The notes under the pieces were generated by a model. It worked only from the letters and a program-made list of their open reading frames with translations. It was not told where the DNA came from and ran no database searches. This document shows positions 1 through 64,000 of a DNA stretch of 64,000 nt, one piece after another; within the stretch, counting starts at the first letter, position 1, and every line of letters starts with the position of its first letter. The stretch covers positions 1 through 64,000 of the forward strand of contig JADHWK010000008.1 of NCBI GenBank assembly GCA_016783505.1. Direction: 5' to 3'. Position numbers and translations under genes: made by a program. Origin of the DNA: Candidatus Zhuqueibacterota bacterium (GTDB lineage: Bacteria; BS750m-G25).

Positions 1-1716
1 GGGGGTGAACTGACCAAACCCGATGTCGTGGCCCCCGGAGCCGCGGTGTCCACCGTGCCCCGCTGGGCCAAGGGGGACCGCTACTGGGGAACGAGCATGG
101 CTTCCCCCTACGCCGCCGGGGTTATGGCCCTACTCCTGAGTGGGACCAACCAGGTTTACCCCGAGAAAAATGTCGCCTTCGTCACACTGAAACGGGCTAT
201 CCGGAACAGTGCTACCGGGGTTTCCGGATACTCATTCCTGGATCAGGGGGCCGGTTTGATCAACGTCCCCGGGGCTTTTGACCTGGTGATGAATTACCTC
301 AAGGGGGATCGGTTTGGCCCGGTGCTGGATTTTAAGGTGCGTACCTTCAGTCCCACCGCTCCCAGGGCCAAGGGTCGGGCCGCCTTCTGGCGCAGTCCTT
401 ATTATCCCAATGACCGCAATCAACTATTCAAAATAAGCCCTGTCTTTTCCCAGGAGGCCACCGCCGATCAGAAATCCGGCTATTTTAAGGCCTTCCGGCT
501 GAAGTCCGATGTAGACTGGCTGAAACCAGTGCAGTCATCGGTCTATATCCGGGGAGAAGGATCGGCTAAAGTCTCGGTGCAGTATCAGTCGAAGAGGCTG
601 AGAGGTCCCGGGGTTTATACGGGAAAGGTCATCGGTTATTTCAAGCAAGGGGGGACCGGTCGCGGTAACACCGCCTTTGAGCTGTGGAATACGGTAGTTA
701 TTCCTTATACTTTTAATGCCGACAATCATTATGCACGGGAACTCAAAGACCAGCGGGTAGAGCCCCTTATGGTAAAACGCTATTTCATCGAGGTTCCCGC
801 CGGGGCCAGCCTGATGGCGCTGAAGGGGTCAGTCCCTAAGGGGAAGTTCGCTTGGATGCACGTTGAGGTCTGCGATCCGCAGGGGCATACCTATCGTACC
901 CTTCCAACCCTCAACTCACGGGAAAATTGGCTTGAGGGGATTTTGGATATTCCCAAGAGAGATCTAACCCCCGGGGTATGGGAGGTGGCGACCTGGGGCA
1001 ATCTGTCCGGGGAGAAAACCTCCCGTTATAAACTATCTGTTCAATTTTATGGTTTTGACCTAAAACCCTCCGAGATTACCGAGATTGATTTTGGCCCAGG
1101 TGAGTCCCCAACGGGAGAGATCACGGTGACCAACCTTTTCGACCGCCCCTTCAGGGGCCGGGCGGAGGGTGGGCTAGACGGGTTCCGAAAAGTTAGCTCC
1201 CAGGAGCTTAAACCCACCGAGGAATTCACCTATCCCTTTCACTTAGACCAAACACTGACCGGGGTAAAATTTACCCTCTCTATGTCTCCGGAAGACCATT
1301 CCCGATTTACGGACATTGCCGTCAACATCGAGGATAAAAACGGGGAAGTGCTAACCCAGACCGGGTTTACTTACCGGGAATGTAGGGTGTCCCTGAAAAA
1401 TCCTCATCCCCAGGATGAATCTACGGAGTATATCCTGAAGGTCGTTCCCGGCTGCACCCACGAGGACAGCGATCCCGTTAGTTTTGATCTGGAGGAGATT
1501 TATTTGACCGCTGACCCAATCAAGATTACCGCTACCTATGCTGACGAGAGGGATTTTATTCTGGTCCCCGGGGTGCCCGCCGGGTTGACCTATGAATTGG
1601 AAAAAAGTCCCCCAACCCCTCCGAACGGCTTTCATAACTCCGGGGAACTGGTCTTTCGGGAGAAAGGTACCGATCAGAAAGCGCTGGTGGTCCCGGTAAG
1701 ATTGAATGGAGAGTAA
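1..1716 (+). CDS. Subtilisin-like serine protease (S8), C-terminal part, cut by window start
   Basis: The frame is open from base 1, so the N-terminus with the catalytic Asp and His lies outside the window. The first residues read GELTKPDVVAPGA, the usual stretch before the nucleophile. GTSMASP follows, with the catalytic Ser codon at 94-96, and then a helix (YAAGVMALLLSG). About 500 residues follow the catalytic core, rich in beta-strand-like sequence and without obvious membrane segments. Such a long tail is typical of the pyrolysin/tripeptidyl-peptidase II branch of S8 rather than of small subtilisins. It is probably secreted, but the signal region cannot be seen. There is no T9SS sorting domain at the end. 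A hairpin without a clear U tract lies 50 bases downstream (1767-1785). Family call is firm; subfamily is inferred from length. Confidence 0.9.
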   Translation, partial: GGELTKPDVVAPGAAVSTVPRWAKGDRYWGTSMASPYAAGVMALLLSGTNQVYPEKNVAFVTLKRAIRNSATGVSGYSFLDQGAGLINVPGAFDLVMNYLKGDRFGPVLDFKVRTFSPTAPRAKGRAAFWRSPYYPNDRNQLFKISPVFSQEATADQKSGYFKAFRLKSDVDWLKPVQSSVYIRGEGSAKVSVQYQSKRLRGPGVYTGKVIGYFKQGGTGRGNTAFELWNTVVIPYTFNADNHYARELKDQRVEPLMVKRYFIEVPAGASLMALKGSVPKGKFAWMHVEVCDPQGHTYRTLPTLNSRENWLEGILDIPKRDLTPGVWEVATWGNLSGEKTSRYKLSVQFYGFDLKPSEITEIDFGPGESPTGEITVTNLFDRPFRGRAEGGLDGFRKVSSQELKPTEEFTYPFHLDQTLTGVKFTLSMSPEDHSRFTDIAVNIEDKNGEVLTQTGFTYRECRVSLKNPHPQDESTEYILKVVPGCTHEDSDPVSFDLEEIYLTADPIKITATYADERDFILVPGVPAGLTYELEKSPPTPPNGFHNSGELVFREKGTDQKALVVPVRLNGE

Positions 1717-1766
1717 TGTATTCTCTTTATTATAATTTTCCCTTTGCAAACTTATAGATACGGGGT

Positions 1767-1785
1767 GCAAAGGCTCTGCCTTTGC
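1767..1785. repeat. Perfect hairpin after the protease gene
   Basis: gcaaaggc-tct-gcctttgc forms an 8-bp stem with a 3-nt loop about 50 bases after the protease stop. No run of T follows, so a role as an intrinsic terminator is only possible. Confidence 0.4.
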
Positions 1786-1965
1786 TTCGGAATTCAGTAA
1801 TTTTAAAGGCAAAAAAATCTCTTGACTTTTTAATCTATATTAATTATTTTTCTATAAAAGCTTGAAAAATAGGTTACAGACATGTTGATAAAATTTTTTA
1901 TTGCGGCCTGACTTACCTTTTCTAGCCATTTGTAATTAAAGAACCCAAAACAGGAGGGTATTAAA

Positions 1966-3258
1966 ACGAGAAAGATTATTTTTTACTTGGCATTGCTTTC
2001 AGTCTCTGGTTTGCTTTTTCAGGGGGCTGTGGAGGCACAGGAAATACTAGACAAACTATTTCCTGGTAAAATCACGATTGCTGAAAAGAGTTTCAATATG
2101 AGAATTCATCGGATTGATGCCAACAATAAATATGTAGCTGTCGTTGGTTACCCCAAATCTGAGTCAAGTATTGCTGATGTCTATCTTTATGATATTAATG
2201 GAAACAAGCTATGGCAAAAGGAAATCGATAGAGTTTACAGGGTTTCGATGGCTGAAGAGTATAATAAGGTTATTGTTGTTTCCGATTGGAATCTCAAAGA
2301 CGAACAAAAAAATGCCTGTTATGATGCAAAAGGGAACAAACTCTGGGAGATTTGGGTAACTGCTCCTGGTTTGACCCTATCTTCGGATGGTAAATATGGT
2401 ATTACAACCAAGGTGAGCGGTGAAGAATGGTTGGGGCACTTTCAGGTATTTGATATAGCGGCAGGGCAAGAGCTAAAGCATCCAATCAAACGTAATTATC
2501 GGCACTTCTTTGCTCAATTTCTTAATAACAGAAAAGTAGTTATTCTCCTTCAGAGAATTATTGAAAGGCGGGATGAAGAGATATTAAAAGAATCTCGTCG
2601 ACTAAGGAAAGAAGGTAAAGATAAAGCAGCAAGGGAGCTTATAGAAAAAAATAAAAGCGCTTTTGAGCCAATACGGGATCCACTTAGATTTATAATTTAT
2701 GATATTCCTACCGGAACGGTGGAAATTGAAAAGGGTCTCCATTTGCAGGATGGTCGGGCGTTATGGGTAGGGCCTGATTGGTTTGGAAATTTAGCTGTCT
2801 CTGAAAATGGTCAATTTATTGCTGTTGCGGCTGTTGTGGGCACAAGAGGAGCAACCTCAAGTTGCCTTCAATTAATTGACAAACAGGGTAGTATAATCTG
2901 GGAAAAAGACAAAGCTGGTGGAATTTACGATACAGAATTTATCGGAGATGATAGGTTAGTAGTTATTGATTGGAAAAACATCCGTCTGTTTGATGTATCA
3001 AATGGCAACAAACTATGGGAATATCGAGCGGAACAGGTGGGATATGCGATCAAAGAAGCATTTGTTCAAGAAGGTCATTTGTTTCTACAAAATTTAACTA
3101 TAAGCCCCCAAATGTCACGTCTTTTTTTATTGGATTTAAAAACGGGCGAAGAAATTATAGATAAACAGAACCTAAAAGACGTAATGATTGTTAAGATGGA
3201 CCCACATAGGCGAATCATTTTGAATAAATCAAACAATAAACTTGAATTTCTAAAATAA
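1966..3258 (+). CDS. Secreted beta-propeller (WD40/PQQ-like) protein with no standard start codon
   Basis: The frame encodes a signal peptide (RKIIFYLALLSVSGLLFQGAVEAQ) followed by repeated blade-like segments with aromatic-Asp patterns (VYLYDINGNKLWQKEI, QLIDKQGSIIWEKD, IRLFDVSNGNKLWEY). This is a WD40/PQQ-type propeller, probably periplasmic or extracellular. A charged helical insert (about residues 190-225) interrupts the blades. Function is unknown. A strong Shine-Dalgarno (AGGAGGG, 1952-1958) sits 7 nt before an ACG codon at 1966, where the signal peptide should begin. No ATG/GTG is available there, and the first TTG (1987) would cut the signal peptide. Another gene in this window has AGGAGGGTATT directly before its ATG, so two bases (TG) may have been lost here. 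AT-rich compared with the flanking genes, suggesting transfer. The gene may be silent. Confidence 0.65.
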   Translation, partial: TRKIIFYLALLSVSGLLFQGAVEAQEILDKLFPGKITIAEKSFNMRIHRIDANNKYVAVVGYPKSESSIADVYLYDINGNKLWQKEIDRVYRVSMAEEYNKVIVVSDWNLKDEQKNACYDAKGNKLWEIWVTAPGLTLSSDGKYGITTKVSGEEWLGHFQVFDIAAGQELKHPIKRNYRHFFAQFLNNRKVVILLQRIIERRDEEILKESRRLRKEGKDKAARELIEKNKSAFEPIRDPLRFIIYDIPTGTVEIEKGLHLQDGRALWVGPDWFGNLAVSENGQFIAVAAVVGTRGATSSCLQLIDKQGSIIWEKDKAGGIYDTEFIGDDRLVVIDWKNIRLFDVSNGNKLWEYRAEQVGYAIKEAFVQEGHLFLQNLTISPQMSRLFLLDLKTGEEIIDKQNLKDVMIVKMDPHRRIILNKSNNKLEFLK

Positions 3259-3304
3259 GCGATTCTGTTCAATGAAAAAATAAAAGTTAAAGTAATTGGA
3301 GGTG

Positions 3305-3377
3305 ATGAAAAACGAAATCTGTGAAATTTATTATGTTGCCGTTAATTTTTATTTCTGTTATCACTAGCTTAACTTAA
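3305..3377 (+). pseudogene. Remnant of a signal-peptide-encoding gene start
   Basis: After a GGAGGTG ribosome site, the ATG at 3305 runs into a stop in its own frame. Removing one A from the five-A run would give a standard signal peptide start (MKTKSVKFIMLPLIFISVITS). That second frame ends at TAA 3375-3377. I read it as a frameshifted and truncated remnant of a secreted-protein gene. Confidence 0.4.
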
Positions 3378-3409
3378 AAGTTAGGTTAAATTCAGAAAAG
3401 GATTAATAC

Positions 3410-3976
3410 ATGTCAACAAACAATAAAAAAGTTGATTCTACTATTAAACAATTCCTAGAATTTACGGAATATTTTAAAGACGAAAGTGATCGTGCAACAG
3501 TAATATTAAGTGCGGCAAAGTAAGATATACTACTTTATCAAATCCTAAAAGCAAAATTGTCACCCAATCCAACGGGAACCGATGAACTTCTTGATGGTGA
3601 TGCTCCTTTGAGTACCTTCAGCGCAAGAATTAATCTTGTCTACAGACTAGGATTAATTCAACCCGATTTGGTGCGAGAATTACACCTTGTTAGAAAAATT
3701 AGAAACGTTTTCGCACATGAATTAACGGGTGCGACACTGAATGAAGGAAGTCACAAAGATAGAATTAAGGAATTACTAATCCCATTTCAAAACAATGAAG
3801 CTTTTAAAAAGTTAAGGAAAGTTTATTTTAAAGATGTTGACGATCCTTCGACCAATTTCAAGGCGATAGTGGCACTGCTTATTTTAAGACTTGAAAATGT
3901 TCTAGAATCAACCACGACACTTAGCAATAAGGATGCTTGTAAATTGTTGCCGGAGATAATGAGAGCAAAAGAGTAA
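3410..3976 (+). pseudogene. MtlR/HEPN-like protein gene broken by an in-frame TAA
   Basis: ATG at 3410 starts a frame (MSTNNKKVDSTIKQFLEF...) that meets TAA at 3521-3523 and then continues open in the same frame to 3976. Joined, it gives about 188 residues of the mannitol-repressor (MtlR) type: an Asp-Arg-rich helix, 'LLDGDAPLSTFSARINLVYRLGLI', then 'RKIRNVFAH'. R-N-x3-H is the Rx4-6H motif of the HEPN superfamily, to which MtlR-like proteins have been linked. The stop sits where relatives usually have Leu, so TTA to TAA is the simplest explanation. TAA is not a known selenocysteine codon, so I call this a nonsense mutation. An internal restart at TTG 3557 could still make a C-terminal piece. 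AT-rich like the gene before it. Confidence 0.65.
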
Positions 3977-4181
3977 AATTCAGAATCTAACAATGGTTTA
4001 AAAGACCAAAATAAATCAAGTATACAAAGTAAGTTATTTTTTAAATTTAGCCACCCTTCTTGGAATACTGAGGCGGAAAAACTTCCTCCACTGGCAGCAG
4101 CATCCTTTATGGGTGCGGAGTTACCATTCATTCGGGCACTTGCCGACCGCAGGCGTAAAGCCTGCGGCTACATTCAGAAAG

Positions 4182-4208
4182 AAAGCCCCATTTAACGATG
4201 GGGCTTTT
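4182..4208. terminator. Intrinsic terminator
   Basis: aaagccccat-ttaacg-atggggctttt: 9-10 bp stem followed by T-rich sequence, between the MtlR-like remnant and the PfkB gene. Another inverted repeat (ccgcaggc/gcctgcgg, 4148-4168) lies just before it. Confidence 0.8.
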
Positions 4209-4278
4209 ATTTTCCTTGACAATATGCTTTTTAATCTTTAATTTTAACAAGCCATGAAGTTTGAATAATAAAGCGGTA

Positions 4279-5202
4279 ATGGGCTGGCAGGTCACTGTTA
4301 TCGGCACAATAAACAGGGACACTATTATTTTCCCTGACGGTAGAAAGTTCGAGGGTTACGGGGGGATCCTTTATAACATCGTAACCCTGGCTGCCCTTAT
4401 GGGTGAACAGGACAAGGTCATTCCTGTCTGCTTGCTGGGTGATGACATCTACGATGGGGTAACCGATTATCTTTCCCAACACAAAAATGTTTGTCTGGAT
4501 GGCATCCGGAAATTTGATGGCCCCAACAATAATGTTACCCTCTATTATCAATCAGACGAGGAAAAACCTGAGATTCTAAAGAAGCATCTACCCCCCATAC
4601 CCTTCGATCAGATCGAGCCCTGGCTTGAGAGTGATTTTGTGCTGGTAAACTTCACTTCGGGATTTGACATTACCGTAGAAACGATGGGGAGAATTAGGCA
4701 GGCTTCCCCGGCTTTAATGCTTATGGATGTTCACAGCCTTTCTCTGGATGTGGATTCCGAGGGGAAGAGATTCCTGCGGAGGATAACCGACTGGGGGAAA
4801 TGGACCCGGGGGGTGGACTTCGTCCAGTGCAATTGGGATGAACTTAGGGCCGTCATTGGGAAGAGGAATATTAGTGATGACGACATTGTCAAAATGGCCC
4901 AAGAACTCTTTTCAGGGGGAACGAAGGCCCTGCTCGTTACCCAGGGGGAGCGGGGGGTGCGGGTGCTCTGGTCCGAGGGGGAGAAACCAAAGGTTCAGGA
5001 TGTGCTGTCCCCCAAGACCGAAGGGGTGGTGAATACGGTGGGCTGCGGTGACGTTTTTACCTCTTCCTTCATCATTAAATATATGGAGTCTAAAGATCTT
5101 TTAGCCTCGGCCCAGTTTGCCGTTCAACTGGCAGCGGTGAAGAGCCGGTTCAATGGATTTGAATATCTGGGGGAAATTCAACCCCTAAAAGCTGTTAACT
5201 GA
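4279..5202 (+). CDS. PfkB-family carbohydrate kinase
   Basis: Predicted ATP-dependent kinase of the ribokinase/PfkB fold, phosphorylating a sugar, nucleoside or similar small alcohol; the substrate cannot be read from the sequence. The N-terminus has a glycine-rich substrate region (FEGYGGILYNIVTLAALMG). The C-terminus has the catalytic 'VNTVGCGDVFTSSFI' motif, where the Asp of GCGD (near 5050) is the catalytic base. Length (about 307 aa) fits the family. The frame extends upstream to TTG 4261, but ATG 4279 (MGWQVTVIGTINRD) begins exactly at the usual first beta strand, so I prefer it. No strong ribosome site precedes either start. It stands alone, between an upstream terminator and a repeat-filled gap. 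Confidence 0.85.
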   Translation: MGWQVTVIGTINRDTIIFPDGRKFEGYGGILYNIVTLAALMGEQDKVIPVCLLGDDIYDGVTDYLSQHKNVCLDGIRKFDGPNNNVTLYYQSDEEKPEILKKHLPPIPFDQIEPWLESDFVLVNFTSGFDITVETMGRIRQASPALMLMDVHSLSLDVDSEGKRFLRRITDWGKWTRGVDFVQCNWDELRAVIGKRNISDDDIVKMAQELFSGGTKALLVTQGERGVRVLWSEGEKPKVQDVLSPKTEGVVNTVGCGDVFTSSFIIKYMESKDLLASAQFAVQLAAVKSRFNGFEYLGEIQPLKAVN

Positions 5203-5540
5203 ACATTTAACAGCATACCACTGAATATCATCAGTCGGGCGGGCCTGTTGCAGAACTATCGGATAGGAATCAATTCCTATCCTAAATAAGACCATAATTC
5301 CAATGAATTGGAATAAATCATCCAATCCAATTTATTGGATTTACAAATAACTTAGGATATCAATTTATTGCTTAAATTGGCAACGTTTGCTAGTTGTGCC
5401 ACAGACCCGGGCGCCTGACCGACGGAACTACACAGAAGTCCTTTTCACATTCCAATTTTTTTTCGTGTTATTCCGTGATTATCTGTGGTGAATTATTACC
5501 TAAACATTAAGATGAAACCCATAGTTAAGAAAGGATTGGT
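5203..5540. repeat. Gap with three tandem palindromes and repeat fragments
   Basis: No gene seen. Three perfect palindromes, each with a 2-nt centre, lie in a row: 5261-5282 (ggataggaat-ca-attcctatcc), 5297-5314 (attccaat-ga-attggaat) and 5324-5341 (aatccaat-tt-attggatt). A fourth of the same type lies far away at 49055-49072 (aatccaat-ta-attggatt). Pieces resembling the composite repeat ('gggcgcctgaccgacgga') lie at about 5409-5426. Confidence 0.6.
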
Positions 5541-5888
5541 ATGAAGATTATAAATTCTCAGAGGGTGAGGGCTGAGGACATTACCGAAGCCGGGGCTCAA
5601 AACGCTCGCATCCGCTGGCTGATTTCCCGGAAGGACGGGGCTCCCAATTTTGCCATGCGTCTCATCGAAGTCGGCCCCGGGGGCCAGACACCCATTCATA
5701 AGCATGAATGGGAGCATGAGGTTTTTGTGCTGAGAGGGAATGGAGAACTGATAAATGAAAAGGGGATGTCCCATCCCTTCTCTGAAGGTAAGGCCGTTTT
5801 GATCCGGCCCAACGAGCTACACCAGTTCAGGAATACTGGACCCGAAACCTTACGGCTGATCTGTGTTGTTCCCATAAGACACCCCTGA
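5541..5888 (+). CDS. Small cupin-domain protein
   Basis: A 115-residue single-domain cupin. Motif 1 appears as 'TPIHKHEWEHEVFVLRGNGEL' (two His, Glu and a further His as likely metal ligands). Motif 2 is 'RPNELHQFRNTG'. Such proteins bind a divalent metal and act as small isomerases, dioxygenases or sugar/polyketide-binding proteins; the reaction cannot be assigned. Start ATG 5541 follows AGAAAGGA. Monocistronic, flanked on both sides by repeat-rich gaps. Confidence 0.85.
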   Translation: MKIINSQRVRAEDITEAGAQNARIRWLISRKDGAPNFAMRLIEVGPGGQTPIHKHEWEHEVFVLRGNGELINEKGMSHPFSEGKAVLIRPNELHQFRNTGPETLRLICVVPIRHP

Positions 5889-5925
5889 AAAAAAGTATCG
5901 TTTTCTAGGCTCTAGTATATCAATA

Positions 5926-6119
5926 ATAAATCCGAAATTCGAATACCCCGCATGTGCGAGGAACAAACTCAAAATTCAAATATCAAATTCTCAAAACGTC
6001 ATTCATTTAAAACAAATTGTTTTGGATTTTTAATTTTGATAATTTGTCATGACTGAGGCAGATCCGCCTTAGGCGGAAATTTGTTTCGTCCCGAGTATTC
6101 GGGATCGTGCTTCGGATTT
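5926..6119 (-). repeat. Composite dispersed repeat, copy 1 (minus orientation)
   Basis: Read on the minus strand it contains, in order, 'gaagcacgatcccgaa..tcgggacgaaacaaa', a 'ccgcctaaggcgg' hairpin, 'ccaaaacaat....gaatgacgttttg', 'gcacatgcggggtatt' and 'cgaatttcggatttatt'. The same order recurs at 50337-50563 and 60164-60545 on the plus strand. No coding potential seen. It fills most of the gap between the cupin and M24 genes. Confidence 0.7.
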
Positions 6120-6224
6120 TTTACTGTACTCTATTCTGTAACAAAGTGTTGCATCCTTAACTAACTATTGAAATTTGGAAAGAGCAGTAGTTAAAATTAA
6201 TTCAAAAATTAAAAGGAGATACTG

Positions 6225-7400
6225 ATGATTCAAGAGAAGATCCACCAGACCATTGCCATTCTTAAGGAGAAAGGGGTTGACTTATGGCTGACTTTCGTCC
6301 GGGAGAGTGACACCGTGCACGACCCCAGCCTGGACTTTATCCTGGGGACGAGCGTCACCTGGCAGTCGGCGTTTATGATCTCGGCAAAGGGGGAGACCGT
6401 CGCCTTAGTGGGCAGCTTAGATGAGACCAACATCAGATCAAGGGGACTTTATGCTGAGGTCATCGGTTATGTTGAATCCATCAAGGATCCCCTTCTGGGG
6501 GTTTTAAAACGCTTAAATCCCCAAAAAATCGCCATCAATTATTCCTTAGATTCGCCCTTAGGCGATGGGTTGACCCACGGGATGTATGAACTCCTGATGG
6601 GCTATCTATCGGGCACCCCGTTTGCGGAAAAAATCATTTCAGCCGACGGGATAATCGGCGCTCTCAGGGGAAGGAAGTCCCCGGCGGAACTGGATCGGAT
6701 CAAGGCGGCTATTAAGCTGACCCTGGATATGTTCAGCAGGGTTTCCGGGTTCATTCAGCCCGGAAGGACGGAAAAGGAGATCGCCGGGTTTTTGAAGGAA
6801 GAACTAAAGAAGGCGGGGGTGACCGAGGCCTGGGATCCGGATTACTGCCCCTCGGTGTTCACCGGTCCTGAATCGGCCGGGGCCCACGCCGGCCCCACCG
6901 ATCGGAAGGTGGAAGGGGGACACATTTTAAACATTGACTTCGGGATCAAATTGAACGACTATTGCTCTGACCTCCAGCGGACCTGGTATATCCTGAGGGA
7001 CGGAGAGTCAGAGCCACCTGCGGAGGTAATGAAAGCCTTCAACGGCATCCGGGATGCCATTGAGCGAGCCGCCGAGGCTTTAAAACCAGGTGTAGAGGGG
7101 TGGATGGTAGACAAGCTGGCCCGGGATTACTTGGTCTCGCTGGGCTACGAGGAGTATCCCCACGCCCTGGGCCATCAGATCGGCCGCTTCGCCCACGATG
7201 GGAAGGGGCTTTTGTGTCCTAAATGGGACCGATACGGAAAGTTGCCTTTTGACAAGGTAGAGGAAGGACAGGTTTATACGATAGAGCCCCGGTGCACGGT
7301 GAAGGGCTACGGGGTGGCTACCATCGAGGAGATTGTGGTGGTGACCGGAGAGCGGTGCGAATTTCTATCGCCGCCGCAGACGGAGATTTATGTGGTTTAA
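6225..7400 (+). CDS. M24-family metallopeptidase (Xaa-Pro aminopeptidase-like)
   Basis: 391 residues: a creatinase/prolidase-type N-terminal domain (about 1-150) and a pita-bread M24 catalytic domain (about 160-391). Metal-ligand motifs are visible: 'NIDFGIKLNDYCSDLQRTW' (two Asp), 'HALGHQIGRFAHDG' (His), 'YTIEPRCTVKGYG' (Glu) and 'ATIEEIVVVT' (Glu). The set appears complete, so it should be an active dinuclear metal aminopeptidase/prolidase acting on peptides with proline near the N-terminus. No signal peptide, so cytoplasmic. ATG 6225 follows AAAGGAGA. It converges with the M29-type gene across a strong shared terminator, so the two peptidases are neighbours but not an operon. Confidence 0.9.
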   Translation: MIQEKIHQTIAILKEKGVDLWLTFVRESDTVHDPSLDFILGTSVTWQSAFMISAKGETVALVGSLDETNIRSRGLYAEVIGYVESIKDPLLGVLKRLNPQKIAINYSLDSPLGDGLTHGMYELLMGYLSGTPFAEKIISADGIIGALRGRKSPAELDRIKAAIKLTLDMFSRVSGFIQPGRTEKEIAGFLKEELKKAGVTEAWDPDYCPSVFTGPESAGAHAGPTDRKVEGGHILNIDFGIKLNDYCSDLQRTWYILRDGESEPPAEVMKAFNGIRDAIERAAEALKPGVEGWMVDKLARDYLVSLGYEEYPHALGHQIGRFAHDGKGLLCPKWDRYGKLPFDKVEEGQVYTIEPRCTVKGYGVATIEEIVVVTGERCEFLSPPQTEIYVV

Positions 7401-7476
7401 GGAGTTTGATGAAAAAGCTCTGCTTTTTCGATACAACCCCGAAGTTTCGGTGTTGCACTCCCCATTCATAAATGAG

Positions 7477-7499
7477 AACGGTCGCCTCAGGCGACCGTT
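7477..7499. terminator. Bidirectional intrinsic terminator between convergent genes
   Basis: aacggtcgcc-tca-ggcgaccgtt: 10-bp perfect stem, 3-nt loop, T-rich on the plus side. It lies between the 3' ends of the M24 (+) and M29-type (-) genes. Confidence 0.85.
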
Positions 7500-7530
7500 T
7501 CTGTTTATAACCCGGTTGGTCTTTTTCGTT

Positions 7531-8526
7531 TCAAATAACTAAATCCCCATCCATCATAAGGGTTTTTCTTCCCCCATTTTTATAGGTTATGGTTAAAGTC
7601 GGTTCATTGAAAAGATAATCACGATGTGTCTTGGAGGTGTTTTTCCCCCCCGGCATGTCCTCGTTGTTGCCGAAGGCGATGTGGGCGGTGCGAAAGGCCT
7701 TCTCGTCCTCCAATAAATTACCCGTCAGCCGGGCACCGGGGTTTAAGCCGATTCCCAGTTCCCCCACCACTCTGGCCATTTCATCTACGGCGGAAAGTTC
7801 CTCCAACTTTTCTACCAGATTTTTGTCTTCACTTTCAAAACCCTCGATTCTCCCTTTTTGGACCATAATCTTCAGGGGTTTTTTCACCTGCCCCAGATCG
7901 CCAATGGAGCCATCGCAGACTATGGCTCCGTCGGCCCCATTTTCTACCGGTCCGCACCAGATCTCACCGGCGGGGAGGTTGCCCCAGTGCTCTTCGGTGA
8001 TCTCCACGTCGGTCATAAAATCCCGGCCCTCAATGTCCAGGATGATGTCCGTCCCCCCGGGGGCGGTGAGATGGGCTTCCTTCGCCCCTTTTAATTGATC
8101 CATCATCCGGTGCACATTGGCCATCATAACCCCGTAGTCCACGTTCATGGGGCCTTCGGTCATCATCTCCTCGGTTATGCCCGGGGCATGGCCCAGCCTT
8201 CTGGTTTTGGTCTCCATGATTTTTTTGATCCACTGAATGCGGAAAGGGGTCTCCTCCCCCAGCCCGTAAAAAGCGTTGATGATCACGTTCCTGCCTTCAA
8301 GCAGCGGGGGCATCTCTTGGGGGAGGTTCTTCAGGGGGCGTTGGCCTTCGGGAAGGTAAAAGAGTTCGGCGCTGGCCCCCATCTCCTTGGCCGCCTGGCA
8401 GAAAGCCTGGCCGATGGATTTCCTTCTTTCATCCGTTACCACCAGGACCTTTTCCCCTGCCTTCAATTTGAGAACGTGTTGGTAAGCCCCCTTGGCGGCT
8501 TCGATCATCTTTTCGGTTTTGTTCAT
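7531..8526 (-). CDS. M29-type aminopeptidase-like metalloenzyme
   Basis: 331 residues resembling thermophilic aminopeptidase (M29, AmpS/AmpT) and the related NicX-type enzymes. The N-terminal 'LKLKAGEKVLVVTDE' strand and the C-terminal 'VGELGIGLNPGARLTGNLLEDEKAFRTAHIAFGNN' plus 'KTHRDYLF..PTLTI' blocks carry the Glu and His typical of the metal site. It is shorter than the classical enzymes of about 410 residues, so it belongs to a compact subgroup and a peptidase activity is probable rather than shown. ATG follows AGGAGGGA at good spacing. Cytoplasmic. Confidence 0.8.
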   Translation of the reverse strand: MNKTEKMIEAAKGAYQHVLKLKAGEKVLVVTDERRKSIGQAFCQAAKEMGASAELFYLPEGQRPLKNLPQEMPPLLEGRNVIINAFYGLGEETPFRIQWIKKIMETKTRRLGHAPGITEEMMTEGPMNVDYGVMMANVHRMMDQLKGAKEAHLTAPGGTDIILDIEGRDFMTDVEITEEHWGNLPAGEIWCGPVENGADGAIVCDGSIGDLGQVKKPLKIMVQKGRIEGFESEDKNLVEKLEELSAVDEMARVVGELGIGLNPGARLTGNLLEDEKAFRTAHIAFGNNEDMPGGKNTSKTHRDYLFNEPTLTITYKNGGRKTLMMDGDLVI

Positions 8527-8599
8527 GTTAAATCCCTCCTATGTTAGTACATTTTTGGGGGAACCTTTCCTCCCCACTCTTGATAGAGATTTTTACCTT

Positions 8600-9148
8600 T
8601 TATCCGCTATCTTTTCTCAATCCCTTAAAGGCATTCCACATAGGAACTTTTTTCATATGTTCCCTGTATTCATCACCGAATTTCTGGATGTTGAATGCAT
8701 CCTCCTTTTTAGATGCCATCCAGAAACAGAACATATTTACTATTCCCAGTATGGTTGATGGAACCGATTGAAAGACCAACATCAATCCAATTGTCCAGAT
8801 GGCGGTTCCTAAATAGAGGGGATGTCGCACAATTCGAAACACGCTGCTGTTAATCATTATGGTGGTATGTTCCCAACCGGTCTCGGGTTTCCCCATACGC
8901 TTAAGTGTAGCAAATGCGGATAGGACAAAAAAAGCGGCGGGAAGATAGAGAATGAAGCCAATGATACGGAGTGGTAAAACATTAAACTGTGTCCATACTC
9001 CACCCAAGCCAAGGATTAGTAAGGTAAAGAAACCACCCAGTCCAAAGGCTTCGAAAATTTCATAAACAATACGTTTTCGTATCACTGGGATCAGCCATCC
9101 AAGGATGATACCACCCCAAATAACCGCTAAGATTATATACTTCCACAT
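8600..9148 (-). CDS. Integral membrane methyltransferase, ICMT/NnrU-like
   Basis: 182 residues with four or five membrane helices and the signature 'SSVFRIVRHPLYLGTAIWTIGLML' near the middle. A further conserved 'EYREHMKKVPMW' follows close to the C-terminus, where the cofactor-binding end of isoprenylcysteine carboxyl methyltransferase and phospholipid methyltransferase relatives lies. Predicted to use S-adenosylmethionine at the inner membrane; substrate unknown. ATG 9148 is preceded by GAGGGCGG. It is separated from the M29-type gene by only 73 bases in the same direction, so co-transcription is possible. Confidence 0.8.
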   Translation of the reverse strand: MWKYIILAVIWGGIILGWLIPVIRKRIVYEIFEAFGLGGFFTLLILGLGGVWTQFNVLPLRIIGFILYLPAAFFVLSAFATLKRMGKPETGWEHTTIMINSSVFRIVRHPLYLGTAIWTIGLMLVFQSVPSTILGIVNMFCFWMASKKEDAFNIQKFGDEYREHMKKVPMWNAFKGLRKDSG

Positions 9149-9702
9149 TTGGTCCGCCCTCTTTACGAATCTTTGGGGAGCAATTTTATTTAACTTCTTT
9201 CGTTTAAAAGAAGTCCTGGTTTTTCGGAAAGGTGGGATTTTTTACTTGCTGAAGCGCAGCGGAAGTCCCGAATCATCGGGGACTTTGGTCTTTTAAAAGG
9301 TGTTAGACGAAGAAGTATGTTAGCTGATATAATAAATGAACTTTTATTTTTTAATTCGATTTGCTAGCAATTCCCCTCTTCAAAACTCTTTCGCCTAACT
9401 AGCAATTAAACGTATCTTTTCTCACTTAGTCATGAAAGAGTGCATCTATCTTTCAGTCTCATCGAAGTGAATGTGATGTGCTTATTTTAATATAACCATT
9501 AATTTTTAAAAAGCAAGTAAAAATTCAAAAAACAAAAGGCCTATTCAATATAAATGAATAGGCCCTTTTTATAAAGCTAAACTACCCCTCACCAGGCTTT
9601 AAGACTTAGCCTTTTAATAAAAGCGTTTTTCCTCTGACTTTGTACTTTTAAGGATTGTCTGAAAACCCCGATCCTGAATTCTCGGGACGGGGAATTTTGG
9701 AC
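9149..9702. other. Gene-free region with inverted repeats
   Basis: No gene recognised. A hairpin-rich stretch lies at 9188-9308, containing a 'agtcccga-atca-tcggggact' palindrome (about 9264-9284) between longer imperfect arms (tttaaaaga/tcttttaaaa). It is followed by AT-rich sequence with two 'tagcaatt' words, then the terminator-like repeat at 9534-9570. Confidence 0.5.
9534..9570. terminator. Terminator-like dispersed repeat, copy 1
   Basis: aaaaggcctattca-n7-tgaataggcccttttt forms a 10-bp stem with A and T tails on both sides, downstream of the OPT transporter gene (minus). The flank 'aaaaagcaagtaaaaattcaaaaaac' before it is shared with copies at 29425, 30776 and 37602. Confidence 0.75.
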
Positions 9703-11823
9703 CTACTCTTTTTTTATGGCTCTCCCTTTGGCATAGTAGTAGCAGAAGAGGCAGAGTCCCACGAACCCGGCAAGGCTTAGGAGCTGTCCGGTCAGGCTCT
9801 CAAAATAACGGGAATAGCTGTCAATTTCCCAGATCACCTTACCCGTCTCTTCGACCACCCTGCGGACATACTGGGCCCCGATGGAAATGAAGCGGACGGG
9901 TTTGCCGATGTCGGGAAGGTTCAATAAGGCACCCATTACTCCCATTAACGCCCCTCCGGCGATGAAACCCGAAGCGATCAGGGTCCCCCGCTCCTTTGGT
10001 GAGCTTCCTCCCGGTTCCTTTTCCCGCTTCTTGGAAAGCCGGATTACCAGCCAGGAAACGATACCCCCGGCGAAGACCGGCATGTTGATCTGAATGGGGA
10101 GGTACATACCGAGGGCAAAGGCTAAGGGTGGCACCCCGGCCATTTCTAACAGAATGGCGCAGAGGGCCCCGAGGGCGAAGAGCAGGTAGGGGATTTCAGC
10201 TTCGATCATAAGCGATCTAATGATAACCGCCATAAGGTTTCCCTGGGGGGCGGGGATGGCCGGGTTGGGGACACCGCCCTCAAGAATACTGCCCCCGATG
10301 GTGAAACCGTAGGATTTCTGGATCAAAAGGATGGCCAGGGAAACGGAAATAGCCGAGACTATCACGCCTAAGAATTTCCACCGCTGCTGATTCCGGGGCG
10401 TGTTTCCCAGCCAGTAGCCGATCTTCAGGTCGGTGATGAAACCGCCGGACATGGAAAGCGAGGTACAGACGACACAGCCCATAATGAGAGCCACCGTCAT
10501 ACCAACAACCCCGTCAAGTCCCACGGCAAGCAATACGAGGGCGGAGATGATCAGGGTAATCAAGGTCATTCCCGACACCGGATTTACCCCTACGATAGCG
10601 ATGGCCCGGGCGGCCACGGGGGTGAAAAGAAAGGCCAGGACGGCCACGATAACCAGTCCTACTACAGCAACCTTCAGGGCAAAGCCCATCGTACCGGCCG
10701 GCGATGCAAAGAACCAGAAAGCGATAAGGATCAGAAGCAGGGTGCCCACGATGAAAAGAATCGTGTTTTTAATGTGCATGTCGGTGTCGGTCCTGGGCAC
10801 CGATTCCCCCTCGGCGTGGGTTCCCCGGAAGATCTCCCGCAGCCCCACCGAGAAGGAAGTGACGATGATCTTTCCCATCTTGGCGATCCCGATGAACCCG
10901 GCCATGGCGATGGCCCCAATGCCGATCTTCTGGACGTAGATGGAAAAGACCTCAAGCTCGGTCATCTGAGCGATGGGAATTTTACCCTCCCCGATGATGT
11001 CGGGAAAGTGCTGACCGAAATGATAGACCAGGGGGAGAAAAACAAGGAAGGAGAGCACCGATCCTGCTGCGATGATGGAGGCATATTTGATCCCCACGAT
11101 ATAACCCAGACCGAATAGGGCGGCGGTGGCGTCGAGCTTGAAGATCCACCGGGTCTTATCGGCCAGGGTGGCCCCCAGCTTTCCCAGAATGGCGTCGGTG
11201 CGGATCTGCTTGGGCCAGACGTGCATCGCTTCCACCAGAAAATCATAGATTCCACCCACGACCATTGAGATGGCCAGCACCTTGGCGGCTTTGCCGCCCG
11301 TCTCCCCGGTGGCCAGGATCTCGGTGGTGGCAACGGCCTCGGGAAAAGGTAGCTTTCCGTGTTCCTCGACACAGAAATACCTTCTTAAGGGAATGAGGAA
11401 CAAAATCCCCGCAAACCCGCCCAGACTACAGGCGATAAATGAGTGGAGGAGACTCACCTTCAGCCCCAGGATATAGAGCGCCGGGAGGGTGAAGATGGCC
11501 CCCGCCACCACCACCCCCGATGCGGCGCCGATGGACTGAATGATAACGTTCTCCGAAATCGTGCTCCTCCGGGTGTAGAGTCCGGCAATCCCCACCGCCA
11601 AGATGGCGATGGGGATAGCGGCCTCAAACACCTGACCTGCTACCAGCCCCAGATAGCAAGCGGCAAACGAGAAGAGCACAGCCATGAGGACCCCAATCAA
11701 TACCGATCGTCTGGTGACCTCGGGGATTCGCTCCTCCGCAGGGATGTAGGGGATGTACTTCTCCCCCTCCTTTAAGGGTGTGTAGGCGTTGGGGGGAAGA
11801 CCCTTAACTTTTCTTTCTTCCAT
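9703..11823 (-). CDS. OPT-family oligopeptide transporter
   Basis: 706 residues with about 15 predicted membrane helices. The N-terminus has 'EVTRRSVLIGVLMAVLFSFAACYLGLVAGQVFEAAIPIAILAVG', and a later block reads 'GNTPRNQQRWKFLGVIVSA' followed by 'GNLMAVIIRSLM', both typical of bacterial OPT transporters. These import short peptides or metal-ligand complexes with protons across the inner membrane; this member's substrate is unknown. ATG follows AAAGGAG with 8 nt spacing. With the M24 and M29-type peptidases nearby, a role in peptide scavenging is a reasonable inference. The terminator-like repeat at 9534 lies behind it. Confidence 0.92.
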   Translation of the reverse strand: MEERKVKGLPPNAYTPLKEGEKYIPYIPAEERIPEVTRRSVLIGVLMAVLFSFAACYLGLVAGQVFEAAIPIAILAVGIAGLYTRRSTISENVIIQSIGAASGVVVAGAIFTLPALYILGLKVSLLHSFIACSLGGFAGILFLIPLRRYFCVEEHGKLPFPEAVATTEILATGETGGKAAKVLAISMVVGGIYDFLVEAMHVWPKQIRTDAILGKLGATLADKTRWIFKLDATAALFGLGYIVGIKYASIIAAGSVLSFLVFLPLVYHFGQHFPDIIGEGKIPIAQMTELEVFSIYVQKIGIGAIAMAGFIGIAKMGKIIVTSFSVGLREIFRGTHAEGESVPRTDTDMHIKNTILFIVGTLLLILIAFWFFASPAGTMGFALKVAVVGLVIVAVLAFLFTPVAARAIAIVGVNPVSGMTLITLIISALVLLAVGLDGVVGMTVALIMGCVVCTSLSMSGGFITDLKIGYWLGNTPRNQQRWKFLGVIVSAISVSLAILLIQKSYGFTIGGSILEGGVPNPAIPAPQGNLMAVIIRSLMIEAEIPYLLFALGALCAILLEMAGVPPLAFALGMYLPIQINMPVFAGGIVSWLVIRLSKKREKEPGGSSPKERGTLIASGFIAGGALMGVMGALLNLPDIGKPVRFISIGAQYVRRVVEETGKVIWEIDSYSRYFESLTGQLLSLAGFVGLCLFCYYYAKGRAIKKE

Positions 11824-12123
11824 AGGCGGTCTCCTTTCTGATTAATTTAGGAACAGGAAAATCATTTCAGGGGAGAAGAAACTATAGGATGTCTCGGTGA
11901 GGGGGACAGCATGATGCCCGGCACTTGGATTTTATTGTTTCCAATATAATAAACAAAAGGGAATTTGTCAAACAAAAAGTTTATCGGAAATGGGTATTTA
12001 AATATTTTTTATAATAACTGTAAAATACCACTTGTATTTCTGGTTGGATTTTGTTAAATTTTACTGTTTTGAGCGAGGAGCCGTTTTGGATCATGATCGT
12101 TGGCCTTTTAAGGGTTTGGTTAA
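11824..12123. promoter_or_regulatory. Divergent intergenic region
   Basis: 300 bases between the OPT gene (minus) and the unknown gene at 12124 (plus). AT-rich in the middle (11930-12060), so it should hold promoters for both. No operator repeat or riboswitch is apparent. Confidence 0.3.
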
Positions 12124-13026
12124 ATGTCCCTTTTGAGAAAAAAATACCGCCGCATCTCCCGGCGGCTCACAAACTTTGAGCTTCAACGGTTGAAGAAACC
12201 CAACATCTCCTTATCCATGGAAGACCTTACGGAGGAGCTGGAGAAAAAGGAGGGATCAGAATTTTTTCTGGGCTTTTATTCTGATGAGGGCATTCGCACC
12301 GCCCTGGACCGGTTTGGCATCCTGGGGGAACTGGAAGAAAGGGGTTTTGCTAACCTGAAGATCGTTATCAACACCAGGGATCCTTATCGTCAAAAACTGC
12401 GGCTCTATTTTGAGCGAAAAGTCCCCTCCCATCTGCTGGCTGAGTTCTACGTACGCAAATATATCTTTAAGGCCAAACCCATCTTCCAGTCTGGTTTGGA
12501 GGGTCAGATTTTTGAGATGGTCGCCGTGGAATGGCTGCTTTTGCAAAACCCCCGGGCCTCTTTCACCCCTCAGCATCCCCAACTTCCGGGCCAGCAGTAT
12601 CCGGGGTTGGGGATGGGCGAAAAGGTGCTGGAGATCCTCCGCAATATGTGCCTTCGGCTAAGGGCTGACGGACTACTGAACATTCCCGAACACTACCACA
12701 ACGCCATCCTTTACGCCGGTGAGTTTAAATATTTCAATCCAGAGACCGAAGGCAAACTCTGGGCTATCCACCGGGACTTACGAGACTGGTCTTTGGCGGA
12801 CTTAAGCTGGGCCATTGAATGGGGCTGTCTTCAGGACAAGGGGAACGGAGCCCGAGCCCCCTGGTTTACTGAAGAGCAGATTCTGGCCACCTCCCAGCGC
12901 CTAAAAAATTACTTTGATTCCTCAGAATACAAAAAGAGGGTCAAGGAATCATTAAAATCCCATAACTATCAGATAGATGTTCCCCGATTTGAGAGAGAAA
13001 AGAGACTCCACCCTTTTAAGGAGTAA
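12124..13026 (+). CDS. Conserved-looking protein of unknown function
   Basis: 300 residues, soluble, no signal peptide. The N-terminus is strongly basic (LLRKKYRRISRRLTNFELQRLKK), and the rest is mixed alpha/beta with a run of Leu/Trp-rich segments (FEMVAVEWLLLQNP, LRADGLLNIPEHYHNAILYAGEFKYFNPETEG). I do not recognise the family. The 'GEFKYFNPETEG' and 'DLSWAIEWG' parts look like conserved cores. It ends in an AAGGAG that also serves as the ribosome site of the next gene, so it is in an operon with the radical SAM protein. A linked role is possible but unproven. Confidence 0.7.
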   Translation: MSLLRKKYRRISRRLTNFELQRLKKPNISLSMEDLTEELEKKEGSEFFLGFYSDEGIRTALDRFGILGELEERGFANLKIVINTRDPYRQKLRLYFERKVPSHLLAEFYVRKYIFKAKPIFQSGLEGQIFEMVAVEWLLLQNPRASFTPQHPQLPGQQYPGLGMGEKVLEILRNMCLRLRADGLLNIPEHYHNAILYAGEFKYFNPETEGKLWAIHRDLRDWSLADLSWAIEWGCLQDKGNGARAPWFTEEQILATSQRLKNYFDSSEYKKRVKESLKSHNYQIDVPRFEREKRLHPFKE

Positions 13027-13029
13027 GGA

Positions 13030-13785
13030 CTGAAGGTCCGGGAAATCACCGTCCGGTCCGTTTTGACTCGATCCCGCATCCCCGGGGTGACCTACTGTAT
13101 CAATCCCTACAGGGGATGCGAGCACGGCTGTCGCTACTGTTACGCCGACTTTATGTGCCGATTCAGGGAACCCCAAGAACCGTGGGGATCCTTCCTCGAT
13201 GCCAAGGTGAACGCCCCTGAACTGCTGAAAAGAGAATTAAAAACGGCGAAGCCGGGATCAATCCTGCTAAGTTCGGTGACCGACCCCTACCAGCCGGTAG
13301 AGGGGAAATATGAATTAACAAAAAGATGTCTTCAGGTTCTTAGATTTCATAAGTTTCCGGTTGAAATCTTAACCAAGTCAGTGATGGTAACCCGGGATGT
13401 TGATCTTTTGACCCAATTTGACGACCTCCGGGTGGGCATGACGGTGACCACCGATGATGAGGCCGTTCAGAAGCTTTTTGAACCCAACTCTCCCCCCACC
13501 ACGAGGAGGGTTGAAACGCTGCGAAAACTGAAGGCGATGGGGATAAAGACCTACGCCTTTGTGGGGCCGGCCCTGCCCATGGACCCGGAGAGGCTGGGTC
13601 GGATGCTGGTTGGGACGGTGGATTTCGTCTATTTTGACCGGATGAATTACCGGTGGAAGGTGGAAGGGATCTACCGTAAGTACGGTCTCCAGGATTTCCT
13701 GAATCCGAATTATTTTCACAGGGTTCAGTCCACAATAGTAACAATAATAAAAAATCAAGGGGTTGAGTATCAAGTAAGAGGGTAG
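13030..13785 (+). CDS. SPL/Rv2578c-like radical SAM protein, probable CTG start
   Basis: Radical S-adenosylmethionine enzyme of the spore-photoproduct-lyase-like group. The [4Fe-4S] motif CEHGCRYC (C-x3-C-x2-C) lies near residue 31 in 'INPYRGCEHGCRYCYADFM'. The fold continues with 'LLSSVTDPYQPVEGKYELTKRCLQVL' and 'ILTKSVMVTRDVDLL', typical of this group. Substrate unknown. Annotation from TTG 13063 would remove the conserved beginning (KVREITVRSVLTRS). CTG 13030 lies 7 nt after AAGGAG (13017-13022) and restores it, while TAA 13024-13026 in the same frame excludes anything further upstream. The upstream gene ends 3 nt before the proposed start. Confidence 0.8.
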   Translation: MKVREITVRSVLTRSRIPGVTYCINPYRGCEHGCRYCYADFMCRFREPQEPWGSFLDAKVNAPELLKRELKTAKPGSILLSSVTDPYQPVEGKYELTKRCLQVLRFHKFPVEILTKSVMVTRDVDLLTQFDDLRVGMTVTTDDEAVQKLFEPNSPPTTRRVETLRKLKAMGIKTYAFVGPALPMDPERLGRMLVGTVDFVYFDRMNYRWKVEGIYRKYGLQDFLNPNYFHRVQSTIVTIIKNQGVEYQVRG

Positions 13786-13790
13786 TCATT

Positions 13791-14018
13791 ATGCCCATTT
13801 TTGAATATAAATGCCGGCAGTGCGGCGAGAAATTTGAAGAGTTAATTTTTTCTAGTCAAGGAGAAGGCGGGGTGGGATGTCCACACTGTGGATCCGGGGA
13901 GGTGGAAAAATGTCCATCCCTATTCGGATTTTCATCGGGGTCGAAAACGGTCAGTTCCGTCCATAGTTCCTCCTGCAGTAGCTGTTCAGTCCCGAGCTGT
14001 AACACATGCCGTCCTTAG
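13791..14018 (+). CDS. FmdB-type zinc ribbon protein
   Basis: 75 residues. The N-terminal 'MPIFEYKCRQCGEKFEELI' and then 'GCPHCGSGEVEKCPSLFGF' form a CxxC...CxxC zinc ribbon of the FmdB putative regulatory family. The Ser/Cys-rich C-terminal tail (SSSCSSCSVPSCNTC) is usual for this family. Role in the cell is unclear. It starts 5 nt after the radical SAM stop, so it is the last gene of the 12124-14018 operon. Confidence 0.88.
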   Translation: MPIFEYKCRQCGEKFEELIFSSQGEGGVGCPHCGSGEVEKCPSLFGFSSGSKTVSSVHSSSCSSCSVPSCNTCRP

Positions 14019-14392
14019 CCGTGGGCCGCAAGACCACCCCAGGGGAGACCCCCTTTGGTCTCACGGCCGGATAATCGCTCGTGAGCCCTTAACTTGCCGT
14101 CTCGGAATTTCTAAGAAAGAGCTTTAAAGTAAATCAAAATATCAGTCCCGAAGGTTCGGGATAGGAAGGGGATCAGATTACCAGAATATCATATTTTATC
14201 CTGTCCCAAGATCGTTCCGAATGTTCTGATCCACCCTGGTGAAACGGGTCTACGACTGATATTCTTCCCATTGATACCCTGATATACTTACTGCCCATTA
14301 TTCCGGTTGCCTCAAAGGGGCTAAGTTCTTTTTTCCTTGCCTCTTTCTAAATTATTTCCTAAATTAAGACTGATTATGTTTAAGGAGGGGAA
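14019..14392. other. Gene-free region with strong secondary structure
   Basis: No gene seen. The first part (about 14030-14085) can fold into a GC-rich structure: gccgtg pairs with cacggc, gacca with tggtc, and cccc with gggg inside. A 'agtcccga-ag-gttcgggat' palindrome lies near 14143-14161. I cannot match it to a known RNA family. The STAS gene's ribosome site (AAGGAGGGG) lies just before 14393. Confidence 0.35.
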
Positions 14393-14734
14393 ATGAAACT
14401 GAAGACACGAAAAGAAGATGGGAATGTGGCTGTCCTGGAGATAAAGGGAAAGGTGATGGGGGGACCGGATTTTACCCTGTTCAACGATGAACTCCATCAG
14501 CTGGTAGACGAGGGCATCAAAAAATTTGTCTTTGACCTCTCCGGGGTCACCTGGATGAACTCATCGGGGCTGGGCATCCTGATCAGCGGATTAACCACCA
14601 TCAGCAACAACGGGGGGGAGCTGAGGTTGGCCAGCATCACCAAGAAGATCGAAAGCCTGTTCATGATCACCAAGCTGGTCACCATCTTCGATACCCGGGA
14701 CTCGGTGGAAGAGGCCATTAAGAGCTTTAACTGA
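14393..14734 (+). CDS. STAS-domain anti-sigma-factor antagonist (SpoIIAA/RsbV type)
   Basis: 113 residues. The central 'FVFDLSGVTWMNSSGLGILISGL' holds the phosphorylatable Ser region (NSSGLG) of anti-sigma-factor antagonists. In partner switching the dephosphorylated form binds an anti-sigma kinase and frees its target. ATG follows AAGGAGGGG. The next gene starts 1 nt after the stop and encodes both a PP2C phosphatase and a HATPase kinase-like domain, so the pair probably forms one module. Confidence 0.92.
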   Translation: MKLKTRKEDGNVAVLEIKGKVMGGPDFTLFNDELHQLVDEGIKKFVFDLSGVTWMNSSGLGILISGLTTISNNGGELRLASITKKIESLFMITKLVTIFDTRDSVEEAIKSFN

Positions 14735-14735
14735 A

Positions 14736-16562
14736 ATGGCAGAAGAGATCGAGAAACTCACTGCAGCAATTACGAATCTGGGCCTTGCCGTCCAGGATTT
14801 AACCCAGAGGGTAAAGGAAGGGCAGGGTTATTCAAAAGGGGAAGTTGAGGTCCTGACCACCCTGGCCCGGCAGTTGGGGGAACTGGTTGAAAAGAATCAG
14901 ATTTTTCAGGGGACTCTGCAGCTACAAAAGGAGAACGAGATGCTCAACCTCCTGGGTCAGAAACTGGGTTCTGCCCTCCATTTGGACGAAGTCCTTTCCC
15001 TGATCATCGAGTCCCTGAAGGAAGTGGTGCCATATGATGCTGTCGGGATCTATCTGGTGGATCCCCAGGGAGGCCGGATCGTCGCTGAGACCCTGAGAGG
15101 TTACGATCTGGAGATGGAGGAAAAATGCAGGGTCAAGGTAGGGGAAGGGGTGATGGGTTGGGTGGTGAAGACAGCTCAGGGGGCTATCGTCCCCGATGTA
15201 TCCCGGGATCCCCGTTACGTCAACGCCCGCCCCCAGACCCGTTCTGAAATGGCCTATCCCTTAAAGAGTGACGGCCGGGTAATCGGTTGTTTTAATCTGG
15301 AAAGCGACCGCCTCGACGCCTACACCCCAGAGCATCTGAAGCTTTTGGAGGTCTTTGCCAACCACACCGTGGTGGCCATTGAGAGGGCTCAACTCCATCA
15401 GGAGTTGGTTAAGAAACGGCGGCTGGAGGATGAGCTCTTGATCGCCCGCCGCATTCAGAAGAGCTTCCTGCCCCGGGAGAACCCCAGCTTCGGCAGCCTG
15501 GATATCTGCGGGCTGAACATCCCCTCTGAGGAGGTGGGGGGGGACTACTACGACTTCATTACGCTGACGGACACCGACCTGGGGGTGGCCATCGGGGATG
15601 TAGCCGGTAAGGGGATCGCCGGGGCTCTCATCATGGCCAGCTTCCAGGCCAGTCTCCGCAGTGAGAGCCACAACAACTTTGCCATCCGCACCATCCTGAA
15701 AAAAGTCAATCATTTCCTCTTCGAGACCACCTCAAGCGAGCGGTTCGTCACCGCTTTCTACGGGGTTATTGACTGCAAACAGATGGTCCTCACCTACGCC
15801 AATGCGGGTCACGATCCCCCCTTGTTGTTCCGTTCGACGGGAGAAACGCTATATCTAGAAAAAGGGGGCAGCATGCTGGGGGCCTTTGACGGGGCGGAAT
15901 TTAAGGAGGAAAGGGTGGGTCTTAAGCCCGGCGATGTGCTGATCCTGTATACCGATGGGGCCACCGAAGCCCGGGATAAAAAGGGGGAGGAGTTCGGAGT
16001 CCGCCGGCTGGAAGAAGCCGTCCGAGAGCATCGGGACCTTGAGGCCCGAAAGCTGGTGGACAGCCTGTACCGGGCTATCGCTGGGTTTACGGATATCTCC
16101 ACCCAGGAGGACGACATTACCCTGGTGGCTATTAAGGTGGCGGAGGAGAATGAAACCCTGCTGATCGAAAGTCGCCCCGAGGAAGTGGAGAAGGCCGATG
16201 AGCTGGCTGAACAGGTGGCCCGAAAGATGGGATTTTTCCAGGATGAAGTGGATAACCTGGCCATTGCTGTCACCGAGGTGGTGAACAACGCCATCATCCA
16301 CGGGAATAAGCTGGATCCTGGCAAGCACGTGTGCATCCGCTTCATCCATAAGGGGGACCGGCTGGAGGTTCGGGTAAAGGACGAGGGCGAGGGGTTTGAT
16401 CCCTCTAAGTTGGCCGACCCCACCCGGCCCGAGAACCTGATGAAAAAGGAGGGTAGGGGCATCTTCGTGATCCGGCATCTGGTGGATGATGTCTCCTTTA
16501 AAAGAATGCAGGATGGGATGGAAGTCATTCTGGTAAAATATCATAGAAAGGATAATTATTAG
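14736..16562 (+). CDS. GAF - PP2C (SpoIIE/RsbU) - HATPase (RsbW) fusion regulator
   Basis: 608 residues. An N-terminal coiled region (about 1-75) is followed by a GAF sensor domain (about 80-215, 'VVPYDAVGIYLVDPQGGRIVAETL'). Next comes a SpoIIE-type PP2C phosphatase (about 240-455) with metal-binding 'EVGGDYYDF', 'GVAIGDVAGKGIAGALIMA' and 'LILYTDGATEAR'. The C-terminal GHKL ATPase (about 470-608) has an N box 'AVTEVVNNAIIHGN' and 'VKDEGEGFDPSKL'. So one chain carries both the phosphatase that activates and the kinase that inactivates a STAS partner, which is encoded directly upstream. The GAF ligand is unknown. No sigma factor gene adjoins, so the output target is not visible. Confidence 0.93.
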   Translation: MAEEIEKLTAAITNLGLAVQDLTQRVKEGQGYSKGEVEVLTTLARQLGELVEKNQIFQGTLQLQKENEMLNLLGQKLGSALHLDEVLSLIIESLKEVVPYDAVGIYLVDPQGGRIVAETLRGYDLEMEEKCRVKVGEGVMGWVVKTAQGAIVPDVSRDPRYVNARPQTRSEMAYPLKSDGRVIGCFNLESDRLDAYTPEHLKLLEVFANHTVVAIERAQLHQELVKKRRLEDELLIARRIQKSFLPRENPSFGSLDICGLNIPSEEVGGDYYDFITLTDTDLGVAIGDVAGKGIAGALIMASFQASLRSESHNNFAIRTILKKVNHFLFETTSSERFVTAFYGVIDCKQMVLTYANAGHDPPLLFRSTGETLYLEKGGSMLGAFDGAEFKEERVGLKPGDVLILYTDGATEARDKKGEEFGVRRLEEAVREHRDLEARKLVDSLYRAIAGFTDISTQEDDITLVAIKVAEENETLLIESRPEEVEKADELAEQVARKMGFFQDEVDNLAIAVTEVVNNAIIHGNKLDPGKHVCIRFIHKGDRLEVRVKDEGEGFDPSKLADPTRPENLMKKEGRGIFVIRHLVDDVSFKRMQDGMEVILVKYHRKDNY

Positions 16563-16656
16563 TTTGGAGTGCGTCAACCCCGTTAGATAATCATCTTGCA
16601 AGGTTAGGTAAATTAGACAGTTGTCAGTATCTAAGGGGTCAACCGTGTTGAAGCAT

Positions 16657-16696
16657 AAAGCGACATCCCGAATGATCGGGACAGGTTGGTCGCTTT
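16657..16696. terminator. Nested hairpin after the regulator gene
   Basis: aaagcgac at 16657-16664 pairs with gtcgcttt at 16689-16696, with a 'tcccga-atga-tcggga' palindrome nested inside. A T-rich end makes it terminator-like. The nested palindrome belongs to the dispersed family also found in the broken tRNA-Glu copies. Confidence 0.5.
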
Positions 16697-16769
16697 ACTC
16701 CAAAGCATTAAATTGACACGATCAATTCAATCAACAGTTCGGGTTTAACTTAACAGCAGGGTTAAAATT

Positions 16770-17267
16770 ATGGGAACCAAAATTTCTATCTATCCGGGGA
16801 CGTTTGACCCCATCACCAATGGGCACATTGACATCATCGAAAGGGCCAGGGTGCTGTTTGATCGGGTTATCGTGACCATTGCGTTAAATCAGGAAAAGCA
16901 GCCCCTGTTTACCGTTGAAGAGCGCAAGGAGATGATCAGGCAGTCTACCGAGCACATCGAAGGGGTCGAGGTGGACGATTTTGGCGGCCTATTGGTTCAT
17001 TATGCCCAGGGAAAGGGGGCCATCGCCCTCATCAGGGGCCTGCGAGCCGTGTCCGACTTTGAATATGAATTTCAGATGGCCCTGATGAACAAAAAACTGG
17101 CCAAAAACCTGCTGACTGTCTTTTTGATGCCCAACGAAAAATACACCTACCTGGATTCCACTATCGTAAAGGAGGTAGCCCAATTGGGGGGAAATATCTC
17201 CTGCTTTGTGCCCCCTTTTGTGGTGAAGAAACTCAAGGAAAAATTTCAAACAGGAAAAGGGGATTGA
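16770..17267 (+). CDS. coaD: Pantetheine-phosphate adenylyltransferase
   Basis: 165 residues, the family's usual length. It transfers AMP from ATP to 4'-phosphopantetheine, the penultimate step of coenzyme A synthesis, in the cytoplasm. The nucleotidyltransferase signature 'YPGTFDPITNGHIDIIERA' contains the T/HxGH motif. 'IRGLRAVSDFEYEFQMALMNKKL' and the C-terminal 'YTYLDSTIVKEVAQLGGNISCFVP' are diagnostic. Monocistronic; an intrinsic terminator follows at 17348. Confidence 0.96.
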   Translation: MGTKISIYPGTFDPITNGHIDIIERARVLFDRVIVTIALNQEKQPLFTVEERKEMIRQSTEHIEGVEVDDFGGLLVHYAQGKGAIALIRGLRAVSDFEYEFQMALMNKKLAKNLLTVFLMPNEKYTYLDSTIVKEVAQLGGNISCFVPPFVVKKLKEKFQTGKGD

Positions 17268-17347
17268 CAAAAGCTTTTGCCGAAAGTTAAGCTTCGAAGT
17301 TTGGCTTCTGTGAAAAATCAACCACGGCTAAAATAGTACTTTTAGAG

Positions 17348-17373
17348 AAAAGCCGGAAAAAACCGGCTTTTTT
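17348..17373 (+). terminator. Intrinsic terminator after coaD
   Basis: aaaagccgg-n6-ccggctttttt: 6-bp GC-rich stem flanked by A/T tracts. Confidence 0.8.
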
Positions 17374-17404
17374 GGTATTTGCTATAAACTAAAGGCGTTT
17401 GCGG

Positions 17405-18304
17405 ATGCTTCTTGATTTACCCTATTTAGGGGAAATACTATCCCTCTCTTGTGCCATTATCTGGGCCACAGCCGTTATCCTCTTCAAAAAGAGCGGGGAA
17501 ACGGTCCATCCCTTGGGCTTGAATCTCTTTAAAAACCTGCTGGGATTGGTTCTTTTTCTGCCCACCTTTATGGTTTTTGGGGAAAGACTGATTGTGGGAG
17601 CCCCATTAAAAGATTACCTGCTGCTTATGGCCAGTGGAGTAATCGGAATTGGATTGGCAGATACCCTTTTCTTTAAGAGTCTTAACCTCTTAGGCGCAGG
17701 CCTATCAGCCATTGTCAATTGCCTCTACAGTCCCTTCATAATCGGACTGGCCGTCCTCTTCCTCAGTGAAGGGATGAGTGGATTACAGCTATTTGGTGTA
17801 TTTCTAATAATCACCGCAGTTTTCACCGTCTCCCAACTGAAAGAGAAAACCCATATCTCCCGTCATGATTTGATATTGGGAATCCTGCTGGGGGTTTTAG
17901 CAATGGCTTTGATGGCCATCGGGATTGTAATGATCAAGCCGCTGCTGGACCGTTCTCCCCTGCTCTGGGTGATTGAGGTGCGACTTTTAGCTGGTTGTGG
18001 GATTTTAGGGATAATTCTCTGGTTTTATCCGGGTCGTCAAAGGATAATGGCTTCCGTTTTATCAGTGCGAAATTGGCGGTATATGCTGCCGGGCTCTTTC
18101 GTCGGTGCCTACCTCGCATTAGTCGTCTGGATGGGGGGGATGAAATATACCGAGATGTCCATTGCTTCGGCCCTGAACCAGACCAGCAATATCTTCGTCT
18201 TTATTTTGGCCGCCATCTTTCTTAAAGAGCCCGTTAATTTTCAACGAACGGCGGGAATAATTTTAGCTATTGTAGGCGTTGTTATGGTCGCTTTTTTTCG
18301 GTAA
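17405..18304 (+). CDS. EamA/DMT-family membrane transporter
   Basis: About 299 residues with ten predicted membrane helices in two EamA repeats (DMT superfamily): 'LSCAIIWATAVILFKKSG' begins the first repeat, and the second begins near 'LILGILLGVLAMALMAIGIVMIK'. It probably exports or exchanges a small metabolite; substrate unknown. ATG 17405 is preferred over TTG 17399. Terminator at 18309-18337 directly after the stop. Confidence 0.9.
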   Translation: MLLDLPYLGEILSLSCAIIWATAVILFKKSGETVHPLGLNLFKNLLGLVLFLPTFMVFGERLIVGAPLKDYLLLMASGVIGIGLADTLFFKSLNLLGAGLSAIVNCLYSPFIIGLAVLFLSEGMSGLQLFGVFLIITAVFTVSQLKEKTHISRHDLILGILLGVLAMALMAIGIVMIKPLLDRSPLLWVIEVRLLAGCGILGIILWFYPGRQRIMASVLSVRNWRYMLPGSFVGAYLALVVWMGGMKYTEMSIASALNQTSNIFVFILAAIFLKEPVNFQRTAGIILAIVGVVMVAFFR

Positions 18305-18308
18305 TACC

Positions 18309-18337
18309 AAAAAATCCGTCCTAAGGGACGGATTTTT
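18309..18337. terminator. Intrinsic terminator between EamA gene and tRNA-Ser
   Basis: aaaatccgtcc-taa-gggacggatttttt: 9-10 bp stem with A/T tails, able to stop transcription from both sides (EamA gene on plus, tRNA-Ser on minus). Confidence 0.85.
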
Positions 18338-18344
18338 AGTTAAG

Positions 18345-18433
18345 CGGAGAGGGAGGGATTCGAACCCCCGGCCCCGATTACTCAGGACAACGGTTTTCGA
18401 GACCGCCCCGTTCGACCGCTCCGGCACCTCTCC
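18345..18433 (-). tRNA. tRNA-Ser(CGA)
   Basis: Minus strand GGAGAGG...CCTCTCC acceptor stem with discriminator G. Anticodon stem GCGGT/ACCGT encloses loop CTCGAAA, so the anticodon is CGA. A long variable arm (class II) and T loop GTTCGAATC fit tRNA-Ser. No CCA is encoded. Confidence 0.95.
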
Positions 18434-18515
18434 ACGGGATATCATCTGTCAGTAGTTTAGCTAAGGTTATTCTGTAATATTTTTTTCGGTTGTCACGATG
18501 TTTCCGAATCTGGGA

Positions 18516-18974
18516 TTATGTTTTCTCCCTGACCTTCTGGAAAAACGACTTTAGCAACTCCTCGCATTCGCCTCTTAGCACCCCTGAAATGACGTTGGAC
18601 CGATGGTTGAGGCGTCCATCCTGCACAATATTATACTGGGAGGAACAGGCCCCGGCCTTGGGGTCTGGGGCGCCAAAAAAGACGTTTTCTATCCGGGCTA
18701 AGACCACAGCCCCGGCGCACATGGGGCAGGGTTCCAGGGTTACATAAAGGGAAGCCCCTTCCAATCGCCACGTTCCCAAAGTGTTCGCAGCAGCGGAAAG
18801 GGCGATCATCTCGGCATGGGCGGTGGGGTCCTGAAGGCGTTCGGTCATGTTGTGCCCCCGCCCGATGATTTTCTCCTGATGGACGACCACCGCCCCCACG
18901 GGGACTTCATCCTCCCGAAGGGCTTCTTTAGCCTCCTGAAGGGCTTTTGTCATCCACTTTTCGTGCTCATCCAT
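18516..18974 (-). CDS. tadA: tRNA-specific adenosine deaminase
   Basis: 152 residues. Zinc-dependent deaminase converting A34 to inosine in tRNA-Arg(ACG), which lets that tRNA read CGU, CGC and CGA. '[10 protein letters not shown]' provides the zinc His and catalytic Glu, and '[16 protein letters not shown]' the two zinc Cys. '[11 protein letters not shown]' is a further TadA mark. The frame is open further upstream through the tRNA genes, but ATG 18974 is the first sensible start; the longer version would translate tRNA sequence. It lies only 8 bases downstream of tRNA-Arg(ACG) on the same strand, which is its substrate, so they may share a transcript. Confidence 0.95.
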
Positions 18975-18982
18975 AAAGGTAG

Positions 18983-19056
18983 TACGCCCGGAGGGACTCG
19001 AACCCCCAACCTTGTGGTCCGTAGCCACACGCTCTATCCAATTGAGCCACGGGCGC
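18983..19056 (-). tRNA. tRNA-Arg(ACG)
   Basis: Minus strand GCGCCCG...CGGGCGT acceptor stem (one G-U pair) with discriminator A. Anticodon stem TGTGG/CCACA encloses loop CTACGGA, giving anticodon ACG. This is the TadA substrate, and tadA begins 8 bases downstream. Confidence 0.95.
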
Positions 19057-19061
19057 ATAAG

Positions 19062-19132
19062 TAGCGCGTACGGGAATCGAACCCGTGTTATCCCGAAGTA
19101 TCGGGATGTCATAGACCCCTGACGAACGCGCC
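19062..19132 (-). pseudogene. Broken tRNA-Glu copy with a palindromic anticodon arm
   Basis: Acceptor, T arm and most of the D arm match the intact tRNA-Glu(CTC) next door. The anticodon arm, however, is 'TCCCGA-TACT-TCGGGA', which leaves no normal 7-nt loop or Glu anticodon. One base is also lost in the D loop, giving 71 nt instead of 73. The arm matches the palindrome family scattered through the intergenic regions. Probably not functional. Confidence 0.75.
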
Positions 19133-19161
19133 AAGAATTAATGAAAGGGTGGTGACTCTGG

Positions 19162-19234
19162 TAGCGCGTACGGGAATCGAACCCGTGTTACCGGCGTGAG
19201 AGGCCGGCGTCCTAGACCCCTAGACGAACGCGCC
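19162..19234 (-). tRNA. tRNA-Glu(CTC)
   Basis: 73 nt. Acceptor GGCGCGT/ACGCGCT with discriminator A. Anticodon stem CCGGC/GCCGG encloses loop CTCTCAC, giving anticodon CTC. T arm CGGGTTCGATTCCCG is perfect. Confidence 0.95.
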
Positions 19235-19346
19235 ATTAATCATATAACTAAATGACAATTATTTATCAATTGTCTGGTTAAGTCACATAATGGCTTGAAT
19301 TGAACAATATTGAGGAATAGAAAACCTCCCTAACTTTTGATTAGAG

Positions 19347-19399
19347 CCCGTGTTATCCCGAAGTATCGGGATGTCCTAGACCCCTAGATGAACGTGCAG
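19347..19399 (-). pseudogene. Second broken tRNA-Glu copy, 3' part missing
   Basis: Minus strand 'GCACGTTCATCTAGGGG' and 'TCTAGGACA' resemble the tRNA-Glu 5' half. The same 'TCCCGA-TACT-TCGGGA' arm as the copy at 19062 follows, then 'TAACACGGG', after which the similarity stops. The acceptor's 3' half and most of the T arm are gone. The D loop here is intact, unlike copy 19062, so the two broken copies decayed separately after the arm change. Confidence 0.7.
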
Positions 19400-19532
19400 A
19401 AAACAACTAACTAAATTTAACCAATTAAAACCCGTAAGTCAACATTAAAACTTTTCCTAAACAAAAAAAACCCACTGATGAAGATGAAAACCAGTGGGAA
19501 GAGGGGGATAGAAACAATCGCTGAAGATAGTT

Positions 19533-19607
19533 TGGCTGCGGGACTAGGACTCGAACCTAGACTGGCGGATCCAGAGTCCGCTGTCCTGCCAATTAGACGA
19601 TCCCGCA
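19533..19607 (-). tRNA. tRNA-Gln(CTG) with encoded CCA
   Basis: Minus strand TGCGGGA...TCCCGCA acceptor, discriminator G and an encoded CCA. Anticodon stem GCGGA/TCCGC encloses loop CTCTGGA, so the anticodon is CTG. It is the only tRNA in this cluster with CCA in the DNA. Confidence 0.95.
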
Positions 19608-19690
19608 TAAAACTATCTAAATATCTGAAAAATATTTCGGAAAATCAAGAGAAAAATGAAAGCCCAACCTTTCGCCTTTTTGGGGACGAC

Positions 19691-20758
19691 TCAGGGATTC
19701 CACCTCTCCACCCTCCGGTCTATCAACTCCCCCTTCCGGTTGAATTTCTGGGTGATCTTCATACTGGTTCGGTCGTCATAGGTGTAGGTTTCAAACCCGG
19801 TCAAAAGCCCTGAGTCGCCAGCAAAGGTTTCCTTGCGGATTAAGTTTCCCTCTTTATCGTAGCGGTAGCTTTCCCAGAAGAGACACTTCCCGTCGGAACC
19901 ATAGGTCCCCTGCCTGATCAGGCGCCGTAGTTGGTCGTAATGGTTCCGCTTCGTCCCTATAAACTGGTTATCTGGGTTGAATATTTCCTCTTTGATGTTC
20001 TTTCCATTCTCATCATATATATAACGGTGAGAAAAAAGAATTTCGCCATCGGCGCCAAATTCCTCCAGTCGGACTTTCCTTCCCCTTTCGTCATAGGTAA
20101 ACTTCCACCACTTTTCTATGGCACCATCAGGATTGAAAAACTCTATTTTTTCAATAATATTATTTTTAATATAATGAACCTTTATATGTCTAACGCCATG
20201 GATTTCTTCTTTTGTTATAGCATAAAGGGGCTGTTCTTTAAAAAAATTCCAGCGTTTAAAATATTTAGTGCCTCCGAGGTGTTCTAAAAACTCTCTTTTT
20301 CTTCTCGTTTCGCTGTAGGCCAGAGCATCTTCGATGGTCCAATCCCTGGTCTTCATGATGGTGGTTTCGTCGACCTTTTTCCCGGGGGTATCCTCAAGGC
20401 CGGGTACCGTTGGTTCTTCTTTTCCCCCTGGGCCGGGTCCTGGTTCTGCGGTCACCGGGGTTCCCTGGACGGCAAATACCAGTGCCATAAACTCGTTTCT
20501 GGTTATTTCCCAGGATATGATCTTATCCCTACCCTCATGCTGGTAGACCAGCCTCACCCGGTAGTTGCCGTCGTCCAGTCTCAAAATGGCGGCGGACTGG
20601 AAGCCCTCCATCCCCGGGAACAGCCCGTACCTTTCCCTCTCTGCCGCATCAATCTCCGGTCCTATTTCGGGGCTTAAGGGAATCACCGATCCCGTCTGCT
20701 GGGCGGGGGCGATCCTGAAAATCAGAAATATAGATATGACAATACTGAACTTCTTCAT
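19691..20758 (-). CDS. Secreted protein with RHS/YD-like repeats, function unknown
   Basis: 355 residues with a signal peptide (KKFSIVISIFLIFRIAPAQQ). The N-terminal half contains a beta-rich segment with 'YRVRLVYQHEGRDKIISWEI' and a Pro/Gly linker (TAEPGPGPGGKEEPTVPG). The C-terminal half repeats 'Y-DE-G-....EE-F--DG-' units (WKFTYDERGRKVRLEEF, HRYIYDENGKNIKEEIF, ESYRYDKEGNLIRKETF, ETYTYDDRTSMKITQKF). These resemble the YD/RHS-type or MORN-like beta repeats of cell-surface proteins. No toxin domain or T9SS sorting tail is visible, so it is not a classical RHS toxin. Confidence 0.75.
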   Translation of the reverse strand: MKKFSIVISIFLIFRIAPAQQTGSVIPLSPEIGPEIDAAERERYGLFPGMEGFQSAAILRLDDGNYRVRLVYQHEGRDKIISWEITRNEFMALVFAVQGTPVTAEPGPGPGGKEEPTVPGLEDTPGKKVDETTIMKTRDWTIEDALAYSETRRKREFLEHLGGTKYFKRWNFFKEQPLYAITKEEIHGVRHIKVHYIKNNIIEKIEFFNPDGAIEKWWKFTYDERGRKVRLEEFGADGEILFSHRYIYDENGKNIKEEIFNPDNQFIGTKRNHYDQLRRLIRQGTYGSDGKCLFWESYRYDKEGNLIRKETFAGDSGLLTGFETYTYDDRTSMKITQKFNRKGELIDRRVERWNP

Positions 20759-20879
20759 AACATCATAAAATTACTATGAAAAAACCAGTTTGTCAAGGAT
20801 AAACTTTATTTTGGGGTTGCATATCTGATTTTTTTCTTGTATATTTTTATGATTCTCTTTTATTTTGGTAATTTCGTTC

Positions 20880-21803
20880 ATGACTGATGACATCGTTCTG
20901 AGAACAATCAACCTCAGCAAGCGATTCGGCAACCGTTGGGCGGTTGATGATCTCAATCTAGAGGTTCATCGGGGGGAGGTGTTCGGATTCCTGGGACCTA
21001 ATGGGGCGGGGAAGTCCACCACCATTCGAATGTTGCTGTCGCTGATTAAACCCTCCCGGGGAGACGTTGAGCTCTTTGGTCGCTCGGTCAAGCGAGAGTC
21101 CCATCGGTCGCTTGAGCGCATCGGGGCTATGGTGGAGAGCCCCGATTTTTACAACTACCTCTCGGCCCGCCGCAATTTAGACATCTTGGGGAAATTATCG
21201 GGAGGGGTGGACGGGAGCCGGATTGATGAGGTGCTGAAGATCGCCGGCCTTTCTGACCGGGGCGGGGATAAGGTCAAGGCTTATTCCCACGGTATGAGGC
21301 AGAGGCTGGGGATTGTCCAGGCTTTGCTATCCCGGCCCGAACTGATCATTTTAGACGAGCCTACCACCGGGCTGGACCCCCAGGGGATGAAGGATGTGCG
21401 GGAGCTGATCGCCAGGATGGCCCGTGAAGAGGGAATTACCATTTTTCTCTCCTCCCATCTATTACACGAGGTGGAACAGGTCTGCACCTCTATGGCCATC
21501 ATTGACTACGGGAAGCTGGTGATACAGGGGAGGGTTCGGGAGTTGTTGGAGGATAAGGGACTTTATATTACCGAAGTCAAGGTGGACCGGCCGGATGAAG
21601 CCCGAAAGCTTCTCTCCGCCCAAAGATGGGTGGATTCTGTCCATCAGGATACCGATCAATTAAAGGTAAAATTAAAGACCGAATATATCCCCAGATTAAA
21701 CATCTTGCTGGTCAGGCAGGGGTTTGAAGTACAGGCCCTTATCCCCCGGACTTCGCTGGAGGATTATTTCCTCTCCATCACCGGTTCGTCTAATGGAGGA
21801 TAA
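20880..21803 (+). CDS. ABC transporter ATP-binding protein
   Basis: 307 residues from ATG 20880, which places the start at the usual 'MTDDIVLRTINLSKRFG'. Walker A is 'GPNGAGKST' and Walker B 'LIILDEPTTGLDP'; the signature is 'YSHGMRQRLGI', a common variant in ABC-2-type exporters. It should drive the ABC-2 permease at 25950. Between them lie an Ntn-hydrolase-like gene and two M16 peptidase genes on the same strand, so this may be a disrupted or extended operon. Confidence 0.93.
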   Translation: MTDDIVLRTINLSKRFGNRWAVDDLNLEVHRGEVFGFLGPNGAGKSTTIRMLLSLIKPSRGDVELFGRSVKRESHRSLERIGAMVESPDFYNYLSARRNLDILGKLSGGVDGSRIDEVLKIAGLSDRGGDKVKAYSHGMRQRLGIVQALLSRPELIILDEPTTGLDPQGMKDVRELIARMAREEGITIFLSSHLLHEVEQVCTSMAIIDYGKLVIQGRVRELLEDKGLYITEVKVDRPDEARKLLSAQRWVDSVHQDTDQLKVKLKTEYIPRLNILLVRQGFEVQALIPRTSLEDYFLSITGSSNGG

Positions 21804-21849
21804 TTTTAGTCATTCTTTACCGGTATGAAATTTATGTTGGGCTGCTTTT

Positions 21850-22707
21850 ATGTTTAGGGATATTATAAAATATTTTATTGTTTTAGTATACGGTTTACCT
21901 ATGGTATCTACTGGAACCTTAATAGTAATAATTCCAACACAAGATGGGATTGTTATTGCGGGAGACAGCCGTTCAACAGTAGGTGGTAGTTATATTGACG
22001 GACAAGAAAAGATTTGTTTTGTGGAAAATATTGTAGATTTATCATTTACAATGACAGGGTTTACGCGAGCGAATCCGCCACCTCCTCAAAATGTTGGTCT
22101 ATTATCTTGGTATGAAGAAGCCCCTCTTCTTTATGACGGAAAGAAAATTATGCATTCTTATCTGAAAGAGCACAAAACTGATCAAATTAATGAAAATTTC
22201 TTAATGAACTTAAGTAGAATATTAATTGATACATTAACTAAATATTTTAATCAATCCCCCGCTGGTAAGGAAACTTTTAAAGGTAATGACATTTGTAAAC
22301 CAGTAATAGTCAAATATGACTATGTTAATAATTGGTCTACAGTTGCAACTTTTGAAATTGCTTTCAATTCTATTGGTGCTCTTACCTTAAAAAATATCTC
22401 AATTGAAACATTGTCAGCTTCTGATAAACGATGTTTGTACCTTTTTGGTGAGGTCGACTATGTTATTAATAATGTTTTTAACGGCGAAGGTAGAGAATTT
22501 TTAGTATCAAATTTTAATGAATTGTACGACAAACCTATTTTCATAGGGGATATGAAATCAGAAAATGCTTCAATAATTGCAAAGAGTATAATTGATGCGA
22601 CTTCAAAAATAAGTGGTATTATTCCAATACCAAGTGGTATTGGCATTGGTGGAACTCCTAGTATTTATCTTATTGATGGTAAAAATAATCCAAAACGAAT
22701 ATTTTAG
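21850..22707 (+). CDS. Proteasome-beta-like Ntn hydrolase with N-terminal hydrophobic leader
   Basis: 285 residues, AT-rich. After a leader (FRDIIKYFIVLVYGLPMVS) the sequence 'TGTLIVIIPTQDGIVIAGDSRST' matches the proteasome beta / HslV core. Thr21 would become the N-terminal nucleophile after cleavage, Asp39 and Arg41 match the conserved Asp-x-Arg, and Lys54 (DGQEKICFV) is at the position of the active-site Lys. The C-terminal 'IPIPSGIGIGGTPSIYLIDG' is glycine-rich. The hydrophobic leader looks like a signal peptide or anchor, which would put it outside the cytoplasm, unlike proteasomes. No alpha subunit or ATPase adjoins. Base composition and position inside an ABC/M16 set suggest insertion. 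Substrate unknown. Confidence 0.65.
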   Translation: MFRDIIKYFIVLVYGLPMVSTGTLIVIIPTQDGIVIAGDSRSTVGGSYIDGQEKICFVENIVDLSFTMTGFTRANPPPPQNVGLLSWYEEAPLLYDGKKIMHSYLKEHKTDQINENFLMNLSRILIDTLTKYFNQSPAGKETFKGNDICKPVIVKYDYVNNWSTVATFEIAFNSIGALTLKNISIETLSASDKRCLYLFGEVDYVINNVFNGEGREFLVSNFNELYDKPIFIGDMKSENASIIAKSIIDATSKISGIIPIPSGIGIGGTPSIYLIDGKNNPKRIF

Positions 22708-22903
22708 AGAAATAAGTAATCTAACCCTCATTGCACATGGCGTGATACTTGTATTGCGTCATTTTAGGGTTGGTGAGAAAAAACGATTGTAATTTCAGTT
22801 GCTAAATTTTCTAAACCACAAAGTCTCAAGTCTGTGATCTCTCTCTTTATTGTTTAACTAACTTGAAGTTGGCTCTTTTTGGTATTTAGAAGAGGAGGGT
22901 ATT

Positions 22904-24262
22904 ATGAAAAGCAAAATTCTTGTTGCCATCATCTTTCTCCTGGCTCCGTTGCTGGCTTTATCGGCGGGGGAATACGGTATCTTGGCCACCGAGCTGGACA
23001 ATGGTCTTGCTGTCATCGTGGTTGAAAATCATACCGTGCCCCTGGTTACCGTGGAGATCTGTGTAAAAAACGGGGCCTTCACCGAACCCCCGGAGTTTGA
23101 TGGTCTCTCCCACCTCTACGAACACATGTTCTTCAAGGCCAATCGGGCCATTCCCAACCAGGAGCGCTTCTTGGAGAGGGGACGGGAGCTGGGGACGGTT
23201 TGGAACGGAACCACCAGTACGGAACGAGTTAACTACTTTTTTACCCTACCCAAGGACAGCCTGTCTCCGGGGATGATCTTCATGAGGGATGCCATTTGTT
23301 CCCCCCTGTTCGATCAGGTTGAACTGGAGCGGGAGCGCTCTGTGGTTCTGGCGGAATACGACCGCGCGGAATCCAGTCCCTTCTATTATTTAGGTCGGGA
23401 AGTAAACAGATTGTTGTGGTATCAGTATCCTTCCCGCAAGAACGTCCTCGGGGATCGGGATGTAATCAACACCGCTACCCGGGAGAAGATGTTTACCATT
23501 CAACAGCGGTTTTATATCCCCAATAATTCAGCCCTGTTTTTGGCCGGGGACCTGACCCCCGAGGAGGGATTCTCCTTAGCCCGGGGAGTTTTCGGCGATT
23601 GGTCAAGGGGTGAGGGGCCATTCGAGAGCTTTCCTGTTCCTGAACATCCACCCCTGACTGAGAACAGAGCCGTTATTATCAATGATTTCCCGGTGCAGGC
23701 GGTGACCCTCCAAATGCAACTGATGGGACCCAGCGTCACGGCAGATCCCGGGGCCACCTTCGCCGCGGATGTCTTTTCCTACATTCTATCCCAGCCCAAT
23801 TCCAGATTTCAGCGAAACCTGATTGATACCGGGCTGGCGGTTAGGGCCTCCATCGGCTATTACACCCAGGCCCATACCGGGCCCATTAATATAAGCATGC
23901 AGTCAACTGCCAATAAGTTCCAAGACGCCCGGGAGGCCCTCCTGGCAGAGATGGCCCACTTTGCCGATCCGGATTATTACACCGACGAGCAATTGGAGTC
24001 GGCAAAGAACCGGCTGGAGATCCAGGAGGTCTACAGCCAGGAGAGGACCAGCTCTTTCGTCCATACCCTGTCCTTCTGGTGGGCGGTGGTCGGGTTGGAT
24101 TATTACCTGGATTACATTGACAACCTGAGGAAGGTGGATCGGCAGGCCATCACCGATTACTTGAGTCAATACATTCTGGATAAGCCCTATGTGGTTGGTG
24201 TTCTTATCTCAACGGAGGATCAGGAAAAAATTGACCTAAAAGAGGAGGATCTGTTGCCATGA
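22904..24262 (+). CDS. M16-family zinc metallopeptidase, active subunit
   Basis: 452 residues with signal peptide (KSKILVAIIFLLAPLLALSA). The inverted zinc motif HLYEH (His70, Glu73, His74) is intact and a downstream Glu sits in 'RSVVLAEYDRAE', so it should be catalytically active. Two M16 half-domains fit the M16B type (pitrilysin/processing-peptidase relatives), with a single chain of about 45 kDa. ATG follows AGGAGGG. The stop overlaps the start of the second M16 gene by 4 bases, so translation is coupled and the two probably form a heterodimer in the periplasm. Confidence 0.92.
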   Translation: MKSKILVAIIFLLAPLLALSAGEYGILATELDNGLAVIVVENHTVPLVTVEICVKNGAFTEPPEFDGLSHLYEHMFFKANRAIPNQERFLERGRELGTVWNGTTSTERVNYFFTLPKDSLSPGMIFMRDAICSPLFDQVELERERSVVLAEYDRAESSPFYYLGREVNRLLWYQYPSRKNVLGDRDVINTATREKMFTIQQRFYIPNNSALFLAGDLTPEEGFSLARGVFGDWSRGEGPFESFPVPEHPPLTENRAVIINDFPVQAVTLQMQLMGPSVTADPGATFAADVFSYILSQPNSRFQRNLIDTGLAVRASIGYYTQAHTGPINISMQSTANKFQDAREALLAEMAHFADPDYYTDEQLESAKNRLEIQEVYSQERTSSFVHTLSFWWAVVGLDYYLDYIDNLRKVDRQAITDYLSQYILDKPYVVGVLISTEDQEKIDLKEEDLLP

Positions 24263-25596
24263 AAAAATTAGGAAAATATACAGTTGGCCTATTGGTACTG
24301 GTATCGGTTTTCTGCGCCCCACCCCCCAAAGTAGAGATACCCCCACCACCCAAGGTCAAGCCGGGGGTGGAGGAGTTTTACGTAAACGGCCTTCAGGTTC
24401 TTCTTAAGAAGGTCACCCTAAACGAGGTCATCTCCGTCGGGCTTTACCTCAAGGGGGGCACTACCGTCATTACTCCAGAGCAATCAGGCATAGAGTTGTT
24501 CCTGTTTGAGGCCGCTCAGAAGGGTTCCCAGAAATATCCCAAGGAAGAGCTGAACGCCGCCCTGGCCCGGATGGGGACGGTGATCGGGGTGAACGCCCGG
24601 TATGATTACACCGGGGTCAGCCTCCGCTGCATCCGGCCCCACTTTGACGAGTCCTGGGATATCTTAGCCGATGTAATTCTACATCCCACCCTGGATTCAG
24701 CCGAGGTGGAGATTGTGCGGCAGCGGCTGGTCACCAACGTGAAGCAAGAGAAGGACAACCCCGACGCCCATCTCCGTAATATGGTCAACACCCTGTTTTA
24801 CAAAGATCATCCCTATGCCATGAAGAACAATGGGACGGAGCAGTCCCTTTCCGCTTTAACCAGGGACGATTTGGCCGACTATCATAAGGATAATCTTTAT
24901 ATCTCCCGGCTGTTGCTGGTGGTGGTGGGGAATGTTGAGCGATCTGAGCTGGAGGCCAAGATTAGCGGAACCTTTGCGGCACTGCCTCAGGGGGAATACG
25001 ACCCCCCCCAGGTTCCCTCCCTAATGGAAAAGGCGGCCCCGGACATGGTGACAGAGGAACGGGACCTTCCTACCAGCTACATTATTGCATATCATCCGGC
25101 CCCCAACCCGGGTGCGGACGATTTCCCAGCCTTCATGTTGGCTACCCGGATCCTGAGGCGGAGGCTTTTCGAGGAGGTGAGGACGAAGCGGAACCTGACC
25201 TATGCAGTGGCATCGGGACATAGTAACCGGGTCACCAACTTCGGCTATCTGTACGTCACTACTATAAAGCCGGATACTACTATCAAAGTGATGTTCGGGG
25301 ATGTTCAAAAGCTGCAATCCGAGCCCATACCCCAGAAGGAATTGAACGACAACCGGAACGTCTTCCTCACCCGCTATTTTATGACCAAGGAGACCAATGC
25401 TGAGCAGAGGGAGACCTATGCCATATGTGAGCTGGTGGGAAAGGGTTGGGAGGATTTTGATATCTTTGTGGGTCAGGTGAAGGCCATCACCCCAGCGGAC
25501 ATCCAGCGGGTGGCGCAGACCTATATGCACAACTATCACTTCGCAATCCTAGGACACCCAGATAAGGTGGATAGGGAATTGTTCACCTCGCGTTAA
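24259..25596 (+). CDS. M16-family inactive partner subunit
   Basis: 445 residues with an N-terminal signal region (KYTVGLLVLVSVFCAPPPK). The Cys at its end suggests a lipoprotein, though Phe at -1 is a poor lipobox. At the zinc-motif position it has 'SGIELFLFEAAQKGS', so HxxEH is missing. The substrate-binding Arg/Tyr segment is kept (EEVRTKRNLTYAVASG). This is the classic arrangement of M16B heterodimers, where one chain carries zinc and the other binds substrate. Overlaps the active subunit by 4 bases. Confidence 0.88.
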   Translation: MKKLGKYTVGLLVLVSVFCAPPPKVEIPPPPKVKPGVEEFYVNGLQVLLKKVTLNEVISVGLYLKGGTTVITPEQSGIELFLFEAAQKGSQKYPKEELNAALARMGTVIGVNARYDYTGVSLRCIRPHFDESWDILADVILHPTLDSAEVEIVRQRLVTNVKQEKDNPDAHLRNMVNTLFYKDHPYAMKNNGTEQSLSALTRDDLADYHKDNLYISRLLLVVVGNVERSELEAKISGTFAALPQGEYDPPQVPSLMEKAAPDMVTEERDLPTSYIIAYHPAPNPGADDFPAFMLATRILRRRLFEEVRTKRNLTYAVASGHSNRVTNFGYLYVTTIKPDTTIKVMFGDVQKLQSEPIPQKELNDNRNVFLTRYFMTKETNAEQRETYAICELVGKGWEDFDIFVGQVKAITPADIQRVAQTYMHNYHFAILGHPDKVDRELFTSR

Positions 25597-25949
25597 AATA
25601 CTTCTGTTTATCAAACTTGACCCCTTGGGAACAACTGGCCAATCCCGAGGTTTCGGGGGAATTCTGTGACATTCGGTTACGTCAATCCGTCAGGCGACGG
25701 ACTGAAGGGTTGCGGTTGTCCCGATCCCGAAACTCCGGGACGGGATTTCGTTATTTGTGGGACGGTTACCGTCATTGTTTCACCCACCCATTTACACGAC
25801 TGAACTACTAATCTTTAAAACGACAACCGAAAACCGCAAGACGATACGAGTCCCGAAGCTTCGGGACAACCGAAAGCCGATATACGTAACATACTAATTA
25901 AATTGAAGTCAATTCTTAGAAATTCCAAGATGTCAAAGTTAAAATTGTA
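25597..25949. repeat. Gap filled with dispersed palindromes
   Basis: No gene seen. It holds several members of the 'tcccga..tcggga' palindrome family (near 25643, 25718 and 25854). It also has the inverted words 'gcggttgtcccg' and 'cgggacaaccg', and a 'ccgtcaggcgacgg' hairpin at about 25688-25701. It separates the M16 pair from the ABC permease. Confidence 0.5.
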
Positions 25950-26789
25950 ATGCTTAAGCTAATCCGAATTGAGTGCCTGAAGACGTTTTCCAAGTGGCGC
26001 ACCTACATCGGGTTTATCGCCTTAGGGGTGCTTCTGCCCCTGATCATGCTGGGGCTGAAGTGGTCTGGAATAGAAAACTTTTATGAATGGGCGGTACGTT
26101 ACCTGAAGATAAATTTTATTTTTGTGGGCACCCTTTTCAACGGTTACTCAGTATCCAACTTTATCATGAACTCCCTGTGGGTACACGTTCCCTTTTTGAT
26201 CAGCCTGGTGGCCGGGGACGTGGTGGCTGGTGAAGGGGCGGCGGGGACCTTCCGCATCTATCTGACCCGACCGGTGACCCGGGCCCAGGTCATGGGGGCC
26301 AAGTTTGCGGGAACCGCCATTTACACTTTCTCGCTGATTGTTTTTATGGGGGTGGTCAGCGTTGGGTTGGGGCTGATCCTGTTCGGAGGAGGGGATCTGT
26401 TGGTGGTGGAAAAGGGCATCCTGATCATCCCCGCCCGGGAGGTGTTATGGCGATTTATCTTGGCCTATGGGTTGGCCTTCTGGGTCATGGGGGTGGTGGC
26501 CTCAGTGGCCTTTCTTCTCTCCACCTTAGTTAACAACTCCATCGGTCCCATTATCGGCACCATGGCCATCCTTAGCGTCTTTCTTATGATCAGTAACATT
26601 CCTATCGAACTTTTTCGGACCATCAGGCCCTACCTGTTCACCACCTATTTTGATGTCTGGCAGCGGGCCTTCTCCGACCCCATCCCCTGGGGGGAGATGG
26701 GCCGTTCCGTACTCTATTTGGGGATCTACATCCTGGGCTGCTTCGGGGTTTCCATGGTTATTTTCCACAGGAAAGACATATTAACGTGA
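25950..26789 (+). CDS. ABC-2 type transporter permease
   Basis: 279 residues with six predicted membrane helices. 'LLPLIMLGLKWSG' and then 'EGAAGTFRIYLTRPVTRAQVMGAKFAG' is a typical ABC-2 membrane-protein region after helix 2. It should pair with the ATPase at 20880 as an exporter; cargo unknown. A terminator follows within 10 bases. Confidence 0.9.
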   Translation: MLKLIRIECLKTFSKWRTYIGFIALGVLLPLIMLGLKWSGIENFYEWAVRYLKINFIFVGTLFNGYSVSNFIMNSLWVHVPFLISLVAGDVVAGEGAAGTFRIYLTRPVTRAQVMGAKFAGTAIYTFSLIVFMGVVSVGLGLILFGGGDLLVVEKGILIIPAREVLWRFILAYGLAFWVMGVVASVAFLLSTLVNNSIGPIIGTMAILSVFLMISNIPIELFRTIRPYLFTTYFDVWQRAFSDPIPWGEMGRSVLYLGIYILGCFGVSMVIFHRKDILT

Positions 26790-26796
26790 TTGCCTA

Positions 26797-26834
26797 TAAA
26801 AAAAGGCGGAAGGGAATTTCCTTTCCGCCTTTTC
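26797..26834 (+). terminator. Intrinsic terminator after the ABC permease
   Basis: aaaaaggcggaaggga-att-tcctttccgcctttt: long stem with A and T tails. Confidence 0.85.
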
Positions 26835-26852
26835 CTTTTTTAAGGGGGGTCG

Positions 26853-27023
26853 TCATTTCAACAAAATCATCTTCCTCATCTTCTGAAACTTCCCCGCTTG
26901 GATTTGATAAAAATAGATTCCGGATGAATGACCGGATGCATCCCAGCTTATCTGGTAGTAACCGGCTGGTTGAGGATCATTAACTAATATGGATATTTCT
27001 TGGCTAAAGGTATTAAAAATTTA
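26853..27023 (-). pseudogene. Orphan T9SS C-terminal sorting-domain fragment
   Basis: On the minus strand the frame reads IFNTFSQEISILVND, then PQPAGYYQISWDASGHSSG and IYFYQIQAGKFQKMRKMILLK before a TGA at 26853-26855. This is the last 55 residues of the sorting domain seen in the genes at 33383, 35604 and 40618. A stop cuts it off upstream and no body of a gene remains. The NPFNP turn is missing. A leftover of a deleted secreted-protein gene. Confidence 0.75.
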
Positions 27024-27246
27024 TAAGTAATATAGAGATCTTAAGGGCAACTTATCATAAAATTGAAGCAAAACCCATGTGTAAAAAACCTTAACCCGTA
27101 ATTCCATCAACAGAAATCAAAAAAAGAGCTATCAAAAAGATGACTATAAGTAATAACATTATAGTTTATCCTTGTTATTTATTATGAAATTTAACGAATA
27201 AATTGGTAACTTAGAATAAATGGTAAATAAGATTAATGTGAAATTG
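27024..27246. other. AT-rich spacer
   Basis: No gene or strong structure seen between the sorting-domain fragment and the stop of the TPR-like gene. Confidence 0.3.
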
Positions 27247-29094
27247 TCATCTAGTTCTTAGGCAATCAAATAATTCTTTCTTAAAAGCCAATAATGATCC
27301 CAAAACATTTAATTGAAACTTCTGATATTTCCATATTTCATTTTCCCCTAGCACTCTTTCACCACAGTACTTCTTATAAATATCCCCTATCTTTAAATCC
27401 TTAGACCTCTTGCCATTGTGTTCAATATCATGTCTAAACCATGTCCTTAAATGTTTAATATCGAATCCAATGAAATTACTGTCGATTTTGAATTCATCTG
27501 GAATACGTTTAAAGTTCCCACTTGATTCATAAAACCAAAAATAAAGCTGGTCAATAAATTTTGCAAAATCATCCTCATTACTCACTAGATTTCCTAACAG
27601 AATGGAAGCTTCTTCGGTTTTAGAACTTGATCTAAATATATTTTCTTCTCCATTTCTTCTCACTATTTCATTACATTTTGTCCTTAGACTTCTAACTTCA
27701 CGAGCATAATCAGTCAACAATTGGTCATTATTATTAATATGCTTATTTTCAAAAACTACAATTTTTTTCTTTTCCTGTTCGACTTCTGCTAAATCGCTTC
27801 TTAGCCATGATCGAATCTCATCGTCATCAGGGTAATATTTAAGATATTCTTCTTCTACTTCAATAATCTTTTTTTTATCTTCTCCAATATTCGACATGGA
27901 AATTACAATTGGATATATTATTCCTTCGTGTGATAGGCTAACGTTATAATCTTTAAAAATTTCCACAATAAGTCTTGATAAGTACTTCTCTAAATGATCA
28001 TACAATAGAGTAGGTGGAGGGTCAATCGTATAATTCATAAAATAATTAAATAGATAGTCTATTGTAGAATATATATCTAGTTCGCATGAATTGATATATT
28101 CTTTCAATTGATCTAATTTTTTAGATATCACTAGAAAATAAATTTTAGCTCTTAAAAAACGCTCATTTAGTCCCTCCAGTATCTCATCATTCTCTACCAT
28201 TTGTTCCAAGTTATTGAAAGTTTTTTCTATTATTATATAAGTGGTTTTTGCTTCATTGAATTTCAAATATTTAGAACTAGCAACATTATGAAAATATATC
28301 AAAAGCTTTTGTAATAAACACTTAAAAAATTCAAGAAACAATAAATCAAGTTTTGCTATGTTGTTTTTATTCTCAGAAATTTTTTCTTCCGAGTATTTAA
28401 GGTAAATTTCTTTTTCACGAAATAACTTCATAGATTTATTTATATAAAACAATGCCCGTTTTTCATCATTCTTCATTCCGTAACTCAAACTAATTAATCT
28501 ATAAAAACTGAGCTTCTCAATGAGTTGCTCTATTTCATCTTTATAGTAGATATTGGATTTCAAACCTCTCTTTGCCCAATAAATAGCTTTATCATATTTG
28601 TTTAATGAGTAATAACATTTCCCTATTTCCAAATGACGATAACTTCTTTCATAAAAATCCCTTAATCCTCGTTGCATCTCCAAACGACTTTTAACTATAT
28701 CATCATCTCTCTTTTTTAATAAATCATCGATTCCCTTTTTGATTTCAACATTTCCTTTTTTGACTATCCCCGGCGCCAATGTATAATATTTAATTGCTTT
28801 CTCATATTCTTGCAATTCCTTGTAAATAATTGCAAGCATATTAACACAAAGATATTTATCAGTCCAATCTAATCTCTTAATTTTTAATAACGATTTAATG
28901 CCTTCTATTGCCTTCTGGGGATTCTGGTGAGAAATGCCCATCATTTTTTTCAATTGATCTGAAGGATTTACATGCCCACATAAGACACAAATACCCCCAC
29001 GTTTTTGAATTGTCCCATCTTCCTTAACTTCTATTTTAACTCCCCAAAAGGTATTTTTCCCGCAATTAGGACAAGGTATAGGAATTTTGTTCAT
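27247..29094 (-). CDS. Zinc-ribbon/TPR-like protein with possible C-terminal HEPN motif
   Basis: 615 residues, very AT-rich. A zinc ribbon at the N-terminus (CPNCGKNTFWG... CVLCGHVNP, about residues 8-43) leads into helical repeats of TPR type (LCVNMLAIIYKELQEYEKAIKYYTLA, RHLEIGKCYYSLNKYDKAIYWAKRGL), about residues 70-300. The C-terminal part is helical and contains 'LRTWFRHDIEHNG', where R-H-x3-H matches the Rx4-6H motif of HEPN nucleases. The HEPN reading is tentative. No signal peptide. Composition and lack of a conserved context suggest transfer; a role in defence or RNA processing is only a guess. ATG follows AAAAGGAAAT. Confidence 0.65.
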   Translation of the reverse strand: MNKIPIPCPNCGKNTFWGVKIEVKEDGTIQKRGGICVLCGHVNPSDQLKKMMGISHQNPQKAIEGIKSLLKIKRLDWTDKYLCVNMLAIIYKELQEYEKAIKYYTLAPGIVKKGNVEIKKGIDDLLKKRDDDIVKSRLEMQRGLRDFYERSYRHLEIGKCYYSLNKYDKAIYWAKRGLKSNIYYKDEIEQLIEKLSFYRLISLSYGMKNDEKRALFYINKSMKLFREKEIYLKYSEEKISENKNNIAKLDLLFLEFFKCLLQKLLIYFHNVASSKYLKFNEAKTTYIIIEKTFNNLEQMVENDEILEGLNERFLRAKIYFLVISKKLDQLKEYINSCELDIYSTIDYLFNYFMNYTIDPPPTLLYDHLEKYLSRLIVEIFKDYNVSLSHEGIIYPIVISMSNIGEDKKKIIEVEEEYLKYYPDDDEIRSWLRSDLAEVEQEKKKIVVFENKHINNNDQLLTDYAREVRSLRTKCNEIVRRNGEENIFRSSSKTEEASILLGNLVSNEDDFAKFIDQLYFWFYESSGNFKRIPDEFKIDSNFIGFDIKHLRTWFRHDIEHNGKRSKDLKIGDIYKKYCGERVLGENEIWKYQKFQLNVLGSLLAFKKELFDCLRTR

Positions 29095-29578
29095 AATTTA
29101 ATTTCCTTTTGTATATTTACTCTGTGGTTTATAGTAAAAGCTTATGTCTTAATTTAAAAAACATTTTCACATAGACCTAGCTAACAATTGACGATTATTG
29201 GAAACATTTGTTACTTTAGTTGAATTTTTCAACTGGCACCGCTGGCGCCACGAAAATGATTACACTGCTGTATCAGTAATACATGAAAAAAGATATTTTT
29301 TAAGTTAATATCAATAATTATGGCACACTTCACTTTTGTAAGAGAAAATTTAAGTTTGTGATAATTTGATTATAGCAATAAATATAAACAATTTATTAAA
29401 AAAATCAAGTAAAATTTCAAAAAACAAAAGGCCCACTCAAGATGAATGAATAGGCCTTACATATAAAAGCTTTCTGACCGATAAAGAAAGGGTTGATGAG
29501 TAGTTTTATCAACTTAATGCAAATCATTCCCATTTACTAAAATCAACAAGGCATAGCATAAAAATAGTCCATTATCCC
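29095..29578. other. AT-rich gap with terminator-like repeat
   Basis: No gene seen. A small GC-rich hairpin lies near 29235-29253 (ggcaccgctggcgcc). The terminator-like repeat copy (29425-29458) occupies the part next to the MscS gene. Confidence 0.4.
29425..29458. terminator. Terminator-like dispersed repeat, copy 2
   Basis: aaaaggccca-...-taggcctt with the shared flank 'caagtaaaatttcaaaaaac' before it; about 120 bases behind the MscS gene (minus). Confidence 0.65.
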
Positions 29579-30622
29579 TTAACCTTTTGAGTTCTTGTGA
29601 AGTACTGTTCGAATCGGAAATGGAATTTCGATGCCCTCTTCCTTGTATTGCCTATGTAACCTTTCAATAAACTCATGGACAACTATATGATGATCCCCAT
29701 ATTTTTTTACTCGTAGATATACTTTCAGATTAATACTGGAATCCCCAAACTCAAAGAAGCGAACTAGTGGCTCATATCCTTTAACCCCACCCTCCACTTC
29801 ATCCATGACGCTTTTTGCCACTTCTCTGGTTATGCGCTCTACGTGCCGGAGGTCACTATCATAGGCGACACCAACAGGCACCCTAATGGAAAACTGGGTA
29901 TCTTTTGAATCATAATTCTTTACGATGGCAGTTGAAAGACGTGAATTTGGGATTAAGATCGCATTATTAGTACGTTCCATCAAGGTAGTATTTCTCCAGG
30001 TAATATTGGTGATATATCCCCTTTCGCCAGAATCCAGTTCTACAAAATCACCCGGTTTTACTTTCTGGCTCAAAAGGATATGCAATCCGGCAAAGAAATC
30101 CGACAGAGTATCTTTCAATGCCAGGGATACTGCCAGACCGCCAACCCCGAGTGCTGTCAGTAGTGGTGTGATAGAAATCTTCAGCGATTGCAAAACAATA
30201 AGAACACCAATAACGATGATAATGATTCGAGCTAAATTGGTAAAAATTGTGGTGGACGGGAAGCCGGCCCCCTGACTATCAGCCCACAACTGTAATAGAC
30301 CTACCACGATCTTTGCAATAACTACGGTAATAGATAAAATAAGAATCGTTAGTGCCGCTTTAGCAAGATAACCGTTCCAAGGTGCTGCTATTGAAGCGCC
30401 ACTACTAGCAATAAAAAATGCCGCTAAGAAAGACCATAAAAACACATAGGATCCGGTCGCATCAAGAATAACATTATCCAACTTCCAGGTAGTCTTATCG
30501 GCAAGTTTAATCAAACGGGAATGGATATAGCGCTTGAATACCCAGCCAATAACAAGACCCAGAACAATTACAAATACCGGTACACCCCAGACTTGGATGA
30601 TTTGTAAAATCTTCTCATTCAT
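29579..30622 (-). CDS. Small-conductance mechanosensitive channel, MscS family
   Basis: 347 residues. Four to five membrane helices at the N-terminus lead into the pore helix region 'LGVGGLAVSLALKDTLSDFFAGLHILLSQKVKPGDFVEL', which holds the MscS TM3 pattern and the start of the beta domain. The beta domain (ERGYITNITWRNTTLMERTNNAILIPNSRL) and the C-terminal alpha/beta vestibule follow. It should open under membrane tension and release solutes during osmotic downshock. ATG is preceded by GAGG. Monocistronic. Confidence 0.93.
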   Translation of the reverse strand: MNEKILQIIQVWGVPVFVIVLGLVIGWVFKRYIHSRLIKLADKTTWKLDNVILDATGSYVFLWSFLAAFFIASSGASIAAPWNGYLAKAALTILILSITVVIAKIVVGLLQLWADSQGAGFPSTTIFTNLARIIIIVIGVLIVLQSLKISITPLLTALGVGGLAVSLALKDTLSDFFAGLHILLSQKVKPGDFVELDSGERGYITNITWRNTTLMERTNNAILIPNSRLSTAIVKNYDSKDTQFSIRVPVGVAYDSDLRHVERITREVAKSVMDEVEGGVKGYEPLVRFFEFGDSSINLKVYLRVKKYGDHHIVVHEFIERLHRQYKEEGIEIPFPIRTVLHKNSKG

Positions 30623-30775
30623 AATGGCCTCAGTAATTATTTGAATATGTTCTGATAAGATCCTTTATAACTTTAATATTTTGTCAATCCAGATTCATGC
30701 CCCTACACCTATCTTAGATATACACGGTTTAATTTACAAAGTTAATTGTTTAAAATCAAGAAAAAACTCAAAAAC

Positions 30776-30809
30776 AAAAGGCCTACCCAGATGGATGAAT
30801 AGGCCTTTT
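30776..30809. terminator. Terminator-like dispersed repeat, copy 3
   Basis: aaaaggccta-cccagatggatgaa-taggcctttt, 10-bp stem with A/T tails. It lies beyond the gene remnant at 30918, downstream of the KamA-family gene (minus). Confidence 0.75.
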
Positions 30810-30917
30810 CAACAACAAAAAAAGTAGCTCTATGTAACAGTTCAATATTCAGCCATTTAACATACAGGTCCTTATTGTTCTGGTTAAACCAATTCCACTA
30901 ATCAAGGTGGTATTCTA

Positions 30918-31128
30918 CTAGATTTGGCTCACCACTTCCTCGGCAGCTGTCCAAGCACCAGTCATCATGAGATTACATTTTATAGTAGCCATCGCTCCAT
31001 GCGTCCAGTAAGTGGCTCCGTACCCCCTTCTGACTCCGGTTACATAATTTTCTCTATCAACATCGCACAAATCGAAGGTAACTGTTTGATGGGCCCAGCA
31101 TAAAGATCCAATTTTAAGGTCAAAAAAG
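30918..31128 (-). pseudogene. C-terminal gene fragment, family unknown
   Basis: On the minus strand an open frame of about 69 codons without a start reads LKIGSLCWAHQTVTFDLC, then VTGVRRGYGATYWTHGA and MATIKCNLMMTGAWTAAEEVVSQI before TAG at 30918-30920. It looks like the end of a real protein, perhaps an oxidoreductase tail, but I cannot name it. A TAA closes the frame upstream. Its place next to terminator copy 3 suggests that a complete gene once stood here. Confidence 0.45.
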
Positions 31129-31173
31129 TTAGTTTAGCCTAAAAATATCTTGCAATTCGTCATTCAAAAAATT

Positions 31174-33093
31174 TTAATAATAGTACCATATTGTTTTGTA
31201 ATCATCAATATTTTCGCCGCGCCTTTTCAATTCCTTTAAATAATCATAAATCGGGACATCGTAATGATTGTAAGGTGGAATTGGGGCTAAATTTTTCTCC
31301 CAGGGATGAAATTCATATACCCGGCGTCCATCCGGCATAACCATCACCACCCGATGATCCTGCCAGGCGCGGAGGTGGTTTTTGCCAAGCCTTGGAACAT
31401 TGAAAATCGGTTCATCAGTCCTTGAAATTCCCGGAAATAGCCGCGCCTCTTCCTTCCGCTCTTGCAAGATCCGGGCAATGGGAACACGGTAGTTCTTGGT
31501 CTCCGTTTTCCCCTTAGCGTTGAAATTGTAGTAGGGATCCACACCAATAAGCCGCAAGTACTCCCGAAGCGCCGCCGATTCAAACCGCCGACTGTTCTCT
31601 ACAGTGAACACCGCCTGATTATAAACTGCAATTCCCAGTTTTTTCACCTTCACCACTGCCTCCATAGCTTCCGGTGTCACCTCGTATGGGTGTTCAAAAT
31701 GAGTCACAATGCAAACCTCCCGTTTGCCAGGAGCGTGATATTTCCCGAGAATTTCAATGAAGTCGTCCGTAAATCGAAAGGGCAAAACCACGGGGGTCCG
31801 CGTACCAATACGAATTCTTTTGATGTGGTCCATGGCACTGATTTTCCCCAGAAGTCGATCAAGCAGCACATCGCTCAAGATACCTGGATCACCACCTGTG
31901 ATAAGCAAATCACTTATTCGTACATTCTCTTTGAACCACTCAATTGCTTCTTCAATTTGCTCCTCAGAAGCAAGAGCGCTTGGCGATAATACTTCCTCAA
32001 TTTCCCAGTTTCGTTGACAATAAACGCAAATTTGAGCGCAAGTGTCATAGGGTTTAAAAATGGCTATTTTTGGATATCTACGGGTAATAAGATCAGCCGG
32101 TGATGTGTCGTGTTCTCCCATGAAATCCATTGCTTCCGCTCTGTCATCACGATGTTTCTTCATTATTCGTACATAGTTCATGGGCGGGATTACCTGGGCA
32201 CGAACCGCATGGTCAAATTTCCGTGAGGACTCATAATCCATCAGGGAAAGATAGTAAGGTGTTATGCCAAATGGAATCTTGTTTTGAATTGCAATTTTTA
32301 CCGCTTCTTTCTCATCCGGAGTAAGCTCTATCAATTGTGAAAGGGTCTCCTCATCGCGAATTACATTACGAATGTGCCATTGATAGTTCTGCCATTGCTC
32401 TTCATCAGCCCTGAAATACCTTAAAATACGGTTCTTGTTTTCTCGGCGCCTCTCTATAACCCCTTCTTCCAGCCCGGTCGGATATCTTCCAATGGCATCA
32501 TCGACCATTTTGGCAAATTCATCAAGGATTTTGGAGCGCTCCATTGCTGCCTCTCTTCCCTCTTTCCGTAGGAAGCCAGGAACCCATTTTTTAATCTTAC
32601 CATCGGTAGTATAAATTCCAGACTCTCCAATCACACCACGAAAAAGATGAACAAATTCCAGGATAAATCCTGTGGAAATTTCAAAATTGATTTTATCCTT
32701 TTCCCCCCTTGCCAATCTCCAGAGGACATCAAGGGCGGAAAACTGCGTCCGTTTCTCGTTAATGGGTCCAATAATACTTCTGAAAATTCGCACGCACTCC
32801 CGAATGTTGGATTTCTCAAGTGGATGTAACTCACTTTCCGAAGCAAACACCTCCTTCTCGCAAATATTTAAATATTCATAGAGACTTTCTCGAGCATCAT
32901 CAAGAAACTCGCTCTCCTGTAAAATTTTCAATATTTCGGGATTGGCATCCCATAATTTTTGTGTCTCCTGATCCAATGCGACATCAATTTCATCAGCCCT
33001 TAAAGGAATCTTATCCAGGAACACATCATCGGTAATCTCATATACTTCGGTGCTTGAATATTTTGGTGTGACTTCTACCTTCTTGTGATTCAT
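31174..33093 (-). CDS. KamA-family radical SAM aminomutase, long form
   Basis: 639 residues. The radical SAM cluster motif CAQICVYC (C-x3-C-x2-C) lies near residue 355 in 'YDTCAQICVYCQRNWEIEEVL', followed by 'ISDLLITGGDPGILSD' and 'KRIRIGTRTPVVLPFRFTDDF'. These match lysine 2,3-aminomutase and its relatives, which use SAM and PLP to shift an amino group. Classical KamA has about 415 residues; this one has an extra N-terminal helical region of about 220-250 residues. Whether the substrate is lysine, glutamate or another amino acid cannot be decided. ATG follows AGGAGG. A possible link with the kinase-aminotransferase at 37984, which may act on hydroxylated amines, is inference. Confidence 0.87.
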   Translation of the reverse strand: MNHKKVEVTPKYSSTEVYEITDDVFLDKIPLRADEIDVALDQETQKLWDANPEILKILQESEFLDDARESLYEYLNICEKEVFASESELHPLEKSNIRECVRIFRSIIGPINEKRTQFSALDVLWRLARGEKDKINFEISTGFILEFVHLFRGVIGESGIYTTDGKIKKWVPGFLRKEGREAAMERSKILDEFAKMVDDAIGRYPTGLEEGVIERRRENKNRILRYFRADEEQWQNYQWHIRNVIRDEETLSQLIELTPDEKEAVKIAIQNKIPFGITPYYLSLMDYESSRKFDHAVRAQVIPPMNYVRIMKKHRDDRAEAMDFMGEHDTSPADLITRRYPKIAIFKPYDTCAQICVYCQRNWEIEEVLSPSALASEEQIEEAIEWFKENVRISDLLITGGDPGILSDVLLDRLLGKISAMDHIKRIRIGTRTPVVLPFRFTDDFIEILGKYHAPGKREVCIVTHFEHPYEVTPEAMEAVVKVKKLGIAVYNQAVFTVENSRRFESAALREYLRLIGVDPYYNFNAKGKTETKNYRVPIARILQERKEEARLFPGISRTDEPIFNVPRLGKNHLRAWQDHRVVMVMPDGRRVYEFHPWEKNLAPIPPYNHYDVPIYDYLKELKRRGENIDDYKTIWYYY

Positions 33094-33282
33094 TTTTCCT
33101 CCTAATTTATATTTCAGATGACCACAATATCGTACCTTTCAATATGTGGTATTTTGGTGTACACCCAAAACTTTTTATATAATCACCTTTCAATATAAAC
33201 TTTTAATTGGAAAAAATCAATATTTTTATATCTATTTTACGAAACACTAAATAACCCCATATTGTGGGGGACAGTTAATAAG

Positions 33283-33316
33283 AAAAAGCCCTATCATTGG
33301 ATAGGGCTTTCTTTTT
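33283..33316. terminator. Intrinsic terminator behind the beta-lactamase-like gene
   Basis: aaagccctat-n6-atagggcttt with T-rich ends: 10-bp stem, between the 5' side of the KamA gene and the 3' end of the next minus-strand gene. Another small hairpin (ccccat-attg-tgggg) precedes it. Confidence 0.8.
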
Positions 33317-33382
33317 TCAATTTAGAGACTAACTTTTTTGTCGAATATCGGACCCTGTCAGATTTTAGCAGAGCTTTATCCC

Positions 33383-35575
33383 TCATTTCACCAAAACCAT
33401 CTTGCTCGCCTTCTGAAACTCCCCCGCTTGAATTTGATAAAAATAGATACCAGATGAATGATCGGTTGCATTCCAGCTTATCTGGTGGTAACCGGCCTCT
33501 TGATGCTCATTAGCTAAGGTGGATACTTCTCGTCCAAGTATGTCATATATCTTTAGGGTTACCTTTGAACCCTCAGGAAGCCCGTATTTGATGGTGGTTA
33601 TCGGGTTGAAGGGGTTGGGGTAGTTTTGATCAAGAACGTATACGTTGGGCAAAATGCGTCCTTCATCTGCTATCCCAACGGGCTCAAATACGTGAATGGT
33701 GAAACTATCACACCAGAAGAAGTAGCCTTCACTGGCGATTGACATCTGAATAGGAATGTCATGATCTGGTGGGCAAGTATCCAAGATCTGCAGCATATAG
33801 AAACCGGATGTCATGTGTGCAGTCTCCCCTGCTACGATATCACCCCAAGATGGACCCATCGCTACCAGGTTAAAAACAGAAGTATCATTCGAACTGAGCT
33901 CAGCAGTGACATCCGTTGCGGTGGCCATAGAACCATCGTTCTTAAGAACCGGTCTGAAGATCAGCTGCTCGCCAGGGTTCGGTATGGTATCACTTCCTAT
34001 AAAGTCCAGGTCCTCATATACCACTGGACCGATGGTGGTGAAGCGGGCTAAATCATTAAGGGAAAAATAAACTCCAGAGTCCAAATCAACAGTACTGACC
34101 CCGACTATAAATTCTGTTTCAGAAGACACTGGAGGAATAAAACAACCCCACAGGTCGTCATCCGCTTGGCCGTCACCGTGATTTCCATCATCAAACAGAG
34201 AAATTGAATCAACTATGGTACTATCAATACTGGTAATTAGTGCATTGGCTGAAAAACTATGATTATCAGGGTTATTGAATTGAGTAGTAATTATAAGTGT
34301 GTCTATATCAGGTTGCATAAAATGAGAACTTAATTCAATGTTTTGGGCATAGATTCTTTGACTTAAAAAGCCGAATATGGCTAATTGATCCCCAATAGCT
34401 CTTTTACCTCCCTCGGACTCTCCATTTGTTAATAAAGTAATCCCAAATTGGTTTTCTGAGTCAAGTAGATAAAACATTTCCGTTCTACATCCGTAATCTG
34501 AACCGGCGTGTCCAATGTACGTTCTGGTGCCTAAAAATGGGAGGTTGTGATCGAAAACAAACCATACTAAGCCTCGAGTGGAAGATAGTGCTGGATATTG
34601 TACAGTCGTCATCAAATCAACCGTCGCACTATCTAAAATTCTAATACCATCGATTTCACCCATTTGCATATATGTGGTTAAAAACCGAGCCAGTTGTGTT
34701 GCGCTCGTTCTTAGCTGCCCATCAGGATAGTCGGGATAACCGTAATGTTGGTAAGGGATGTAGTTATTATTAGTATAGCTGTATGGAATGGCAATATTAC
34801 TTGTATCAAGACCATCTAAAAACCAGGAGGTTTCATTCATACCTAAAGGAGTAAATATATTCTCCTGGCAATAGTCTGCGAAAGGAGTATCAGCTATCGC
34901 TTCAACCAGATATCCCACAAGCGCAAGCGCATAATTACTATATTCCCATTGTGCACCTGGTGCCCAGTTATTAAATGGCCCCCATGAATAATAATTGCCG
35001 CCAGGCATGAAATAATTAACAAGAAGGCTATCTAAGGGTATCGGAGAATCACTGCCCCAGGAATATAGTGATACAATAAGATCCCAATCATTATCTATGC
35101 TCGACGTATGGGTGAGAAGTTGGCGGAAAGTGATGGAGTCATTTGGAAACGACGGATTGATTATTTGTAATTCTGGTGGCAGGTAGTTATTAATGTTGTC
35201 ATCCAGTCCGAATAATCCCTCCTCCCAAAGTTGCATGAGTGCTGTAGCAGTAAACGGTTTAGAAAGTGAGGCGATTATAAATGTGGTAGTATCTGTCACC
35301 GGCTGGTTTTGTTCAATATTCGAATATCCGTAAACACCGGACCAATAGATGTCTCCTTCCCTGATTATACAAGCGGAGACACCTGGGATATGATATTGGT
35401 CCATCGTAGCAATAATAAATGAATCCAAGGCGGCAGAATCAAGAACAGTTAAAGCTCTATCATGCTCTCGTGGTAAGTCTCTAAAAGGAATATTATTCTG
35501 AGAATATTCAAGCTGGGCGTTTGCGAATTGTGATAGGAATGCCACTGTAGTAAAAATATTGATTAGCTTTTTCAT
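33383..35575 (-). CDS. Secreted beta-lactamase-fold serine hydrolase with T9SS sorting domain
   Basis: 730 residues. Signal peptide KKLINIFTTVAFLSQFANAQ. The class C beta-lactamase/esterase fold has the S-x-x-K nucleophile motif in 'IIASLSKPFTATALMQLWEEG' and the Y-x-N-type motif in 'WEYSNYALALVGYL' (about residues 30-390). A beta-sandwich segment follows (about 420-630). The C-terminal 85 residues are a T9SS-type sorting domain: NYPNPFNPITTIKYGLPEGS, 'ILGREVSTL', 'SSGIYFYQIQAG' and 'KASKMVLVK'. So it should be secreted across the outer membrane and attached or released there. Activity could be on peptides, esters or beta-lactams. ATG follows AAAGGAG. Confidence 0.9.
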   Translation of the reverse strand: MKKLINIFTTVAFLSQFANAQLEYSQNNIPFRDLPREHDRALTVLDSAALDSFIIATMDQYHIPGVSACIIREGDIYWSGVYGYSNIEQNQPVTDTTTFIIASLSKPFTATALMQLWEEGLFGLDDNINNYLPPELQIINPSFPNDSITFRQLLTHTSSIDNDWDLIVSLYSWGSDSPIPLDSLLVNYFMPGGNYYSWGPFNNWAPGAQWEYSNYALALVGYLVEAIADTPFADYCQENIFTPLGMNETSWFLDGLDTSNIAIPYSYTNNNYIPYQHYGYPDYPDGQLRTSATQLARFLTTYMQMGEIDGIRILDSATVDLMTTVQYPALSSTRGLVWFVFDHNLPFLGTRTYIGHAGSDYGCRTEMFYLLDSENQFGITLLTNGESEGGKRAIGDQLAIFGFLSQRIYAQNIELSSHFMQPDIDTLIITTQFNNPDNHSFSANALITSIDSTIVDSISLFDDGNHGDGQADDDLWGCFIPPVSSETEFIVGVSTVDLDSGVYFSLNDLARFTTIGPVVYEDLDFIGSDTIPNPGEQLIFRPVLKNDGSMATATDVTAELSSNDTSVFNLVAMGPSWGDIVAGETAHMTSGFYMLQILDTCPPDHDIPIQMSIASEGYFFWCDSFTIHVFEPVGIADEGRILPNVYVLDQNYPNPFNPITTIKYGLPEGSKVTLKIYDILGREVSTLANEHQEAGYHQISWNATDHSSGIYFYQIQAGEFQKASKMVLVK

Positions 35576-35603
35576 TTTGAGCTCCTTTTTTCAATTGAAC
35601 AAA

Positions 35604-37409
35604 TTATTTGAGCAACAAAAGCTTTTTTGTATCTATAAACTCCCCCGCTTGAATTTGATAAAAATAGATTCCAGATGAATAACCGGATGCATCCCAGTAT
35701 ATCTGGTGATAACCGGCATCTTGATGCTCATTAACTAAGGTGGATACTTCTCGTCCCAAGATGTCAAATACCTTAAGGGTTACATTCGATTCTTGGGGAA
35801 GCCCGTATTTGATGGTGGTTATCGGGTTGAAGGGGTTGGGATAATTCTGATCCAGCCGGAAGGCTGTAGGTATCCCTACATCCACCCCGTCATCCAGGGC
35901 CAGAGGGGCATCGAACCAGGCTAAAATCCTGGCCAGAGCGGAATCCCGTGGGGTGGACTGGCCGTAAGAGGTAATCCTCCCACCAACCGATTCAAAGGGG
36001 AAGGCGAAAAAGACCACCCGGTAGGTTTGGTCGGCGTACCGAATTCCCCCTACGGTAGACGCGTCGTGATAGATGTAAACAGCGACCGCATCCCCTTGGG
36101 GGATAACAGAGCTATTGGAAGAGGGGGGCCCGGCTCCGTTTCCTCCAAAGAGAACCAGCAACTCCCCGGTGCTGTTGGGGTCCCCGATAGGGTCGCCCGG
36201 GGTGGCGTCTAAATATCGGTTGGAAACATAATTCAACTCATGTTGGGCGTGGAGGTATTCAGCGAAGAAGGAAGAATCCCCGATTTCGTCCCCGGCATTC
36301 TGACTGCTCAAGAATAGATTCCCCCCGCCGTCAAGATAGGCCGCCAACTGGGTCTGTTCATCAGGGGAAATGGTGCTGGAAGTCGCTTCACCCGTAAACC
36401 AGACCACCTTGGAATAATGCTGAAGCTCAGCAGACGGGGGATGCCCCTGGGTAACGTTTTCCCACCGGTCTATTACCAGCCCCAATGTATCTATGGTATT
36501 TAGATAATATTGCTCAATATCATCACCCCCGTCGTCATCCACCAGAATAATCTCAGGACGCCCCACCATAAAGGAAAATGCCAATGTATCCCGATAATTG
36601 TCGGGTTGTGCCGTAACAATGAGGGAAAAATCCACCACGTGGGGCTGCAAGCCCCCGGCCACCGAAAAGATGAAAGGGTCAGCAGAGTTGTCGGCCACCG
36701 AAGCCGGGGGGATGAGGGGATAAGAGACGGTATCTACTATAAAACTGATCTCAGGGTCCGGGGTGGAGAGGGTGGCTACCACCGAATCCGCCTGCTGGGT
36801 AAAGGACGCATTTCTCAGGGTCACCACCATCTGGGCCGTCTCCCCCGGGTCGGGACGTCCGTCCCCATTGCCATCGTCGGTAATGGAATGACTGGTAAAA
36901 ATAATAGCTAGGGGCAAATAGGTTTCAATAACCGCAATGATGGCGGCTTCGTAATAACCGGAATCCCCATAGCGGAGGATCTGGTCGCTGTCAATGACGG
37001 CATTAAAGGGGATGTACCCGTCCCCATATTGCCCATAAACATCGCTCCCCTGATACAACAGAGGAAACGTAATCGGCACCGTCATATTATTAACCCAGGC
37101 CAATATTGTTTCCAGGGTTTCGCTATTATCCACGTCTATCCCCAAAACCTGCATCCCCAGATCCTGATAAACCTGCCAGATGTTCTGTTCTAACTGTGGC
37201 AACTCCACAGTACAACCCCCTCACCAGGTGGCGAAAAAATTCAGTAGAACTAACTGATCGCTGTAATCGTAAAGGGAAACCGTGCCCCCATTCACGTCAG
37301 GCAGCGTAAAATCATCCACGTGGTCGCCGACCTGATATTGGGCGAAAACATTACCCACAGAGGCAATGACTAACGCCAAAACCAGGACTAAAAAATAATT
37401 CTTTCTCAT
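35604..37409 (-). CDS. Candidate selenocysteine redoxin (UxxC) with T9SS sorting domain
   Basis: 601 residues if UGA at 37221-37223 is read through. The N-terminus has a signal peptide (RKNYFLVLVLALVIASVGNVFAQ), then an AhpC/TlpA-type redoxin domain: 'VGDHVDDFTLPDVNGGTVSLYDY', then 'LVLLNFFATW', UGA, 'GGCTVELPQLEQNIWQVY'. In redoxins this place is W-C-x-x-C, so UGA replaces the first Cys exactly and gives U-G-G-C. Downstream more than 530 codons are open in the same frame: a beta-sandwich, an alpha/beta part with 'EIILVDDDGGDD' and 'QTQLAAYLDGGGNLFLSSQNAG', and a T9SS sorting domain (NYPNPFNP, ILGREVSTL, SSGIYFYQIQAG, KKLLLLK). A SECIS-like hairpin follows the UGA. ATG 37409 has GGAGGTG 5 nt upstream. 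Alternative: TGT/TGC to TGA nonsense, which would leave a 62-residue fragment. Confidence 0.8.
37193..37211 (-). promoter_or_regulatory. Candidate bacterial SECIS element
   Basis: On the minus strand, 9 nt after the UGA (37221-37223), ACTGTGG-AGTTG-CCACAGT forms a perfect 7-bp stem with a 5-nt loop. The loop's second base is G and 16 nt separate UGA from the loop. This fits the known bacterial SECIS rules (loop of 3-14 nt, G among the first two loop bases, 16-37 nt distance). SelB would bind here. It lies inside the coding region, as bacterial SECIS elements do. Confidence 0.7.
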
Positions 37410-37983
37410 TTCCACCTCCATCTAATTGTTAAATCTTATTACTATTTAAATATTTTTATATGTTTGTGTAAATTAACATTTTGTATAATATTTACTTAGT
37501 TCACTTTAATCTATCCAAAAAAGTTTGACTTCTGAAATTAGGATTACACGATTTAATATAGCAATAAATTTTAAAAAAGCAAGAGAAAATTTCAAAAGAA
37601 CAAAAGGCCTACTCAAGATGAATGAATAGGCCTTTAAAAAGAAAGTGGCTTAATTTCTGCAGATTAATGGATTAATTTAAAAGGGAGCAATTAGACTTAC
37701 CATAATTGCTAATGATAGTTCTTATTATCTAATCGGCGACTTTTCTCTTCATTTTTTTCTCAGGAGTATTGGAATTTGATTGAATAAGCATAACGCCTTT
37801 ATTGAATAGACTCCAAGACCATGATTATAAAGGAACGCCCAGCTCATTACCGAACCTGTTCTTCTAAAAAATGGGCGGGCTTCACAGAGTCCGCCACTAC
37901 CAAAATTTTACACCTTGAATTTGAGAATAGGTGTTCATGACTGAATCCAAGATTTATCACAAAAATTAGTCTTTGCATTTAAG
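37410..37983. other. Intergenic region with terminator-like repeat
   Basis: Upstream side of the redoxin gene (AT-rich, probable promoter at 37430-37560) and terminator copy 4. On the minus strand 37745-37905 an unstarted open frame (SGGLCEARPFFRRTGSVMSW...) may be a decayed gene end, but I cannot support it as a gene. Confidence 0.35.
37602..37635. terminator. Terminator-like dispersed repeat, copy 4
   Basis: aaaaggccta-ctcaagatgaatgaa-taggccttt with the flank 'gcaagagaaaatttcaaaag' shared with copies 1-3. Downstream of the kinase-aminotransferase fusion gene (minus). Confidence 0.75.
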
Positions 37984-40344
37984 TTATAGGTTCTTAAGGG
38001 CGCCCTCTCCTAAAATTTTATCAAGTGTACTGACCAATAAATCTGCGTTGGTATCCGAGAAAACCAATGGTGGCTTTATCTTCAATATATTGTCAAGAGG
38101 GCCTTCTGTACCAATAAGAATTCCTTCTTCTTTCATTCTTTCGATTATATAGGCTGCTTGCTCGGTTGCCGGAGCTAAAGTCTCCCGGTCAAGTACAAGT
38201 TCGACACCAATAAAAAGTCCCAGCCCTCTTACGTCCCCTATTAATGGATGTTTTGCCATTAATTGTTCAAGACCCCTTTTCATTCGATCGCCTACGCTCA
38301 AAGCGTTCTCTTGCAGCTTTTCCTCCTCAATGACATCAAGCACAGCTAAACCTACTGCACAAGAAACCGGATTGCCGCCATAGGTATTAAAATACTCCAT
38401 GCCGCTGTCAAAAGATTCTGCAAGTTCCGGTGTGGTGACAACCGCCGCAAGTGGGTGTCCATTACCGATAGGTTTACCAAGTGTCACAATATCCGGGACC
38501 ACTCCCTGAGTCTCAAAGCCCCAAAAATGCGACCCGACCCGGCCAAATCCGACCTGAACTTCATCGACAATACAAACTCCGCCGGCATTCCTGACATGTT
38601 GAAATGCTTCTTTAAGATAATTTTCCGGTAATATAATCTGGCCGCCGCAACCCAACAATGATTCACAAATGAATGCCGCTACATTCTTTTGTACTTTTTG
38701 CATTCGCTCAATCGCAGTAAAAATATGTTCCGCATACTTTTTACCGGCTTCGGAGTCGTTAGCTTTATAAATTCCTCTGTATATATCCGGCGTGATAACC
38801 TTATGAATAAAGGGTTCGGCGCCTGTTCCCCCGGGGCCATCAAACTTATAGGGACTCATCTCGATATCAGCTGTGGTTGTGCCGTGGTAGGCCCCATCAA
38901 CGACAATAACATCTTTACGTTTCGAATGAGTACGTGCAAGGCGAAGCGCAAGGTCGTTTGCTTCACTTCCCGTACAAACAAAAAAACAGACGCTTAGCGG
39001 TTCGGGCATCTTCGAGGTAAGACGCTGCGCGTATTTTACAAGGTTATCATGGAGGTATCTTGTGTTTGTGTTCAAAACCGCTATCTGTCTTTGTGCTGCT
39101 TTGACGACCTTTGGGTGACAATGTCCCACATGGGGAACATTATTGACGGCATCCAGGTAGGTATGGCCAGTGTCATCATACAAATATTGCATGGCCCCCC
39201 GAATGATCTTAAGCGGTTTTTGATATAAAATGCTTAAGGATTTTCCAATATGCTGCTGCCTAAGATTGATGATTTGCCCATGACTCCTACCTTGCCGTTT
39301 AGGGGAAGAAGATATTTCACAAGCCTGACTGAATTCTTCATACGCGTGTTCTGGATTTAATTCTATCAATTTCCCCAGTAATTCCCACGCTGGCTTTTCG
39401 GAAACGGTTATATACTCATTATCCGGCTCGAGCTTTTTTTGATAGGCCGACATGGTTACGCTGATACAAAGCCGCGCACATATCAAGTAATAAAGCACTT
39501 CCAATTCCAAATCTGTTAATGGAAGGACTTCATGATAACCCCTTATTATATGTTTTGCGACCGCTACTGGATCTTCCCTATCTAACATTGCATAAGTAAT
39601 AGCTACGGCAAGTTCACACACGGTATGCGTATAAACCATATCGCTAAAGTCAATTATCCCGATGAATCTTTTGCTGCCTGAATCAGATTCATCCAAAAGC
39701 ACATTGTAGTCATTGGCATCATTATGAATGACACTGCTGCGGAGGCGGGGTAAAACGGGTGTAACAAACGTTTCGAATTGTAACTGAAAGTGTTCTACAA
39801 GACTCCTTCGCCGCGGATCTGTAATATAGCAGATTTTTTGTTTGGCATGGAGGGCGTTTTTCAAATCCCACGACAAATACCTATACGCAGCTGAATGATA
39901 AAATCCTTCGAGTGTTTTATCCATCGTGCCTAAAAATTTACCGAAATTATGAAGTATTTCGGGTGTGTGTGGATCGATATCTTTTAGGAAAGTACCTTTG
40001 AGAAAAGTCAACATCCGCGCTAAGTGAGATGTACCGTTATCACTCTTTATAATAGCAATCTGTTCTCCTGATATTGTGTTACGTACACGGGGACACTCGA
40101 CAGCCTTACTATACTTTGTCAGGTGTCCCATGGCCTGGTTTTGGGCATCAAGAACCTCTCTTTTCTCTGCTGGATTGGCTATCTTAAGGATAAACTCCCT
40201 ACCCATGTCATCTGTGAGGTGAAAGTTTTGGTCCATATAGCTTTCTAATTGTCGGACAGATGCGTTGATACCGTACAACTCCCTGGCAAATCTCATAATC
40301 TCTTTATCAGAAAAGCGGGGGCGTGGTGATTCAACTCTGGACAT
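37984..40344 (-). CDS. APH-like kinase fused to class III aminotransferase
   Basis: 786 residues. The N-terminal half (about 1-330) is an aminoglycoside-phosphotransferase/choline-kinase-like domain with catalytic '[15 protein letters not shown]' and metal-binding '[11 protein letters not shown]'. The C-terminal half (about 360-780) is a PLP-dependent class III aminotransferase with '[13 protein letters not shown]', '[21 protein letters not shown]' and the PLP-lysine region '[18 protein letters not shown]'. The two halves correspond to separate animal enzymes, hydroxylysine kinase (AGPHD1) and the phospho-lyases AGXT2L1/2, so a kinase plus phospho-lyase acting on ethanolamine, hydroxylysine or a similar amino alcohol is the best guess. 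Both sites look intact. ATG follows GGAGGG. Confidence 0.88.
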
Positions 40345-40475
40345 CTCTACCCTCCATAATTTGGATAATTTTCAACGGACTCATGAATATTCTCAAATTA
40401 AATACAGATCAATCGGTTTATTACAAACCTGACCTATAATTATACGGATTCAATCCCTTTGTAATGTAAATCTTT

Positions 40476-40595
40476 CATGGAAAAAAGTCAAGTCTTTAAT
40501 ATGGTGATTTCTGGATTTATCTAATCCCAGTTTAGGGGACAGCCAAATATTAATTGAAAAACAAAAGGCCTACTCAAGATGGATGAATAGGCCTT
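40476..40595. repeat. Dispersed repeat containing terminator copy 5
   Basis: 'ggaaaaaagtcaagtctttaatatgg' at 40479-40504, 'ttatctaatcccag' at about 40516-40530 and the hairpin aaaaggccta...taggcctt (40563-40595) recur in the same order at 44727-44843. The hairpin lies downstream of the beta-helix gene (minus). Confidence 0.65.
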
Positions 40596-40617
40596 GTTAA
40601 TGAAAAGGGATAAAATC

Positions 40618-42156
40618 TCACTTCAGCAAAACCATCTTCCTCACCTTCACAAACTCCCCCGCTTGAATTTGATAAAAATAGATTCCAGATGAATGACCGG
40701 TTGCATCCCAGCTTATTTGGTGGTAACCGGCTTCTTGATGCTGGGCCACCAATGTGGCCACTTCCCGCCCCAGGATGTTAAATATCCTCAAGGTTACCTT
40801 TGACTCTTTGGGAAACCCGTATTTAATGGTAGTAACGGGGTTGAAGGGGTTGGGATAGTTTTGGAACAGGGCAAATTTCACTGGCAACATCGGGTCTTCA
40901 TCAATAGCCGCAATGTATGGTGATTCGAACGCTCCCATATCCGGGTTATTTCCGTTGTAAGCTGTATCAGGTAGATTTACCAAAGTATCATCCTCCCAGA
41001 TGAAGAACGCTGTGCCGGCATCAATACAGGGAGAACCTTCTTGAAGATGAAAATCTCCACCAGTAGGATCAACAAACAGCGGGTCGCCATCAATATTCCC
41101 CTCCAACCAGTTAACGATACTACTGTCTTCATTCACGATTCCATCCAATCCTCCATGCACATCCGAATAGGCAATGGTGATAGAGCTAGGCCAAGGTTCA
41201 TCAAGAACAGAACATACTAGTGGTGGATCATCCCAGATTATAGTATTTATCAGACTCAAATTAGAGCCGGCACAGCCAATTCCAGCTAGATCATTATTAG
41301 TCAACGTCACATTCGCTAAACTCAGACTGACACCCATAGCGACAATTCCAGCTGTGTATCCGCTTATAGTGACATCCACCAACCTCATACTGGACAAACC
41401 ACAGTAAATCCCAAAGCTTCCCTCAATAGTATTTCCGCTGATAGTGACATTCACTAAACTCATACTGGAATTCCAACTACAGAGAATTTCGGTGTTAATA
41501 TCACCAGCCCAGATTGTATTCCCGCTTAACATCACATTGAACAGGCTTGGACTGGATTCATTGCAGGCAATCCCACCACCCTCATTGGCCGAATTTCCGA
41601 TGATGGTAACATCCACCAAACTTGGGCTAGCCATATAAAAATATATTCCCCCCCCACCTTCAGTGGCTGTATTCCCGCTTACTATTACCTTGGACAGGGT
41701 CGACCTCGAGCTTTCAAAGTAAATCCCGCCAGCTGCCGATGCTACATTATCGCTCACTATCAGGTTAGATAAACTCGGGCTCGAACCTTCACAATGAATC
41801 CCACCACCAAACCAAAATAAACCATTTGTGATGGTAAACCCATTCAATACAGCCGTGGAATCCTCTCCATTCTCAAATATCACCACACTCCCACTACTAT
41901 CGCCGTCAATCACCGTCTGGGAGATGTAGGATGTGTCGCCACTAACAATAATTAACGACCCTACAACAATATCTTTAGCATTAAAGTTGATGTTCTCCAC
42001 ATACCGACCCGTATCCACTAAAACAGTATCACCCACCGAGGCGAAATCAATCCCCGCTTGTATTGTTGGTTGGTCTGCTGGAACATTGATGATGGTGGCG
42101 TTTGCTATGACAACCATAAACAGCCCGAAGATAAAGCTTTTAAATAATATTTTCAT
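40618..42156 (-). CDS. Secreted right-handed beta-helix protein with T9SS sorting domain
   Basis: 512 residues from ATG 42156, which has GAAAGGA upstream and directly gives a signal peptide (KILFKSFIFGLFMVVIANA). 'TIINVPADQPTIQAGIDFASVGDTVLVDTG' is the usual entry into a pectate-lyase-like helix. Repeated rungs follow (SPSLSNLIVSDNVAS, RSTLSKVIVSGNTATEGGGG, SPSLVDVTIIGNSANEGGG and more), about residues 75-330. The end has 'DPLFVDPTGGDFHLQEGSPCIDAG', common in such proteins, and a complete T9SS sorting domain (NYPNPFNPVTTIKYGFPKES, ILGREVATLV, SSGIYFYQIQAG, RKMVLLK). Adhesin or polysaccharide-binding surface protein; no enzyme site recognised. Confidence 0.88.
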   Translation of the reverse strand: MKILFKSFIFGLFMVVIANATIINVPADQPTIQAGIDFASVGDTVLVDTGRYVENINFNAKDIVVGSLIIVSGDTSYISQTVIDGDSSGSVVIFENGEDSTAVLNGFTITNGLFWFGGGIHCEGSSPSLSNLIVSDNVASAAGGIYFESSRSTLSKVIVSGNTATEGGGGIYFYMASPSLVDVTIIGNSANEGGGIACNESSPSLFNVMLSGNTIWAGDINTEILCSWNSSMSLVNVTISGNTIEGSFGIYCGLSSMRLVDVTISGYTAGIVAMGVSLSLANVTLTNNDLAGIGCAGSNLSLINTIIWDDPPLVCSVLDEPWPSSITIAYSDVHGGLDGIVNEDSSIVNWLEGNIDGDPLFVDPTGGDFHLQEGSPCIDAGTAFFIWEDDTLVNLPDTAYNGNNPDMGAFESPYIAAIDEDPMLPVKFALFQNYPNPFNPVTTIKYGFPKESKVTLRIFNILGREVATLVAQHQEAGYHQISWDATGHSSGIYFYQIQAGEFVKVRKMVLLK

Positions 42157-42197
42157 TTTAATATCCTTTCCTTTCAAATAATGGAAAGATTAAGCTC

Positions 42198-42500
42198 TCA
42201 CTTCACCAAAACCATCTTCCTCACCTTCTGAAACTTCCCCGCTTGAATTTGGTAGAAATAGATTCCAGATGAGTATCCAGTGGCATCCCAATTTATCTGG
42301 TGGTAACCAGCAGTTTGATGTTCATCAACTAATGTGGCCACTTCCCGCCCCAGGATGTTAAATACCTTAAGGGTTACATTCGATTCTTGGGGAAGCCCGT
42401 ATTTGATGGTGGTTATCGGGTTGAAAGGGTTATAGTGGTTTTGATACAACTTAAAACTTTCAAGGAAATTGAATAAATATGTTTCTTTAATCCCTACCAT
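42198..42500 (-). pseudogene. T9SS sorting domain with little else, likely gene remnant
   Basis: The frame has about 22 unrelated residues (MVGIKETYLFNFLESFKLYQ) and then a full sorting domain (NPFNPITTIKYGLPQESN, ILGREVATLV, SSGIYFYQIQAG, RKMVLVK). There is no signal peptide or passenger. NHYNPFNP in place of NYPNPFNP suggests decay. It ends 42 bases upstream of the beta-helix gene's start, in the same direction. Probably the tail of a lost gene. Confidence 0.7.
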
Positions 42501-42546
42501 TATGATGTCATTTCCCAGCCATACCCTTATTAACCCTCTGTTATCG

Positions 42547-43389
42547 CTATCTGCAAAATTCTCCTGTTTTCATTCCCTTAGGCCAGCTTCTGTTCGAAAA
42601 GTCATGCTTCGATAAGTTTTCTTCTATTTTCGCTCTTATTTGTTCGTATGAAGGAGGGTGTCCGGTAAATAAATTCTCACCATTTATATAAAGTCTCCAA
42701 TCGAAACCATACTTTATCCTGTTCTCAGCCTTACACATGTCAATTTCTTCGAATATGACGTTGTCTCCGAACTCACTTGCTGCTTTTTTTGCACTGAAGT
42801 ACACTGAGTTCTCTGAACAGCACTGTCCACTGAAAAAGGAAGTAACTTTCACCTTTCCTGGAACAGACTCCTGCTTAAACTCCCCCGTTCTCCATTTGGG
42901 CGGTACATCATTGTCAGTGAAGGCTTTCCATAATAGGACAAACCACCCCGTTTGATCAACCTTCTTATATCCGTGCTTTTGGAACCAGGGTGCGTTTATC
43001 CAAATCTCTTCAGATAAACCCCAGACGGCCAACCCATTCATACCAAGAGCTCTGACATCCTCTTCTGCGGCCTTCAGGAGCGCCTGTCCAATTCCTTTCC
43101 CTTGCAGGTTTCCTCGTCCTTTCCCTTTATAGCCATGGACCCAGATACAGTTCACAATATAAAGATGAGAGCCCTCGGCACAAGAGTATTCTATAGGCAT
43201 GTACTCAATCATACCGCCAACAACATTCTCATCGGTCAAAGCAATTTTGACACGTAAACCCTTTTCCTTCATCTCCCTGTACCATTTCTTTTTGATGGAT
43301 TTCACTTTATCCAATTCTTCATTCCATTCTGCCAGGCAAACAAAGTAAAGAGGTTCGATTTCTTTTGTAAGGTTAATTATTTTCATCAT
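42547..43389 (-). CDS. GNAT acetyltransferase with YoaP-like C-terminal domain
   Basis: 280 residues. GNAT acetyltransferase fold at about residues 1-150, with the acetyl-CoA loop around 'KGRGNLQGKGIGQALLKAAEEDVRALG'. The C-terminal part (about 185-270) 'VKVTSFFSGQCCSENSVYFSAKKAASEFG...IFEEIDMCKAENRIKYGFDWRLYINGENLFTGHPPSYEQI' matches the YoaP-like thioredoxin-fold domain often fused to GNAT. It keeps a Cys-Cys pair where thioredoxins have CxxC. Substrate unknown. It lies 3' of the attC site but has no attC of its own. Confidence 0.85.
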   Translation of the reverse strand: MMKIINLTKEIEPLYFVCLAEWNEELDKVKSIKKKWYREMKEKGLRVKIALTDENVVGGMIEYMPIEYSCAEGSHLYIVNCIWVHGYKGKGRGNLQGKGIGQALLKAAEEDVRALGMNGLAVWGLSEEIWINAPWFQKHGYKKVDQTGWFVLLWKAFTDNDVPPKWRTGEFKQESVPGKVKVTSFFSGQCCSENSVYFSAKKAASEFGDNVIFEEIDMCKAENRIKYGFDWRLYINGENLFTGHPPSYEQIRAKIEENLSKHDFSNRSWPKGMKTGEFCR

Positions 43390-43495
43390 TATTTCTTATA
43401 ATAAAATTGGACGTCTGCATTGATTTTAATGATCAGTGCTTGTCCACTTCTCCTACCCATACTCCAACCTCCACTGTATTTGCTTCACTGGTGGG

Positions 43496-43629
43496 GCCTA
43501 ACGACTCACGCATAAGTGGCGGCGATATTTGATATTCAAGATTATGTAATTAGAACTGAAAATTGTGATTAATCCAAACGTGAAAATTACGCACCAAGTT
43601 TAGCCGTTCGCTTGATGCGCTTGTTAGGC
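43496..43629 (-). mobile_element. Integron-type attC recombination site
   Basis: Outer arms GCCTAAC (RYYYAAC) and GTTAGGC (GTTRRRY) pair perfectly. Inner arms 'cgcatcaag' on one side and 'cgcataag' on the other (plus 'cggc/gccg') also pair. Total 134 bp, within the usual range. Read on the minus strand, the 5' inner arm has one extra base (cgcat-C-aag), the extrahelical base expected in L''. That orients the site so that its cassette gene is the TIR-like gene upstream on the minus strand, 48 bases away. No integrase gene is in the window. Confidence 0.75.
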
Positions 43630-43676
43630 GTAATTTTCTTACACAATTTGTCTGATGTATCGAAAAATCAATTGCC

Positions 43677-44618
43677 CTATATTAATATGGCCTGCGTTGT
43701 ATTTACATTTCCGGTTAATTTTAATTCAATATTAAATTCTAATAGTGGGAAACCTTTTGAAAATATCTGGTAATGTAGAATGTAATTTCCTGTGGAATTA
43801 ATAATTGATTGCCGAGGTGGTCTGTCTTCTTCGCTATGGAGATAGACCTGCGAATTATTTGTTTGATCTAAGGCAAAAAGATCGAATATACCTCCATCTC
43901 GTGGGAGAATAGTGGCTGAGTACGCTCTAATTTTACCCGCCCACTTTAGAAAATTACGATCTCGTGAAACAACCTTGTTACCATTAGGCAGAGTTATTTT
44001 GTCGAGACGTACAACAGTATCAAAAGCGGCAACGTCATAACGTAGATTTTCTACCGTCAAATGCCAGATATAATGTTGATAAGTACCTGTGTGATCAGTG
44101 TATTGCCATGCTCCTGTATTATTTGGATTAGAAACTACTAGATGCCGAGAATAGGTTGAAGACCAACCTCTTTGAGTTATCTCGTTTTCTATAATATCAG
44201 GCACATCTGTTTTTGATCTGAATCTAATAGCATTGGATAAAAGGTATTTTCCAATACCCTCCAGTTTAACATATTCCTGTTGGATATACAATACCTCTTC
44301 AAATTGTAAGTTATAAGCTATGGCAAGTTCTTGATTAGTGAAAAGAGATCCTCTATATATTGGGTTTCTTTTGGAAAAGAATGCTAAAATCCTTTCAGTC
44401 AAAGTACTAATTTGCTCGCGAGCAAAGTCTATAAATATTTAATAATCAGAAGTTTTAAGATTGCCTATTATAGAAGAGTTAACGTCTTGAATGCTTTGGG
44501 CTTCAATTGCTACGTATGGCTCGAAGCCTTGGTTGCTCAACCAATTACTAACATCTGAAGCAATTTGACGTTCTTCATCATTTACTTGACCACAGCTAAT
44601 AAATACTTTGCCTGGCAT
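43677..44618 (-). pseudogene. TIR-like cassette gene broken by an in-frame TAA
   Basis: ATG 44618 with GGGAG upstream starts 'PGKVFISCGQVNDEERQIASD', a TIR/SLOG-like fold. The frame meets TAA at 44439-44441 (between SDY and IFIDFAREQI) and then runs open to 43677 in the same frame: about 313 residues in all. 'GSLFTNQELAIAY' contains a Glu at the place of the TIR NADase Glu. The C-terminal half is beta-rich (WHLTVENLRYDVAAF) without a known domain. TAT or TAC to TAA explains the break. It is followed by attC, so it is a gene cassette; cassette genes often encode defence or toxin functions. AT-rich. Confidence 0.65.
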
Positions 44619-45084
44619 TTTTTCTCCCTTAATTGTGGCTTTTTCCGCATAACCATATGATTATACTGCAGGTGGCAGTATAACAATTAGGGATACATCC
44701 CCTTTTTTCGACAACAATTTAAGCCTTTCGTCGGAAAAAGTCAAGCCTTTAATACGGCAATTATAGAACTTATCTAAACCCAGTCTTGATGACATTCATA
44801 TATTTCAAGAAAACAAAAGGCCTACTTAAAATGAATAGGTTTTGTTAATATCATTTCAAAGATGCAAGAGTTTTTTCACTTTTTTACTACGGGATGAAAA
44901 TAGTTAGGCACAAAACCCTTTGTTGTCCCCATTGAGTACTACAAATCAACCGTTACTCTTTAAGCCAATCAAAATTTCTCATATTTGGGGTTGCATATCT
45001 CATTTATTTCTCTTAAATTTAGTTTAGCTATCCCAAATTGAAAAGCTTTGCCTTTACACCCGGCCATAGGTTTAAACGGGGTTA
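44619..45084. other. Intergenic region with hairpin and repeat copy
   Basis: No gene seen. 'tatactgc-aggtg-gcagtata' (about 44672-44692) is a perfect hairpin upstream of the TIR-like gene. The dispersed repeat (44727-44843) follows. Promoter for the LolA-like gene is expected near 44980-45070. Confidence 0.4.
44727..44843. repeat. Dispersed repeat, second copy, with degenerate terminator hairpin (copy 6)
   Basis: 'ggaaaaagtcaagcctttaatacgg', 'ttatctaaacccag' and 'aacaaaaggcctac...aataggttttg' match the copy at 40476-40595 in order. The hairpin is degraded here (taggtttt instead of taggcctt). Confidence 0.6.
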
Positions 45085-45807
45085 ATGATGATCCGCAAAC
45101 GTATTTTAATTTTAGCCCTTGCTTTAATCTCGGCTTCATTATTGAGCAAAACAATTCATGGGCAAGGGGATATTTCCGCTGAGGAGATTCTTAAAAAAGT
45201 CCAGGAGCCGTTTGATTCCATTCAGGACTACGTGGTTGACATCCAGGCCAGGGTGGATATGGAGGGAGTGCGGGTTCCTGAGATGGTCGTTAAAGTCTCC
45301 TTCAAGCAACCGGACAAGGTGCATTTTGAATCGGAGGGTTTCGCCATGCTGCCCCGTGAGGGGATCATCATCAACCCGGCAAAATTCTTAGAAGAGGGTT
45401 CTCAAGCAGCCCTGTTGGGAAAGGATAGTCTGGAGGGGGAGGAAATGTATCTGCTTGAGTTGGTTCCCACTACCGAAAGCCTTTTGAACCCCAAGGTCCA
45501 TCTCTGGGTGGACGGGGAAAGATGGGTCATCCGACAGATAAAGATGATCCCGGCCCAGGGGGGTGGAGTCACGGTGCGGATAGAACCGGTCCTGGTCCAG
45601 GGTGAATTCTGGCTGCCCCAAAAGACCACTGTGGAGGTAGACTTCCCCCAGAGGAGAGGGATGGAAACCCGCGGTCCCCATCAGGACCCCGACCGACGGC
45701 GACCATTTGAGAAGCCCCCCCGATCAGGAAAGATCACCATTACTTTCAGCAACTATCAGATCAACACCGGCCTTTCCGATGAGATATTTGAGGAGGAAAC
45801 TCAATGA
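45085..45807 (+). CDS. LolA-like outer-membrane lipoprotein-sorting protein
   Basis: 240 residues with signal peptide (IRKRILILALALISASLLSKTIHGQ). The LolA/LolB-type half-barrel is suggested by 'SAEEILKKVQEPFDSIQDYVVDIQARVDMEG', 'VSFKQPDKVHFESEGFAMLPREG' and 'LWVDGERWVIRQIKMI'. It probably carries lipids or lipoproteins in the periplasm, but this branch is diverse. Stop overlaps the next gene's ATG by 4 bases (ATGA). First gene of the 45085-47538 operon. Confidence 0.75.
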   Translation: MMIRKRILILALALISASLLSKTIHGQGDISAEEILKKVQEPFDSIQDYVVDIQARVDMEGVRVPEMVVKVSFKQPDKVHFESEGFAMLPREGIIINPAKFLEEGSQAALLGKDSLEGEEMYLLELVPTTESLLNPKVHLWVDGERWVIRQIKMIPAQGGGVTVRIEPVLVQGEFWLPQKTTVEVDFPQRRGMETRGPHQDPDRRRPFEKPPRSGKITITFSNYQINTGLSDEIFEEETQ

Positions 45808-46244
45808 TCCCCTACGAGGACTTCTGGTCAATGGATAAAAAATATGCCGTGGTGGGAGCTTCCCGGGATCGAAAAAAGTTTGGCAACTTGGTCTACCGGA
45901 TGGCTAAAGAGAGGGGGTTTACCGTCTGGCCCGTCAATCCCAACGCCGGGGAAGTGGAAGGCGACCCCTGTTATTCCAGCTTAAAGGATCTCCCCCAGCC
46001 GGTGGATGGTGTGGTGCTGGTCGTCCCCCCCGAGGTTAGCCGGAAGGTGGCAGAGGAATGCCTCAATCTGGGGGTCAAGAACCTGTGGTTTCAGCCCGGG
46101 TCGGCGTCTGAAGAAGTACTGGTATGGTGTCGGGAGAAAGGGTTGAACACCTATAGCAGACGCTGTGCCCTCCTTTACCTGAAACCGATAAAGTTTCCCC
46201 ATTCGCTGCATGCGTGGATTTTAAAGCTGTTCGGTAAATATTAA
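45804..46244 (+). CDS. CoA-binding domain protein (YccU-like)
   Basis: 146 residues, a single Rossmann-type CoA-binding domain: 'YAVVGASRDRKKFGNLVYRMAKERGFTVWPVNPN', 'VDGVVLVVPPEVSRKVAEECLNLGVKNLWFQPGSAS'. Same fold as the N-terminal part of acyl-CoA synthetases (ADP-forming), here alone. Function not established. Translationally coupled to the LolA-like gene. Confidence 0.88.
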   Translation: MIPYEDFWSMDKKYAVVGASRDRKKFGNLVYRMAKERGFTVWPVNPNAGEVEGDPCYSSLKDLPQPVDGVVLVVPPEVSRKVAEECLNLGVKNLWFQPGSASEEVLVWCREKGLNTYSRRCALLYLKPIKFPHSLHAWILKLFGKY

Positions 46245-46257
46245 GGGAGGGATAATC

Positions 46258-47538
46258 GTGAACCGACTGATAGGGATAGTGGGTATTTTCGCCCTGCTGG
46301 GGCTGGCGTGGCTGCTATCTAACAACAAAAGAAAAATAAACTATCGCTTGATCTTATGGGGGATCGCCCTTCAGGTTCTTTTCGCCTTGATCATCCTGAA
46401 GACCCCGCCGGGGAAAGCGGTCTTCTTCTTTGCCCGGGCGGCCATCGCCAAGGTCTTAAGCTTCACCGACGCCGGGGCCAGCTTTCTGTTCGGTAATATC
46501 TATTATGGGGATGAAGGAGTCGTCCAGGGCTTAAAGCAGATGGACCCCAACATACCCGGTCCTGTGCAGTTGTTTGACGCCGGGGGAAAGCGGTTCGTGA
46601 ACCTGGGGGTCATCTTTGCCTTTCATATCCTGCCCACTATTATCTTTTTCGCCTCGCTGACGTCGGTGCTCTACCATCTGGGGGTGATGCAGAGGGTGGT
46701 TCAGTTCATGGCCTGGGTGATGACGAAAACCATGGGCACCAGCGGGGCTGAGTCCCTGTCGGCCGCCTCCAACATCTTCGTCGGTCAGACCGAGGCCCCG
46801 TTGGTCATTCGTCCTTATGTTTCCGAGATGACCATGTCCGAACTGATGGCCATCATGACGGGGGGATTTGCCACCGTGGCCGGGGGGGTGATGGCGGCCT
46901 ACGTCCGCTTCGGCATAGACGCCGGTCATCTAATGGCGGCCTCGGTGATGTCGGCCCCAGCGGCCCTGGTGGTGGCCAAGATCATGTTTCCAGAGACAGA
47001 GGCCCCCAAAACGATGGGAACGGTGAAGTTGGCGGTGGAAAAGAGGACTGTAAACATCATTGACGCCGCCGCCCAGGGGGCCGCCGACGGGCTGAGGTTA
47101 GCCGCCAACGTAGGGGCCATGTTGCTGGCCTTCATCGCCCTGATCGCTATGATTAACTACGGACTGGGTTTTATAGGCCTCAGCCTGAGGGAAATCTTTG
47201 GCTACCTTTTCTCACCGATAGCCTTTTTTATGGGGGTGGAATTTAAGGATATTCTCAGCTTTGGGAATCTTTTGGGCACGAAGATCTCCATAAACGAATT
47301 TATCGCCTATATTGAACTGGGCAATCTTAAGGAGACCCTATCCCCCCGTACGTATACCATCGCCACCTACGCCTTGTGCGGGTTCGCCAATTTCTCCTCC
47401 ATCGCCATTCAGATTGGCGGGATCGGCGGGATTGCCCCAGGGCGGAAGCACGACCTGGCCAAGTTGGGTCTTAAGGCCATGATCGCCGGCGCCCTAGCCT
47501 CCTGGTTGACGGCCACCATTGCGGGGATACTTATTTAA
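46258..47538 (+). CDS. NupC-type concentrative nucleoside transporter
   Basis: 426 residues, eight or more membrane helices. 'FIGQTEAPLVI'-type motif appears as 'NIFVGQTEAPLVIRPYVSEMTMSELMAIMTGGFATVAGGVMAAYV', the hallmark of the CNT family, and later 'GTKISINEFIAYIEL' and 'ALCGFANFSSIAIQIGGIGG'. It imports nucleosides with protons or sodium. GTG start follows GGGAGGGAT. Terminator follows at 47573. Confidence 0.95.
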   Translation: MNRLIGIVGIFALLGLAWLLSNNKRKINYRLILWGIALQVLFALIILKTPPGKAVFFFARAAIAKVLSFTDAGASFLFGNIYYGDEGVVQGLKQMDPNIPGPVQLFDAGGKRFVNLGVIFAFHILPTIIFFASLTSVLYHLGVMQRVVQFMAWVMTKTMGTSGAESLSAASNIFVGQTEAPLVIRPYVSEMTMSELMAIMTGGFATVAGGVMAAYVRFGIDAGHLMAASVMSAPAALVVAKIMFPETEAPKTMGTVKLAVEKRTVNIIDAAAQGAADGLRLAANVGAMLLAFIALIAMINYGLGFIGLSLREIFGYLFSPIAFFMGVEFKDILSFGNLLGTKISINEFIAYIELGNLKETLSPRTYTIATYALCGFANFSSIAIQIGGIGGIAPGRKHDLAKLGLKAMIAGALASWLTATIAGILI

Positions 47539-47572
47539 CAAATTACGGAGTTACCCGATTGGGTATAATATA

Positions 47573-47604
47573 AAAGGCGGAAGGACTATCCTTTTCGCCT
47601 TTTT
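47573..47604 (+). terminator. Intrinsic terminator after nupC-like gene
   Basis: aaaaggcg-gaaggactatccttt-tcgccttttt: stem with A/T tails; end of the 45085-47538 operon. Confidence 0.8.
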
Positions 47605-47723
47605 TCTTTTTCGCTAAAAAAATTACTATCCAAGTGAAAATTTAGGTTGATTTTAAGATAAAAATGATTTATTTTATAAGATTGAATAATTTAAACCAAA
47701 ATTGGTTTGGGTTTTTGAACTTT

Positions 47724-49001
47724 ATGGGTAGGCCATCCGAAAAGTTAATCCCTATTTTATCCCTGTTGTTCCTCATCTATACCTTCACCGCTTTGCCCCT
47801 GAACGGCCAGGAAGGCATTGACCAGGAGATCAAGGCCGAAGAGGACAAGCTGGTCCAAATCAAGGCTGACATTAAGGATTTCGAAAGTAAACTCAAAGAG
47901 ACCGGAAAGAAAGAGAAATCCCTTCTGAAGTCCTTAGACGATCTGGATCGGGAGATTTACCTCAGGCAGAAACTTTTGAAGCAGCTCCGGGTGGGAAAAA
48001 GAAGGATAGAGACGAAAATTGCCCAGAAAGAGAAAGAAATTCAGAATACCCAGGAAAGATTGAACTTGCTGGCTATTAATCTGAATATGACGGGAAAGGA
48101 GCTTGAACGGCTGATGGCCATCGTGCACAAGCGGGCAATTTATGCCTACAAGCACGGGTTTATGGGGGACCTGGAGCTTTTGCTGACCGCTGAGTCGGTT
48201 AATCAGGCTATAGTGCGGGCTAAATACCTGCGGTTGATCGCCCAGCGCGACAAAAGAAATATTTTAAAAATAAAAGAGAAAAAAACAGAGATTGCCGGGC
48301 TTCAGGGGGGGACGGAACGCCAGCAGGCCAGGTTGGGATCGCAGAAGAGGGATCTGGAGAATGGGGTGAAGAAGAAGAACGCTAACATTCGGGAAACCCG
48401 ACAAGAGGAAGCGAAGCTTAAACGCAAAAAGACCTCCCGGAAAAAACTCCTGGCCAGGGTTCGAAAGGATAAAGACCTGTTGCGGAAGGAACTTGAGGAG
48501 AGAAAAGCCGCCGCAAAGGAATTGGAGGCTTTGATCGTTGCGTTGGAGAAGAAACGGCTTGAGAAGGCGAAAGTGGTTGAGGCGGGCCCCCTACTGGCTG
48601 ATTTTCGGGGGAGGCTGGATTGGCCGGCCAAGGGCCGGGTGGTCTCCCATTTCGGCAAGAGTCGCAACTGGAAGTTAAACACCATTACCGAAAATACCGG
48701 GATTGACATCAAGGCCAAACTGGGTTCCCCGGTGCGGGCAGTGGGGCCGGGGGAGGTGACCATAATCACCTGGCTGCGGGGGTTCGGTAACACGGTTATC
48801 ATCAGCCACCCCGGGGGATTTTATACGGTCTACTCCCACCTGGGGGAAATCCTGTGTGATGAAAAGGAGCGGGTAGGCCCTGGTCAGGTGATCGGTAGGG
48901 TGGGGGACACGGGCTCGGTGGACGGGGCCAAGCTTCACTTTGAAATCTGGGAACGGCGGCAGAAACATAACCCGGAAAAGTGGCTGAAAAGACGGGGTTG
49001 A
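47724..49001 (+). CDS. EnvC-like coiled-coil protein with degenerate LytM domain
   Basis: 425 residues from ATG 47724; the frame is open from 47664, but the signal peptide (LIPILSLLFLIYTFTALPLNGQ) fits the later start. A long coiled coil (about residues 30-275) is followed by an M23/LytM domain (about 285-420). Key zinc ligands are altered: the first-motif H-x-G-x-D reads 'NTGID' and the H-x-H motif reads 'KLHFEI', while 'YSHL' is kept. This matches EnvC-type activators of cell-wall amidases, which have lost catalysis. Periplasmic; likely acts in daughter-cell separation. Confidence 0.88.
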   Translation: MGRPSEKLIPILSLLFLIYTFTALPLNGQEGIDQEIKAEEDKLVQIKADIKDFESKLKETGKKEKSLLKSLDDLDREIYLRQKLLKQLRVGKRRIETKIAQKEKEIQNTQERLNLLAINLNMTGKELERLMAIVHKRAIYAYKHGFMGDLELLLTAESVNQAIVRAKYLRLIAQRDKRNILKIKEKKTEIAGLQGGTERQQARLGSQKRDLENGVKKKNANIRETRQEEAKLKRKKTSRKKLLARVRKDKDLLRKELEERKAAAKELEALIVALEKKRLEKAKVVEAGPLLADFRGRLDWPAKGRVVSHFGKSRNWKLNTITENTGIDIKAKLGSPVRAVGPGEVTIITWLRGFGNTVIISHPGGFYTVYSHLGEILCDEKERVGPGQVIGRVGDTGSVDGAKLHFEIWERRQKHNPEKWLKRRG

Positions 49002-49135
49002 TAGAGGGGAAACAGACGGATAACAATCAATTGCTATCTTAAGAATTATCTGTAAATCCAATTAATTGGATTGAATATTCGGAGGAATGATTCACCCCGG
49101 ATATTCGGAATTCCCATTAGAAAAGGAAGTTATCG

Positions 49136-50272
49136 GTGGCTTTTAGTAGGGTTTTGGGTCAGACTCGCATTAAGAGTGTCATGGGGAAGACGTTGAAGGG
49201 GGGACGGCTGGCCCATGCTTACCTCTTAACCGGCCCGGATGGGGTGGGCAAGGAGGCCATGGCCCTGGAGATATGCAGGGTTCTTCATTGCCGTGCCCAA
49301 GGATCTAAAAAAGGGCAGGGATTGGAACCTTGCGGGCGGTGTCCGGGCTGTCAGAAAATGAAGGGACTGGTCCACCCCGACCTTAAGCTCCTCTTCCCCA
49401 TACCGAGCCGCTGGGCTAATAAACCCCCGGAGTCGGCCAATGGTGGGGATCTTCTGGGGGAAGAGATCGCCAAAAAAGCCGATGATTATTACCATACCAT
49501 TCGCATCCCCGGGGGAAATAACATCTTGATCGAACAGATCCGGCCCCTGAACCGTTACTTGGCCTTCCGGCCGGTGGAGAGCGATTGGAAGGTTATCATC
49601 ATCTTTCAGGCCGATCGGCTCACCCCTGAGGCGGCCAACGCCCTGTTGCACATCCTGGAGGAACCGCCCTCTCAGTCCCTTTTTCTGCTGGTATCCGGCC
49701 AGCCCGGCTCGATCCTGCCCACCATCCGCTCCCGGTGTCAGGGGGTGAGATTTGCCAATGTAGGGGAGGAAGAGATTTTGAGGGGGCTGAAGGAAAAGGG
49801 TATCCCTGAAGAAAGATTAAGCCGTTTGATTGCAAAGCTGGCAGGGGGAAGCTTCGGGGTGGCTCTCAGGCTGGCTGCAGAGGATGTGGACCGCAACAGG
49901 GAAGGAGCCTTGGGCCTGGTGCTGGGTTTTACCGGGGGGAGTCCCTCTCAGGTTTCTGATTTGATTGAGGAATGGCAGGGGAAGGATCGGTATCAACTGA
50001 CAGAGGGGTTACGACTGGTTTCACTCTGGCTCCGGGATGCCCAGATTCTTAGGGAGCTAACAGCCCGAGACGGGGAATCCTGCCCCCATCTCGTGAACCA
50101 AGATCGAGCCGATCGGGTGGTGGAAGTGCTGGACCGATTTCCCCGTGGAGACTTTCTCGGGGCGGTGGCCCAGGTGGAAAAAGCAGTTGATTTAATTGAC
50201 AAAAATGTGTATCTTAAATCGATCTTGATGAATTTAGCAATAAATCTACGGGCTCTATTGGGAGGGAAATAA
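49136..50272 (+). CDS. holB: DNA polymerase III subunit delta' (clamp-loader component)
   Basis: 378 residues. AAA+ domain with 'AYLLTGPDGVGKEAMALEICRVLHC' (Walker A-like), a zinc module 'CGRCPGCQKM' and 'LHPDLKLLFP'-type motif 'VHPDLKLLFPI'. 'PEAANALLHILEEPPSQSLFLLVSGQPGSILPTIRSRCQGV' is the DnaX/HolB signature. GTG 49136 is the start; GGAAG precedes it. 49055-49072 upstream is a palindrome of the kind found at 5297-5341. Confidence 0.92.
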   Translation: MAFSRVLGQTRIKSVMGKTLKGGRLAHAYLLTGPDGVGKEAMALEICRVLHCRAQGSKKGQGLEPCGRCPGCQKMKGLVHPDLKLLFPIPSRWANKPPESANGGDLLGEEIAKKADDYYHTIRIPGGNNILIEQIRPLNRYLAFRPVESDWKVIIIFQADRLTPEAANALLHILEEPPSQSLFLLVSGQPGSILPTIRSRCQGVRFANVGEEEILRGLKEKGIPEERLSRLIAKLAGGSFGVALRLAAEDVDRNREGALGLVLGFTGGSPSQVSDLIEEWQGKDRYQLTEGLRLVSLWLRDAQILRELTARDGESCPHLVNQDRADRVVEVLDRFPRGDFLGAVAQVEKAVDLIDKNVYLKSILMNLAINLRALLGGK

Positions 50273-50336
50273 ATAGAGTTCCTCCCGAATTTTGGGGAGT
50301 TAGTTAGGGATACAACTTTGATGCAGGACAGAATAT

Positions 50337-50563
50337 ATTGAAAAATCCGATCAGTCCGGCGCCTGACGGAAGCACGATCCCGAACCTTCGGGATGAAACA
50401 AACTCAAATCAGTCGGGAGCCTGACCGATGACCAAAGCACAAAAATTCAAAACAATATGATTTAAGTGAATAACGTTTTGGATCCGCCTGCGGCGGAATA
50501 TTTGTATTTTGTAATTTGTTCCCCGCACATGCGGGGTATTTGAATTTAGAATTTATTTGGTTG
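50337..50563 (+). repeat. Composite dispersed repeat, copy 2
   Basis: Begins 'attgaaaaatccgatcag', then 'tccggcgcctgacggaag', a 'tcccgaa-cc-ttcggga' palindrome, 'gaaacaaa', 'aaaacaatatgatttaag', 'tgaataacgttttg', 'gatccgcctgcggcgga', 'ccccgcacatgcgggg', and ends 'tttgaatttagaatttattt'. The first 66 bases match copy 3 (60164-60229) almost perfectly. Confidence 0.8.
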
Positions 50564-50572
50564 GGGGTTAAC

Positions 50573-51448
50573 ATGGCTAATGTATTAGAGGTCAAATTTA
50601 AGGGATCCCGGCGGGGATTTTATCTCAATCCCCAGGGATTTCCCTTCCGGATTGGGGATTACGCCATCGTTCAGGCGGAAAAAGGGGAGGATCTGGGAAC
50701 GGTGGTCTACAAGGGGGATGCCGAGAGCTGCTGGCGTAAGTTGAACGGGGTTACTGCAGAGTTACTGCGCAAGCCCACCACTAAGGACCTTGAGGCGTTG
50801 CGGAAAAACCGGGATCGTGAACGGGGGGCGTTCCAAGTGTGCCGGGACTTAATCTCCCGACACGGAATGGAGATGAAGCTGGTGGACGTGGAGTTCCAAT
50901 TCGACGGTAAGAAAGTGACCTTTTACTTCACCGCCGAGGGCCGGGTGGACTTTCGGGAACTGGTTAAAGACCTGGCGGCTGTCTACCGCTCCCGGATTGA
51001 GATGCACCAGATCGGGGTGCGGGACGAGGCCAAACGGGTTGGGGGCCTGGGCCCCTGTGGCTGTCCGCTGTGCTGCGCCTCCTTCCTGACCGAATTCCGG
51101 CCGGTCACCATGCAGATGGTAAAGGACCAAAACCTGCCTCCCAATCCCGGCAAAAACTCAGGGCTCTGCGGCCGGCTCTTCTGTTGCCTGCTATATGAAG
51201 AAGGCTTTTATCAGGAGGAAATGAAGAAATACCCACCGCTGGATGCAATTCTGGAGACCAAACATGGTTCGGGAAGGGTGGAAAAATTGGACATCTTCAA
51301 AGAGCTGGTTTATGTTCGGTACGGGGAGGAGGAATATGAAGTCCTGGGGCGGGAGGAAGCAAACCGATTGTATAGGAATAACCCCGAGAAAACAGAAGTC
51401 CCCATTGAACCCGAAAATGAAAACAATAAAAACAAGGTAACTGTTTAG
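50573..51448 (+). CDS. ricT: RicT/YaaT PSP1-domain iron-sulfur protein
   Basis: 291 residues from ATG 50573 (MANVLEVKFKGSRRG). PSP1 C-terminal domain with the conserved cysteines 'GGLGPCGCPLCCASFL' and 'SGLCGRLFCCLLYEE', which in Bacillus RicT coordinate a [4Fe-4S] cluster in the Ric complex affecting mRNA processing by RNase Y. Adjacent to holB, as in many bacteria. No ribosome site is obvious (TTGGGGG). Confidence 0.92.
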   Translation: MANVLEVKFKGSRRGFYLNPQGFPFRIGDYAIVQAEKGEDLGTVVYKGDAESCWRKLNGVTAELLRKPTTKDLEALRKNRDRERGAFQVCRDLISRHGMEMKLVDVEFQFDGKKVTFYFTAEGRVDFRELVKDLAAVYRSRIEMHQIGVRDEAKRVGGLGPCGCPLCCASFLTEFRPVTMQMVKDQNLPPNPGKNSGLCGRLFCCLLYEEGFYQEEMKKYPPLDAILETKHGSGRVEKLDIFKELVYVRYGEEEYEVLGREEANRLYRNNPEKTEVPIEPENENNKNKVTV

Positions 51449-51757
51449 ATATCCGTTAAGCTTCGGACTGATCCGTCAGGAGCCCGACTCATTGGATTTA
51501 CTGATATAAATTTATTAATACAGTAATTTGTTGTTCTAGGGGAAAAGCGATAGAGTTACCCCTTGAGGTTTAAATATCCGGCTTAGTTCATCTAAAAGAG
51601 TACCCGTACCCCGAATTCTTGGGGTGCGAACAAGCCGCAAACCTGAAGCCTGCTACACAAAAACTTGGGGGTGGTATTTATTCGAAAAGGGGGTTGAGTT
51701 TGTTTGTATCCATAGAAGAACTAAGTTTCAAAATTCTAAAAAAGGTCAAAGAAATAT
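51449..51757. other. Intergenic region with repeat fragments
   Basis: No gene seen. It holds fragments resembling the composite repeat ('cggactgatccgtcaggagcccgactcattgg' in part) and 'accccgaattcttggggt' (about 51609-51626), a small inverted repeat. metG promoter expected near the end. Confidence 0.35.
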
Positions 51758-53653
51758 ATGAAATCCGATAAATTTTACATCACCACCCCCATCTATTATG
51801 TCAATGATGAACCCCACATCGGCCATGCCTATACCACCGTCCTGGCCGATGTGCTGGCCCGCTACCATCGCCTGTTCGGCCAGAGGGTTTTCTTCCTGAC
51901 CGGGGTGGACGAGCACGGCCAGAAGCTAAAGGAGGCGGCCCAGGCAGCCGGCCAGGACCCCCAGGCCTTCTGCGACCGGATGGTGGGGCGGTTTCTGGCC
52001 ACCTGGAAGAAGCTCAACATAACTAACGACGACTTTATCCGCACCACTTCAGATCGCCATAAAAAAGTCGTCCGCCATATCCTGTCAGAAATCTACCGGA
52101 AGGGGGAAATCTATACCGGTCAATACGAAGGGTGGTACTGTGTTCCCGAAGAGCGTTTCTGGACCGAGAAGGACCTGATGGATGGAAATTGCCCCTCATG
52201 CGGTCGCGGGGTCAAACGGATCGCTGAGAGAAATTACTTCTTCCGAATGGGCAAATATCAGGACTGGCTCATTGGGTACATCCAGGATCACCCCTCTTTC
52301 ATCCAACCTGCGACCCGGCGCAACGAGGTGCTGGGGTTTCTGAACCGGCCCCTAGGGGATCTGTGCATCTCCCGGCCCAGGAAGCGCTTGAGCTGGGGCA
52401 TCCCCCTGCCCTTCGACCCCGACTACGTGACCTATGTCTGGTTTGACGCCCTGATTAATTACGTCTCAGCAATCGGCTACGACACAGACGATTCGGCCTT
52501 TCAGCGCTGGTGGCCGGCCACATATCACCTTATCGGTAAGGACATCCTCACCACCCATTGCGTGTACTGGCCCACCATGCTGAAGGCGGCGGGTATTCCC
52601 CTGCCCGAGACGGTCTTTGCCCACGGATGGTGGCTCATTAAAGAAACCAAGATGTCCAAGTCCCTGGGGAACGTGGTGCGACCCCTTGAGCTGGCTGACA
52701 GATATGGTGTGGACCCGCTGAGGTATTTTTTGATGCGAGAGATGGTGCTGGGGCAGGATGCCTCCTTCAGCGAGGAGGCCTTTAGGGGCCGCTACGACTC
52801 GGATCTGGCCAACGATCTGGGCAACCTGGTCAGCCGACTTAATAGGATGGTTGCCAGCTATTTTGACGGTAAAATTCCATCTAAGGGTGGCCGTCCTGCC
52901 GTAAACGAACTGGTGAACCAGACCCTCCGAACCCCTAAGGGGGTGAAGGAATTAGTGGAAGGTCTTAAGGTCAACCAGGCGGTGGAGACGGTTCTAAACC
53001 TTATTCGCCGGACCAATAAATATCTTGAGGATGAGGCCCCCTGGAAATTAATTCGGGTTGACCGGGAGAGGACCGCGGGGGTACTCTACAACGCACTGGA
53101 GGCTCTGCGGATTGCTGTCTATTTGCTCTATCCGATAATGCCCTCCAAGATGGGAGAACTGTTGGATTGGCTTGGCGTTAGCCCCTCAGCCGTCCGATTT
53201 GACCAGGATCTGGTATGGGGGAAGTTGACCCCGGGCCGGACCCTTTCGGACCGGGGAGCGCTCTTTCCCCGGATCGGCACTAAAGAAATCAGAGTACCTA
53301 TTGGTAAGCAGATAAAGGAGGAACTCCAGGAAATGATTACCATTGAAGATTTCAAGATGGTGGACTTACGGGTAGCCCGGGTAGTCAGTGCTGAACGGGT
53401 TCCAGGAGCTGACAAATTGTTGAAAATTAAGATAGACCTGGGAACCGAGCAACGGCAGATCGTGGCCGGAATTGCTGAACATTATACCCCCGAGGACCTG
53501 GTGGGAAAAGACATCGCCGTGGTGATTAACCTGAAGCCGGCCCGCATCCGGGGAGTTGAGTCTAATGGAATGCTGCTGGCAGCCGAGGACAAGGATGGGG
53601 TAGTCCTGGTCACCCTCGACCAACCCACCCAGAGCGGGACGAAAATAAGCTAA
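51758..53653 (+). CDS. metG: Methionyl-tRNA synthetase
   Basis: 631 residues. Class I catalytic domain with 'HIGH' as PHIGHAYT near residue 20 and 'KMSKS' in 'IKETKMSKSLGNVV' near residue 300. One zinc knuckle is visible (CPSCGRGVKRI). Anticodon-binding helical part at about 360-510. The C-terminal domain (about 525-631, 'DFKMVDLRVARVVSAERVPGADKLLKIKIDLG') is the tRNA-binding OB fold that aids dimerisation. Charges tRNA-Met for initiation and elongation. Confidence 0.97.
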   Translation: MKSDKFYITTPIYYVNDEPHIGHAYTTVLADVLARYHRLFGQRVFFLTGVDEHGQKLKEAAQAAGQDPQAFCDRMVGRFLATWKKLNITNDDFIRTTSDRHKKVVRHILSEIYRKGEIYTGQYEGWYCVPEERFWTEKDLMDGNCPSCGRGVKRIAERNYFFRMGKYQDWLIGYIQDHPSFIQPATRRNEVLGFLNRPLGDLCISRPRKRLSWGIPLPFDPDYVTYVWFDALINYVSAIGYDTDDSAFQRWWPATYHLIGKDILTTHCVYWPTMLKAAGIPLPETVFAHGWWLIKETKMSKSLGNVVRPLELADRYGVDPLRYFLMREMVLGQDASFSEEAFRGRYDSDLANDLGNLVSRLNRMVASYFDGKIPSKGGRPAVNELVNQTLRTPKGVKELVEGLKVNQAVETVLNLIRRTNKYLEDEAPWKLIRVDRERTAGVLYNALEALRIAVYLLYPIMPSKMGELLDWLGVSPSAVRFDQDLVWGKLTPGRTLSDRGALFPRIGTKEIRVPIGKQIKEELQEMITIEDFKMVDLRVARVVSAERVPGADKLLKIKIDLGTEQRQIVAGIAEHYTPEDLVGKDIAVVINLKPARIRGVESNGMLLAAEDKDGVVLVTLDQPTQSGTKIS

Positions 53654-53792
53654 TCGCTAAATTGGAATTATGGGAATGATTAGATGAATCGGACTTTATA
53701 TAATTACTTGCACCAACCAAAAAAGTTGGTGATGTCCTACTATGGTGATAATTTCCGTTCCATCGTTCTTTAATTTATAAACGAATGGTTTG

Positions 53793-54563
53793 ATGTTCAT
53801 TGACACCCACGCCCACTTGGATTTTCCCGAATTTGAGAATGACCGTGAAGAAGTCTCAAAGAGGGCGTTTGAAGGAGGGGTGGATGCGGTTCTCACCGTG
53901 GGGACCGACCTTCCTTCCAGCCGGAAGTCAGTGGAACTTGCCCACCGCTACGAAAGGGTTTTCGCTGCCGTGGGGGTTCATCCCCATGAGGCTGACCGGG
54001 TTACGGATGATGAGATCGTCGAGCTTGAGGAACTGAGCCATCATCCCTGGGTGGTGGCCATCGGTGAAGTGGGACTGGATTACTACCGGGGCTACGCCCA
54101 GCCCCGGAATCAAAAGGCCTTATTTCGGAAGATGATCGGGCTAGCTAACAGGAGAGGCCTTCCCTTGATTATCCACAATCGAAACGCCCACCGGGACGTG
54201 ATCGCCATCTTAAATGAGGAGATGACCGAGTCGTTAAGGGGGGTTTTCCACTGCTTTTCCGGTGACGAAGCCTTCCTGCAGAAGGTCCTGGACCTGAATT
54301 TTCTCGTTTCCTTCACGGGAAATATTACCTATAAAAACACCCCATTAGTCCCGGTAGTGGGGATGGTTCCCCTGGAAAAAATATTGCTGGAGACCGATGC
54401 TCCCTTTCTGGCCCCGGAGGGGCGGCGGGGAAAGCGCAATGAACCCGCCTGGGTGGTGGAGGTCGCCCAGAAGATAGCCGGGATAAAAGGGATTTCACTT
54501 GAAGAGGTGGGCAGGGTTACTTCTGAGAATGCCCGCAGACTCTTCCGATTTTGGAATAAATAA
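53793..54563 (+). CDS. tatD: TatD-family metal-dependent hydrolase
   Basis: 256 residues. TIM-barrel hydrolase with metal ligands in 'FIDTHAHLDFPEF', 'VAIGEVGLDYYRG', 'IIHNRNAH', 'VFHCFSG' and 'LLETDAPFLAPEGRRGKRNEP'. Family members are 3'-5' exonucleases/DNases. ATG 53793 is preferred to TTG 53790. It follows metG, a common order. A 51-base relative of its 3' end, at 57278, shows that DNA has been inserted after it. Confidence 0.93.
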   Translation: MFIDTHAHLDFPEFENDREEVSKRAFEGGVDAVLTVGTDLPSSRKSVELAHRYERVFAAVGVHPHEADRVTDDEIVELEELSHHPWVVAIGEVGLDYYRGYAQPRNQKALFRKMIGLANRRGLPLIIHNRNAHRDVIAILNEEMTESLRGVFHCFSGDEAFLQKVLDLNFLVSFTGNITYKNTPLVPVVGMVPLEKILLETDAPFLAPEGRRGKRNEPAWVVEVAQKIAGIKGISLEEVGRVTSENARRLFRFWNK

Positions 54564-54627
54564 GTGGCAATCGAAGATCTTATAAAGAGATTCTCTAGAA
54601 TAGATTATAAAAAGAAAGGGTTTCACC

Positions 54628-55863
54628 TTGGGGAGCAAAAAGAAGGCTTTCAGTAGACGCGAATTCATTTCTAGAACCCTTTCTGGTATGGCTTCCGTTG
54701 GATTGTTGGGCGTTTCAGGGAAGGCGATATCATCTATTGGAAGGGAGCAATTAGGACAATACTCCGGCAAGGAGATTATTTACCGTACCCTTGGAAGGAC
54801 AGGGATCAGGATGCCGGTGGTCAATATGGGCGTGATGAATGCGGATAATCCTGCCCTCGTAAAAAGGTCGTATGAAATCGGGGTCCGCCATTTTGATACG
54901 GCTGCCTCGTATCAGCGTGGTCGAAATGAGGAGATGTTAGGAAATGCTATTAAGGAGTTGAATGTCCGCGATAAGATTACTATCGGCACAAAAATTTACA
55001 TTCCTCATCAACAGCGGGGAATGCCCCCTGAGCAGGCGAAGGAAACATACTTAAATGTAGCGGAGGAAAGTCTCAAACGGTTGCAAACCGATTATGTTGA
55101 CATCCTGTATTCCCATAACGTGAGTAACATTGAGTATCTAAACAACCCGGGTATCCAAGCGGCGTTGCAGCTTTTGAAAAAGCAGAAGAAGGCCCGTTTC
55201 ATTGGGTTCACCACACATTCCAATATGGCTGAATGTATTAATGAAGCAGCCCGAACAGGTTTTTACGATGTGGTTCTGACTACTTTCAACTACTCTATGA
55301 GTGATAATAAAGAGGTGAAAAATTCAATAAAAAATGCGGCTTCAAAGGGAATAGGCATTATTGCCATGAAAACCCAATGCAGCCAGTACTGGTATCGAGA
55401 AAACGTGCCCAGCGCCAGCCAGAAGTTTTATGAAGGAAAGATCATGCATAAGGCAGTTCTCAAATGGGTGTTGCGACACGAATATATTACCACTGCTGTA
55501 CCAGGATATACAACCTTTCAACAGATGGATGAGGATTTTCCTGTGGCTTATGATCTCGAATATACTCCAGAAGAAAAAAAGTTTCTCAAAGACCGAAATG
55601 TAAAACTCTCGATGGGATATTGCCAGCAGTGCTATCGCTGCGTGCCTACTTGCCCAAATGAAGTAGACATACCGACACTCATGCGAACACACATGTATGC
55701 CGCCTGTTATTCTAATTTTTATCAGGCACGTGATACACTCGATGGCATTCCCAGCGGGAAAAGCCTGCAGGCTTGTGCCTCTTGTAGTACATGCACAGCA
55801 AGCTGTGTCAACCGAATTGATATTGCGAAAAGAATTGATGAGTTAAAGACAATCTATACTTGA
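54628..55863 (+). CDS. Aldo/keto reductase with Tat signal and C-terminal [4Fe-4S] domain
   Basis: 411 residues. Starts at TTG 54628; the Tat motif 'SRREFISRTLSGMASVGLLG' implies export in folded form. The AKR barrel (about 50-320) has the catalytic set: Asp and Tyr in 'FDTAASYQRGRNEEML', Lys in 'TIGTKIYIP', His in 'DILYSHNVS'. The C-terminal 'CQQCYRCVPTCPNEVDIPTL' and 'CASCSTCTASC' are ferredoxin-like cysteine clusters. Substrate unknown. Less GC-rich than tatD; first gene of an inserted module. Confidence 0.9.
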   Translation: MGSKKKAFSRREFISRTLSGMASVGLLGVSGKAISSIGREQLGQYSGKEIIYRTLGRTGIRMPVVNMGVMNADNPALVKRSYEIGVRHFDTAASYQRGRNEEMLGNAIKELNVRDKITIGTKIYIPHQQRGMPPEQAKETYLNVAEESLKRLQTDYVDILYSHNVSNIEYLNNPGIQAALQLLKKQKKARFIGFTTHSNMAECINEAARTGFYDVVLTTFNYSMSDNKEVKNSIKNAASKGIGIIAMKTQCSQYWYRENVPSASQKFYEGKIMHKAVLKWVLRHEYITTAVPGYTTFQQMDEDFPVAYDLEYTPEEKKFLKDRNVKLSMGYCQQCYRCVPTCPNEVDIPTLMRTHMYAACYSNFYQARDTLDGIPSGKSLQACASCSTCTASCVNRIDIAKRIDELKTIYT

Positions 55864-55915
55864 GAATTACGTAAATGTGTCATCTGATTTTATTTTTGTA
55901 ATTTATGGAAGAGAA

Positions 55916-56842
55916 ATGATGAGACGACTACCTTTTTTACGAAAATACCCAAGTCTTATTTTTACTTTCTTTTTCTTAACACATTTATCCCTGGTATTAG
56001 GGCAGGTATCATGTTTTTCCAAAGCTGGAGAACCATCAGAACTTTTTCCTGAAATAAGGGGATGGAAAAAATCGGCAGACATTCAGGTTTACGGTCCTGA
56101 AATCCTCTATGAATATATCAATGGCGCAGCGGAGCTCTATCTTAGCTATGATTTTCAGGAACTGCAGGTAGCCGAATACCTTGACGAAAACGAAGCCTCA
56201 GTGCTTGTTGAAATTTATCGCCATAAAACACCCGTTCATGCCTTTGGCATCTACAGTAGGGAACGGCCAACCCAGGGGAATTTTTTAAATATCGGTGCTC
56301 ATGGTTATATTGAAGTGCCGATTCTCAACTTCTTGACAGCGAACTATTATGTGAAGATAAGCAGCTACAATGTGGGGGCTAAATCTAAGGAAGTCTTGCA
56401 AACTTTTGCAAAGAAGGTGGCTGAAAATTTGGGGGGTAAAGCATCATTACCAAAGGTTCTCACCTGTTTCCCCAATAATGGGAAAGTACAGAATTCTGAA
56501 AAATTCATTTCAAAAAACTTTTTGGGTTACGAATTTTTACATTCTGGTTTCACAGCCGATTATGACGATGTCAATGGGACATTTAAGCTTTTTATCATTG
56601 AAGGGGCTGATCGGCAAGATTGCGAGGAGATGCTACGACAGTATATGCAATTCACCCGAGATTCTCAAAGAAATTTGAAAGAAGGTCTGTATACACTTTC
56701 AGATCCTTATCATGAAGACATTGCCCTTTTTTGGAAAGGGAAATACATTTGGGGCGTCTTGAATCTTGCTGAAGCCAATCTTCGATCAAAATATCTGAAA
56801 TCTATTGAAGAGCATTTGCGAAAGGAAATGTTGATCGAATAG
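55916..56842 (+). CDS. DUF6599-type secreted protein
   Basis: 308 residues; ATG 55916 follows GGAAGAG. Signal peptide around 'YPSLIFTFFFLTHLSLVLGQ'. 'ELFPEIRGWKKSADIQVYGPEILYEYINGAAELYLSYDFQEL' and 'VEIYRHKTPVHAFGIYSRERP' are the conserved block of DUF6599 proteins. Function unknown; such genes often adjoin Tat-exported aldo/keto reductases, as here. Confidence 0.8.
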   Translation: MMRRLPFLRKYPSLIFTFFFLTHLSLVLGQVSCFSKAGEPSELFPEIRGWKKSADIQVYGPEILYEYINGAAELYLSYDFQELQVAEYLDENEASVLVEIYRHKTPVHAFGIYSRERPTQGNFLNIGAHGYIEVPILNFLTANYYVKISSYNVGAKSKEVLQTFAKKVAENLGGKASLPKVLTCFPNNGKVQNSEKFISKNFLGYEFLHSGFTADYDDVNGTFKLFIIEGADRQDCEEMLRQYMQFTRDSQRNLKEGLYTLSDPYHEDIALFWKGKYIWGVLNLAEANLRSKYLKSIEEHLRKEMLIE

Positions 56843-56905
56843 AAAAGGAGAGATCCATTAAGGAAAATTTTTCAATCAATCAAAAATTAAAAGCGGGGAG
56901 GAATC

Positions 56906-57127
56906 ATGAAAAAGAAAAACAGGGGTTATATACCCCTGCTTATACTCACGATTTTATTCACGCTTGCATCCGTATTAACAATTATTCCTAATGCATCTAT
57001 AAGTAAAGAATGTTTATTGGGATACAAGGCCCTCTGTTCTTTCACGCCAGTAAGCACCATAATATTAATTATAGCTGCTGGAATAACATGCTCACTAAGA
57101 AAAAGGAAGTTTATGGAAAACATTTAG
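56906..57127 (+). CDS. Small membrane protein
   Basis: 73 residues with GGGGAGG before the ATG. Two hydrophobic helices (YIPLLILTILFTLASVLTIIP and VSTIILIIAAGITCSL) flank a loop with two Cys (ISKECLLGYKALCSF). Basic ends. Unknown family; conserved ribosome site and composition support a real gene of the same module. Confidence 0.7.
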   Translation: MKKKNRGYIPLLILTILFTLASVLTIIPNASISKECLLGYKALCSFTPVSTIILIIAAGITCSLRKRKFMENI

Positions 57128-57141
57128 TTTTGAAGGATGAT

Positions 57142-57258
57142 ATGCTATATCAATGCCATAAAAGAAGTGTGGATGTAATAACTGGCTCTACCACCAACAG
57201 CAAGTGTCTGATGAAGGCCGTCGAAAACGCTCTCGCGAATCGGACGCAGTTAAAATAA
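57142..57258 (+). pseudogene. FMN-binding-domain-like C-terminal fragment
   Basis: The 38 codons encode LYQCHKRSVDVITGSTTNS, then KCLMKAVENALANRTQLK. 'D-x-x-T/S-G-[AS]-T-x-[TS]-S-x-x-[LV]-x-x-A-V-x-x-A' is the pattern of FMN_bind domains, in which the Thr/Ser carries covalent FMN. Only the last part is present, after the small membrane protein, so it is probably a truncated gene. Confidence 0.5.
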
Positions 57259-57274
57259 GAAAGGAATTTTACAA

Positions 57275-57349
57275 AAAGAAGTGGGCAGGATTACCTCTGA
57301 CAACGCCCGTAAACCCTTCAGATTGGGAATTAGGGGTAATCATACATGA
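57275..57349 (+). pseudogene. Fragment of a second tatD 3' end
   Basis: In one frame it reads 'KEVGRITSDNARKPFRLGIRGNHT' followed by a stop, like the end of TatD (EEVGRVTSENARRLFRFWNK). At the DNA level 57281-57328 matches 54507-54554 with about 76% identity across 51 bases (57278-57328). A remnant on the far side of the inserted module. Confidence 0.7.
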
Positions 57350-57453
57350 TTATAATGGCGTAGCAAAGCGGGATTGGAAATAGTTTATGTTGCAGACTTA
57401 TTAATTATCTATCATATCCAGTAATAGTAAATAGAGTTTGAAGATAATAAAGG

Positions 57454-57717
57454 ATGGAAATCCAAATTGATCCCCACACTCTGGAACGTGCCGAGGAACG
57501 CGGCACGAACGAAGAGGAAATTAAAAACGTGATCAATACAGGTTTCCCCATTCCAGCGAAGTATGGCCGCACAGGGAAAGCCAAAGTCTATGATTTCAAA
57601 CAGAAGCGACACGGCAAGTATTACGAGCAAAAGAGAGTGGAGGCTATCTACACCATAGAAAGGGATGTTATAATAACCGTGACGATCTATGTCTTTTACG
57701 GAAAATGGGAGGGATAA
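57454..57717 (+). CDS. DUF4258-type small protein (possible toxin)
   Basis: 87 residues: 'IQIDPHTLERAEERGTNEEEIKNVINTGF' then 'KYYEQKRVEAIYTIERDVIITVTIYVFYGKW'. This is the DUF4258 fold, related to RelE/BrnT-like small proteins and often in two-gene cassettes. The partner gene begins 1 base after its stop. Weak ribosome site (AAAGG). Confidence 0.8.
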   Translation: MEIQIDPHTLERAEERGTNEEEIKNVINTGFPIPAKYGRTGKAKVYDFKQKRHGKYYEQKRVEAIYTIERDVIITVTIYVFYGKWEG

Positions 57718-57718
57718 G

Positions 57719-57922
57719 ATGCAGATCCTGTATAACGTTAAGACCGACTTACTTTACTTTCGCCTGGATGACCGGAAGCAGAAGGTGCTTAACAAGCGAC
57801 TCTCCGAAGATATTGTGCTGGACTTGGGGGAAGATAACAGAATTGTGGGCATCGAAATTCTTGATGCTTCCAAGCATCTGAATCTGGAGAAGTTATTGCC
57901 TGTGAAATACGAGGCTGTGTAA
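57719..57922 (+). CDS. DUF2283-type small protein (possible antitoxin)
   Basis: 67 residues from ATG 57719, which follows GGGAGGG in the preceding gene. 'QILYNVKTDLLYFRLDDRK' and 'SEDIVLDLGEDNRIVGIEILDASKHL' are the DUF2283 pattern. Pairs of DUF4258 and DUF2283 recur in bacteria and resemble toxin-antitoxin modules; this is by analogy. Confidence 0.85.
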   Translation: MQILYNVKTDLLYFRLDDRKQKVLNKRLSEDIVLDLGEDNRIVGIEILDASKHLNLEKLLPVKYEAV

Positions 57923-57991
57923 GGCGGGCTGACTACGGCAGATAACAGGTGAGCCTGCCCAAAAACCCTCTGAAAGTGGTTAATTTTCATT

Positions 57992-58810
57992 ATGGCCTGG
58001 ATTGAACCCAAGAAGAGCTTAGGTCAGCATTTTCTGGTGGACAAGAACATCGCCGGCAAGATCGTCGCTTCCCTGGATTTGTCAGCCACCGACCGGGTGT
58101 TGGAGATCGGTCCCGGAAAGGGAATTCTAACGACCTATCTTGTTAAGCAAGCAGGACAAGTATTTTCTGTGGAAATAGACGGGCGGTTGGTAACTTTTTT
58201 ACATAACATTTTTGGTGACTGGCAAAACTTATCGGTCATCCACGAGGATTTCGTACGATTTGATTTCGCCCCTCTACTGGGGGACGGGGACCTGAAGGTG
58301 ATCGGAAATATCCCCTACCATCTCACCTCGGCCATTCTGTTCAAGATTTTTAATGGGATTAAGAATTGGGGGAAAGTAAAGGGGAAAGTCCACAGCCTAA
58401 CTATTATGGTACAGAGGGAGGTGGCCCAGCGGATCGTGGCCTCCCCAGGATGTAAAGATTACGGAATCTTATCGGTGTTCTCCCGGTATTACGGTGACCC
58501 TGAGGTTCTCTTCGTCGTTCTCCCGGGTGCTTTTCGTCCCCGACCTAAGGTTGAATCGGCGGTGGTGCGAGTGACTTTTGAGGGGAACAAAGTCCGTCCC
58601 CGGGATTTTGATCTGTTCAACCGCATCGTCAGGACCGGCTTCGGCCAGCGGAGGAAGATGTTGAAGAATTCATTGCAGTCCATAATTGGGGATCTGGACC
58701 TAAAAAAGATTGATTTTGACTTTCAGCTACGGCCCGAGCGGTTATCAGTGGAAGACTTCGTCCTTCTCAGTGACCAGATCGGTGCCCAGTTAGGCAATTC
58801 GTCGGATTAA
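57992..58810 (+). CDS. rsmA: 16S rRNA dimethyladenosine transferase
   Basis: 272 residues. SAM-dependent dimethylation of A1518 and A1519 in 16S rRNA. 'KKSLGQHFLVDKNIAGKIV' at the N-terminus, SAM site 'VLEIGPGKGILTTYLVK', and the catalytic motif 'VIGNIPYHLTSAILFKIF' (N-I-P-Y). The C-terminal 'FGQRRKMLKNSL' is typical. Followed by mgtE after a 3-base gap. Confidence 0.97.
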   Translation: MAWIEPKKSLGQHFLVDKNIAGKIVASLDLSATDRVLEIGPGKGILTTYLVKQAGQVFSVEIDGRLVTFLHNIFGDWQNLSVIHEDFVRFDFAPLLGDGDLKVIGNIPYHLTSAILFKIFNGIKNWGKVKGKVHSLTIMVQREVAQRIVASPGCKDYGILSVFSRYYGDPEVLFVVLPGAFRPRPKVESAVVRVTFEGNKVRPRDFDLFNRIVRTGFGQRRKMLKNSLQSIIGDLDLKKIDFDFQLRPERLSVEDFVLLSDQIGAQLGNSSD

Positions 58811-58813
58811 GCC

Positions 58814-60160
58814 ATGACCGAAGAAATCAAAAAAGAACATATTAAAGTTATTCAGGGACTTATTGCAGAGGGAAAATCCCTTGAGGTAAGGACTAGACTA
58901 AAGGATATGCATCCCGCCGATGTGGCTGACCTGCTTGAGAACCTAAATGAGGCTGACCGGAACTACGTTTTCAGGCTGCTGGATAAGGAGCAGGCTTCGG
59001 AGGTGGTGCTGGAGCTAGAGGAGGTCCACCGGGATCGGTTGTTGGATCAGCTGGATCCCAAGCAGATCTCCCGACTGGTGGACGGGATGGAGTCCGACGA
59101 TGCCGCTGACATCGTTGCCGAGCTGGAGGCGGGGGTGGCCGATCAGGTTCTCGCCGCCATCGGGAGAAGGGCCCGGGAGGAGGTGCAGGCCCTGCTGGGG
59201 TTCGCCGAGGAGACGGCCGGAGCCATCATGGCCAAGGAGATGGTGGCCGTCAAACGGGACTCCACCCAGGCCCAGGCTATCCAGGAGATCCGCCGCCAGG
59301 CCCAGGAAATGGAGGAGGTCTACTACGTCTTCGTGGTTGACGACGAGCAGAAATTGGTGGGCATCGTTTCGCTTAAGGATCTCATCATTGCCGAGCCGCA
59401 GCAACGGGTCGGCGACCTGATGAACCCCGATGTCATCTATGCCCAAGTTGATCAGGATCAGGAGGAGGTAGCCCATCTGGTCCGGAAATACGATTTGGCC
59501 TCCGTCCCCGTGGTGGACAATGGGGGACGTCTGGTGGGTCGGATCACCGTTGACGACATTGTGGATGTGATTGATGAGGAGGCCGCCGAGGATATATCAC
59601 TAATGGCGGGGACCGAGGAAGATCACCGGGAAACCTCCGTCTTCCGTATTACCCGGCAGCGGCTCCCCTGGCTGGTGGTGGGCCTGCTGGGGGGAATCAT
59701 CGCGGCTTTGGTAATGAGCCGGTTTGAGCTCTCTCTGGAAAAGGTGTTAGCCTTAGCCTTCTTCGTGCCGGTGGTCACCGCCATGGGGGGGAACATCGGG
59801 GTGCAGTCCTCATCCATCGTGGTGCGGGGACTGGCGGCCGGGGAGATTGGTCTCTCCGGGATGAAGGGGAGATTGTTCCGGGAAATCCGGGTGGCCTTGA
59901 TTAACGGGCTGCTTCTGGGTACCCTCATCTTCATCATTATTGACCTTTGGCTAGGTCGATACGACATCGGGTTGGCGGTGGGCACCGCTTTGGTCGTCAA
60001 TATTTTAATCGCCTCGCTGTTGGGCAGCAATGTCCCCATTCTGCTAAAAAAGCTGAACATTGATCCGGCCTTAGCCATGGGTCCCTTCGTCACCACCGCC
60101 AATGACATCATCGGCCTTTTTATCTATCTGGGTATTGCGACGCTGTTTTTAATCCACTGA
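58814..60160 (+). CDS. mgtE: MgtE-type magnesium transporter/channel
   Basis: 448 residues. N-terminal helical superhelix (LKDMHPADVADLLENL..., LDQLDPKQISRLVDGMESDDAADIVAEL), two CBS domains (about 130-250, 'VFVVDDEQKLVGIVSLKDLI', 'VPVVDNGGRLVGRITVDDIVDVIDEEA') and five membrane helices (about 280-448), with 'FFVPVVTAMGGNIGVQSSSIVVRGLAAGE' and 'PFVTTANDIIGLFIYLGIATLFL'. The cytoplasmic part senses Mg2+ and gates the pore. Translationally close to rsmA. Confidence 0.96.
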   Translation: MTEEIKKEHIKVIQGLIAEGKSLEVRTRLKDMHPADVADLLENLNEADRNYVFRLLDKEQASEVVLELEEVHRDRLLDQLDPKQISRLVDGMESDDAADIVAELEAGVADQVLAAIGRRAREEVQALLGFAEETAGAIMAKEMVAVKRDSTQAQAIQEIRRQAQEMEEVYYVFVVDDEQKLVGIVSLKDLIIAEPQQRVGDLMNPDVIYAQVDQDQEEVAHLVRKYDLASVPVVDNGGRLVGRITVDDIVDVIDEEAAEDISLMAGTEEDHRETSVFRITRQRLPWLVVGLLGGIIAALVMSRFELSLEKVLALAFFVPVVTAMGGNIGVQSSSIVVRGLAAGEIGLSGMKGRLFREIRVALINGLLLGTLIFIIIDLWLGRYDIGLAVGTALVVNILIASLLGSNVPILLKKLNIDPALAMGPFVTTANDIIGLFIYLGIATLFLIH

Positions 60161-60163
60161 GGC

Positions 60164-60545
60164 ATTGAAAAATCCGATCAGTCCGGCGCCTGCCGGAAGC
60201 ACGATCCCGAACATTCGGGACGAAACAAATAAAAATGGCCAATCCCGATGCTTCGGGACAAAATCCGAAACAGGCAATAAAAATGACAACCGGAGTTACC
60301 CGTTTATCCAGACGGATCCGTATGGACGGGTTTATAATATAATAAACCGCTGAAGCGGTAACTCCGATCCGAAATTCGAGCCCTAAACAAAATCCAAAAC
60401 AATGTGATTTATGTGAATAACGTTTTGAATCTGCCTGCGGCGGAATATTTGAATTTTGAGCTTGTTTCGAATTTCGACCCGCCTGCCTCACCCTGTGGGT
60501 GGCGGGCAGGTATTCGAATTTCGGATTTATTTAGATTTGATCATT
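60164..60545 (+). repeat. Composite dispersed repeat, copy 3
   Basis: Same order as copy 2: 'attgaaaaatccgatcag', 'tccggcgcctgccggaag', 'tcccgaa-ca-ttcggga', then an insert of about 150 bases with a second 'tcccga..ttcggga' and an 'accgcttcagcggt'-type hairpin. It continues with 'ccaaaacaatgtgatttatg', 'tgaataacgttttg', 'ctgcctgcggcgga', 'cgaatttcgga' and 'tttattt'. It fills the mgtE-recO gap. Confidence 0.8.
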
Positions 60546-60592
60546 ACGCATTACTGAAAAACTGATGTCCTACCCTAATTTTACAGCGTTCG

Positions 60593-61372
60593 ATGTCCTT
60601 AGAAAAAACAGAGGGGGTGATCCTGCGCAGCATTCCCAAAGGGGAGACGAGCAAAATCCTAACGGTGTACACCCGGGACTTCGGCAAATTGGCGCTGATT
60701 GCCAAGGGGGCCAAGGGTCCTAAATCGAAGTTCGGGGGGATCCTGGAACCCTTAAGCCATCTGGCCATTGTTTTCTACATGAAAGATTCCCGGGAGGTGC
60801 AGCTTCTCTCCCAGGGGGACCTCCTTAATTTCTTTCCCGGTATTCGTCAGGATCTGGAGAAAACCTGGCCCGCCTTGGCAGTCTGTGATCTTCTTAATCG
60901 GCTGATGCCCCCCCGGTCTGGGGTGGGGAAAGAGAAAAGCAGGGCCTCATTCGGCCTTTTGCTAGACGTCTTAAGGGGAATTGATGGAGCAGACCGTAAT
61001 CTGATAAACTTCTGGTGGTGGTTTCTGATAAAGCTGATAAAAATCCTGGGCTACCGATTGGAGTTAATCCGCTGCGTCCGTTGCAGGCAAGCGGTGGAAG
61101 GGACAATGGCAGTGCGGGTGGAAAAAGGGGGGGTCATCTGCCCCCGCTGCGATGATGAGCCGGGGCGGAGGACGGTGCTTACAGCCGGAAGCCTCCGGTT
61201 CTTAGTTAAACTTTCTGGCCTTTTGGGGCCCGCCGTCTCTACCCTGAACCCCTCCAAGGGGCAGGTCAAAGAAATAGACTTTTTTCTGGATCAATTTTTA
61301 AAATTCCATATTGAAAGCTTTCAAGGGCTTAAATCAATCAAGTTCTGGCGTGAAATGAGGGATAGGCCATGA
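60593..61372 (+). CDS. recO: DNA repair protein RecO
   Basis: 259 residues. N-terminal OB fold ([56 protein letters not shown]), helical domain, and a zinc-finger of type C-x2-C...C-x2-C (CVRCRQ... CPRCDD). Works with RecF/RecR in loading RecA. No clear ribosome site; the composite repeat ends about 48 bases upstream. Overlaps glyS by 4 bases. Confidence 0.93.
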
Positions 61373-62715
61373 ACACCACCAAGGAGAGGGAAATTTCCAA
61401 GATCAAGCTGGCCGCCGGCCGCGAGCGAATGGACAAGATCGTTTCACTGTGTAAGCGCCGGGGGCTAATCTATCCATCGAGCGAAATTTATGGGGGGCTG
61501 GGATCTTGCTGGGATTACGGCCCGCTGGGGGTGGCACTGAAGAACAACATACAGGACTTGTGGTGGAAGGAGATGACCCAGCTCCATGATAATATCGTCG
61601 GGCTGGATGCGGCCATCCTAATGCACCCCAAGGTGTGGGAGGCCTCGGGTCATGTGGAGGGGTTTGTTGACCCAATGGTAGATTGTAAAAAATGCAAGTT
61701 CCGCTTCCGGGCCGATGAAATCGAAGGAACCGTCTGTCCGAAGTGTGGTGGGGAGCTCACCGACCCCCGGCAGTTCAATCTTATGTTCAAGACCTCCATG
61801 GGGCCGGTGGAAGATCGGTCATCGATGGTCTACCTTCGTCCCGAGACCGCCCAGGGCATCTACGTAAACTACCTGAACGTAATGCAGTCCACCCGGCTGA
61901 AGATCCCCTTCGGCATCGCCCAGGTGGGAAAGGCCTTCCGGAATGAAATCACCCCCGGGAATTTTATATTCCGGACCCGGGAGTTTGAGCAGATGGAAAT
62001 GCAGTTCTTCGTCAAACCGGGAGAGGACGAAAAATGGCTGGAATACTGGCTTGAGGAACGTATGAATTTCTATCTCAAATTGGGTTTGAAAAAGGAAAAA
62101 CTTCGGCTCTCCAGACACGACAAAAAGGAGCTGGCTCATTATGCCAAGACGGCCTATGACATCGAATATGAATTTCCCTTCGGCTGGAAGGAGCTGGAGG
62201 GTATCCATAACCGGACCGACTATGACCTCTCCCGCCACATGAAATATTCGGGCAAGGACCTAACCTATTTCGATGAGGAAACGGGAAAGCGATATATTCC
62301 TTACATCATCGAGACCTCAGCTGGGCTGAACCGAACCCTGCTGACTTTGCTTGTGGATGCTTACGATGAGGAGGAGGTGGAGGGTGAGCGGCGGGTGATC
62401 CTGCACCTTTCCCCGGTGGTTGCCCCCATCAAGGTTTCCGTCCTGCCCTTGGTGAAAAAGGACGGCCTGCCCGACATCGCCAAAGAAATAGTGGCCAAGT
62501 TAAGATCCTACTTCATCGTCTTTTATGATCAGCAGGGTTCCATCGGCAGGCGCTACCGCCGCCAGGACGAAGTGGGCACACCGTTCGGGATTACGGTGGA
62601 CTACCAGACGAAGGAAGATAATACAGTCACCCTGCGCTACCGGGATACCTTGGTGCAGGATCGAGTACTAATCGATGATCTGGTGAATATTCTGCGGGAA
62701 AGGGTTGAAGCCTAA
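61369..62715 (+). CDS. glyS: Glycyl-tRNA synthetase (single-chain dimeric type)
   Basis: 448 residues. Class II synthetase of the eukaryote/archaea-like alpha2 form (glyQS), not the alpha2beta2 form. '[39 protein letters not shown]' at the N-terminus, the '[23 protein letters not shown]' zinc element, motif 2 '[29 protein letters not shown]', motif 3 'LNRTLLTLL', and the C-terminal anticodon domain. ATG overlaps recO's stop. Confidence 0.97.
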
Positions 62716-62750
62716 CCGAACCAATTTTGAAATATAGATTAGGAGGTAAA

Positions 62751-64000
62751 ATGAAAGAGAATTACACGCTCGACCAATGGATTGAAATCGGGCAAGAAAT
62801 GATGGCAGATCGAGAAAGACGGATCAAGATTGCTAAGACCCGTAAATTTGACACAATCGCAGTGCACGGAATTTATGACTTAAAGCAAGCGCTCGAACAA
62901 AATAGTGGTTCGATAATGGAACCGACTTATTTAAGCACTGCGGAGGTATATTACAACAGCGCTCAAATGGAAGCCGGACTTTCCTATCAAATGCCAACAT
63001 GGTGTTATTCTCGGATTGCTAACCCTTCCAATTATTTTTTAGAAGAAACAACAGCATTGTTAGAAACCTACGGCTCAGATCTGGAGGCTTCCTGCGTTGC
63101 CACTTCAAGTGGAATGAGTGCAATTCGAACGGCCACCGATCCATTTTTGGTCAAAGACGACTCACTGCCACCTATGAATTTTGTGGCATCGGCAAAAGTA
63201 TACGGCGGTTCGTTCCAGCAATTCTCGGTGCGCCGTTATCAGGAACAGGGTATCGAAGTTCGCTGGGTAAAAAATCCCACCAACCTCGATGAGTGGATAT
63301 CCAAGATTGATGGGGGTACACGATTCATCTACGGTGAATTTCCCTCAAACCCATCTGTAGATATTTTTGACATTTCGGAGGTAGCAGATTTAGCGCATAG
63401 TCATGATATTCCGTTAATTGTTGACTCTACCTGTGCATCGCCGGCACTGACACGACCACTGGTATTTGGCGCGGACATTGTCATTCAATCTGCCACAAAA
63501 GTGATTGCCAACAGCGGAACAACGATTGTCGGTTTACTGACTGCGAAGAAAAATATCACCAGTAAAGTAGGCTCTGATGATATGCGTGAAGATTTTGCGA
63601 CCTGGGCAAAACTCTGGCCCTACAGGGACAATGGCCCATGTCTGCATCCGATGGGAGCAATCTTGACTCTCAACGATATGCGCACGCTCCGAATGCGAAT
63701 GGCGCAGATGAGCATAGCAGCGTTAAAAGTGTCCGAATGGCTGGAAAATCATCCAAAGATCAATCGTGTCTATTACCCAGGGTTGGAAAGTTATCACGCG
63801 CATGAAATGGCAAAAAAATACATGAAACTCGCCGATAGCGATGAGAATATGTACGGCTTCATGCTTTCAACAGATATCAAGGAAGCTAATGAAGGTGATT
63901 CGATCAATGCGCGGAAATTCTACGATGCTTTACAGATGATATTTCGGGCAACGGATTTAGGACGAGTAAAAACTATTGCCACGCTTACAGCAATCTCAAC
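62751..64000 (+). CDS. PLP-dependent Cys/Met-metabolism enzyme, cut by window end
   Basis: The frame is open from ATG 62751 (AGGAGGTAAA upstream) to base 64000, so the C-terminus is missing; 416 residues visible. Cys/Met-metabolism fold (cystathionine synthase/lyase, O-acetylhomoserine sulfhydrylase): 'SSGMSAIRTATDPFL', 'SAKVYGGSFQQFSV', 'LIVDSTCASPALTRPLVFGADIVIQSATKVIANSGTTIVGLL'. The PLP lysine is in 'QSATK'. 'DRERRIKIAKTRKFDTIAVHGIYDL' is longer at the N-terminus than most. Exact reaction undetermined. Confidence 0.9.
   Translation, partial: MKENYTLDQWIEIGQEMMADRERRIKIAKTRKFDTIAVHGIYDLKQALEQNSGSIMEPTYLSTAEVYYNSAQMEAGLSYQMPTWCYSRIANPSNYFLEETTALLETYGSDLEASCVATSSGMSAIRTATDPFLVKDDSLPPMNFVASAKVYGGSFQQFSVRRYQEQGIEVRWVKNPTNLDEWISKIDGGTRFIYGEFPSNPSVDIFDISEVADLAHSHDIPLIVDSTCASPALTRPLVFGADIVIQSATKVIANSGTTIVGLLTAKKNITSKVGSDDMREDFATWAKLWPYRDNGPCLHPMGAILTLNDMRTLRMRMAQMSIAALKVSEWLENHPKINRVYYPGLESYHAHEMAKKYMKLADSDENMYGFMLSTDIKEANEGDSINARKFYDALQMIFRATDLGRVKTIATLTAIS

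Follow-up and report, generated by a model that had tools for sequence, protein, structure and literature searches.

A probable selenocysteine-containing ResA-type redoxin with a type IX secretion sorting domain in an uncultured bacterium

Described relatives and organisation of the gene

The 2026 catalogue of selenoproteins, covering 119 prokaryotic families (PMC13188914), includes two entries that come close to the gene described here. One is the Prx-like thiol:disulfide oxidoreductases of PF00578, predicted selenoproteins with UxxC or UxxU motifs, and the other is the 'hypothetical protein GOS_C' (PMC2398784) with the model NF045500, named Omp28-related selenoprotein in NCBIfam. The protein analysed in this work has in common with the first entry the Pfam domain, the UxxC motif and selenocysteine (Sec, U) at the position of the first Cys; beyond these it has an extended middle region and a type IX secretion system (T9SS) sorting domain, both unmentioned in that listing. 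With ResA, TlpA and DsbE it shares the fold, the position of the WCxxC motif and the conserved proline, but it carries Sec in place of the attacking Cys and is T9SS-tailed instead of membrane-anchored. It has the ResA fold and probably the same chemistry, and falls outside the ResA family by the cut-off of the model NF002854 (69.9 versus 170 bits). The protein itself gives no match to the Omp28-related selenoprotein NF045500. This family resembles a second class of proteins (L091 and L066, discussed below), which have an Omp28/Trx-like domain with UxxC but lie far below the NF045500 cut-off and are both T9SS-tailed. As in T9SS type A cargo (Por_Secre_tail, TIGR04183), a C-terminal sorting domain scores above cut-off in the protein under study.

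Both types of redoxin domain have already been predicted as selenoproteins, and what appears to be new is the T9SS-tailed architecture. The openly licensed literature, searched for selenoprotein together with type IX secretion, Omp28 or sorting domain, gave no report of a T9SS cargo with selenocysteine, and for this reason the architecture looks undescribed; in the same literature nothing relevant was found on selenocysteine in Electryoneota. The first-pass annotation had proposed a new selenoprotein and had considered Sec in a T9SS substrate an unusual combination with no known example. The novelty holds for the architecture and not for the domain type, PF00578 with UxxC, and the combination, while unreported, is not isolated: the same genome contains a paralog, and related genes occur in two or more other phyla.

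The gene is found in the window, which is the whole stretch of 64,000 nucleotides analysed (contig JADHWK010000008.1, Candidatus Zhuqueibacterota bacterium). Its features are the following, all on the minus strand:

35604..37409 (-), putative selenoprotein coding sequence, 601 residues with Sec at 63, ATG start, TAA stop, coding signal on both sides of the UGA
37412..37419 (-), ribosome-binding site GGAGGTGG, recognised by sequence, just upstream of the ATG at 37409
37341..37409 (-), signal-peptide-like N-terminus MRKNYFLVLVLALVIASVGNVFA, a typical-looking sequence judged by eye
36954..37331 (-), ResA/AhpC-TSA redoxin domain, residues 27-152, from Pfam PF00578 and the AlphaFold model
37221..37223 (-), in-frame UGA, predicted selenocysteine 63, in a column that is Cys in 44 of 44 Cys homologs (alignment A5)
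37212..37214 (-), codon of the resolving Cys66 of UxxC, an invariant column in alignment A5
37193..37211 (-), bSECIS-type hairpin with a 7-bp stem and the loop AGUUG, the loop 16 nt after the UGA
35865..36914 (-), middle region, residues 166-515, common to the paralog L091 and other large surface proteins
35619..35843 (-), T9SS type A C-terminal sorting domain, residues 523-597 (PF18962, TIGR04183)
33383..35575 (-), downstream neighbour with a beta-lactamase fold (PF00144) and its own T9SS tail, 28 nt after the selenoprotein stop

The sole in-frame TGA (37223-37221, codon 63) lies between the ATG at 37409-37407 and the TAA at 35604. It stands in the context W-TGA-GGG-GGT-TGT (W-U-G-G-C) within the residues A-T-W-[UGA]-G-G-C of a thioredoxin active site, and is followed by 538 open codons. 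The AhpC-TSA domain (PF00578) spans it, matching residues 27-147 with 74.6 bits (cut-off 26, E 8e-21). Both before and after the TGA the codon bias agrees with that of the window genes, the log-odds being +0.16 and +0.20, respectively; the other forward frames have negative log-odds, so that only the frame of the gene is positive. The end of the protein is matched by Por_Secre_tail (PF18962; 44.1 bits, cut-off 27, E 3e-11) and by TIGR04183 over residues 523-598. These results bear out the initial description of a frame crossing the UGA at the first Cys of a W-C-x-x-C motif and staying open for more than 530 codons to an intact sorting domain. An ORF list made with the standard code breaks the gene into two pieces, a fragment of 66 aa and an ORF of 534 aa whose start is a false GTG at 37208, and automatic annotation would cut such genes at the UGA.

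Homologs of the middle region are parts of large surface proteins, where they stand beside subtilase, gingipain-like or carboxypeptidase-like parts (as judged by eye), and because of this occurrence the region may be a generic surface module. Judging from its spacing, the beta-lactamase-fold neighbour is possibly co-transcribed with the selenoprotein gene. Elsewhere in the window, the frame at 37984-40344 (-) fuses an APH-type phosphotransferase domain to a class III aminotransferase, and a 100-aa ORF at 42198-42500 (-) consists almost entirely of a T9SS sorting domain and may be what is left of a larger cargo gene. Among four normal tRNAs, ARAGORN predicts a tRNA-like gene whose anticodon is incomplete (19061-19132, minus strand), which may be a pseudo-tRNA since it is absent from the Rfam matches.

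Sec homologs, hairpin and decoding machinery

Eight further T9SS-tailed UxxC redoxins were found, of which Electryoneota genomes contributed six and Zixibacteria genomes the other two. In the search of 132 Zixibacteria genomes with the redoxin domain as query, two (L143 and L159) of the 27 matches listed have one TGA; both carry the motif F-A-S-W-U-P-V-C and their domain runs straight into the T9SS tail. The 39 Electryoneota genomes were searched with an alignment of three Sec domains. Among the many matches, the best five (L165-L169) each have a frame of 673-815 codons that contains one TGA, the motif being W-U-P-T-C or W-U-P-L-C, and that ends in a T9SS-like tail. A shorter Electryoneota frame, L181, is of the same kind. 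The tail is over the NCBIfam cut-off in L143 (43.7 bits) and L165 (37 bits), and the tails of the remaining Sec homologs were judged by eye. No relatives of the window redoxin were found in viral contigs.

The only invariant columns in an alignment of 53 redoxin domains are U/C63, C66 and one Phe. A tree of 58 domains places the nine Sec redoxins on the same side of a single branch (94/90; 95% of bootstraps). The window redoxin forms a long branch, nearest to L143 and L159, and its identity to the other Sec redoxins does not exceed 36%.

The hairpin of the window gene, ACUGUGG-AGUUG-CCACAGU, has a predicted energy of -10.9 to -12.3 kcal/mol and satisfies, in its loop, its 7 bp and its distance of 16 nt, the consensus bSECIS rules of the 2026 review (PMC13188914). 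The 7-bp stem and 5-nt loop had been pointed out from the start; they were found as described, the 16 nt being the distance from the UGA to the loop, with the stem beginning after 9 nt. The fold z-score of the single sequence is weak (-1.2 to -1.9), and the weight was put on the comparative test of the hairpin.

In this comparison all nine Sec redoxin genes have a hairpin in the identical register, with 6-7 pairs and a 5-nt loop that starts with AG 16 nt from the UGA, and the stretch following the UGA aligns without gaps. A hairpin in the same register is present in none of 49 Cys redoxin homologs, which form at most 3 contiguous pairs. The stems themselves differ, five different ones being carried by the window gene, L143/L159, L165-168, L169 and L181. 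All seven pairs are changed on both sides among the nine genes and 90.5% of the cells pair; the outermost pair is formed in only three of the nine. The covariation score is 0.813 versus 0.204 +/- 0.072 in shuffles, with none of 500 reaching it, for an effective number of sequences below nine, because four of the nine are close relatives. Shifting the hairpin partner by 1-3 columns abolishes the signal. When synonymous codons were resampled, six or more pairs arose in 4% of the trials on average and in 2% for the window gene. The covarying hairpin is a ready search model for further members of the family.

The window genome (2.5 Mb in 89 contigs, estimated to be 60% complete) contains selA (573 bits), selB (378 bits), selD (389 bits) and a tRNA-Sec (68 bits) with the anticodon TCA, that is UCA. 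selB is present in all four tested genomes of the redoxin class (the window genome G000, G140, G151 and G001). The selD part stands behind a NifS-like domain and has a Cys in its own active site (G-C-A-C-K). The NifS-like cysteine desulfurase and SelD make up one 735-aa frame (L014:412-2619, minus strand, contig C74), a fusion which suggests that selenium might be handed over directly for selenophosphate synthesis.

As a mechanism we propose that the hairpin at 37193-37211 would direct SelB and tRNA-Sec(UCA) to decode the UGA at 37221-37223 as selenocysteine. Genome content, hairpin conservation and covariation support this decoding, and on these sequence data insertion of selenocysteine at this codon is almost certain.

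Reading of the UGA, export and function

The UGA could instead be a true stop, in which case the gene would be a decayed or mis-sequenced redoxin, or else a 62-residue fragment followed by a separate protein that restarts at the GTG at 37208. The 534-aa ORF indeed begins at this GTG just past the UGA, and MAGs do contain single-base errors; however, the identical active-site UGA recurs in eight other redoxin genes and in the paralog, and the hairpin missing from the Cys redoxin homologs covaries. The first-pass annotation had proposed to search the genome for sel genes and to align homologs at the UGA, and had named other decay in this copy as a sign against Sec. The genome holds selA, selB, selD and tRNA-Sec(UCA), the aligned column is Cys in every one of the 44 Cys homologs, and the gene has no other decay, which leaves a true stop very improbable. 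Even less credence can be given to the UGA being an ordinary sense codon of the host, such as Trp (code 4) or Gly (code 25). Such a code would likewise give an open frame across the UGA, but TGA is an ordinary stop in the window, where it ends 14 of the 41 genes of at least 150 aa, and an alternative genetic code was rejected for this reason. Against it also stand the 57 TGG-TGA-N6-TGY sites of the genome, only two of which are in long open frames (the window gene and its paralog L091), and the presence of tRNA-Sec(UCA) with SelA and SelB. The same count of sites speaks against the open frame across the UGA having arisen by chance. The selenoprotein reading of the first-pass annotation is thus the one retained, supported by the sel genes, the Cys homologs, the bSECIS rules and the covariation across phyla.

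A different matter is whether a true selenoprotein of this kind is a T9SS cargo at all, as it could be periplasmic or otherwise anchored, with the Por_Secre/FlgD-like tail having a structural role. Tails of this type are very common in FCB-group genomes and the tail of the window protein also has a weak Pfam match to FlgD_ig, which speak for this possibility. We consider it unlikely, given that TIGR04183 matches the very C-terminus with 43 bits (cut-off 23), that the tail recurs in several other genes of the window and that the Sec redoxins keep it in three lineages. Export by the T9SS, as predicted from the sorting domain, is the likely fate of the product. The N-terminal signal sequence would direct it across the inner membrane, and the T9SS would then carry it over the outer membrane, for release or for anchoring at the cell surface.

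An AlphaFold model of the redoxin domain alone has a pLDDT of 96.8; its best match in the PDB is the ResA-type structure 4nmu (TM 0.87), and ResA-type matches range from TM 0.84 to 0.87. The full-length model, built on 6 sequences, has a pLDDT of 47 and was not used. From the modelled fold and the motif, the product is most likely an extracellular thiol-disulfide oxidoreductase, in which Sec63 would act as the nucleophile on disulfides or other oxidised substrates, with Cys66 as the residue that resolves the selenenylsulfide. The explanation as a whole, a selenoprotein with a ResA-type W-Sec-G-G-C redoxin domain that is exported by the T9SS and acts in extracellular thiol-disulfide exchange, is in our judgement highly probable.

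Selenocysteine is costly and oxygen-sensitive, and therefore its secretion would mean selenium spent outside the cell. The sequences suggest that some bacteria place selenium-based redox enzymes there, which raises the question of the extracellular substrates of such Sec redoxins and of their electron source. If Sec redoxins with T9SS tags do recur in uncultured bacteria, they would, within the searches made, connect type IX secretion with selenium for the first time.

The paralog L091 and the Omp28-like class

The window genome carries a candidate for a second T9SS-tailed selenoprotein on contig C85 (L091:723-2720, minus strand). This paralog is 69% identical to the window protein over residues 153-515 and both have a T9SS tail, but its N-terminal domain is Omp28-like, unlike the redoxin of the window gene, and has the motif A-S-W-[UGA]-V-Y-C (W-U-V-Y-C). 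Sec is strongly argued for, because a single genome joins two kinds of redoxin domain to a common chassis, each with the UGA exactly at the attacking Cys. Among the relatives of the middle region, L066 (JAPEKQ010000002.1, 'bacterium isolate MAG173-P120') has an Omp28-like domain that contains the motif G-U-G-Y-C. Neither reaches the NF045500 cut-off of 200 (69 bits for L091 and 40.5 bits for L066), and by sequence L091 is at most a distant relative of the Omp28-related selenoprotein.

A search with the L066 domain in 20 genomes of its phylum gave matches in 19. Many of the frames contain exactly one TGA, placed at the motif, while others have Cys there. From this Omp28-like class 16 distinct Sec members were extracted, all from one phylum, together with Cys counterparts. 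Considering both classes, we lean towards a class of T9SS-secreted selenoproteins, with at least two distinct redoxin types (ResA-like and Omp28-like), that would occur in at least four lineages (the phylum of the window genome, the G007 phylum, Zixibacteria and Electryoneota) and make up a selenium-based redox system on the cell surface or beyond it.

A loose bSECIS test applied to both classes separates Sec from Cys copies poorly, being passed by 16 of 20 Sec genes, by 4 of 11 Omp28-like Cys genes and by 107 of 400 synonymous shuffles (27%); little weight was given to it, as the nearest Omp28-like Cys copies still carry the hairpin, which would be expected if they had lost Sec recently. selB is over the cut-off in 7 of the 12 genomes of the Omp28 phylum with UGA copies and in 4 of the 8 without, so that its presence is uninformative as a correlate there, probably owing to the incompleteness of the MAGs.

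The G007 phylum has a large family of T9SS-tailed Omp28-like proteins (L107-L135) whose first CxxC position is UGA in some members and Cys in others, with more than one such copy in several genomes. In L114 and L117 an intact Cys copy is directly preceded by the frameshifted remains of an N-terminus that contains UGA (ATS-U-G), and from their sequence these look like a decaying Sec gene adjoining a Cys relative.
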